Shown here piece after piece: positions 1 to 29,923 of a DNA stretch of 29,923 bases. The position numbers were made by a program, and so were the translations under genes. The notes under the pieces were generated by a model. The model was not told the origin of the DNA. It was given only the letters and a program-made list of their open reading frames with translations, and searched no databases. Numbering within the stretch: the stretch's first letter is position 1; the number at the start of each line of letters is the position of its first letter. This stretch comes from a virus: the IMG/VR virus record IMGVR_UViG_3300046557_000416, positions 1 through 29,923 of that record, one strand, 5' to 3'.

Positions 1-249
1 TACTGGGAGCAGGAGTTTCCTCAACTCAACCCCGTCAAACGCCGCGGAAACCGCCGGTATTATCAGCGCCAGGACGTGCTGATGATCCGGCAGATCCGCG
101 CGCTCCTTTACGATCAAGGCTTCACCATCGGCGGCGCACGCTTGCGTTTGTCCGGCGATGAAGCCAAAGACGACACGACCCAATACAAGCAGATGATTCG
201 GCAGATGATTGCCGAATTGGAAGATGTACTGGTGGTTCTCAAGAAATAA
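1..249 (+). CDS. MerR-family transcriptional regulator, 3' part (host gene)
   Basis: The reading frame is open from the first base and ends with TAA at 247-249, giving the last 82 residues. It contains the MerR DNA-binding signature: a tryptophan near the start, then RRGNRRYYQRQDV, and the typical 'IRALLYDQGFTIGGARLRL' helix. It ends in a short coiled tail. In Pseudomonas a MerR-like gene of this kind usually lies between ihfA and a tRNA-Pro gene, which matches the tRNA that follows. It is therefore host chromosome outside the prophage. The 5' end lies before the window. The effector it senses cannot be told from this part. Confidence 0.88.
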   Translation, partial: YWEQEFPQLNPVKRRGNRRYYQRQDVLMIRQIRALLYDQGFTIGGARLRLSGDEAKDDTTQYKQMIRQMIAELEDVLVVLKK

Positions 250-254
250 AAAGC

Positions 255-285
255 AGCGTTTGAATACTTCCAGTTTTCAAACGCT
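255..285 (+). terminator. Hairpin after merR, possible terminator
   Basis: A perfect 10-bp inverted repeat, AGCGTTTGAA (255-264) and TTCAAACGCT (276-285), begins six bases after the merR stop and has an 11-base loop. There is no T-run after it, so termination is only suggested by its position between merR and the tRNA. Confidence 0.35.
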
Positions 286-296
286 TGCGCTATATT
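268..296 (+). promoter_or_regulatory. Candidate promoter of tRNA-Pro
   Basis: TATATT (291-296) is a good -10 element. The hexamer at the right distance, TTCCAG (268-273, 17-bp spacer), is a weak -35. It lies about 40 bases before the mature tRNA 5' end, a normal leader length. It overlaps the preceding hairpin. Confidence 0.4.
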
Positions 297-338
297 CTTG
301 AGCGTTCTTCGAGGTGGAGAGCGAGTTGCAAGACCAGT

Positions 339-415
339 CGGGGCGTAGCGCAGTCCGGTAGCGCACTAGCATGGGGTGCTAGGGGTCGAGTGTTCGAATC
401 ACTCCGTCCCGACCA
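339..415 (+). tRNA. tRNA-Pro (GGG)
   Basis: A 77-base cloverleaf. The acceptor stem CGGGGCG (339-345) pairs with CGTCCCG (405-411, one G-T pair), followed by discriminator A412 and encoded CCA (413-415). The anticodon stem CTAGC/GCTAG encloses the loop ATGGGGT, giving anticodon GGG, which reads CCC proline codons. The T-arm has GTTCGAATC. The gene is intact even though a prophage starts directly downstream, so the integrated element restores the 3' end, as is usual for tRNA-targeting integrases. Confidence 0.97.
381..415 (+). other. Probable prophage attachment site (attL/attR) in the tRNA 3' end
   Basis: A tyrosine integrase gene points towards the tRNA and ends only 90 bases beyond it. Lambdoid integrases of this kind commonly recombine in the T-arm/acceptor part of tRNA genes. 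The exact core cannot be fixed because the second copy is outside the window; the bounds given are the T-arm to CCA segment and are an inference. Confidence 0.5.
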
Positions 416-441
416 TAATTCCTGAGTAAAATCAGACGCTT

Positions 442-468
442 AAGCCGATCATGTGGATCGGCTTTTTT
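442..468 (+). terminator. Rho-independent terminator after tRNA-Pro
   Basis: A 9-bp stem AAGCCGATC (442-450) / GATCGGCTT (456-464) with a 5-base loop and a T-run. It fits a terminator of the tRNA transcript. It may also stop transcripts entering the prophage from the host. Confidence 0.85.
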
Positions 469-474
469 GTGCCT

Positions 475-505
475 GCGCAAAACCCGCGCAAAACTTGCGC
501 AAAAC
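475..505 (+). repeat. Three direct repeats GCGCAAAAC, candidate integrase arm sites
   Basis: GCGCAAAAC occurs at 475-483, 486-494 and 497-505, exactly 11 bp apart, so all three face the same side of the helix. They lie between the tRNA and the integrase stop codon, and the last copy touches the stop. This is where arm-type integrase or Xis sites would be expected. Protein binding is inferred. Confidence 0.6.
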
Positions 506-1620
506 TACCCGGTGATTTCGCTGATATTCAGATCAGGAATTGCCTCTGACCAGACGATCTCGGCATGGTCCTTCTGGTAGTTCTTCGTCATGGTCTCGCT
601 GGCGTGGCCGGCGATCTTCTGACCGTCCTTTCCGGCTTTCTGATACAGGTGCAGCGACAGCGCGCGCACTTCATGGAAGCCTGGCATTTCCTCTTCCTTC
701 CATCCCTTGTAACAACCCGCCGCTTCCCGGGCCTCTTTGAAGGCTCGCGTCAAATATCGCTCTTCGACCTGAGTCCAGTGGTCCTTCGTCTGCGCCTGCT
801 TCTGCTTTTTGCGATCGGGCCGGCGGTGGATCAGGTACGGTGAGACGATGTCATCCCGGCAACGGCTGATCACCGCTTGGAGTTCTTCGGTCACTTTGAA
901 CCGGATCCACGCCGCGTCACTGGCCTTTGCCGTCTTCTGCTGAACCACATACAAAAAACCTTCCCGAACACCATCGAACCGCATATTCAAGATGTCCGTC
1001 CGGCGCTGCGCAGTGATCAGTGCCAAGTCAATTGCGTTCTGTAGCCAGAACGGTGCCTTCTCCCGAATAGCCTTCAGGCCTTCGACGGTGTGTCGCTTGC
1101 GTTGCTTCTTCTCAATTCGATTGATGGTGCTGGCGGCCGGGTTGTCCGGGCACAGGCCTTTGGCCGCTGCGTGGTTGAAGATGTCGATCAGCAGCGCGCG
1201 GCACTGGTTGGCAGTGCGCGGGGTGAGGGCGTCAAGCATCTCCGCGATCATGCGGATCGTGATCTGATCGACCGCTTTGCCTTCGAACTGTTTCCGGAAA
1301 CGGCGGAAGTGCACGGCGTACAAGCCCAATGTTCCTTTCGCAAGCTCCCGTGGCGGCAGCACGTCGCGCTCGTAGGCATCCAAGAAACCGGCGAACGATT
1401 CGGATGTACTGCCCATCACGGCGCCGACCAGGTCAGCACCTCGCATGAACTCCAGATTCAACTGCTTCGCGGCATCGATCGCCTTGATCCGGTCAGACCC
1501 GAACTGGAACCACTTACCGTCGGTAGGCCGCCGGTAGCGATAGGTCGAGCGCCGCGAATCGAAATACAGGTTCTGCGGTAGGCTCTTGTTCGCCTTGTTG
1601 CGCGGCCGTGGGACCATCAT
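505..1620 (-). CDS. int: Tyrosine-recombinase integrase
   Basis: This 371-residue protein is a lambda-type site-specific recombinase that inserts and excises the prophage at the tRNA-Pro. The N-terminal ~60 residues form an arm-binding type domain (DSRRSTYRYRRPTDG). A SAM-like core-binding domain spans about 70-160, and the catalytic domain follows. Visible catalytic residues are R206 (in ITAQRRTDIL), K229, H316 and R319 (FHEVR), H339 (AGHAS) and the nucleophile Y348 (MTKNY). The stretch around 312-350 closely matches the lambda Int active-site pattern. It overlaps the stop of the excisionase gene (ATGA), so the two are translationally coupled; a second ATG directly follows the first. All key residues are present, so it should be active. 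Confidence 0.96.
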   Translation of the reverse strand: MMVPRPRNKANKSLPQNLYFDSRRSTYRYRRPTDGKWFQFGSDRIKAIDAAKQLNLEFMRGADLVGAVMGSTSESFAGFLDAYERDVLPPRELAKGTLGLYAVHFRRFRKQFEGKAVDQITIRMIAEMLDALTPRTANQCRALLIDIFNHAAAKGLCPDNPAASTINRIEKKQRKRHTVEGLKAIREKAPFWLQNAIDLALITAQRRTDILNMRFDGVREGFLYVVQQKTAKASDAAWIRFKVTEELQAVISRCRDDIVSPYLIHRRPDRKKQKQAQTKDHWTQVEERYLTRAFKEAREAAGCYKGWKEEEMPGFHEVRALSLHLYQKAGKDGQKIAGHASETMTKNYQKDHAEIVWSEAIPDLNISEITG

Positions 1621-1829
1621 GCAGCTCCTTTCAATACCATCGCGACCAGATCATTGCCGTCTGACCGACTGAAGGCTGTCCAATCAACGTACCAGAGTTT
1701 GCCGATTTGCTCGCCGGGCACCTTGCCGTTGCGGATGTAGTTGCGGATCGCCTGGGGGCAGGGTGGTGTGCCGTTTTCACCCCAGCGCCGGCGCTGGAAT
1801 TCACTGATCTTGATCAGCTCTTTTTTCAT
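1617..1829 (-). CDS. xis: Excisionase-like DNA-bending protein
   Basis: A 70-residue basic protein directly upstream of int. The pattern CPQAIRNYIRNGKVPGEQIGKLWYVDWTAF is the winged-helix signature of phage excisionases: a recognition helix, then a G-x-x-WYVD wing. In this family the protein bends att DNA and steers the integrase towards excision. The start is an ATG with GGAG eight bases upstream. The stop overlaps the int start, which fits a xis-int operon. Confidence 0.85.
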   Translation of the reverse strand: MKKELIKISEFQRRRWGENGTPPCPQAIRNYIRNGKVPGEQIGKLWYVDWTAFSRSDGNDLVAMVLKGAA

Positions 1830-1842
1830 TGGTGATGCTCCA

Positions 1843-1859
1843 TGCCGCGCGTGGCGGCA
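1843..1859 (-). promoter_or_regulatory. Hairpin upstream of the xis RBS
   Basis: A 6-bp stem TGCCGC/GCGGCA with a 5-base loop ends 13 bases before the xis start codon, with the GGAG ribosome site in between. It is one of a recurring set (2542-2562, 4214-4227, 7652-7663, 8561-8580, 14214-14224, 16547-16569). Confidence 0.5.
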
Positions 1860-1874
1860 GAAGGTGGTGATGGG

Positions 1875-2525
1875 TTATTCGGCGTCTTCTTCGTCTTCTG
1901 GCCAGCCCTTCAGGTCTCGCGCCCAGGCAGTCCACTGCTTGCGTTGCTCGTCGCTCATTTCTTTCCAGCGCCCAGCAACCTCCTGCGAAACCACTTCCCC
2001 TGCCTTGAGATGCACGGTTCCGCAGTTACTACCGAGATCTTCGTCCGCATAACGAACAACGATTTCGTCATCTGGATGGATCTTCGAAAGCTCTGTCAGA
2101 ACCGGAACCGGACACGACCACGCGGTATCGAACGAGAGTTCACCGGCATCCAGCTCAATCACTTGGTCGTAGGCGTTCCACTTTGTGCCCCAAACATCCC
2201 GGGCGAAGTCCAGCGAGTGGAAGTGCCCAGACGACCGCTTGTTGCGCAGCATCTGGATGAACTGTTCGAAGCACTCTTCGCTCAGTTGCAACACGTTCGC
2301 CTCGGTGCGGTTGCGCTGTTCAAGACCTGCAATCAAAGGATGATCGTGGAGCGGCTGAGCAGTGATAGCTTCTGCAGCGGTCTCGGCCTGCCCGCTGATG
2401 CCGTCCCAAGGGAACGCCCCTCGAAATGGAAGGATGGTGTTGAAATCGATCTTGCCGCTTTCGTTGATCAACGACTTCAGGACGTGCGCTGGCGCGCGCA
2501 CCTTATTGGTCACATGGTTTGGCAT
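1875..2525 (-). CDS. Api92-like phage protein with ferredoxin-like C-terminal domain
   Basis: The protein has 216 residues. The N-terminus MPNHVTNKV and the C-terminal half (AWSCPVPVLTELSKIHPD, then a RYADEDLGSNCG segment) match the Api92-like phage family, whose C-terminal domain is annotated as ferredoxin-like (DUF1281_C). The biochemical role of this family is unknown; members sit among early accessory genes of many temperate phages. The tail is strongly acidic (WPEDEEDAE). The ATG start has AGGA about 11 bases upstream and a leader hairpin beyond that. Confidence 0.85.
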   Translation of the reverse strand: MPNHVTNKVRAPAHVLKSLINESGKIDFNTILPFRGAFPWDGISGQAETAAEAITAQPLHDHPLIAGLEQRNRTEANVLQLSEECFEQFIQMLRNKRSSGHFHSLDFARDVWGTKWNAYDQVIELDAGELSFDTAWSCPVPVLTELSKIHPDDEIVVRYADEDLGSNCGTVHLKAGEVVSQEVAGRWKEMSDEQRKQWTAWARDLKGWPEDEEDAE

Positions 2526-2541
2526 GGCAATAGGATTCCTC

Positions 2542-2562
2542 GCCCGCCGTACACCGGCAGGC
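2542..2562 (-). promoter_or_regulatory. Hairpin upstream of the Api92-like gene RBS
   Basis: GCCCGCCG pairs with CGGCAGGC (one C-A mismatch) around a TACAC loop. It lies 16 bases before the start codon, on the far side of the AGGA ribosome site, and belongs to the recurring leader-hairpin set. Confidence 0.45.
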
Positions 2563-2581
2563 TGTTGAGTTGGGGGAGGGG

Positions 2582-3307
2582 TTACAGAGCGAGTTCGGTC
2601 TGGGTTTCGCGTTGCCAGATCGGCGAACTGTTGTGCGATTCGATGCGGTCGGCGATGACGTTGGCGCGCTGGCCGGCGGTGGGCGGGGCGTACATCCCGA
2701 AACGGCTGATGCTTCCGCCGTTCACTGCAGCGTTCGTGGAATCGGCTGAAGCGAAGGGCAGGTGCTGGAAGATCGCAGGGTCAAGCATCCGCAGCCCGTG
2801 TAGCCGGCACACCGGTCGACCCTGTTCGTCACAGATAGCGTCCATCGCGGCGGCCATCCGCTTCCACCATGCTCCTGTGCCCGGCGCAGCCCATTGCCCA
2901 GAACTGCCGAGGGCGACAGTTCGCCAGCACCTCGCCAGCCGCTGCAACCGCTCAAGCGATTCGTGCAAGTGCCAAACAGGTACGCCGCGTAGATCCTCAG
3001 GCCACTGCCGTAAAAGGTCGTCGTTCGCCTTTTCGTCGCCATCAATGACGTCCGGAATAAGCGCCCAAGTGAATCCAGGGTGCCGGTGCCAATCTTCGAC
3101 CCAGCGCGTGTATCCGTCGACGTCTACCTGGCCGCCTTTCTTCCACACAGTGAATGCGCCGTTATCGAAAACAAACGATTTGCAAACATCGGCGACGATG
3201 CCGAGATCGTCCTTGCGTGGGAACGGCACCAGCGCGTGCCGCCCGGCCAGGAACTTAGCGGCATCCTCGCGCTTACCGCCGACAGGCGTGCCGTGGTAAT
3301 GAATCAT
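2582..3307 (-). CDS. Short TGT/DpdA-like protein (putative deazapurine-type base exchange)
   Basis: A 241-residue phage protein. It carries, in order, short motifs that line up with tRNA-guanine transglycosylase (TGT): FDNGAF (47-52, D48), IPDVID (84-89, D86), WHLHES (112-117), ALGSSG (132-137), LHGLRML (169-175) and SADSTN (187-192, D189). These would correspond to the TGT general acid/base Asp, substrate Asp, Q/G binding loops and the nucleophilic Asp. Phage DpdA enzymes share this fold and insert 7-deazaguanines into DNA. At 241 residues it lacks the TGT zinc site. No deazaguanine synthesis genes are in the window, so a host precursor would be needed. The fold call is an inference from motif order. 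It overlaps its upstream neighbour by one base (TGATG). Confidence 0.6.
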   Translation of the reverse strand: MIHYHGTPVGGKREDAAKFLAGRHALVPFPRKDDLGIVADVCKSFVFDNGAFTVWKKGGQVDVDGYTRWVEDWHRHPGFTWALIPDVIDGDEKANDDLLRQWPEDLRGVPVWHLHESLERLQRLARCWRTVALGSSGQWAAPGTGAWWKRMAAAMDAICDEQGRPVCRLHGLRMLDPAIFQHLPFASADSTNAAVNGGSISRFGMYAPPTAGQRANVIADRIESHNSSPIWQRETQTELAL

Positions 3308-3549
3308 CAGCTGAGCCTCACCGTTTCGATTTCCACGCCCTGGTGCGTGGCGATGATGGTCTGATCGCCGCCGAGCGTTTCGGCAAGGCTGTCGGCGATT
3401 TGCTCATGCCAGCCATGCTTGATCAGAGCGGTTGCCGTTTTGATGTGCTCAACGTGGATCATCGAGGTTGATCGCAATTCAAGCTGGTAGATGATCGTCT
3501 CGCCGTCGGCCGGGCAGACGGCTGCGAAAGTGTGTCGGTAGATATTCAT
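3307..3549 (-). CDS. Conserved small phage protein, unknown function
   Basis: An 80-residue protein (MNIYRHTF... to ...GVEIETVRLS) of a type common in Pseudomonas prophage accessory operons, with no assigned role. It has no membrane segment or metal motif. I chose the ATG at 3549 because it overlaps the upstream small ORF stop (ATGA); an in-frame GTG at 3555 would add two residues. Its stop shares one base with the next gene's start, so it sits inside a translationally coupled chain. Confidence 0.75.
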   Translation of the reverse strand: MNIYRHTFAAVCPADGETIIYQLELRSTSMIHVEHIKTATALIKHGWHEQIADSLAETLGGDQTIIATHQGVEIETVRLS

Positions 3550-3602
3550 CGCCACGGCCCCTTGTAGATGAGGTAGGCCATGTAGAGCGGGGCGAAGATC
3601 AT
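3546..3602 (-). CDS. Possible 18-residue membrane peptide
   Basis: A tiny ORF (MIFAPLYMAYLIYKGPWR). Its start overlaps the stop of the gene before it (ATGA at 3599-3602) and its stop overlaps the start of the gene after it (ATGA at 3546-3549). The composition is hydrophobic with a basic end. Perfect coupling on both sides suggests it is translated, either as a peptide or simply to pass ribosomes along. There is no homology evidence. Confidence 0.4.
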   Translation of the reverse strand: MIFAPLYMAYLIYKGPWR

Positions 3603-4201
3603 GGCGTCACCTCACGGCGCGCCCACCAGCAGACCGGGCCATCGTCGGTGTCGTGAATCGACAGGCAGAACCAGCCTTCGCCTTCCGGTTTATCCGGATC
3701 CCAGTAGCTGCAATCCGGATCATGGGAGTCGAAGTAAAGCTCCGAGATCTCGTCCGGCGCGTCCTCAATGCTGGACATCCTCACAACTAAACCCTGTTCG
3801 GCGAGCCATGTCTTGCACTTGTCGCCGTCACCCTCATCGAAAGATGGCAGATCCGGGTGCCAGAACATGCCGTTTTCATCCCGATTTACCGGCCAGTGAT
3901 TGATCAGGCCAACGCGATCAACTCGCTCAATCTCTGCGAGCAGTAGTGCCGCTGCCTTCACAAGGTCGCGGCGCCGTTCAGCACTCGGCTTGAACTCACC
4001 GATCACACGGGGCCAGGCCGTACTCAGGCTGCGCGGCTTCCCGGCGAGGCTTGCATAGGTGGATGCTGCTTCGGCAAGTTCGCCATTCACGTACTGGTCG
4101 TCGCGATATAGCGAGAAGCCCTCGGCGAATACTTGGCGTTGCCGCTCGGCGATGACATCCCGCGCCGCGCTGTTCAGGCGAATTTCTTTTTCTTCAGGCA
4201 T
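3599..4201 (-). CDS. Conserved phage protein, unknown function
   Basis: A 200-residue protein. The N-terminal half is a typical phage domain (NSAARDVIAERQRQVFAEGF, then RRRDLVKAAALLLAEIERVDR). The C-terminal half is aromatic and acidic and ends in a LSIHDTDDGPVCWWARR segment, often seen at the end of small phage accessory proteins of unknown role. The frame extends upstream to a TTG. I chose the ATG at 4201 because it has AAGGA about ten bases upstream and the recurring leader hairpin just beyond. No function can be assigned. Confidence 0.75.
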   Translation of the reverse strand: MPEEKEIRLNSAARDVIAERQRQVFAEGFSLYRDDQYVNGELAEAASTYASLAGKPRSLSTAWPRVIGEFKPSAERRRDLVKAAALLLAEIERVDRVGLINHWPVNRDENGMFWHPDLPSFDEGDGDKCKTWLAEQGLVVRMSSIEDAPDEISELYFDSHDPDCSYWDPDKPEGEGWFCLSIHDTDDGPVCWWARREVTP

Positions 4202-4213
4202 GACTTCGTCCTT

Positions 4214-4227
4214 GCCGCTATAGCGGC
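4214..4227 (-). promoter_or_regulatory. Perfect palindrome upstream of an RBS
   Basis: GCCGCTATAGCGGC is a perfect 14-bp palindrome, directly followed on the minus strand by the AAGGA ribosome site and the start codon at 4201. It is a member of the recurring leader-hairpin set. Confidence 0.55.
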
Positions 4228-4377
4228 TGGTGTGAAAGTGGAATAGTGCGGGGTGTTTATTGGCGGAGAACAAATGAACTCCTATCGAAATTTGGTGTGC
4301 CGGAGCTGGCTTTAAAGCTTCATCACTGCATCAGTGGCGTCGCTGCTGGGGCAGAAGGCCCGCGACATTAATGAAAC

Positions 4378-4386
4378 TGGTATAAT
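4378..4386 (+). promoter_or_regulatory. Extended -10 promoter for the FRG gene
   Basis: TGGTATAAT is a perfect extended -10 element (TG at 4378-4379, TATAAT at 4381-4386). It lies about 180 bases before the FRG-domain gene and points towards it, in a gene-free stretch (4202-4566) that otherwise shows nothing recognisable. It would let the cargo gene be expressed in the lysogen independently of the phage operons. Confidence 0.6.
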
Positions 4387-4566
4387 GCTGCGTCCTATAT
4401 ACGGGCGCGGATGTGGGTTCGGCCTCCTTAATACAACACATCTTAACGGGTGTTTTTCTGATTGCTTTGGCATGGGGTGGACGTCGGTTTCTTTTCAATA
4501 AAACATGACTGATACGGCGTTCTCTAGATTTTTGGTCAGTGAGCTTCCGTAAATGAGGGATTAGGA

Positions 4567-5445
4567 ATGGTTGGAATTTATTCCAAGGGGAAAGTTACTA
4601 ATGGAATTCTCCGGGCGGATCTCGATAATTTCGTAGAATTCTTCCAGTTTAGTCAGTGGTTTCATGAGGGCGTGGGGCGTTACTATTTTAGGGGGCAATC
4701 AAATTCCGAGTGGGGGTTAACAACCACTTTGGAAAGGTTTGAATCTGGCTTATACAAGCATGCCAGAGGAACTGGTGCTTTTATACTTCAAGACTTCAAG
4801 CGGTTACTAAGAGGAAAAGGTTTACTTGCCAACATGGACCGCACTTCGGATGAGGAGATCCTAGCGCTCGGCCAGCACTATGGTTTGCCAACTCCGTTGT
4901 TAGATTGGTCTGAGTCTCTTTATATCGCACTGTTTTTCGCCTTCTGCGAAGAAATCCCCAAGTCGGTCGATAGGATTTGTGTCTGGGCAATCCAGACCTC
5001 TGCTTCAGAGATTATGGACCATTTCAATGAAAAGGCTCTGGCAGGAAATCTTTCTGGTGGAAATGATGAAGATTTCCTTCCGATGAAGTTTGTTGATCCG
5101 CATACTGATGTCAATAGTCGGCTCGTATCTCAGTCCGGATTGTTTTTACAAAAGCCTAGTGGTGTGTCAGTTGAGGAACTGGTGGCAGAGTACTGTGCTA
5201 ATAATAACAATTCTCCTGTTCTTGCCAAGATTACTGTTCCCGTTAAGGAACGGGAAAGCGTTCTCAACAATCTTCTGGCTATGAATGTGAGCTGGGCAAC
5301 CATTTATCCAGGCATAGAAGGTGCTGCCCTACACGCGAAAATGAAGCTACAACTCTTGAGCCAAAAAGCCGATAGAATGGGGGTGGTAGGGGTTGGTTTA
5401 CATGCGGCAAAGAATATCAAAGGAGCAACTCCGGGCAAGGATTAA
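4567..5445 (+). CDS. FRG-domain protein (lysogenic cargo, possible defence)
   Basis: A 292-residue protein with the two hallmarks of the FRG domain: YYFRGQS at 39-45 and a second block at 102-126 (LGQHYGLPTPLLDW, then ALFFAF). FRG domains occur in phage- and plasmid-borne proteins of unknown biochemistry and are often found with defence genes. No extra catalytic domain is visible. The gene is visibly more AT-rich than its neighbours, runs against the flanking leftward genes and has its own promoter. These are marks of a recently acquired moron. The ATG has GAGGG about a dozen bases upstream. A defence role is inferred from context. Confidence 0.8.
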   Translation: MVGIYSKGKVTNGILRADLDNFVEFFQFSQWFHEGVGRYYFRGQSNSEWGLTTTLERFESGLYKHARGTGAFILQDFKRLLRGKGLLANMDRTSDEEILALGQHYGLPTPLLDWSESLYIALFFAFCEEIPKSVDRICVWAIQTSASEIMDHFNEKALAGNLSGGNDEDFLPMKFVDPHTDVNSRLVSQSGLFLQKPSGVSVEELVAEYCANNNNSPVLAKITVPVKERESVLNNLLAMNVSWATIYPGIEGAALHAKMKLQLLSQKADRMGVVGVGLHAAKNIKGATPGKD

Positions 5446-5599
5446 TGAGAAATTAGTTACAGTTCCCGTCGTAACCTTAGCGCCGCGTCTAATATCATAT
5501 ATTGATTTGGCAGGGGAGGCTTTGGGTCGGCGAACTTCCCTGAAAGGTACGGTGCTGGGGAACGTCTTAAATTCAACTGCAGCACATGAGATTTACTAG
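5402..5599 (+). CDS. Possible small protein overlapping the FRG gene end
   Basis: A 65-residue ORF (MRQRISKEQL to AAHEIY) starts 44 bases inside the FRG gene in another frame. It ends at TAG 5597-5599, sharing CTAG with the convergent methyltransferase stop. Base composition resembles the FRG gene. I recognise no family and no clear ribosome site, so it may be a small partner, the remnant of a longer gene or spurious. Confidence 0.35.
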   Translation: MRQRISKEQLRARINEKLVTVPVVTLAPRLISYIDLAGEALGRRTSLKGTVLGNVLNSTAAHEIY

Positions 5600-7641
5600 G
5601 CAGCTTTGGCTTTGCGTTCAGCGGCGCGCCACGGGTCGTTGGCCTTAGCCAGCGCGGCCATCGGCGGCGGGCTCACGCTGTTGCCGCACATGTGCACTTG
5701 TTGGGTCTTAGTGAATGGCTTGCCGTCGGCGCCATGGCTGATGATGTAGTCGTCCGGGAAACCTTGAGCCTTGTAAAGCTCAGCCGGTTGCAGCATCCGC
5801 AGGCAGATATCGACGATCACATATGGCGTGTCCTTGATAGTGACGGTCACCAGTCCCAGCCGATCCTTGGTGGTGATGGTTGGCGCTGGTGCGTCGGTGG
5901 CGCTCATGTTCTCGGTGCCGTAGTAGCTGATCAGGAATGCCGCGACGCGCAGCGCACCGGCTTCAACCTCTGGCAAAAGCTGCAGCTCGACCAGCGAACT
6001 CTTGCCGCCACCGCCGGCTGTTATGGTTGGCGCCGGTTCATCCACACCCTGGCCAACGCTGGCGCCGAACTGGCGCTCCATGAAAGCGGTGACCAATCCA
6101 TGGTGTGTGCCACCGGCGCTGATGGTGTGCAGCGGATCGGCTGTGTCACGCGCATCGCAGTTGCCACGCAAGTGCACCAGGTTCGCCGTCACCAGCTGCT
6201 GCTGGCTGCCGGTGTTGGTGACCGTGGTCATTGGGTCTTCGATGCTCTTGGCCGCCGTAGTGTTGAAACCGCCATTCATCTGAGCCATGAACACGGTTGA
6301 GATACCCATGGCGTGAGCGGCACCCGCCGGGCGCTTGTAGTCGCCGCCGCTGGTGATGGTCGGCAGCGGCTCGTCGAGCGCCTTGCCTTCGTCCGCAAAC
6401 CGGAATTTCACCAGGTGGGCAGCGGCGAGAGCGCGGTGACCCCGAGTCATCAATGTGCCGAGAGGCTTATCCGCAGCTACCGGATTTCCGGCATATATTG
6501 GGCCACCGGCACCGACCAGCACCGGACTGATCATCGTCAGCTCGCCGCGATTCGCGCAGGTGACCGTCGGCAGCGGGGCGTGTGGATCGTTGATGCGGTC
6601 GCTGCCCTGATGCGTTGCCGGCGCGATGATCGGGCTGGCCATGGCGAACGATCCGCCGCGCGGCCATGACGTCACGGTGCGCAGCGGGTCATGTGCGGAC
6701 TGGACGCTTTCGCCCGACCAGTTCGCGATCGGCACGATGAATGGATCAGCCGCATCAATGACGAACTTCTTCATTCCCTTGGCGATTCGGCGCAGGGTGG
6801 CAGGTGCCAGCGGTTTTACCCGGTCGAAAATGCTTTTGCTCGGTATGGTCCAGTCGATGCACTCGGCAGCGGTGCGCCACTTCTGCTGTCCTTTGACCGG
6901 ATGCTTTGCGTGGGTTGGCTCAGGCCACACAATCGGCTGGTTATCGCAACGGGCGATCATGAACAGTCGCTCACGACTGGTCGGCGCGCCGAAGTCGCAG
7001 GCCTTAATCACCCGCCACTCAACGGCGTAGCCCAGGCGCTGCAGTTCAGCGACGAACACTGCCCACGTTTGCCCGCGACGCTTCGGGTCAGGCACTAGGA
7101 ACTGCTGGTGAACCGGTACGACTTCGCCAGGCTCGGCAATGGAACCGCCCAACTTCATCACCCGGCCGGTGGCCTTGCAGCGCTTGGCGATCAGCGGCCC
7201 CCATTGGAGGATCTGTTTCACGTTCTCCAAGCTGATGACGCGCGGCTTCTTCTTGCCAGCCCACTTCAGCCCGATCCACGAAAGGTTTCGGATCTCGCGC
7301 TTGCGCGGCTGGCCGCCGGCAGCCTGGGAGTGATGCGTGCAGTCTGGTGACATGTGGAACCAGCCAACGGCCTTGCCGCCGCACTCGGTGTCTGGATCAC
7401 CCTCGAAGACGTCGGTGGTGTAGTGCACCGCGCCCGGGTGATTCACGGCGTGCATGCTGATCGCTTGGGGGCTGTGGTTCTTGGCGACATTCACCGCGCG
7501 ACCCAGGCCCATCTCCAGCCCGGTACCGGCGCCGCCGCCACCGCAGAAGAAGTCGACAACGATCTCATCGTCCTGAGTGCTGAAGCCGAGTCCGTATTGA
7601 GTTTTGAAATCGAAGGGGTGTTTCTTCTGTTGTGCGGACAT
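5596..7641 (-). CDS. DNA cytosine-C5 methyltransferase with repeated variable region
   Basis: A 681-residue enzyme that transfers a methyl group from S-adenosylmethionine to cytosine C5 in DNA. Motif I is VVDFFCGGGGAGTG (28-41). The catalytic Cys lies in MSPDCTHHS (C101, so P-D-C rather than the usual P-C). ENV is at 139-141, TSRER (motif VIII) at 221-225, motif IX (MLQPAELYKAQGFP) at about 616-629 and motif X (GNSV) at about 653. Between motifs VIII and IX the protein holds eight copies of a P-x-x-T-[IVL] motif (about residues 318 to 590), replacing a compact recognition domain. The start at 7641 has GAGGA about nine bases upstream. It follows the adenine methyltransferase in a likely operon. 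It probably protects phage DNA from restriction; the target site is unknown. Confidence 0.92.
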   Translation of the reverse strand: MSAQQKKHPFDFKTQYGLGFSTQDDEIVVDFFCGGGGAGTGLEMGLGRAVNVAKNHSPQAISMHAVNHPGAVHYTTDVFEGDPDTECGGKAVGWFHMSPDCTHHSQAAGGQPRKREIRNLSWIGLKWAGKKKPRVISLENVKQILQWGPLIAKRCKATGRVMKLGGSIAEPGEVVPVHQQFLVPDPKRRGQTWAVFVAELQRLGYAVEWRVIKACDFGAPTSRERLFMIARCDNQPIVWPEPTHAKHPVKGQQKWRTAAECIDWTIPSKSIFDRVKPLAPATLRRIAKGMKKFVIDAADPFIVPIANWSGESVQSAHDPLRTVTSWPRGGSFAMASPIIAPATHQGSDRINDPHAPLPTVTCANRGELTMISPVLVGAGGPIYAGNPVAADKPLGTLMTRGHRALAAAHLVKFRFADEGKALDEPLPTITSGGDYKRPAGAAHAMGISTVFMAQMNGGFNTTAAKSIEDPMTTVTNTGSQQQLVTANLVHLRGNCDARDTADPLHTISAGGTHHGLVTAFMERQFGASVGQGVDEPAPTITAGGGGKSSLVELQLLPEVEAGALRVAAFLISYYGTENMSATDAPAPTITTKDRLGLVTVTIKDTPYVIVDICLRMLQPAELYKAQGFPDDYIISHGADGKPFTKTQQVHMCGNSVSPPPMAALAKANDPWRAAERKAKAA

Positions 7642-7651
7642 AGGGGATCCT

Positions 7652-7663
7652 CGCCGGCTGGCG
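7652..7663 (-). promoter_or_regulatory. Hairpin upstream of the C5-methyltransferase RBS
   Basis: CGCC-GGCT-GGCG hairpin just beyond the GAGGA ribosome site. The 15 bases at 7653-7667 (GCCGGCTGGCGTGAT) are repeated exactly at 8570-8584 before the adenine methyltransferase, so the two methylase genes carry related leaders. Confidence 0.5.
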
Positions 7664-7688
7664 TGATAGTGAAAAAGGGGTTTAAGGG

Positions 7689-8543
7689 TTATGCGCGTTC
7701 GCCGAGATCCAGCCCTATCTGGCTGACCCGATCGACGCATGCCGGGCTCAGCCAGACGCATTCGGTGCGGCTTGCAGTGCCGCGGCTGGCGCTGATCCGC
7801 GCCGAAGTGCTGTAGCAGGCCCAGCCCGGCAGCATCTCTGCATATAGGTCGCTCGGGTATCCCGAAAGCACGACCATTCCTTCTAGCTCGAGCAAGACGC
7901 CGAGCAATTCGCGGTGCGCCGCGTCGTCCATTTCGTGCTTGTAGTAGCGACCGCTCGATGCGCCTTTGTACCTGGTGTCATGTACATAGGGCGGGTCGAC
8001 GTAGTGCAATGTCTGCGGGGCATCGTGCGCCGTGATCACCTCGATCGCCGGTCTGTTTTCGATCAGCACGCCGCTCAGACGCTGGCCAACCTCGGCCAGT
8101 TGCTCAGGGTAGGTTGCCCAAAGTGATTGGGCTGTGCCGTATTGGCGCTTTGTGTCGATGCGGAATCCCGTAACGCCCTTCGTAGCGCCGGCCGAACCGA
8201 AGCCCATCTGAGCGCGGATGATGGTGCGCCTTGCTCGCTCGACTGGCTCGGTGCTCGGCTCCCATGAAAGCTCAAACTCCTCGCGAGAGTAGGGCGTGAA
8301 GACCAAGCGCTCAGTGAGTACCGATCGCGCAACCGGATCCTGCAGGACGCGGAACAGGTTGACGATGTCGCCGTCCAGGTCGTTGTAGACCTCAGCATAC
8401 GATCGAGGTTTTTGCATCAGCACGCCGGCCGCGCCGCCAAACGATTCGACGTAGCAGGTGTGCGGTGGAAAATGTTGCAGCACCCACGGCGCAAGCCGGA
8501 ACTTGGCACCGTGGTAGCGGATGACCGGTGCGGTGATGGTCAT
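7689..8543 (-). CDS. DNA adenine-N6 methyltransferase (Dam/D12 class)
   Basis: A 284-residue enzyme that methylates adenine in DNA using S-adenosylmethionine. VIRYHGAKFRLAPWV near the start and ESFGGAAGVL are the motif X/I elements of D12-class MTases. HYVDPPYVHDTRY carries the catalytic DPPY motif. HRELLGVL and VVLSGYPSDLYAEML are typical of phage Dam-like enzymes. The frame is open further upstream. ATG 8543 has GGA seven bases upstream; ATG 8555, four codons earlier, is the alternative. It lies 47 bases before the cytosine methyltransferase, in the same direction. Together they probably mask phage DNA from host restriction. Confidence 0.92.
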   Translation of the reverse strand: MTITAPVIRYHGAKFRLAPWVLQHFPPHTCYVESFGGAAGVLMQKPRSYAEVYNDLDGDIVNLFRVLQDPVARSVLTERLVFTPYSREEFELSWEPSTEPVERARRTIIRAQMGFGSAGATKGVTGFRIDTKRQYGTAQSLWATYPEQLAEVGQRLSGVLIENRPAIEVITAHDAPQTLHYVDPPYVHDTRYKGASSGRYYKHEMDDAAHRELLGVLLELEGMVVLSGYPSDLYAEMLPGWACYSTSARISASRGTASRTECVWLSPACVDRVSQIGLDLGERA

Positions 8544-8560
8544 ATTGAATTCCATGTGCG

Positions 8561-8580
8561 CGCCGGCCTGCCGGCTGGCG
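8561..8580 (-). promoter_or_regulatory. Hairpin upstream of the adenine methyltransferase
   Basis: GCCGGC occurs twice, separated by CT, inside a CGCC...GGCG frame, giving alternative short stems. Its outer half is identical to the leader of the cytosine methyltransferase gene. Confidence 0.45.
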
Positions 8581-8634
8581 TGATTCGTAGAAGTGGGGTA
8601 TGTGTGTCTTAACTCACACTGGCAGGAGGCCGAC

Positions 8635-8823
8635 ATGAGGTTGCAGAGCGATGTAGATGCGCTGGCGGCGATCGAAGAGGACGCCAAGGCAATGCTGAAA
8701 CGGATAGGGCTGCCGGACGACGCGGTGAAGCTTGAGGTGGTCGTGTTCCTTCGGGAGGTGATCGACCTGGCCTGCTACATGGAGTCGAAGCATCGGCTGG
8801 TTGAAGCGCCGGCGTTCGTCTGA
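8635..8823 (+). CDS. Small helical protein, unknown function
   Basis: A 62-residue ORF (MRLQSDVDAL to VEAPAFV) that starts at an ATG with a perfect AGGAGG six bases upstream, the strongest ribosome site in this part of the window. It runs opposite to the methyltransferases and towards the HNH gene. The sequence looks all-helical and acidic. I recognise no family. Confidence 0.65.
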   Translation: MRLQSDVDALAAIEEDAKAMLKRIGLPDDAVKLEVVVFLREVIDLACYMESKHRLVEAPAFV

Positions 8824-8898
8824 GCTGGCGCATTACCCGCCGTTGCGGTATTTGTGTTCGGCCCGGCATGGGTTCAGAACAGATATTTAGGGGAAGCT

Positions 8899-9642
8899 AT
8901 GGCTGAGCGTAACCAGCACGGACTTGGTCGCTATGTCCCTCAGGATGTCCGCCGCGAAGTTCGAAGTCGTTGCGGGTTTGGGTGCGTTATATGTGGTTTG
9001 GCTTACTACGACTATGAGCACTTCGAACCCGACTTCAAGGACGCTAAGGAACACAACCCAAAGGGGATGACTTTGCTCTGCATGCAGTGCAATCAAAAAA
9101 GGGCGCGTGGGACGCTATCGGCTGCCACGGTAGCTCGGGCGAACGCTAATCCCAAGTGCAAGCAGCAGGGATTCGCATCTGAACTATTTGACTTTGGCCT
9201 GGAGCAAATAGAAGTGAAGCTTGCCGGAGCATCCTTCATAGATTGCGGAACGCTGATTCAGGTTCGGGGAGCAGACCTTCTGTCTTTCAAACCTCCCGCG
9301 GAACCAAACTCACCTTTTCTGCTATCCGGCCTTCTGTCGGATGCCACGGGCGCAACGACGTTACGAATTGTTGATAACGAATGGTTTGCAGGTGATGAAA
9401 ACTGGGATGTCGAAACAGTCGGTCCTTTAATCACAATCAGGCGCGGACTTGGTGATATCGCTCTTCAAGTTAGAGTTATGCCCCCTCACGCTTTAGCTAT
9501 CGAGCGTATAGACATGCAGTGCGAAGGCTATTTTATTCGTGGGGAAGGGGACATGCTTAAGCTTTCACAGGACGGTCGTAACTGGAACACGCTTCAGACC
9601 CTCAGTGTTCGTAGCTGTGGGATTGGTATCAAGATTGAATAA
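8899..9642 (+). CDS. HNH-type endonuclease with unrecognised C-terminal domain
   Basis: A 247-residue protein. Residues 20-70 form a zinc-bound HNH-like module: C25-x3-C29-x2-C32, H41 in YEHF, H52-N53, and C61-x2-C64-N65. This module normally cuts DNA. The remaining ~170 residues are rich in beta-strand patterns (SFIDCGTLIQVRG, then TTLRIVDNEW, then ALQVRVMPP) and match nothing I recognise; they could be a sensor or target-binding domain. The start at 8899 has AGGGG upstream. It has lower GC than the methyltransferases and runs with the 62-residue gene. A role in defence or phage competition is possible but unproven. Confidence 0.75.
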   Translation: MAERNQHGLGRYVPQDVRREVRSRCGFGCVICGLAYYDYEHFEPDFKDAKEHNPKGMTLLCMQCNQKRARGTLSAATVARANANPKCKQQGFASELFDFGLEQIEVKLAGASFIDCGTLIQVRGADLLSFKPPAEPNSPFLLSGLLSDATGATTLRIVDNEWFAGDENWDVETVGPLITIRRGLGDIALQVRVMPPHALAIERIDMQCEGYFIRGEGDMLKLSQDGRNWNTLQTLSVRSCGIGIKIE

Positions 9643-9681
9643 TCCGGCACACTGTTAACTGAATGCAGCGAGCAGGGTGGG

Positions 9682-10065
9682 TTATGCTGGTGTTTCGATT
9701 TCGTCTTCAGGCTCTGGCGGATCATCTGCGATCGACTTCATGCCGGCGGCCTGGATAATGCGCGACACCTTTTCAGTGACAACAAAAGGTGTCGTGACAC
9801 ACTTGAGCATCCGGACTTGCGTTTCGAAGTCAGCGGCGATCAGGTTTCGAAGCAGGTTCTGATACACCTCCTGCTGGTTGTTGAAGCCGTGCGCTGCCAT
9901 GACCCGCTTGAGGTCAGGCTTGAACACGCCGGCGACCTCAACCGTAAACTTCTCCACGCCCAAAGCAGCGTCCTTTGCTGCAGCCTTCTCGCGCTTCCTG
10001 CGCTGCTTGATGGCTTCCGCTGTCGGCTGGGGTTCTCCCACCGTCAGATCCTGTTCCTCGGCCAT
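9682..10065 (-). CDS. Phage protein with basic N-terminal helix, unknown function
   Basis: A 127-residue protein: an acidic start, then a basic helix (AIKQRRKREKAAAKDAALG), then FKPDLKRVMAAHGFNNQQEVYQNLL, which resembles the helix pattern of a small DNA-binding domain, and an acidic tail. Start ATG 10065 has AGAGG six bases upstream. That ribosome site lies within an imperfect GGCCAGCC/GGTTGGCC hairpin and may be partly masked. Codons for residues ~91-101 carry the 9763-9794 inverted repeat. No family recognised. Confidence 0.65.
   Translation of the reverse strand: MAEEQDLTVGEPQPTAEAIKQRRKREKAAAKDAALGVEKFTVEVAGVFKPDLKRVMAAHGFNNQQEVYQNLLRNLIAADFETQVRMLKCVTTPFVVTEKVSRIIQAAGMKSIADDPPEPEDEIETPA
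9763..9794. repeat. 11-bp perfect inverted repeat of the GCGACAC type
   Basis: CGACACCTTTT (9763-9773) and AAAAGGTGTCG (9784-9794) form a perfect inverted repeat with a 10-base spacer inside the 9682-10065 gene. The half-site is shared with the repeats at 21616-21651 and 27622-27656. Confidence 0.7.
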
Positions 10066-10231
10066 GGCCAACCTCTTCAATTCGGCTGGCCGGCAAGTCC
10101 AGCCAGGTATGTCGGCGGCGCTGCTGCGCCGAATTGATCGCTTGCTTCACAAAAACAATGGGAGGCACCAAGCTCCCGGCGGATGGAGCAATAACTGATT
10201 CCTGTGGGCAATTGATAGTGTTGCCGGGCAT
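9938..10231 (-). CDS. Doubtful ORF in the 10066-10369 gap
   Basis: The 300-base gap before the PutAbiC-like gene holds a minus-strand frame whose first ~50 residues look protein-like (PPIVFVKQAINSAQQRRR, then TWLDLPASRIEEV). The frame then runs 128 bases into the 9682-10065 gene in a different phase with Gly/Arg/Ser-rich translation. Either a small gene is coupled to the next one, or a frameshift has cut a longer gene. No ribosome site is evident. Nothing else is seen in this gap. Confidence 0.25.
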   Translation of the reverse strand: MPGNTINCPQESVIAPSAGSLVPPIVFVKQAINSAQQRRRHTWLDLPASRIEEVGHGRGTGSDGGRTPADSGSHQAAQEAREGCSKGRCFGRGEVYG

Positions 10232-10369
10232 ATTCGTGGGTTGCACACTTGGATTCCTCCAGCCAGCCCCAACGCTGCATTACCTAAAGCGAAACAGTGG
10301 CAATTTAGTAAGCGATAGTGTATTCAGTTCGCTCATTTTGAAGTGGTTGGAAATTACAGGGAGTACGAC

Positions 10370-11374
10370 GTGAGCTGGTTTGACGTAAATGTCGATATTT
10401 TGAAGAACAAAACGTGGATGGTCGAAGCATCCTCGTTCGAGAACTCGCTCGATCACGTCGCTCTTCGATCATTTTCTACTATAAACTGGATTTGGTACGC
10501 TTTACTTCTAGTTGTCTTACTATCGGTCGGGTACTTATTGTTCACGCGGGCTGGTAGGCTTGGCGATAAGTTGGCGAGCTATTTAAGGGTGGCGGTTGTA
10601 TTTGGATTCTTGTTCGGTGTTTACGGAAGTTATCTGGTGCTGCTGTTGTGGAATATCCCTTTTCCGGGGATTCCAGATGCGATAAGAGAGGGCGTGTTTG
10701 GAGATAGCTTAGGAACCTTAAATACTTTGTTCTCCGGCTTGGCGTTTTCTGGTGTTCTTTTAACGTTGCTATTCCAGAGGAAGGATCTTTCTGAAACGCG
10801 CTCTCAAATTGCTAGCCAGCAAGCGGAGTCACAGTTTTATAATTTATTAAGCCACCAGCAGGAAGTTGTGAGGAATTTTGATCTACAAAACAAGATAACT
10901 GATGAAGTTGTTTCGCGGGGTAGGGATTGCTTCAGAAATTGGTCGGAAACCTTGCAAGAAATTCATAAAAACTATTCCGTTTCGTTTGGTAAAGTCGAAA
11001 GTCATATAATTCCTTATGAATTGGTTTATGAAATGGGGCGGGCAGATCTTAGTCTCTACTTTCGGAGCCTTTATTCTGTATTTCGTTTTGTTGAGAAAAC
11101 AAACTATGAAGGTGATGCGCAATTTGGAGTAGTGCTGCGGTCTCTGCTTTCTGACTATGAGCTTGTACTATTGTTCTATAATTCGCTTTCAACTAGAGGC
11201 GTTAAGTTTCGGAGATTTATATACGAGCATGCCTTGTTCGATAATTTAGATCCGAACCTTTTGCTAGTGCCTGAACACGCTCTTTATTTGAATATTGAGG
11301 CTTTTGGTCAGAATGAAGCTATTTTAAGGCTTTTTCCTGATCCGCTCGGCCCCCCCGACCGATCTGGTAATTAG
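10370..11374 (+). CDS. PutAbiC-like membrane protein (putative phage abortive infection/exclusion)
   Basis: A 334-residue protein with membrane segments at about 38-58, 72-94 and 112-135. A cytoplasmic helical part follows. The third segment, SLGTLNTLFSGLAFSGVLLT with QRKDL after it, plus a QFYNLL block (155-160) and a YFRSLYSVFRF block, is the signature pattern of the 'putative phage abortive infection protein' family. Family members occur in prophages and plasmids and are thought to block other phages; the mechanism is unknown. The gene is AT-rich against its surroundings and runs against the flanking operons, a typical moron. I chose GTG 10370 because GGGAG lies six bases upstream; GTG 10343 would add nine residues. 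Confidence 0.75.
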   Translation: MSWFDVNVDILKNKTWMVEASSFENSLDHVALRSFSTINWIWYALLLVVLLSVGYLLFTRAGRLGDKLASYLRVAVVFGFLFGVYGSYLVLLLWNIPFPGIPDAIREGVFGDSLGTLNTLFSGLAFSGVLLTLLFQRKDLSETRSQIASQQAESQFYNLLSHQQEVVRNFDLQNKITDEVVSRGRDCFRNWSETLQEIHKNYSVSFGKVESHIIPYELVYEMGRADLSLYFRSLYSVFRFVEKTNYEGDAQFGVVLRSLLSDYELVLLFYNSLSTRGVKFRRFIYEHALFDNLDPNLLLVPEHALYLNIEAFGQNEAILRLFPDPLGPPDRSGN

Positions 11375-11444
11375 GACTCGATATGTGACCAATGGCTAGT
11401 GGAAGTGTTACTTTTCAATGATTCTCGAAGATCGCGATTCGGCT

Positions 11445-11687
11445 TCATATCGAACTCGATATCTTGCGGAGAGCCTTTCGGGCGGCGGCCGATATCGGCT
11501 TTGGCCGACGCTTGAGGACTGTTTCAGGGTCTACCCAGTCACGCCGCGCAGGCCTTAGCTTCATGCGAGCCGGCGGCAACTCTTTGAAGCTGCCGCCGGG
11601 ATTAGCCCAAAAGTGAGCCATCGCAGCGGCGATCCGTTCTGACTCAGTCTGCTTTTCACGAACTGCGTTGAGGTTGAGGCTGATCAT
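11445..11687 (-). CDS. Small phage protein downstream of the exonuclease, unknown
   Basis: An 80-residue basic protein (MISLNLNAVREKQTESERIAA...). It has an ERIAAAMAHFWANPGGSFKEL segment and an arginine/lysine-rich C-terminus. Its ATG overlaps the exonuclease stop (ATGA at 11684-11687), so it is translated as the last member of the recombination operon. No family recognised; being coupled to the exonuclease it could be an accessory factor. Confidence 0.65.
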   Translation of the reverse strand: MISLNLNAVREKQTESERIAAAMAHFWANPGGSFKELPPARMKLRPARRDWVDPETVLKRRPKPISAAARKALRKISSSI

Positions 11688-13312
11688 GCGGCCACCTTGA
11701 CCAGCCTCACGCCGGCCATACTGAACTTGGCGCCTTGGGCTGCGACCATTGCGTCGAGGTTGTCCCAATCTACAGTCAGTACCGAAATAGGGGCTTGGCC
11801 GTAGGCTACGGCTTTGATCAGCGACTCCAGATCGAAAACTTCGGCCTGCAGGTTTACCGTCGCCGCGGTGGTGGTCGCTGATTTCTGGGCCGGCTGAATT
11901 GGCGCGGAGACTTTTGCCGACGCCGGGGAGGCGATGGGTTCAGGCTCAACCGGAGCCTTGGCTTTAGCCTCGTCTTCGATTCGCTTCAGTTCCTGTTGGC
12001 GGATCTGTTCGCGCTGCGCTTCGGCTTTCTGCTCCTCCGCCTTCCGGTGTTCAGAAATCCGCACCTTGATCAGCGCGAGCAGGTCGTCGTTCGCCTTCAT
12101 CACCAACTGCTGCACGTCGTTGAACAGAAACAGGTAGTTGGCAGCGAGCTCGTCCAAGCTGGCCAAGTTGGTCCGGATGCTGTCGCCGATTTGGCTTGCG
12201 GCGATTTTCGCCCGGGCCAGCTCGGAGTCGGCGGAGTCGCGCAGACTGCTGATCGTTTTTTTGCCTTTGATGGCTCCCGCGAAATCCGCAGGCACCGCCG
12301 GCATACGCGCTTTGCCGCCCAGTGAAGTGTTGATCTGGTCGATGTGCGTCTGAAGCGCCTTGGCTGCAGTCATGACAATATCTTCGCGAATGCTCAACTT
12401 ACGAGCCTTCACCAGCTTGTCGAGCATCAAGCGCTTCGCACGGGCTTCGGCACTGATCTCGTCAATGGTGCGGAACAGCGCGTCGATGCTCTCGGTTTGG
12501 CTCAGCGCGTGCTGCTTCGCAGCCTCAAGCCGCTCCTCAACATCACCGCACCACTTGACCGCTTTCTCTGCGTCGGCGAAGTGCTGATCAGTTTCCAGTT
12601 CGGTGTTGATCGAGCCGAACACCGCCAGCGAGTGTGCTTTGAACTGCTCCAGGTTGCTGGCGGTAACCATGCCGGTCACTTCGATGCGCAGCGCTGGCAA
12701 GGATTCGGGCGTTTTACCAACGGGCTCTGGCACAACCTCGGCGGGAGTGAAGTCCTGCAAGTCGGCTTGAAACTGTTTCCAGCCTGCGACGAGAGTCTCG
12801 GCTCGGCCCTGTACCGGTGTGTATTCCATCGAAACGAAGTTTCCTTCAGTGCCATCGGAGCAGACGAAGATCACCTTGTCGGCGCCGCTCACCAGCAGTT
12901 GTTGTTCGAGCTGCCAGTAGTAGTGCGCATCGAGGTTGCCGGCGCGAACGTCGGCGGCAAGCTGCTCGTTCCACATTTTGTGCTCGAACAGTACGTCGCC
13001 GAGGATTGTGCAGCCATCGAGGGATGCGAGCAGATCACCTTCGGTACCGACAACGGGAAACAGGTCTTCGCCAATTCGCCCTTCTAGAATCGGACGAGCA
13101 AGTGCCTCGGCTTCGTGCCCTTTATCGAAGAGGTTTTTCTGCACCCACCACGACACGTCCCGATCGAGCCCGGTCTTTTTCGCGTGCAGCAGTTCGGTGC
13201 GCTTCATCTGCTTCGAGGCGCCCATCATTGCCGGCGCTTCTGACGCGGTGAAGTAATTGGTGCGGAGCGCATGCCAAGCTTCGGAGCCCTGAGCGACATT
13301 GTGGATTTTCAT
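11684..13312 (-). CDS. YqaJ/lambda-Exo-type recombination exonuclease with long C-terminal extension
   Basis: A 542-residue protein. The first ~200 residues are a YqaJ/lambda-Exo nuclease: GSEAWHALR (9-17), the helix with GHEAE (65-69), SLDG with D99, and FEHK (109-112, catalytic E-x-K), then QLEQQLLVSGAD. Such enzymes resect double-strand ends so that a RecT-like annealer can load. Residues ~210-490 form a long helical and coiled-coil region ending in a charged Glu/Lys/Ala stretch and a proline linker, about twice the usual nuclease length. The start overlaps the RecT stop (ATGA), as expected for a RecE/RecT-like pair. Confidence 0.88.
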   Translation of the reverse strand: MKIHNVAQGSEAWHALRTNYFTASEAPAMMGASKQMKRTELLHAKKTGLDRDVSWWVQKNLFDKGHEAEALARPILEGRIGEDLFPVVGTEGDLLASLDGCTILGDVLFEHKMWNEQLAADVRAGNLDAHYYWQLEQQLLVSGADKVIFVCSDGTEGNFVSMEYTPVQGRAETLVAGWKQFQADLQDFTPAEVVPEPVGKTPESLPALRIEVTGMVTASNLEQFKAHSLAVFGSINTELETDQHFADAEKAVKWCGDVEERLEAAKQHALSQTESIDALFRTIDEISAEARAKRLMLDKLVKARKLSIREDIVMTAAKALQTHIDQINTSLGGKARMPAVPADFAGAIKGKKTISSLRDSADSELARAKIAASQIGDSIRTNLASLDELAANYLFLFNDVQQLVMKANDDLLALIKVRISEHRKAEEQKAEAQREQIRQQELKRIEDEAKAKAPVEPEPIASPASAKVSAPIQPAQKSATTTAATVNLQAEVFDLESLIKAVAYGQAPISVLTVDWDNLDAMVAAQGAKFSMAGVRLVKVAA

Positions 13313-14199
13313 TCTTTATCTCCTTCAATTGGCGCGAGCGCTTTGATTTTGGCGATCTGCTCTTCGCTCAGGGTGAATTTGCTACTGACGGTTGCGATCA
13401 GGTGATCGGGAGCAGAGCGGCCTGCGTCGACCGCGATCTGCCACTTCGGCAGGTTCTCTGCGAGCTTTTCGTCGGGGTAGGGGGGAAGTTCAGCTGGTGC
13501 CGCGCCACGCGCCGGTGATACGTCGCGAATGGTTGGCGAGGTTTCTTCCAACTCGTCAGGGCTGTAAACGCCGAGAATCACGTCCGGGCAGTAGAGGCGC
13601 GACCAGCGCTTGGTTGCGAGGTACGCCAACTGCTGGCGAGGATCATCTGCCCAGAGCGTGCTGTTCCGGGTGCGAGCCTGGGCCAGTAGCAGTTCAAGGA
13701 CGCGAGGCTCGTCTTCGCCGCGGAAGGTCGCCCAAACCTTTACGCCCAAACCTTGTTCGTCCTCCAGCTTCCAGCCCGGCTGACGGTATTGTTTGCCTTC
13801 GCTATTGGTCTTGATGTCGAACTGGCCGATCACCTTTTCCCAGGCACCGAACCACTCGTAGTGCAGGCGATCTACCACCGGCGCGCAGGTGGTGATCACC
13901 GCGTTTACCAGTTGAGCCTCGTAGCCCAGCACGCCGTTGACCAAGTGCGTTTTCTGCGCCACGGCGAACGGGTTCATCTTCCACTGCATCGATTGCATGA
14001 CGACCGCCAGACAATCCGCCGGGTTGCCGTTGAAATGCTTCGGAAGTGTGGCTCGGCCGGTGGCCATGACTTCGGCCAGGCGCATCATCTTGTCCAGGCT
14101 GTCGCCGTCCAGAACCAGAGCGCTGGTGCTGGTCGCGGCGTGCGGAAGGACGTGGAGGTTTCGGTCGTGCGCCACTGGCGTCACACTTTGAGCGGACAT
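13309..14199 (-). CDS. recT: RecT-family single-strand annealing recombinase
   Basis: A 296-residue protein matching the RecT family. After a variable N-terminus come LAEVMATGRATLPKHFNG and CLAVVMQSMQWKMNPFAVAQ, then LVNGVLGYEAQLVNAVI, WATFRGEDEPR and LAYLATKRWSRLYCPDVILG, all typical of the RecT core. The C-terminus is acidic and helical. It anneals complementary single strands produced by the downstream exonuclease, supporting phage recombination and genome repair. The ATG has AAGGA with a leader hairpin just upstream. Confidence 0.9.
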   Translation of the reverse strand: MSAQSVTPVAHDRNLHVLPHAATSTSALVLDGDSLDKMMRLAEVMATGRATLPKHFNGNPADCLAVVMQSMQWKMNPFAVAQKTHLVNGVLGYEAQLVNAVITTCAPVVDRLHYEWFGAWEKVIGQFDIKTNSEGKQYRQPGWKLEDEQGLGVKVWATFRGEDEPRVLELLLAQARTRNSTLWADDPRQQLAYLATKRWSRLYCPDVILGVYSPDELEETSPTIRDVSPARGAAPAELPPYPDEKLAENLPKWQIAVDAGRSAPDHLIATVSSKFTLSEEQIAKIKALAPIEGDKE

Positions 14200-14213
14200 G
14201 ATTGTTCCTTGCC

Positions 14214-14224
14214 GCGCTATGCGC
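14214..14224 (-). promoter_or_regulatory. Hairpin upstream of the recT RBS
   Basis: GCGC-tat-GCGC lies directly before AAGGA on the minus strand, 14 bases before the start codon. It is a short member of the recurring leader-hairpin set and weaker than the others. Confidence 0.35.
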
Positions 14225-14242
14225 AGCGATTGAATGCGTTGC

Positions 14243-14359
14243 TTACTGAGTGATGTGGTCGGCGAGGGCGCTGAGTAGCATCAAGAAGGTGAAAACGCCG
14301 ATGGCAGAGAACGATCCGCGCCGAATCAGAATGCGACGGGCAAGCTGGCGACCGGTCAC
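14243..14359 (-). CDS. Small single-span membrane peptide
   Basis: A 38-residue ORF starting at a GTG that overlaps the stop of the gene before it (GTGA). The N-terminus is basic (MTGRQLARRILIRRGS). A single hydrophobic segment (FSAIGVFTFLMLLSALA) follows, then TAA. Basic-then-hydrophobic order and exact coupling suggest a translated one-span membrane protein with the N-terminus inside. No family recognised. Confidence 0.5.
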   Translation of the reverse strand: MTGRQLARRILIRRGSFSAIGVFTFLMLLSALADHITQ

Positions 14360-14550
14360 GTCCGAACTCTCACGGCGATGCGCTTGCCCTTCATGGAGGG
14401 CGCCAGGCGCTGCGGCAGATTGGCGACCAGATCCTCGCGCTTGCGACCGATGACCTCGTTGAAGGGAAGGCCGAAGCCGAGTAGGGCGATCTTGTGTTCG
14501 ATGTCCTCAAGCTGTTCGTCGATCAGCGATTTAACCGGTGCCGTACTCAT
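14356..14550 (-). CDS. Small early phage protein, unknown
   Basis: A 64-residue helical protein (MSTAPVKSLIDEQLEDIEHKIALLGFGLPFNEVIG...) with a basic tail. The ATG overlaps the stop of the upstream gene (ATGA), and AAGGAG is found upstream within that gene. It belongs to the leftward early operon before recT. No family recognised. Confidence 0.65.
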   Translation of the reverse strand: MSTAPVKSLIDEQLEDIEHKIALLGFGLPFNEVIGRKREDLVANLPQRLAPSMKGKRIAVRVRT

Positions 14551-14747
14551 GCGTTCTCCTTGCGCCGCTGACAGGTGTCACGCAGGCGTTTGCAGTAGTG
14601 GTTGAACTCGTCGGTGGTAATCGCGCCATCGGTGAAGAGGCGGGTGATCAGCCCCTGTACCAGTAGGCTGATATCTTCTTCGCCGGCGGGCGCCGACACT
14701 CCATCAAGGGCTTGGTCGATCAAGATGTGCGGGCTCAAAACCCGCAC
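14547..14747 (-). CDS. Small early phage protein, unknown
   Basis: A 66-residue ORF (MRVLSPHILIDQALDGVSAP...) with a predicted helical middle (DISLLVQGLITRLF) and a basic C-terminus. Two starts are possible: GTG 14747, or TTG 14738. The TTG overlaps the upstream stop (TTGA) and has GGGAG eight bases before it, so it may be the real one. It is coupled to the next gene by ATGA. Confidence 0.6.
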   Translation of the reverse strand: MRVLSPHILIDQALDGVSAPAGEEDISLLVQGLITRLFTDGAITTDEFNHYCKRLRDTCQRRKENA

Positions 14748-15139
14748 TCCCGCTCGACGCGATCGCTTTCGCGCTTGGCATCTCGGTATTCGTTGGCGTG
14801 CACCGCGACCAGGTCGTTGGCGAGCGACCGAACGATCTGCGGATCACCGCCGACGGCTTCGATGGCCCACTTGTGCAGTACACCGCCATCCCCGCGACAG
14901 ATCAGTTCGATCAGGATCTTCTCGATGTACCGATCAGGATCTGGGTTCGCGGCCATGTGATCCGCCAGCGCCTCCGGTAAGTGGTCGGCGTTGACCAAAA
15001 CCTTGCTTCGGCCTACCGGATTTGGTGCCTCGACGTGGCGCCGATAAAGCAGATCGTCGACCGACTCGGTCAGCCATTCCTGACCGGCCTCCGTATCGAG
15101 AAAGTCGTCTTCCGGGATGGGCTTGCGTAGAGCTGACAT
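14735..15139 (-). CDS. Conserved early phage protein, unknown
   Basis: A 134-residue acidic protein (MSALRKPIPEDDFLDTEAGQ...). A helical C-terminal half includes RYIEKILIELICRGDGGVLHKWAIEAVGGD. The open frame continues upstream. ATG 15139 was chosen because TGGAG lies about eight bases before it. It is the first gene of the 15139-11445 leftward block and follows a long gene-poor leader. No function can be assigned. Confidence 0.65.
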   Translation of the reverse strand: MSALRKPIPEDDFLDTEAGQEWLTESVDDLLYRRHVEAPNPVGRSKVLVNADHLPEALADHMAANPDPDRYIEKILIELICRGDGGVLHKWAIEAVGGDPQIVRSLANDLVAVHANEYRDAKRESDRVERECGF

Positions 15140-15980
15140 GGTCGTCTCCAGAGTGACTGGGTGTTGATCCAACAAAACTCGGATGCACTCATCCGTTCCG
15201 CTGGTTGCCGTTGGGCGCGGGGGTAAGTGCATTCGGGATTGGTCGGGGGAGGGAGGCCCGGTCTCGCTGCTGGCGACAGACTTGGCTTGCATCATCAAGT
15301 TGTCTTCGTGCTCTGGGGTGGCCTACCTCATTCGGCCGATGCGCGGTGACATCGACGGCCTACTGTCCGCTGCCTGTATGGGTGATGGGCGCCGGCCTTC
15401 AGGCTTGCCGCGCCGCGCAGGTGAATCGATCACTGTTACATGATGGTCATCCTCCTATTGCACACTCACTGGGCAGGCAGTGGCCACCTATTGAATGGGT
15501 GCCGGTCTTTCCCGGCTGTCACGGCGCTTGTGCCAGATCAAGGTAGCTCGCCAATACCAGGTTGGCGCTAACCCTGCGCAATGCGGGTTGAGCTATTCGC
15601 CGGTTGGTGCAGATGGCCGGAGCTGATCCCGGCATGACTATTAGCGGCCTTAGTGACACCGGAGTTTCACCGGGGCGAAGGTTTCAGCCGCTTATTATTG
15701 GACTCGCCGTGGCCATCTGGGCGCTTACTCACTCTACCGGCCACGATTCCCGCGATCCCTCAGGTCTTACACTCGCCCGTCAGCCCGGGCATTCATCTGC
15801 GTGTTGCGGTGATGCAGGTGGGCGGTTATAGGCCGCAGTCTCGTCCGCATCGGGGTGTGATCTGCATGACGTTTGCCTGACATTGCTCTCACGCAGCCAG
15901 ATGGTACTCAGATCACACCCCGATGCGCTCTCATAGAGAGGATCGGGCAGTTAACGACAGGCTGTCGTGGCGCTGGTTGT
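15140..15980 (-). other. 840-base gene-poor leader of the recombination block
   Basis: No convincing protein gene is seen. The stretch is rich in short inverted repeats, with one perfect 19-bp repeat at 15846-15927. On the minus strand there are small coupled frames: 38 residues (15519-15635), then an 18-residue frame overlapping it by GTGA (15466-15522). After these an AGGAGG (15451-15456) directly precedes a five-codon frame ending AUG-UAA. This looks like a structured leader or remnants of small genes rather than plain spacer. Confidence 0.45.
15846..15927. repeat. Perfect 19-bp inverted repeat with 44-base spacer
   Basis: CGCATCGGGGTGTGATCTG (15846-15864) and its exact complement at 15909-15927 enclose 44 bases. 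On either strand the transcript would form a very stable hairpin. It lies just downstream of the 15981-16523 gene in the leftward operon, ahead of the recombination genes. There is no T-run directly after the right arm on either strand, so it is not a standard terminator. Confidence 0.85.
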
Positions 15981-16523
15981 TCAATACGGCTTTTCAACCT
16001 TTCCTTGGTCTTGCAGGCTTTTGATTTTGAAAAGGTCGTTCAGCATGTGGTCCATTTGATTGGCAAGCTGATTGCGCAAGCCGTCTTTCAGGGCGCCGGT
16101 TACGTTCGCCACGCTTTGCTGCATTTGCTTGCTGAAGTCTTCGGCGCAGATCTTGGTCATAAGCCACTGAGCCCGGGTGACTGAGTTGTAATCGCTAGAT
16201 GCTGGCTTGCCATCCCCGGGGTTTACCTTGCCGTTCCAGTAGGCGGTTACCGTTTTTTCCAGTTCCTTGCGCAGCGTGGTAGATGGCCCCTCCTGATCGC
16301 CCCACTGATTCACGCGGCGATATTCACGCTCGAACGAGCCATTGATGGTTTCGTCGATCGCCATCTGGATCTGCGAGGTAACGCGCTCATCGAAGATTTT
16401 GTCGATGCGCTTTTTCACCTCTTTCGCCACCATCTCGGAGAGGTCTTCATCCTCTCGCAGCAACTGATCGGCGACGTTCGACACGATGGATTTCTTCAGT
16501 TCAGCTTCGTTGATGTTGAGCAT
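15981..16523 (-). CDS. Helical early phage protein, unknown (first leftward gene)
   Basis: A 180-residue protein, highly charged and almost all helical (LKKSIVSNVADQLLREDEDLSEMVAKEVKKRID...). It has an RREYRRVNQWG-like region in the middle and no membrane or metal motif. ATG 16523 was chosen for GGGAG seven bases upstream; an in-frame TTG lies further up. It is the gene nearest the left operators, so it should be the first to be expressed from the leftward early promoter, the place where lambda keeps N. No antiterminator signature is visible. Confidence 0.65.
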   Translation of the reverse strand: MLNINEAELKKSIVSNVADQLLREDEDLSEMVAKEVKKRIDKIFDERVTSQIQMAIDETINGSFEREYRRVNQWGDQEGPSTTLRKELEKTVTAYWNGKVNPGDGKPASSDYNSVTRAQWLMTKICAEDFSKQMQQSVANVTGALKDGLRNQLANQMDHMLNDLFKIKSLQDQGKVEKPY

Positions 16524-16846
16524 TTTGTGACTCCCGTTGATTTCCAATGCCGCCTCATCGAAGCGGCATCAGTAAATCTGTGGCCTCGTGACCCGCTACT
16601 GGCGTCGGTCACCGACTCAATCAAATTGTTCCTCCAGCCGCGGGCCTTTCGGCTTGTTCTCCCGCTGGATAACTGCTTTCGACGTTTTACGCTGCACGCC
16701 CGGGTCAGTTGCCAACCCTCTGAACCGTTGAGGCCGGTTCATCGCTGCCTTCGAATCTGGGCCGGTGGTGATCCGGCAAGGGGTATCGCTAAAGAGCGGC
16801 GCGGCTTTCGCTGCTGGGCCTGTGTTGTCTGGCTTGCGAATAAAAG
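16524..16846 (-). other. Leftward early leader between operators and first gene
   Basis: About 320 bases without a supported gene, between the left operators and the 16523 gene. It holds the 16547-16569 hairpin near the ribosome site. Frames present on the plus strand lack ribosome sites. A leader of this length could carry antitermination signals, but I cannot point to one. Confidence 0.4.
16547..16569 (-). promoter_or_regulatory. Hairpin upstream of the first leftward early gene
   Basis: ATGCCGC (16547-16553) pairs with GCGGCAT (16563-16569) around a 9-base loop, ending 23 bases before the start codon at 16523. It shares the TGCCGC/GCGGCA stem with the xis leader. Confidence 0.5.
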
Positions 16847-16882
16847 TAGCAGCGCTGCTATTTAAAGTAAATAGCGCTGCTA
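16847..16882. promoter_or_regulatory. Left operators (OL-like) for the CI/Cro proteins
   Basis: Two 14-bp sites, TAGCAGCGCTGCTA (16847-16860, perfect palindrome) and AAATAGCGCTGCTA (16869-16882), have centres 22 bp apart. The second is identical to a site in the cI-cro intergenic region (20722-20735), and the first is the palindromic ideal of the three sites there. The sequence around them is AT-rich, as expected for the leftward early promoter. This is the counterpart of lambda OL. Confidence 0.8.
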
Positions 16883-16902
16883 ATAATAATTTTTGCGGGC
16901 GT

Positions 16903-16927
16903 AAAAAAGCCCGCGTTCAGCGGGCTT
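16903..16927 (-). terminator. Rho-independent terminator of the zinc-ribbon membrane gene
   Basis: On the minus strand an 8-bp stem AAGCCCGC/GCGGGCTT with a 5-base loop is followed by a T-run, 26 bases beyond the stop at 16953. It separates that gene from the left operators. Confidence 0.85.
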
Positions 16928-16952
16928 GATAGGTCGTCTCGTTGGTTCGGTT

Positions 16953-17756
16953 TTAAGAGGGGACCCAGTACATGTTGCACTGAAGATCATGATTGTCACT
17001 GAGCTCCACAGAAACCACTTTGGCGGATTGCTCATTCTCAAAGGGGCCCGTGATGATAGTGTTGCCATCTACCGCAAGCACTGGTATCGCTAGGCTTTCA
17101 AGCAGGTTCTCAATTCTGATCGAGTCTGCTGGAGGGGCTTTTATCCGAACTGTCCAACCCTGAAAGGAGCGCTCGACAACACTGTCAGTGATAGGCGGAT
17201 ATTTCCCGCTCACTGAATCCCTGTAAACAATCTCGCTGAACAGTCTGGGGCCGTCTCGCATTGTGATCAGGGCTTGCTTGGCTTCGTCCTTCGTCTCGAA
17301 TGGCCCTGCGCCAACGGCCAGGCCAATCATCGAAACTACGGGAAGTCCGGTGGCAGCAATGGCTTCTATCGTGCGCACCTGCTCTTCCTCGTCACGACAG
17401 GAAGTTGAAGCGACCCATCCATTTTTCAGTCTTGGAGCTGCCATCGGTTCAACGTCAGCACCACAGTGTTTGCACTTTATTGCTGCCATCTTGATAGATT
17501 CGGCACAGAGAGGGCAGGGGCGAGTGTCGGTGTCAGCGCCAGCTTGGGCCGCAGAGGATTTGCCCCCCAGCAAAATCATGAGTAAGCCTGCCAACATAAT
17601 CATGCCGCCTACGATGGTATGCACTTGGCGGTCAGCCATGAGCCCAAGGTTGTTGACCCTACCGCCGGATCCCGTCGCGACGGAAACATCCATACCAAGC
17701 GCAAACACCATCCAGCAGATGCCCACAACCATTGCAATGGTCCCAAAACCTTTCAT
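16953..17756 (-). CDS. Zinc-ribbon membrane protein, unknown function
   Basis: A 267-residue protein with two N-terminal membrane segments (about 5-22 and 46-64). A zinc ribbon follows (C81-x2-C84 ... C95-x2-C98, in CPLCAESIKMAAIKCKHCG), then a soluble C-terminal part. That part holds two weak copies of a fold with GPFETKDEAKQAL (about 152-164) and GPFENEQSAKVV (about 241-252), which resemble SPOR-like peptidoglycan-binding repeats. The ATG has GGAGGG five bases upstream. It is set off by its own terminator in the immunity region, so it is likely expressed in the lysogen. Function unknown; a cell-envelope role is inferred. Confidence 0.7.
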   Translation of the reverse strand: MKGFGTIAMVVGICWMVFALGMDVSVATGSGGRVNNLGLMADRQVHTIVGGMIMLAGLLMILLGGKSSAAQAGADTDTRPCPLCAESIKMAAIKCKHCGADVEPMAAPRLKNGWVASTSCRDEEEQVRTIEAIAATGLPVVSMIGLAVGAGPFETKDEAKQALITMRDGPRLFSEIVYRDSVSGKYPPITDSVVERSFQGWTVRIKAPPADSIRIENLLESLAIPVLAVDGNTIITGPFENEQSAKVVSVELSDNHDLQCNMYWVPS

Positions 17757-17835
17757 TGGATCCCTCCATCAATTGAGCTGGAATTTTACCATTCGTGGCC
17801 GTGCGCCACCATCGACTGCAGGGGAGGACAGGCAT

Positions 17836-17861
17836 GAAAAAGCCCGGCGCTGGGCCGGGCT
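17836..17861 (-). terminator. Terminator of the ImmA/DUF4411 pair
   Basis: On the minus strand AGCCCGGC/GCCGGGCT (17841-17848 with 17854-17861) is followed by a T-run. It lies 23 bases past the DUF4411 stop and ends that two-gene unit. Confidence 0.85.
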
Positions 17862-17883
17862 ATATAAGCTGCAAAGCTCGTTC

Positions 17884-18399
17884 TTATTTGTTCCAGCCCG
17901 TTTTGAAGTCTAGTGCCCGCATCATACTGAAGACATCGCAGCATTGAGCGCCTAACGCCTTGCAGACATCGGGCACCTTCCTATTTTGTCGCTGTGCGGA
18001 AGGTTTGGATGTCTCGAGGGAGACTACGCATCGTTCTACAGGGTTTGATAGTGCATACGAAATTAAAAATGGATCTCGTCCAATGTAGGCAAGTTCGTTC
18101 TCATTCAGATCAACGGCATAACCGTTAAAGGTAACGTGAGCAACGGCTGCGGGATCTGCACCCTCTTGAAGCACAAGACTGTCTTTAACTTCTGGTTTTT
18201 TTAACCATCCAGTCAAAATGTCCTCTTTGCCAGCCAAAATCTCTTCATAGATTTCAATTGGCATTTTTACGCGACCATTTTGGCTCTGGTGAAGAAGCCA
18301 AGACCACAATTCTGGCACCATTGTTTGTGGGTAATAAACGCCATTAGAAGTAATCAGCGTGTTTGCATCCAGCAGGTAAAGCTTCCTATCAAGCGCCAT
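17884..18399 (-). CDS. DUF4411 PIN-like protein, putative toxin/RNase
   Basis: A 171-residue protein of the DUF4411 family, which is predicted to have a PIN-like RNase fold. It starts with LYLLDANTLI (D11), has an acidic helix around E52-E53, RDPFLISYAL (D109), and ends with the typical KVPDVCKALG block (D144). PIN acidic residues at such spacing bind metal and cleave RNA. The ATG shares a base with the stop of the upstream HTH-peptidase gene (TAATG), the standard antitoxin-toxin order for this pair. Toxin activity has not been shown here and is inferred from the family and the pairing. Confidence 0.8.
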   Translation of the reverse strand: MALDRKLYLLDANTLITSNGVYYPQTMVPELWSWLLHQSQNGRVKMPIEIYEEILAGKEDILTGWLKKPEVKDSLVLQEGADPAAVAHVTFNGYAVDLNENELAYIGRDPFLISYALSNPVERCVVSLETSKPSAQRQNRKVPDVCKALGAQCCDVFSMMRALDFKTGWNK

Positions 18400-19574
18400 T
18401 ATAATGTGCCAACCAAGTTATAGACATTGGCGGGCTTTACGCCCAATACTCTTCCGGCTTTCGTGGCCGTTAATGCACCTTCGCGCATGGTTCTTTGAAC
18501 CAAGTTTACGATGGCTCCCCCTAATTTGTGCCTTTTAACAACGTAATAGCTGGGCCCGCTAGAGCTATCTCGCCCTTCTTTTGCTGCTGCTTTCTGTGCG
18601 GCCCACAATTCTCTGAATTTCTGAGAGAGAGTGTTCCAGGTGTCCTGTTCAATCACTCCCGATGCGAAGAGTCGATAAGCGACCAAAGAACTGCTCACAT
18701 TGATGCTTTTAGCAAAGCCAGAAATTTTTTGCGCTAGCACATCAGTATTTTCAGCGTGCCAATTCTGTTTGATTAAGTCGTTGGCTGGGAGCAGGAGTAG
18801 GCTAGATATATCGTTACAATACCGTTCAATTTTCTGTTCCGCTCGACTGCCGCTCAAGCCAGTGACGCCGATCAAAATGTGCGCAAATTCGTGAAGAAGC
18901 GTAAATGACCTGGCTGGCGGCGCATCCTGGTCATTGATAACAATGAATGGAGCTATCTTGTCAGATAACGCAAATCCCCTGAAAGCTTCAACAGGTATGT
19001 TTGTATGATGACTACCAAGGTTTCCAATTAGCAGAACAAATGTCCCCATCTCTTCAATTAGTTTTCGGAGATAAGAAAAAGCTTCTTCGGACTTCCCGTA
19101 GCGTCGGAACTCATTAATGTCAAATCCGATCAGTTTACCTAGATAATCAGAAACGGAAGCGGGTTCTAAATCTACTCTGACGCTGCCAACGTAGTCGCGT
19201 GGAAAGGCCTCTTCGACGTCCTGTAGGACATTTTTCACGAGGTCTTGCCGCACGTAAATGTCACGCACTAGAGCGTCAAGCGGTCCCTTGCTTTCGATTC
19301 GTAGCTCTTCGGGCAGCGTGCGGAAATCTTCGCCCCTTTCCGCGCGGGCTGGTGGGAATGGCAGATAGAAAACAAGAAGCGGACGTCGATACACTGCTGC
19401 CATTTTGGCAATAAGTGTTCTGGAAGCCTCTTTTTCGCCAGCTTCATAGCGCCTAAGCATCTCAGGGCCAGATACCTTGCTGCCGCCAATAGCTAGAGCC
19501 TTGGCAGCCTTTTCTCTGCTCAGACCGGCAGTTTCTCTTGCCCATATGAGCACTTCTGGGTTAATTCCCGGCAT
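18399..19574 (-). CDS. HTH plus ImmA/IrrE-type metallopeptidase (antitoxin-like regulator)
   Basis: A 391-residue protein. Residues 5-60 form an XRE-type HTH (ARETAGLSREKAAKAL, then MLRRYEAGEKEASRTLIAKMA). The central part holds the ImmA/IrrE zinc peptidase motif HEFAH (228-232), with a downstream acidic helix RAEQKIERYCNDISSLLLLP supplying the likely third ligand. A C-terminal helical region ends in an HTH-like segment (TKAGRVLGVKPANVYNLV). Fused HTH-ImmA proteins paired with DUF4411 are a known toxin-antitoxin-like unit. Lower GC than the neighbours. Its ATG overlaps TGA of a tiny upstream frame (TGATG). In this phage it could also act on the CI repressor, since ImmA-type peptidases cleave ICEBs1 repressors. 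Confidence 0.88.
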   Translation of the reverse strand: MPGINPEVLIWARETAGLSREKAAKALAIGGSKVSGPEMLRRYEAGEKEASRTLIAKMAAVYRRPLLVFYLPFPPARAERGEDFRTLPEELRIESKGPLDALVRDIYVRQDLVKNVLQDVEEAFPRDYVGSVRVDLEPASVSDYLGKLIGFDINEFRRYGKSEEAFSYLRKLIEEMGTFVLLIGNLGSHHTNIPVEAFRGFALSDKIAPFIVINDQDAPPARSFTLLHEFAHILIGVTGLSGSRAEQKIERYCNDISSLLLLPANDLIKQNWHAENTDVLAQKISGFAKSINVSSSLVAYRLFASGVIEQDTWNTLSQKFRELWAAQKAAAKEGRDSSSGPSYYVVKRHKLGGAIVNLVQRTMREGALTATKAGRVLGVKPANVYNLVGTL

Positions 19575-19618
19575 ACATCACCGCTTCAGCTCCGTCTTCA
19601 TTTGCGCATCATCCATTA

Positions 19619-19828
19619 TCACAGTAGCGGGTTTTTCAGGATACTGGGCTTCTCAACCGTCCATCGCAAGTGCCGTGTGCAGGCTAATGCAATGAAGCCT
19701 TCCACGCGATCTTTCCAGCATTGATCTTTCGCATACGCCGTCAGCTCGGACTCAGGATTCTTCAAGCCCTGCTTCGATCTTCACCAGCCCTCAGCATCGC
19801 CTTCAACCCATGCTTTGGACAGCTTCAC
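19619..19828 (-). pseudogene. Probable remnant gene with an internal stop
   Basis: The 320-base gap between cI and the ImmA gene holds a minus-strand frame that reads like a real protein: KLSKAWVEGDAEGW, an in-frame TGA, then RSKQGLKNPESELTAYAKDQ and on through ACTRHLRWTVEKPSILKNP to a stop. A further 12-residue frame (MDDAQMKTELKR) runs from there to the ImmA start. Composition and pattern look protein-coding, and a single TGA breaks it. I do not recognise the family, so decay is inferred from the pattern only. Confidence 0.4.
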
Positions 19829-19897
19829 TGTTGTCTACTTTAGGTCGCCGCATGGTTCGTGCATGCGTTTGGCAAGAGCATTGCAAAATTGCTCGCG

Positions 19898-20686
19898 TTA
19901 ACGTGAGTACATCGCCCACCAGAACACATGGCCCAAGATCGAAATCTGCTGCTCCTGGATCTGCTGGAACGTGTAGTCCTCATCAGGATGCTCGTCACGG
20001 TTGAAGCTGCGCAGGCGTAGGCCTGTCGGGATGCGATATACCTGCTTCACGCGCAGTTGGCCGTTATGGTTGATGGCATACATCTCGCCGTCGACGATAT
20101 CGCTCAGGGAGTTTTTCCCGACGTTCACGCCTACAGTTGCGCCATCGCGCAGCACGGGCACCATGCTGTTGCCGCCAACTTTCACGCACTTGGCGTTGCT
20201 GAACTGAACGCCATTGTGCCGCAGGTCTTTCTTATTGAAGCGCAAGCGCGAGTTGGCGCTCTCCTCGATCGCAAACCTGCCAGATCCGGCCGCCAGTTCG
20301 ACTTCATGAAGGAAGGGGACGTAGACCTCATCATCATCGAGCGGAGTTTCGTCGTCCCACGTCTCGATGCTTCCTAATTTTACGCTTGGCTGTATGCGGT
20401 CCTGCTGCACGCTGGCAACAGTGGATAACAGTCGAGAGCTGACCTCGCTTGCATCGAAGTTGAGCGCCTTCGCGAGCTTCAGCAGCGCTTCCACATTTAG
20501 TGGCACCTTCCCGGTGGCGTATTGGCTGAATGCGCTTTGCCCAGACCATCCGCAAGCCTCTGCAACATCCGCCTGCGTCAGGCTGCGCCCGGCAGCTTTT
20601 GCAGCTGATTTCCGTTGTTCGTAGATAGCCTTGAGCCTGGCGCTCTCGGCGACTTCTTCGGGGGTAAGGGGGCGGCGTATTTTCAT
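19898..20686 (-). CDS. cI: CI-like LexA/S24-family phage repressor
   Basis: A 262-residue repressor that keeps the prophage silent. The N-terminal HTH is at about 35-65 (SLTQADVAEACGWSGQSAFSQYATGKVPL). The Ala-Gly cleavage site is in ELAAGSG (A133-G134). The S24 autoprotease has S174 (GGNSMVPVL) and K214 (RVKQVY), so RecA-stimulated self-cleavage and SOS induction are expected. ATG 20686 was chosen: it directly follows the operator region. Frames further up would run through the operators. No ribosome site precedes it, and a likely -10 lies just upstream, so the transcript may be leaderless, as lambda cI is from PRM. Confidence 0.93.
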   Translation of the reverse strand: MKIRRPLTPEEVAESARLKAIYEQRKSAAKAAGRSLTQADVAEACGWSGQSAFSQYATGKVPLNVEALLKLAKALNFDASEVSSRLLSTVASVQQDRIQPSVKLGSIETWDDETPLDDDEVYVPFLHEVELAAGSGRFAIEESANSRLRFNKKDLRHNGVQFSNAKCVKVGGNSMVPVLRDGATVGVNVGKNSLSDIVDGEMYAINHNGQLRVKQVYRIPTGLRLRSFNRDEHPDEDYTFQQIQEQQISILGHVFWWAMYSR

Positions 20687-20690
20687 ACGG

Positions 20691-20724
20691 ACAAGAGTAT
20701 TAGCAGAGCTGATACCCGTGCAAA
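20691..20724 (-). promoter_or_regulatory. Candidate PRM for cI
   Basis: On the minus strand TTGCAC is followed after 18 bases by TACTCT (or after 15 bases by TAATAC). With TACTCT as the -10, the start point falls at or next to the A of the cI ATG. The middle operator overlaps the -35, consistent with autoregulation. The match to consensus is weak. Confidence 0.45.
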
Positions 20725-20768
20725 TAGCGCTGCTAGTATTTTGTTGCTGATAAAAATCAGCACTGCTA
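20701..20768. promoter_or_regulatory. Right operators (OR-like) between cI and cro
   Basis: Three 14-bp sites, TAGCAGAGCTGATA (20701-20714), AAATAGCGCTGCTA (20722-20735) and AATCAGCACTGCTA (20755-20768), share the TAGCAGC-GCTGCTA dyad with the left operators. Centres are 21 and 33 bp apart. The third lies between the -35 and -10 of the rightward promoter. The first abuts the cI start. This is the arrangement expected for CI/Cro competition. Confidence 0.85.
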
Positions 20769-20772
20769 CTAT
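20744..20772 (+). promoter_or_regulatory. Candidate PR for cro and the rightward early operon
   Basis: TTGCTG (20744-20749) and TACTAT (20767-20772) with a 17-bp spacer. The spacer contains one CI/Cro operator. It lies 30 bases before cro. Confidence 0.65.
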
Positions 20773-20802
20773 CCATGGCAGATATCAAGCCGTGGAAATT
20801 CC

Positions 20803-21006
20803 ATGAAAAAGATCCCTTTGAGCAAATACCTAGAAGAGCACGGCACTCAAGCCGCGCTTGCTGCCGCTCTCGGCGTGAACCAGAGCGCGATCTCGCAAAT
20901 GGTTCGAGCCGGCAGAAGCATTGAAATCACCCTTTATGACGATGGGCGCATTGAGGCGAACGAGATTCGCCCGATCCCTGCGCGTCCGAAACGCACAGCA
21001 GCTTGA
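20803..21006 (+). CDS. cro: Cro-like repressor
   Basis: A 67-residue protein, the normal Cro size. The HTH is GTQAALAAALGVNQSAISQMV (about 14-34), followed by beta-strand segments (IEITLYDDGRIEANEIRPIP) and a basic tail. It is divergent from cI across the right operators and is the first gene after PR. It should compete with CI at the same sites and commit the phage to lytic growth. The ATG has GTGGAA upstream. Confidence 0.92.
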   Translation: MKKIPLSKYLEEHGTQAALAAALGVNQSAISQMVRAGRSIEITLYDDGRIEANEIRPIPARPKRTAA

Positions 21007-21087
21007 AACGTTCATTGCTGACTGCCTGAACAAATGATCGCCCACGCACTGGCAGGGCGCCACGGAAACAAAATTGAGGTTTTACGA

Positions 21088-21510
21088 ATGGAAGATTTTC
21101 TGCGGGCCTGCCAGAGCGCCGTCCTTGATAACGAAGCCAAGACCTTGGCTGCGAAGATGGGCGTTCCACACGTCGGATTGCTTCAACGCGCCAACCCGGA
21201 CAACGACGCACACCACCTGACCGTGGAGCATTTGTTCGGAGTTCTGTTGCACACAGGCGACATGCGACCTCTGGCAACACTGGCGAACGAGTTCGGTTTT
21301 GACCTCGTAGCGAAAGTAGCACCGGAACCACAAGCGCTGACCAAATCATTGATCAACGTCGGCAAAGAGGTCGCCGATCTGACCATCGCGGTGCACCAAG
21401 CACTGGATGACAACCACGTCAGCGCATTCGAAAAAAACCTGATCCGTCAGGAAATCAACCACGTTCGGCAGAGCTTGGACGTGATGGATGCCTCGGTGAA
21501 GGCCGCCTGA
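21088..21510 (+). CDS. CII-like regulator (CP76 family)
   Basis: A 140-residue helical protein (MEDFLRACQSAVLDNEAKTLAAKMGV, then GLLQRANPDNDAHHLTVEHLFGVL). It matches the phage regulatory protein CII (CP76) family, distinct from lambda CII, with an N-terminal DNA-binding half and a helical C-terminal half for oligomerisation. It is the second gene of the rightward operon, the same slot as lambda cII, where such proteins act in the lysis-lysogeny choice. ATG 21088 was chosen for GAGG eight bases upstream. Confidence 0.85.
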   Translation: MEDFLRACQSAVLDNEAKTLAAKMGVPHVGLLQRANPDNDAHHLTVEHLFGVLLHTGDMRPLATLANEFGFDLVAKVAPEPQALTKSLINVGKEVADLTIAVHQALDDNHVSAFEKNLIRQEINHVRQSLDVMDASVKAA

Positions 21511-21521
21511 ATCCCGGGCAC

Positions 21522-21547
21522 AAAAAAGCCGACGGGGAAGGTCGGCT
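21522..21547 (-). terminator. Terminator-like hairpin, oriented to the minus strand
   Basis: AGCCGAC (21527-21533) and GTCGGCT (21541-21547) with a 7-base loop have a run of A before them and no T-run after. It is therefore a proper intrinsic terminator only for leftward transcripts. On the plus strand it lies between the CII-like gene and rha and would only be a hairpin. Confidence 0.65.
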
Positions 21548-21574
21548 GATTCGCAAAACTAGAGAGGCCGGATT

Positions 21575-22381
21575 ATGCAGAGCCAACCAATTTCAAGCAA
21601 TACCCCGAGCAATGTCGCGACACGTTTTTCGAATTCTGAAAATGTGTCGCGTACCACGATGTCCTCCCGCGAGATCGCTAACGTCACCGGCAAGCGGCAC
21701 GCCAACGTGAAGCGCGACATCGCCGCGATGCTGAAAGAACTGAAATTAGATGTACTCAGTTTTGAGCACATCTATCTGGACGGTCAAAACCGGGAGCAGG
21801 TCGAATACATGCTCGACCGCGAACACACCGACTGCCTGCTCACCGGCTACAGCGCCCCGATGCGCATGAAGGTGATTCGCCGTTGGCGCGAACTTGAACA
21901 ACAGCAGGGCGCTCGCGAGCAGGTTCTGCTCAGCGGCACCAAGGTGGTGGGCGAGATCGCAATCATGGAGTGCTTCACGCGTCTGCTGAAGCCGGCTCCA
22001 TCCTGCCAGATGGCCATGCTCACGAAGATCGCCCAGAACAACGGTCTTGACCCGAAGTTTCTCCCGGGCTACGCCGTCGACGCCGCGCCAGATGCTACCG
22101 GCGTATCCTCGATGCCCACCAAGTCAGCCACGGCCTTGCTGAAAGACAACGGCATTCGCGTGTCTCCCGCTGCGTTCAACCGCGCACTGGAAACCAAGGG
22201 CTTTCTGAAGCAGCTCCAGCGCAAGAATTCCAAACAGGAAATGGTTCCGTTCTGGTCGGTGACCGAGAAGGGCATGACCTATGGCAAGAACCTGACCAAT
22301 CCCCAATCCCCACGCGAGACGCAGCCTCACTGGTACGTCGATCGCTTCCTCGAACTGGCCAAACTGGTCGGGAAGGCCTGA
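21575..22381 (+). CDS. Rha-family phage regulatory protein
   Basis: A 268-residue protein. The Rha domain (about 29-115) reads MSSREIANVTGKRHANVKRD, then FEHIYLDGQNREQVEYMLDREHTDCLLTGYSAPMRMKVIRRWREL. A C-terminal winged-helix-like part (about 180-245) with TALLKDNGIRVSPAAFNRAL and MVPFWSVTEKGMTYGKN resembles the KilA-C/antirepressor type. Rha proteins regulate phage development and in some phages interfere with growth in certain hosts. The ATG has GAGAGG eight bases upstream. The first codons carry a 36-bp near-palindrome. The stop lies one base before the initiator gene's start. Confidence 0.88.
   Translation: MQSQPISSNTPSNVATRFSNSENVSRTTMSSREIANVTGKRHANVKRDIAAMLKELKLDVLSFEHIYLDGQNREQVEYMLDREHTDCLLTGYSAPMRMKVIRRWRELEQQQGAREQVLLSGTKVVGEIAIMECFTRLLKPAPSCQMAMLTKIAQNNGLDPKFLPGYAVDAAPDATGVSSMPTKSATALLKDNGIRVSPAAFNRALETKGFLKQLQRKNSKQEMVPFWSVTEKGMTYGKNLTNPQSPRETQPHWYVDRFLELAKLVGKA
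21616..21651. repeat. 36-bp near-perfect palindrome in the 5' end of rha
   Basis: CGCGACAC (21616-21623) and GTGTCGCG (21644-21651) are the outer arms. Inside, the symmetry continues through a TTTT/AAAA pair to a central GAATTC, so 15 of 18 base pairs are symmetric. It encodes residues ~14-26 of Rha. The half-site recurs at 9763-9794 and 27622-27656. Confidence 0.85.
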
Positions 22382-22382
22382 T

Positions 22383-23354
22383 ATGCAATTCACCGTCACG
22401 ATCAATCAGGTGAAGGCGTTGGAGTGGGGGCTGAATTCTCAGCAGGCTCTGCTGTTCGCCTTCGTCTATGGCTGCCCGAGCTGGACAAAGCCAATCAAGA
22501 CTGACGACGGGATCTTCTTCGCGCTGAGCAAGGCCAAGATCATCGAGGAGCTGCCGCTGCTCACTGACAAGCCAGACACTGCTTATCGCATGCTGAAGGC
22601 CCTGGAAGAGGCTGGCTTAATTGAGCTGTCCAGCACGTCGAACATCACGCTGTTTCGCCTGACCGAGAAGGCGATCGAGTGGAATCAGAAACTGGATGGG
22701 TCGGAAAAATATCCGACCCCACCAAAGAACGAAGGTCGGAAAAATCTCCGATCTACCTCGGAAAAAAATCCGAGCAAGGTCGGAGAAAAATCCGAACAAG
22801 GGTCGGAAAAATCTCCGACAAATCAGGATACCAATCATCAGGGTACCAATCAGGATACCAGTCAGGACTTGCAAGGCAGCCCGGACAAGCCGGCCCGCAA
22901 TCTGGTGCTGGTGGTTGATCGCACCGATACGCCACGGGTTGAGATTCCCGCTGACATGCCGGGCCCGAAAGACCAGTCCTGCAAAACCTTCAAGGTCTGG
23001 GCGAACTACGCCATGGCCTACCGCAAGCGCTACAACACCTGGCCCGTGTGGAACGCCAAGGTCGGTGGCCAGCTCGGCCAATTGGTCGACCGCCTCGGTG
23101 CCGATGTCGCTCACCACGTCGCTGCACACTTCCTGAAAACCAGCGATGCCGCTGTGCTGCGGAAGTGCCACAGCCTCAACGAACTGCTGGCCAACGCCGA
23201 GAGCTACCACACCCAATGGGTGACCGGTCAGCGCATCAACGGGACGACCGCACGCCAAATGGAGCGGACCGAAGCGAATGTGTCCGCCGCCGAACAGGCC
23301 GCACAAATGGTCTTGGCGAAGCGCAAAGCAGGGGAGCGCAATGAGTACATTTGA
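22383..23354 (+). CDS. Replication initiator, lambda-O-like with internal origin
   Basis: A 323-residue protein. The N-terminal winged helix (about 1-100) has NSQQALLFAFVYGCPSW, FFALSKAKIIEELPLLTDKPDTAYRMLKALEEAGLIEL and a strand LFRLTEKA. A long polar linker (about 105-160, rich in Lys, Ser, Asn, Gln and Thr) follows and is encoded by the iterons. The C-terminal domain (about 200-295) with FKVWANYAMAYRKRYNTWPVW and GQLGQLVDRLGADVAHHVAAHF is typical of phage replication proteins that recruit helicase. It binds the origin and starts phage DNA replication. GGGAAGG lies upstream. It overlaps the next gene by 14 bases. Confidence 0.85.
   Translation: MQFTVTINQVKALEWGLNSQQALLFAFVYGCPSWTKPIKTDDGIFFALSKAKIIEELPLLTDKPDTAYRMLKALEEAGLIELSSTSNITLFRLTEKAIEWNQKLDGSEKYPTPPKNEGRKNLRSTSEKNPSKVGEKSEQGSEKSPTNQDTNHQGTNQDTSQDLQGSPDKPARNLVLVVDRTDTPRVEIPADMPGPKDQSCKTFKVWANYAMAYRKRYNTWPVWNAKVGGQLGQLVDRLGADVAHHVAAHFLKTSDAAVLRKCHSLNELLANAESYHTQWVTGQRINGTTARQMERTEANVSAAEQAAQMVLAKRKAGERNEYI
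22699..22820 (+). other. Replication origin with five iterons
   Basis: Five 20-bp repeats of the type GGTCGGAAAAATCTCCGACC start at 22699, 22734, 22756, 22778 and 22801. Each is itself an imperfect inverted repeat (TCGG...CCGA around an A-rich centre). Copies 2-5 are 22-23 bp apart, about two helical turns. They lie in the middle of the initiator gene, as lambda iterons do in gene O. Just after them come short repeats of AATCAGGATACC (22821-22860). Binding by the encoded initiator is inferred. Confidence 0.88.
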
Positions 23355-24138
23355 GATGGATGATCAGCAGGTTGCCAGCCTCGCTGCAGCGATCTGCGCC
23401 ACCGCCGAGGCCATGGGGCAGGAAATGAACCCAGGCACAGCGGCGATGATGGCCGAAGACCTCTGCGCGTACTCGGTGCCCGCCGTGAAAGCCGCGCTGA
23501 AGGCCTGCCGCTTTGAGGTGAAGGGCAAGCTGGCGATGGCCGACATCCTCCAGCGAGTGCAAGCCGCTGACGGTCGCCCGGCCAAGGACGAGGCCTGGGC
23601 GATCGCCATGACCACCAACGATGAATTTGAAACCGTGGTGCTGACCGACGAAATCCAGCTCGCGCTGGCTGCCGCGAAACCTGTCCTCGACGCTGGCGAC
23701 AAGGTCGGTGCGCGCATGGCGTTCAACAGCGCTTACGAGCGTCTGGTAGGGCAAGCCCGGGACGACAGCAAAGAGGTGAGCTGGCATGTGTCTGTCGGCT
23801 TCGACACCAACCGCCGCACGCAGGCGATTACCAAGGCCGTGCAGATGCAACGGATCCCACATGAGCGCGGGCAGTTGTACTTGGCCGACTTGAGTGTCGG
23901 GCCGATTACTGAAGACGGCAGGGCCGTCGTTGCGCTGCTCACCGGTGCGGTTGCGCGACCTTCGCCAAAACTGCGCGAGAAGCTCGCCGCGGTGAAGGAT
24001 TCGATGCTCGCCATGCGCCAAGCATCGGCCGAGGAAAAAACAGAACTGCGAATTTTGGCAGCCAATGAGCTGGCGGATCGCCGGGCGCTGCTTATCCAGC
24101 AGGCCGAACAATTGGAAGCAAGGAGTGCGGTTCAATGA
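23341..24138 (+). CDS. Replication-region protein, possibly a helicase-loader-type partner
   Basis: A 265-residue protein. The N-terminal part is helical (DDQQVASLAAAICATAEAMGQEMNPGTAAMMAEDL, then VPAVKAALKACRFEVKGKLAMADILQRV). The pattern of 'many small helices then a work-up domain' is seen in phage proteins next to initiators and resembles the loader-domain region of DnaT/P-like partners. No ATP-binding motif is present. It starts with GGGAG upstream and overlaps the initiator gene by 14 bases, so the two are coupled. A replication role is inferred from context. Confidence 0.7.
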   Translation: MSTFEMDDQQVASLAAAICATAEAMGQEMNPGTAAMMAEDLCAYSVPAVKAALKACRFEVKGKLAMADILQRVQAADGRPAKDEAWAIAMTTNDEFETVVLTDEIQLALAAAKPVLDAGDKVGARMAFNSAYERLVGQARDDSKEVSWHVSVGFDTNRRTQAITKAVQMQRIPHERGQLYLADLSVGPITEDGRAVVALLTGAVARPSPKLREKLAAVKDSMLAMRQASAEEKTELRILAANELADRRALLIQQAEQLEARSAVQ

Positions 24139-24362
24139 CAATCGACAAACAAAAACTCCAGAAGCTGCTGTGGGCCGAAGCCGCGTCATTCCGTGCCGAC
24201 TGCGCAGACTGGAAGCGCAACACCGAGGCGCTGCAGGAATTCCTTGGGGAGAAGACCGTGGAGGAGGTGGCGCTTGAGCTGCTGGCCGAGAACGAGCGAC
24301 TGACACGGCAACTCGGCGAGGTGACCAACGGATTGCCGAACAAGGTGGCCACCCATGGCTGA
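24135..24362 (+). CDS. Small coiled-coil phage protein, unknown
   Basis: A 75-residue helical protein (MTIDKQKLQKLLWAEAASFRADCADWK..., then VEEVALELLAENERLTRQL) with heptad-like leucines. ATGA overlap with the previous gene and AAGGAG upstream. It overlaps ninB by eight bases. It resembles the small Ea22-like accessory proteins of phage early operons, but the match is not specific. Confidence 0.6.
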   Translation: MTIDKQKLQKLLWAEAASFRADCADWKRNTEALQEFLGEKTVEEVALELLAENERLTRQLGEVTNGLPNKVATHG

Positions 24363-24825
24363 CAAAATCTCCGTGAACTGTCAGGCGAAACTCTCCGAGG
24401 CCATCACGAAGCTTAGCGCCATGTACCGCGACAAGAAGTTCGTCGTAGTATCGCTGCGCCCGGGAAAGGACCGCACGCTCGACCAAAACAGGCTGTGGTT
24501 CGCGATGTACAAGCGCATCGCAGAGATGACCCAGATCGGCGACGAGGCCGACGCTCGCCGGTACTGCAAGTTGCACGTCGGCGTGCAGATCCTGCTGAAC
24601 GAGGATGCCGGGTTTCAGGCTGAGTGGTACCGCGTCATGCGCCACCTCCCGTACGAGACGAAGCTGGCCATGATGGGCGGCTGCAAACTCTTCGGCCCGG
24701 ACGGTTTCCCGGTGACCAGTCTGTTCAACCGCGCCCAGGGCATTGCCTACACCGACCGGATCGTCGCGCGCTTCGCACAGCAGGGCGTGTACTTCGATGA
24801 TCTGCTGAGCCAGGAGGCTGCATGA
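24355..24825 (+). CDS. ninB: NinB recombination protein
   Basis: A 156-residue protein of the NinB (lambda Orf) family, which binds single-stranded DNA and helps RecA-loading steps of phage recombination. Visible family features are VVSLRPGKDRTLDQNRLWFAMYKRIAE, DEADARRYCKLHVGVQILL, the HLPYETKLAMM block and FNRAQGIAYTDRIVARFAQQGVYF near the end. It is in the conserved nin order with ninG after it, overlapping by ATGA. Confidence 0.9.
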   Translation: MADKISVNCQAKLSEAITKLSAMYRDKKFVVVSLRPGKDRTLDQNRLWFAMYKRIAEMTQIGDEADARRYCKLHVGVQILLNEDAGFQAEWYRVMRHLPYETKLAMMGGCKLFGPDGFPVTSLFNRAQGIAYTDRIVARFAQQGVYFDDLLSQEAA

Positions 24826-25403
24826 CGATCGCAAGGAAGCAGCCGAAGCCGAAGAAATGCTGTGTCGTATCGTGTGGGAAATCTTTCATCCCTTCGCGTA
24901 TCGGGCAGGCCGTATGCAGTCCAGCCTGTGCAGCAATGGATGCCCCGCGTCATCAAGAGAAAGCTCGCAAAGCAATCGATCAGTGCGAGCGCCGCGAGAT
25001 TAAAGTCCGTAAGGAGAAACTGAAGAGCAGGGCGGAACACATGCGCGAAGCCCAGGCCGCGTTCAACGAGTGGATCCGCCTGCGTGATGCCGATCGCCCT
25101 TGCGTGAGCTGCGGTCGGTACCACGAAGGCCAATATCACGCGGGGCACTACCGCTCTGTGGGGGCGAACCCGGAGCTACGATTCGAACCGCTGAACGTTT
25201 GGAAGCAGTGCGCGCCGTGCAACACGCATCTATCCGGCAACCTGGTGAATTACCGGATTTCGCTCCTGCAGCTGATAGGGGCGGAACAAGTCGAGTGGCT
25301 TGAAGGGCCTCATGAACCCTGCAAGCACACCGTCGAAGAAATCAAAAATATCAAGGCCGAATATAGGGCGAAAACAAGGGAACTGAAGAGGACGGCAGCA
25401 TGA
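24822..25403 (+). CDS. ninG: NinG (Rap) recombination endonuclease
   Basis: A 193-residue protein of the NinG/Rap family, a Holliday-junction-type structure-specific endonuclease in lambda. An N-terminal zinc finger reads CVVSCGKSFIPSRIGQAVCSPACA. A coiled basic helix follows (KVRKEKLKSRAEHMREAQAAF). The C-terminal half is HNH-like: CVSCGRYHEGQYHAGHYRSVG, then NVWKQCAPCNTHLSGN. All metal ligands appear intact. It overlaps ninB by four bases and the next gene by four. Confidence 0.93.
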   Translation: MTIARKQPKPKKCCVVSCGKSFIPSRIGQAVCSPACAAMDAPRHQEKARKAIDQCERREIKVRKEKLKSRAEHMREAQAAFNEWIRLRDADRPCVSCGRYHEGQYHAGHYRSVGANPELRFEPLNVWKQCAPCNTHLSGNLVNYRISLLQLIGAEQVEWLEGPHEPCKHTVEEIKNIKAEYRAKTRELKRTAA

Positions 25404-25981
25404 AAATCCATTCCGCGCGCCAAGCTTGGCACGACTGCAACTACAACCCGGCCCCGGGCCAAACTTCTGATGCTGCTGAATTGGGTGTGGTGGTGCAGGG
25501 CACTGAGCGAGGCCCGACAGCGAATCCCGCGATGCACGCAACGCTAGCCGGTCATATTCAGTCGGCTATCGCACGGCTTCACTTTCAACTTCGGGCTTTC
25601 GGCAATGCCATGTATGCGGCTCAGCCGACAGATGATGATCGGGAGGAGGCCGAAGCTGCGGTTTTCAATCTTGCGTGTTCGCGAGCAGCACGCATGACTG
25701 CCAGCAAGCGGGAGCGGGCCGAGTACGTTGCCAAGGGCGTGTTTCGTCGTTACCGCTACATGCACCAAGGCGGACAATCGGCCAACGCAGATCCGCTGAT
25801 AAAGCCGGAGTTGTTCCGAGCCTGGATGAAGGGGGAGTACGAAGTCGAGCTGCCGTCCGCAGCCTGGGGCCGTGATTGGGAGCCATTCGTGCAGCTTTGC
25901 TTCGATGCCTGTTACGACATCGACGCTCGGGCATTGAGTCCAATCGGCGGAGTGATTTACAAGATGAAAGAGGCCGCTTGA
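25400..25981 (+). CDS. Phage protein in the position of late regulator Q
   Basis: A 193-residue protein starting MKIHSARQAWHDCNYNPAPGQTSDAAELG, a start often seen in Pseudomonas phages at this location. The middle is helical (RAARMTASKRERAEYVAKGVFRRYRYMHQGG). The end is LCFDACYDIDARALSPIGGVI. It is the last gene of the rightward early operon and is followed by two tandem terminators and the late genes, the slot of the antiterminator Q. No zinc motif is seen. The Q role is inferred from position only. Confidence 0.7.
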   Translation: MKIHSARQAWHDCNYNPAPGQTSDAAELGVVVQGTERGPTANPAMHATLAGHIQSAIARLHFQLRAFGNAMYAAQPTDDDREEAEAAVFNLACSRAARMTASKRERAEYVAKGVFRRYRYMHQGGQSANADPLIKPELFRAWMKGEYEVELPSAAWGRDWEPFVQLCFDACYDIDARALSPIGGVIYKMKEAA

Positions 25982-26045
25982 CTTCCCGCACGGCTGAGGG
26001 CATGATTTCCCCATAGTTAGTATTTTGCCTACGGCAAGTTACTTA

Positions 26046-26072
26046 AAAACCGGCCAGCGAGCCGGTTTTTTT
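26046..26072 (+). terminator. First of two tandem terminators after the early operon
   Basis: AAAACCGGC (26046-26054) pairs with GCCGGTTTT (26061-26069) and continues into seven Ts. It lies 65 bases past the last early gene. Confidence 0.9.
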
Positions 26073-26089
26073 ATGTCCGCCAGAAAGCA

Positions 26090-26118
26090 AAAAGCCCCGA
26101 CATCTTCGGGGCTTTTTT
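26090..26118 (+). terminator. Second tandem terminator
   Basis: AAGCCCCGA (26092-26100) pairs with TCGGGGCTT (26106-26114), followed by a T-run to 26118. With the first one it forms a strong block ahead of the late genes. Confidence 0.9.
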
Positions 26119-26255
26119 ATGCGCGGAAAAAAGAGAGGGCGACTCCAGAGGGTGCGCTAACACCCAAAAGAGACGCCAGATCGCAGATAGAGCCTGCAAG
26201 CCAGCCAAGGCCCTCACTGCTCGCGCGAGCGGGACGGAGCCTAGCAGAAAATCAA

Positions 26256-26450
26256 ATGGACTTGCAGATGTTGAAAGAATGCAGATGTGGAAAATGCAAC
26301 AGACTTCTCGCCCGCGTGGGTGAGTTTACCGAGCTCCAGATCAAATGTTCCCGATGCGGGACGTTGAATCATGAGAAGGCCACGAGCCTCGAGCGATCGC
26401 CTTTGAGCGACATGAAAGCGGAATCCTCCGCGAACAATCATTCGACTTAA
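26256..26450 (+). CDS. com: Com-like zinc-finger protein
   Basis: A 64-residue protein of the Mu Com family: CRCGKCNRLLAR with C-x-C-x2-C, then IKCSRCGTLNHEKATS. Four cysteines bind zinc. In phage Mu, Com binds mRNA and permits translation of the DNA-modification gene mom. The start is uncertain: ATG 26256 or ATG 26268. The frame stays open upstream through the terminators, and a GCTCGCGCGAGC palindrome with GGAG (26219-26239) precedes it. No mom-like gene is in the window, so its target is unknown. Confidence 0.82.
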   Translation: MDLQMLKECRCGKCNRLLARVGEFTELQIKCSRCGTLNHEKATSLERSPLSDMKAESSANNHST

Positions 26451-26462
26451 AAGGTGTAAAAA

Positions 26463-26783
26463 ATGGAAGCAGTAACTGTTGGTGCAAAATTCTTCACTTC
26501 GGACACATACGGTGTAAGCGCAATTATCAAGCCGGCTGACAACGTTGCAGGTGCCGTAATTCGAACCGCGTCTGTGAGCGGCAGTGCTCTATCCGGTCTC
26601 ATCACCGGTACCGTGGCTCCGTTGAATGGATCTGATTATTCTGGCAAGCCCGTCTTGATGACCTTGGGTAGTGGCTCTCAGAATCTTTCGTATCCAATCC
26701 AACTGCCGCCTGGTTATGGCCTTTGGATCACTTCGAACAGTGGCCCGAGCCGCGCTTGTGTGACCTACGACCTGTTGCCTTAA
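26463..26783 (+). CDS. Small beta-rich phage protein, unknown
   Basis: A 106-residue protein (MEAVTVGAKFFTSDTYGVSAIIKPADNVAGAVIRT...). It is rich in Gly, Ser and Thr with alternating hydrophobic residues, so a beta-sandwich is likely. It lacks charged helices, signal peptide or membrane segments. AAGGTG lies seven bases before the ATG. Directly after com and followed by two terminators. It may be a minor virion or decoration protein, but this is a guess. Confidence 0.6.
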   Translation: MEAVTVGAKFFTSDTYGVSAIIKPADNVAGAVIRTASVSGSALSGLITGTVAPLNGSDYSGKPVLMTLGSGSQNLSYPIQLPPGYGLWITSNSGPSRACVTYDLLP

Positions 26784-26789
26784 AAGGAT

Positions 26790-26810
26790 GGGCCGCTAAC
26801 GCGGCCCTTT
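26790..26810 (+). terminator. Hairpin after the beta-rich gene
   Basis: GGGCCGC-taac-GCGGCCC with only three Ts after it, six bases past the stop at 26783. A weak terminator. Confidence 0.6.
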
Positions 26811-26824
26811 CCTAACCAAATTTC

Positions 26825-26852
26825 AAGCCTCAGCACTCGCTGGGGCTTTTTT
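26825..26852 (+). terminator. Terminator before the holin-like genes
   Basis: AAGCCTCAGC pairs with GCTGGGGCTT (one T-G pair) around a 4-base loop, followed by six Ts. Confidence 0.85.
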
Positions 26853-26936
26853 GTTTTCGGCTCCCCACACCCATAGCCCCGAGCTGGGAGTGCAGCGGAC
26901 GCCGATCTATTCACATGCACCCACGGAGTCGAGCGC

Positions 26937-27275
26937 ATGGAGTTATTGCAGCGCCTGCTCGACAAGATCGACAGGTTTGAATTGCTGATCGCAGGACTGG
27001 TCGGTGCTGTCGTCGCAAGTTGGTGGCACAAAGACGATCTGGCCGATTGGCGTGCCTGGATGATCTTCCTGGTTACCGGCATTGCCTGCTCTCTGTACCT
27101 GACGAGCATGGTCAGCACCTATCTGGGTGTGACCGAGCCGAAGATCGTCGCGGGCATTGGCTTCCTGCTAGGCACCTTCGGCGGATCGCTGCTCGCGGCC
27201 ATCAACCGAGCCATCAAAGCCGCTGACCTCTGGGCGCTAATTCGCCAGCGGTTCGGGGGAGGTAATCCACCATGA
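26937..27275 (+). CDS. Putative class I holin
   Basis: A 112-residue protein with three hydrophobic segments (about 16-31, 39-62 and 70-88) and short charged loops. The C-terminus is basic (INRAIKAADLWALIRQRFGG). Size and three-span pattern fit a class I holin, which forms membrane holes to release endolysin at lysis. It is at the start of the late region next to another membrane protein, as in other Pseudomonas phages. No endolysin is within the window. GGAG lies eight bases before the ATG. Confidence 0.65.
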   Translation: MELLQRLLDKIDRFELLIAGLVGAVVASWWHKDDLADWRAWMIFLVTGIACSLYLTSMVSTYLGVTEPKIVAGIGFLLGTFGGSLLAAINRAIKAADLWALIRQRFGGGNPP

Positions 27276-27619
27276 ATCTTGAACTGATCAACTCCATCGC
27301 CTGCGGCTTGATTGCCTTGTGGGCTACCTGGTGTGTGCTGAGCGGTCTAGTGCGAGATGGCGTCATCGGCAAACTGATCTATTCGGCGATCGCCATCAGC
27401 GGGTTTGTAGTGATGAGCCGAAACCAGAACATTTTCATCATGGGCCCGACCACCGCCGGCATCACGTTGCACGTCTCGCTGGCGCTTGCCGGCCTGCGCC
27501 ACATCTTTATGGTCATCTGGTGGCAGCGGGTGAAGGCCTGGCTCTGCCGGACGCTGAACTGTGAGCACTGCATGCGCTGTGAAAAGGCGCCGGGCGGGAT
27601 TGAGCGACGATCCAAGTAG
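27272..27619 (+). CDS. Second late membrane protein, holin/antiholin-like
   Basis: A 115-residue protein starting with ATGA overlap on the first holin-like gene. Membrane segments are at about 9-27, 32-48 and 57-83. The C-terminus is cysteine-rich (CRTLNCEHCMRCEKAPGG) and basic. Two coupled small membrane proteins in this position often act together in lysis as holin and antiholin, which I infer here. Confidence 0.6.
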   Translation: MNLELINSIACGLIALWATWCVLSGLVRDGVIGKLIYSAIAISGFVVMSRNQNIFIMGPTTAGITLHVSLALAGLRHIFMVIWWQRVKAWLCRTLNCEHCMRCEKAPGGIERRSK

Positions 27620-27621
27620 AC

Positions 27622-27656
27622 CGCGACACGTTTCGCAAATGAGTAAATTGTGTCGC
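27622..27656. repeat. GCGACAC/GTGTCGC inverted repeat in an intergenic gap
   Basis: GCGACAC (27623-27629) and GTGTCGC (27650-27656) begin four bases after the second holin-like gene. The left arm reads CGCGACACGTTT, identical to the first twelve bases of the palindrome at 21616. It lies between two genes that point towards each other. Confidence 0.75.
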
Positions 27657-27694
27657 TACAAGGAAAAAGCAGGGATATCGCCATTTTCGCGCAG

Positions 27695-28165
27695 TCAACA
27701 AGACTTATCGTTGCCTGGCCCTCCGGCATCTTTAGCCGGAGGTTGCAGCAGCGCAGAGAAAAGTACGGACAACTTCTCAGTTATTTTTGCCTCAATCTCG
27801 AGTGTAAGAGCCTGCTGCTTAATTTCAGCAAGTTCGGATTCAAGCTCTTCGATTTTTTTCCTGTGCTTGGTTCTGCGGATGTCAATGAGGTGGGCGAAGA
27901 GCAGGTAGGTGTACCAAATCGAAAGTAGGGTGGCAGCCACAAAATTGGCAATCTCTACCCTACTAGGCTGGCCCACTCCGATCACGAAACTGATGATGTT
28001 GTACGTGCACACCCCAATTAGCAGGATAAGCGATCCGAAATATGCGCTTTGCCGCCCCCATCCGATCACCTTAGACGTTTCTTCTGGTGTGGCCCTAGCA
28101 ATCGTGAAGAGCAGTGCAATAAAGGCCATAGAGGTAGCGGCAACTATTTGGATGGTCGACATCAT
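27695..28165 (-). CDS. Counter-oriented membrane protein with coiled coil (moron)
   Basis: A 156-residue protein on the minus strand, against all late genes. Three membrane segments (about 4-22, 43-66 and 76-99) precede a coiled coil (RTKHRKKIEELESELAEIKQQALTLEIEAKITEKLS). The start is unclear: ATG 28165 (chosen), 28162 or 28186. An 8-bp hairpin CCTCCGGC/GCCGGAGG lies in its last codons. Its direction and position between holin-like genes and terminase mark it as a lysogenic-conversion gene. It might interfere with other phages, but that is a guess. Confidence 0.6.
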   Translation of the reverse strand: MMSTIQIVAATSMAFIALLFTIARATPEETSKVIGWGRQSAYFGSLILLIGVCTYNIISFVIGVGQPSRVEIANFVAATLLSIWYTYLLFAHLIDIRRTKHRKKIEELESELAEIKQQALTLEIEAKITEKLSVLFSALLQPPAKDAGGPGNDKSC

Positions 28166-28248
28166 TGGGTCAGGTCTCTGGTCCATTCATAACATGGGCT
28201 GCACCAATACCGGCATCAGGCCACCTTTTCAAGTGCCAGAGAATTTCA

Positions 28249-28770
28249 ATGACAACCAAGCAACCCGACTGGGAGGCGATCGAGCGAGCCTACCGGGCTG
28301 GACTGCTTTCCCTGCGCGCCATCGCCTCAGAGCATGGAGTAGCGCACAACACGATTATGAAGCGCGCCGAGAAGGAAGGCTGGCAGCGAGACCTGACGAG
28401 CAAGGTCAGATCCGCCGTAAAGGACAAGGTGACCAGAGCGGTGACCACGGATGGTGACCAGAAGAAACTGGTCACTGATGCCGAGATCATCGAAGAAGCC
28501 TCCGATCAAGCGGCGGCTGTAGTGCTCGCCCACCGATCCGGTTTGGCCCAGTGGCGAGGTATTGCGAGCAAGCTCAGCAAGTTCCTCTCCAGCGTCACTG
28601 TTACTGAAGAGAACCACGGCGACTTCGCTCGGTCACTCAATGCGGGCGTAGATGCCCAGCTCAAGGTGATCAAAGGCGAGCGCCAAGCATTCAATCTCGA
28701 CACGGAAGAGGGCGACAAGACAGTCGACACTCTTGCCGCGATGATGGACGAACTATCGAAGGACGCCTGA
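28249..28770 (+). CDS. terS: Terminase small subunit
   Basis: A 173-residue protein. The N-terminal HTH (WEAIERAYRAGLLSLRAIASEHGVAHNTIMKRAEKEGWQ) binds packaging DNA. The middle is helical for oligomerisation, and the C-terminus (AFNLDTEEGDKTVDTLAAMMDELSKDA) would contact the large subunit. ATG 28249 has only a weak AGAGA upstream. The large-subunit gene starts two bases after its stop, so they are co-expressed for DNA packaging. Confidence 0.87.
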   Translation: MTTKQPDWEAIERAYRAGLLSLRAIASEHGVAHNTIMKRAEKEGWQRDLTSKVRSAVKDKVTRAVTTDGDQKKLVTDAEIIEEASDQAAAVVLAHRSGLAQWRGIASKLSKFLSSVTVTEENHGDFARSLNAGVDAQLKVIKGERQAFNLDTEEGDKTVDTLAAMMDELSKDA

Positions 28771-28771
28771 C

Positions 28772-29923
28772 ATGAAGCCCGAGCACATGAAGCTGCTCCG
28801 GGATAAACGTTGGCGGTTGAACAATCTCTACTTCATCGCTGACAAACAGGGCAAGAAAGTCCGCTTCCGGATGACGGACGAGCAGATCGAATACTTCGAC
28901 GGGATGCACACCCGAAACATCATCCTGAAGGCTCGGCAGCTCGGCTTCACCACTGAGTGCTGCATCATCCAGCTGGACGCCGCGCTGTTCGAGTCTGCCA
29001 AGTGCGCTTTGATCGCCCATACCCTGAACGACGCCAAGCGCTTGTTCCGTGAAAAGGTGAAGTACGCCTACGACAACCTGCCGAAAGAGATCCGCGCCGC
29101 GAACCCTGCGAGCAACGACGCTGCCGGTGAACTGGTGTTCAGCAAGGGCGGCTCGCTCTACGTCAGCACATCGTTCCGGGGTGGCACGCTGCGCTATCTG
29201 CACGTCTCCGAGTTCGGGAAGATCTGCGCCAAGTTTCCGCACAAGGCGCGCGAGATCGTTACCGGCGCGCTCGAGGCGGTGGCCACTGACTGCTTTGTCA
29301 CGATTGAATCGACGGCTGAGGGCCGGGCCGGCTACTTCTTCGACTACTCACAGAGCGCGGAGAAGCAGCTGCTGTCCGGCACGCCGCTCGGCAAGCTGGA
29401 CTGGAAGTTTTTCTTCTTCAGTTGGTGGAAGAACAAGGCCTACTGGCTCGATCCAGCCGAAGCGATCATCCCGCAGCGCCTGACCGACTACTTCAACGAA
29501 CTGTTCGCCAAGCACGGCATCGACACGAACCCCGGCCAGCGCGCCTGGTACGCCGCCAAGGAGAAGACCCTCGGCGACGACATGAAGCGGGAATATCCGT
29601 CTCTGCCGGCGGAAGCCTTTCAGCAGTCGATCGAGGGCGCTTATTACGCCAAGCAGTTCACCAAACTGTATGCCGCTCAGCGCATCGGCACGCTGCCAGA
29701 CAACAGTCATCTGCCAGTCCACACGATTTGGGATATCGGCGTCGGCGACTCCACGGCCATCTGGTTCGTTCGGATCGTCGGCGAGGAATACCACGTCATC
29801 GACTTCTACGAGAACAGCGGCGAAGGCCTCCGGCATTACATGAAGGTGCTCAAGGATCGCAAATACACATACGGCGATCACTGGGGCCCCCACGACATCG
29901 ATAACCGCGAATTCGGCAGCGAC
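28772..29923 (+). CDS. terL: Terminase large subunit, 5' part (runs off the window)
   Basis: The first 384 residues of the packaging motor are present, in frame to the window end. Motifs: a Walker-A-like ILKARQLGFTT (51-61, R-x-x-G-x-T form); a Walker-B region LHVSEFGKI with acidic E147; and then a segment SEFGKICAKFPHK. A nuclease-domain segment HTIWDIGVGDST begins at about 320 with its catalytic Asp. It translocates genome DNA into the prohead and cuts it. The frame carries on past the window end. Confidence 0.92.
   Translation, partial: MKPEHMKLLRDKRWRLNNLYFIADKQGKKVRFRMTDEQIEYFDGMHTRNIILKARQLGFTTECCIIQLDAALFESAKCALIAHTLNDAKRLFREKVKYAYDNLPKEIRAANPASNDAAGELVFSKGGSLYVSTSFRGGTLRYLHVSEFGKICAKFPHKAREIVTGALEAVATDCFVTIESTAEGRAGYFFDYSQSAEKQLLSGTPLGKLDWKFFFFSWWKNKAYWLDPAEAIIPQRLTDYFNELFAKHGIDTNPGQRAWYAAKEKTLGDDMKREYPSLPAEAFQQSIEGAYYAKQFTKLYAAQRIGTLPDNSHLPVHTIWDIGVGDSTAIWFVRIVGEEYHVIDFYENSGEGLRHYMKVLKDRKYTYGDHWGPHDIDNREFGSD

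Follow-up and report, generated by a model that had tools for sequence, protein, structure and literature searches.

How does a phage that encodes a DpdA, a member of the DNA guanine transglycosylase family, but no precursor genes come to modify its DNA? Such DpdA-only phages outnumber every other group in the published survey (group 3, with 76 phages carrying DpdA without precursor genes; Hutinet et al., 2019, PMC6884629); there, drawing on host preQ0 is already the idea put forward for them, and the route from preQ0 to dADG in the absence of phage pathway genes is posed as an open question. The same question is raised by a locus in IMGVR_UViG_3300046557_000416, a 29.9-kb virus fragment whose entire 29,923 nt were analyzed (hereinafter the window). 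Profile matches in the record to an integrase, an S24/HTH repressor, RecE/RecT, and a terminase small subunit mark it as a temperate phage. The features of relevance are:

2582..3307, minus strand: dpdA, coding for a 241-aa orphan DpdA of the DNA guanine transglycosylase family (PHROG 887, motifs, model)
3307..3555, minus strand: gene for an 82-aa T-fold protein, probably a miniature QueF-like version and a candidate DpdA partner (PHROG 37496, model, linkage)
3305..3309, minus strand: TGATG, in which the stop of the 82-aa gene and the start of dpdA share one base (sequence)
5596..7761, minus strand: C5-cytosine DNA methyltransferase (PF00145, E=2.6e-25)
7689..8687, minus strand: D12-class adenine DNA methyltransferase (PF02086, E=1.3e-11)

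The dpdA ORF begins with ATG, and its product displays six motifs in the order described in an earlier note on this DNA, namely D48 (in DNGAF), D86 (in PDVID), WHLHES (112-117), ALGSSG, LHGLRML, and D189 (in SADSTN). D48, P85, D86, P110, W112, H113, G134, S135, H170, L172, R173, D189, and S190 show no variation in 24 homologs (35-85% identity), so the motifs represent more than a chance resemblance; D48, P110, H113, G134, H170, D189, and S190 stay invariant when the DpdAs of 7-11, MED16, BTP1, and the Seuratvirus are added to the alignment. A median dN/dS of 0.054 against 39 relatives reflects strong purifying selection on the gene. The kinship with DpdA proposed in the earlier note was recovered by profile search: the protein matches PHROG 887 ('queuine tRNA-ribosyltransferase'; E=1.4e-68), a profile that also matches the DpdAs of Salmonella phage 7-11, Pantoea phage MED16, Lederbergvirus BTP1, and Seuratvirus KurtStettler, and tblastn searches retrieve those of MED16 (E=4e-38) and the Seuratvirus (E=8e-5). 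Its identity as a DpdA is hence almost certain. Relatives are found at E<=1e-5 in 121 of the 50,697 phage records searched and in hundreds of viral contigs; a DpdA with 98% identity is encoded by a prophage of P. baetica 25P2F9.

The likeness to TGTs claimed at the outset stands by way of this phage family and not by direct comparison. Pfam, NCBIfam, and PDB sequence searches returned no match for the window DpdA; neither the TGT profile PF01702 nor the bacterial DpdA profile PF23859 matches it (the latter weakly matches a Streptococcus phage DpdA homolog alone), and it does not have the C-terminal zinc-binding CxCxxC motif seen in host TGTs. As an hhalign comparison of the DpdA alignment with 14 host TGTs was also not significant, we argue for the kinship through the phage DpdA family only. 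Structure prediction, which the earlier note had put forward as a check, is in agreement: the AF2 model (pLDDT 85.9, pTM 0.84) is a TIM barrel with strands at 44-48, 79-83, 111-113, 130-134, 168-171, and 187-190, and D48, D86, H113, S135, H170, and D189 lie at or adjoining the C-terminal ends of those strands. The C-terminal ends of the strands in a TIM barrel open onto a common pocket, and the six motif residues of the modeled protein would accordingly converge on a single site. The PDB fold matches are generic TIM barrels (tryptophan synthase alpha, dehydroquinase; E>0.002), with no TGT in the 50 best, and these confirm the predicted barrel rather than a function; among the BFVD matches (E<=1e-3), all those named by function are queuine/queuosine tRNA-ribosyltransferases. 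As separate observations on dpdA neighborhoods, two unrelated phages have nucleoside 2-deoxyribosyltransferase-like genes nearby (L372:3118-3525 and L296:3778-4188, both plus strand), with a weak Pfam match in L372 and an annotation as such in Edwardsiella phage ZHS. ASCH-domain genes near the dpdA of BTP1 and Epa33 were dropped as candidates, the weak Pfam match being below the cut-off and confined to Epa33.

With respect to size, the protein is not the minimal version that it had been taken for, because the DpdA of 7-11 has 234 aa. That orphan DpdA goes with dADG at 0.02% of G (PMC6884629), and MED16, which has dpdA only, carries dADG at 0.13% of G in DNA that most enzymes tested still cut (PMC8306585). 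Inactivation of dpdA in CAjan abolishes its dPreQ0 modification, whereas phage Orion, whose host has no preQ0 pathway, has a DpdA and no modification (PMC6884629). Among the hosts of relatives, TGT is encoded by 14/14 genomes, full-length QueC by 13/14, and QueF by 9/9 of those tested. The one exception for QueC, a Rhizobium (G013), has genes of the YhhQ family, which would fit with salvage given that YhhQ is a preQ0 transporter (PMC6884629). Searches for QueC in the window and in 12 related phage records gave no match, and YhhQ was not found in the 29.9-kb window record. Host preQ0 is thus the likely source for the phage DpdA, as had been anticipated from the sequence; the QueC counts and the dADG of two orphan-DpdA phages point the same way, and the enzyme probably acts on DNA with it. 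We also observed that the P. baetica genome G001, which carries a close relative of the window prophage, has two full-length QueC copies (C98:116018 and C214:79612), the first of which adjoins a strong YhhQ-family match.

The view that no precursor gene lies beside dpdA thus holds for QueC and YhhQ within this fragment, but not for the overlapping neighbor, which is QueF-like in its predicted fold; consequently, dpdA is not really alone. The first reading was largely right, if of a known kind, and overlooked this gene, whose apparent QueF-like character is what is new here. It belongs to PHROG 37496, with no function assigned, and lies directly upstream of dpdA; the TGATG overlap, as read from the sequence, suggests translational coupling of the two. 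In about 100 Pseudomonas dpdA loci the other genes shuffle, while the 82-aa gene is retained at a near-constant offset in most. A viral contig search with the 82-aa protein as query yielded 80 loci, and dpdA is directly downstream in 80/80 contigs, these being contigs similar to the Pseudomonas query rather than independent events; a larger set of 148 loci counts the same contigs repeatedly owing to repeated cuts. Five additional, more divergent contigs likewise pair the two genes, as does Microcystis phage Mae-JY30 in the reversed order, with dpdA first. Across paired loci, identity to the window ranges over 51-98% for DpdA and 66-98% for the 82-aa protein, and their distance matrices correlate weakly (r=0.18), implying that partners have been exchanged while the pairing was kept. 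Of 399 Pseudomonas genomes, 16 have the 82-aa gene, 16 a full dpdA, and 15 both.

Variations on this organization are also seen. A YhhQ-family (PF02592) gene occurs near the pair in the same gene run in Rhizobium phage RHph_X2_30 and contig L368; the soil phage contigs L368 (4001-5723, plus strand) and L302 (4224-5923, plus strand) show a compact array of the 82-aa T-fold gene, dpdA, a conserved 81-aa gene of no known function, and a YhhQ-family transporter close by. In the Pseudomonas genome G753, the 82-aa T-fold domain forms the C-terminal end of a fusion protein whose other 195 aa are unrelated (L385:1495-2319, minus strand); this dpdA is not near the fused gene, and a different 297-aa TGT-like ORF with a VDSGAF motif (L408:1057-1950) lies about 18.5 kb away. 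One Pseudomonas genome has a truncated 82-aa gene copy 48 kb from its dpdA. Some 10 in 100 dpdA loci of the Pseudomonas type are without the 82-aa gene, and a search beside the dpdA of MED16, 7-11, and BTP1 turned up no protein resembling the partner, indicating that DpdA does not strictly need the partner.

The remaining genes of the neighborhood are less constant. The two DNA methyltransferases that had been noted in the prophage are indeed encoded there, with the C5-cytosine enzyme differently placed relative to dpdA among the loci of relatives and the D12-class gene missing from most of them; given this shuffling, we rejected both as members of the module. Near dpdA and opposite to the early operon is an FRG-domain gene (PF08867, E=8.9e-23; 4567-5445, plus strand) that has the appearance of an accessory insertion and may serve in defense. 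A second accessory gene opposite to the operon (10343-11374, plus strand) codes for a putAbiC domain (PF16872, E=5.4e-13), possibly with a role in abortive infection. Further away (17884-19574, minus strand), a DUF4411 gene (PF14367) immediately follows a gene for an HTH and IrrE-like peptidase protein (PF06114), a layout like that of a toxin-antitoxin or regulatory pair.

The AF2 model of the 82-aa protein (pLDDT 96.7) has a beta-beta-alpha-alpha-beta-beta topology, which defines the T-fold (PMC5372742). In the PDB fold search, archaeosine synthase QueF-Like takes all of the first 13 places (lowest E=1.7e-4; query-normalized TM 0.69-0.79), and other T-folds come next, viz., GTP cyclohydrolase I, QueF, and 6-pyruvoyl tetrahydropterin synthase (PTPS). 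C12-P13, E34, and E49 are invariant in its homologs. In a position-blind hhalign comparison, TFAAVCPADGE of the 82-aa protein falls on EFTCLCPKTGQ of host QueF (P=0.002 versus 0.3 for two controls), placing C12-P13 on the catalytic 'CP', albeit at an hhalign probability of only 6-14% for the protein against QueF. The B. subtilis QueF Cys55Ala and Glu97Gln mutants in the PDB alignment locate these positions in 'LCP' and 'FHE' (PMC5372742); C12 and H48-E49 correspond to them, with E49 placed on Glu97 by motif and not by scored alignment. The protein thereby keeps the thioimide cysteine (C12) and the substrate-anchoring glutamate (E49) of QueF. The QPD motif with the general acid/base aspartate of QueF is absent, D15 being a candidate substitute, and the NADPH motif E(S/L)K(S/A)hK(L/Y)(Y/F/W) (PMC5372742) is replaced by VEHIKTAT, in which the Glu alone is retained. 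Neither Pfam nor NCBIfam searches gave a QueF match, including the QueF profile PF14489 at E up to 10. We hence restrict our claim to a QueF-like fold with two key residues, not QueF membership: the partner is very likely a T-fold protein of the QueF-like kind, whereas the chances that it processes the nitrile of preQ0 are about even.

Building on the observed family membership, predicted folds, linkage, conserved residues, and host pathway genes, we favor, with some confidence, the proposal that 3307-3555 and 2582-3307 constitute a module of two genes with which a temperate Pseudomonas phage modifies bases in its DNA, with substrate, product, coupling, and biological effect as we infer them here. 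The host queuosine pathway would supply preQ0, and DpdA would swap guanine in phage DNA for it by a TGT-type reaction; going by motif position, D189 would be the nucleophile and D48 the acid/base, with D86, H113, S135, and H170 arranged around the base. C12 of the 82-aa protein might then attack the nitrile of preQ0, free or in DNA, to form a thioimide. That the attack takes place once preQ0 is in DNA is plausible, since QueF-L works on tRNA-borne preQ0, for which it uses free ammonia (PMC5485725). Completion by ammonia or water would give dG+ or dADG, which is likelier than reduction to preQ1 (dPreQ1) given that the NADPH-binding motif of QueF is absent. Alternatively, the 82-aa protein may merely hold preQ0 and pass it to DpdA. 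Phage DNA would thereby acquire deazaguanine marks at low density and be cut less by host restriction enzymes. We advance tentatively the possibility that the partner represents a new T-fold enzyme of unusually small size that processes the preQ0 nitrile and works with DpdA on DNA.

The best surviving alternative, though still unlikely, is that DpdA modifies DNA by itself and the 82-aa protein rides along as a passenger, retained through shared regulation or as an anchor for phage recombination. This would accord with the dADG of the partnerless MED16 and 7-11, and the weak distance correlation is what is expected if conserved flanks serve gene exchange; however, hitchhiking hardly explains the 80/80 linkage or a pairing that survives across 40%-identical phages and a reversal of gene order, and the fold of the supposed passenger comes from the preQ0 pathway itself. 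Less probable again is an effect on translation in infection rather than on DNA, with the pair modifying tRNA or sequestering preQ0 from the host Tgt. The related TGTs do have tRNA as substrate, and as modification in orphan-DpdA phages is found in mere traces, a substrate other than DNA may be the main one; against this, the window DpdA is without the C-terminal zinc-binding part of host TGTs, and DpdA relatives accompany modified DNA in CAjan, MED16, and 7-11. An inactive pair or one with another function (e.g., DpdA as a base-excising or nucleic-acid-binding protein), for which the unmodified DNA of the DpdA-bearing Orion might speak were its host not one that makes no preQ0, is very improbable in light of the invariant catalytic residues, the low dN/dS, and the QueC encoded by the hosts.

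The proposed two-gene module is of interest in that the two DpdA-only phages with measured DNA modification, 7-11 and MED16, carry traces only, and a tightly linked, unannotated QueF-like protein offers a concrete candidate for a preQ0-processing step. If the proposal is true, phages can parasitize the host queuosine pathway with just two small genes, many 'DpdA-only' phages have a pathway of two steps that starts from host preQ0, and the product in such phages would be dG+, dADG, or a new derivative.

Among known systems, the orphan phage DpdAs (group 3, PMC6884629; MED16, PMC8306585; 7-11) share the PHROG family and catalytic motifs of the window DpdA, are of similar length (234-261 aa), and, like it, lack genes for preQ0 synthesis in the record and have a host with the queuosine pathway. 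The window dpdA differs in overlapping a QueF-like gene, which MED16 and 7-11 do not have. The bacterial DpdA of the dpd island (PF23859) is TGT-like and, together with helper proteins, puts preQ0 into DNA; the window DpdA, in contrast, has no PF23859 match, and none of the dpd island partners was recognized next to its gene. In phage MMDA13, as in the window, a QueF-like gene (Gp33, QueF-L) lies in the DpdA cluster (PMC7472734), but MMDA13 has the whole preQ0 pathway and the window no such pathway, and Gp33 is recognizable by HHpred whereas the 82-aa protein is unannotated. QueF-Like of Pyrobaculum calidifontis (5jyx/5k0p; PMC5485725) shares with the 82-aa protein the T-fold and a Cys in the same place, and works after a transglycosylase on preQ0 in tRNA. 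The window protein is smaller (82 versus ~105 aa), without a sequence-family match or the QPD aspartate, and, unlike its P. calidifontis counterpart, is linked to a transglycosylase of the DNA type.
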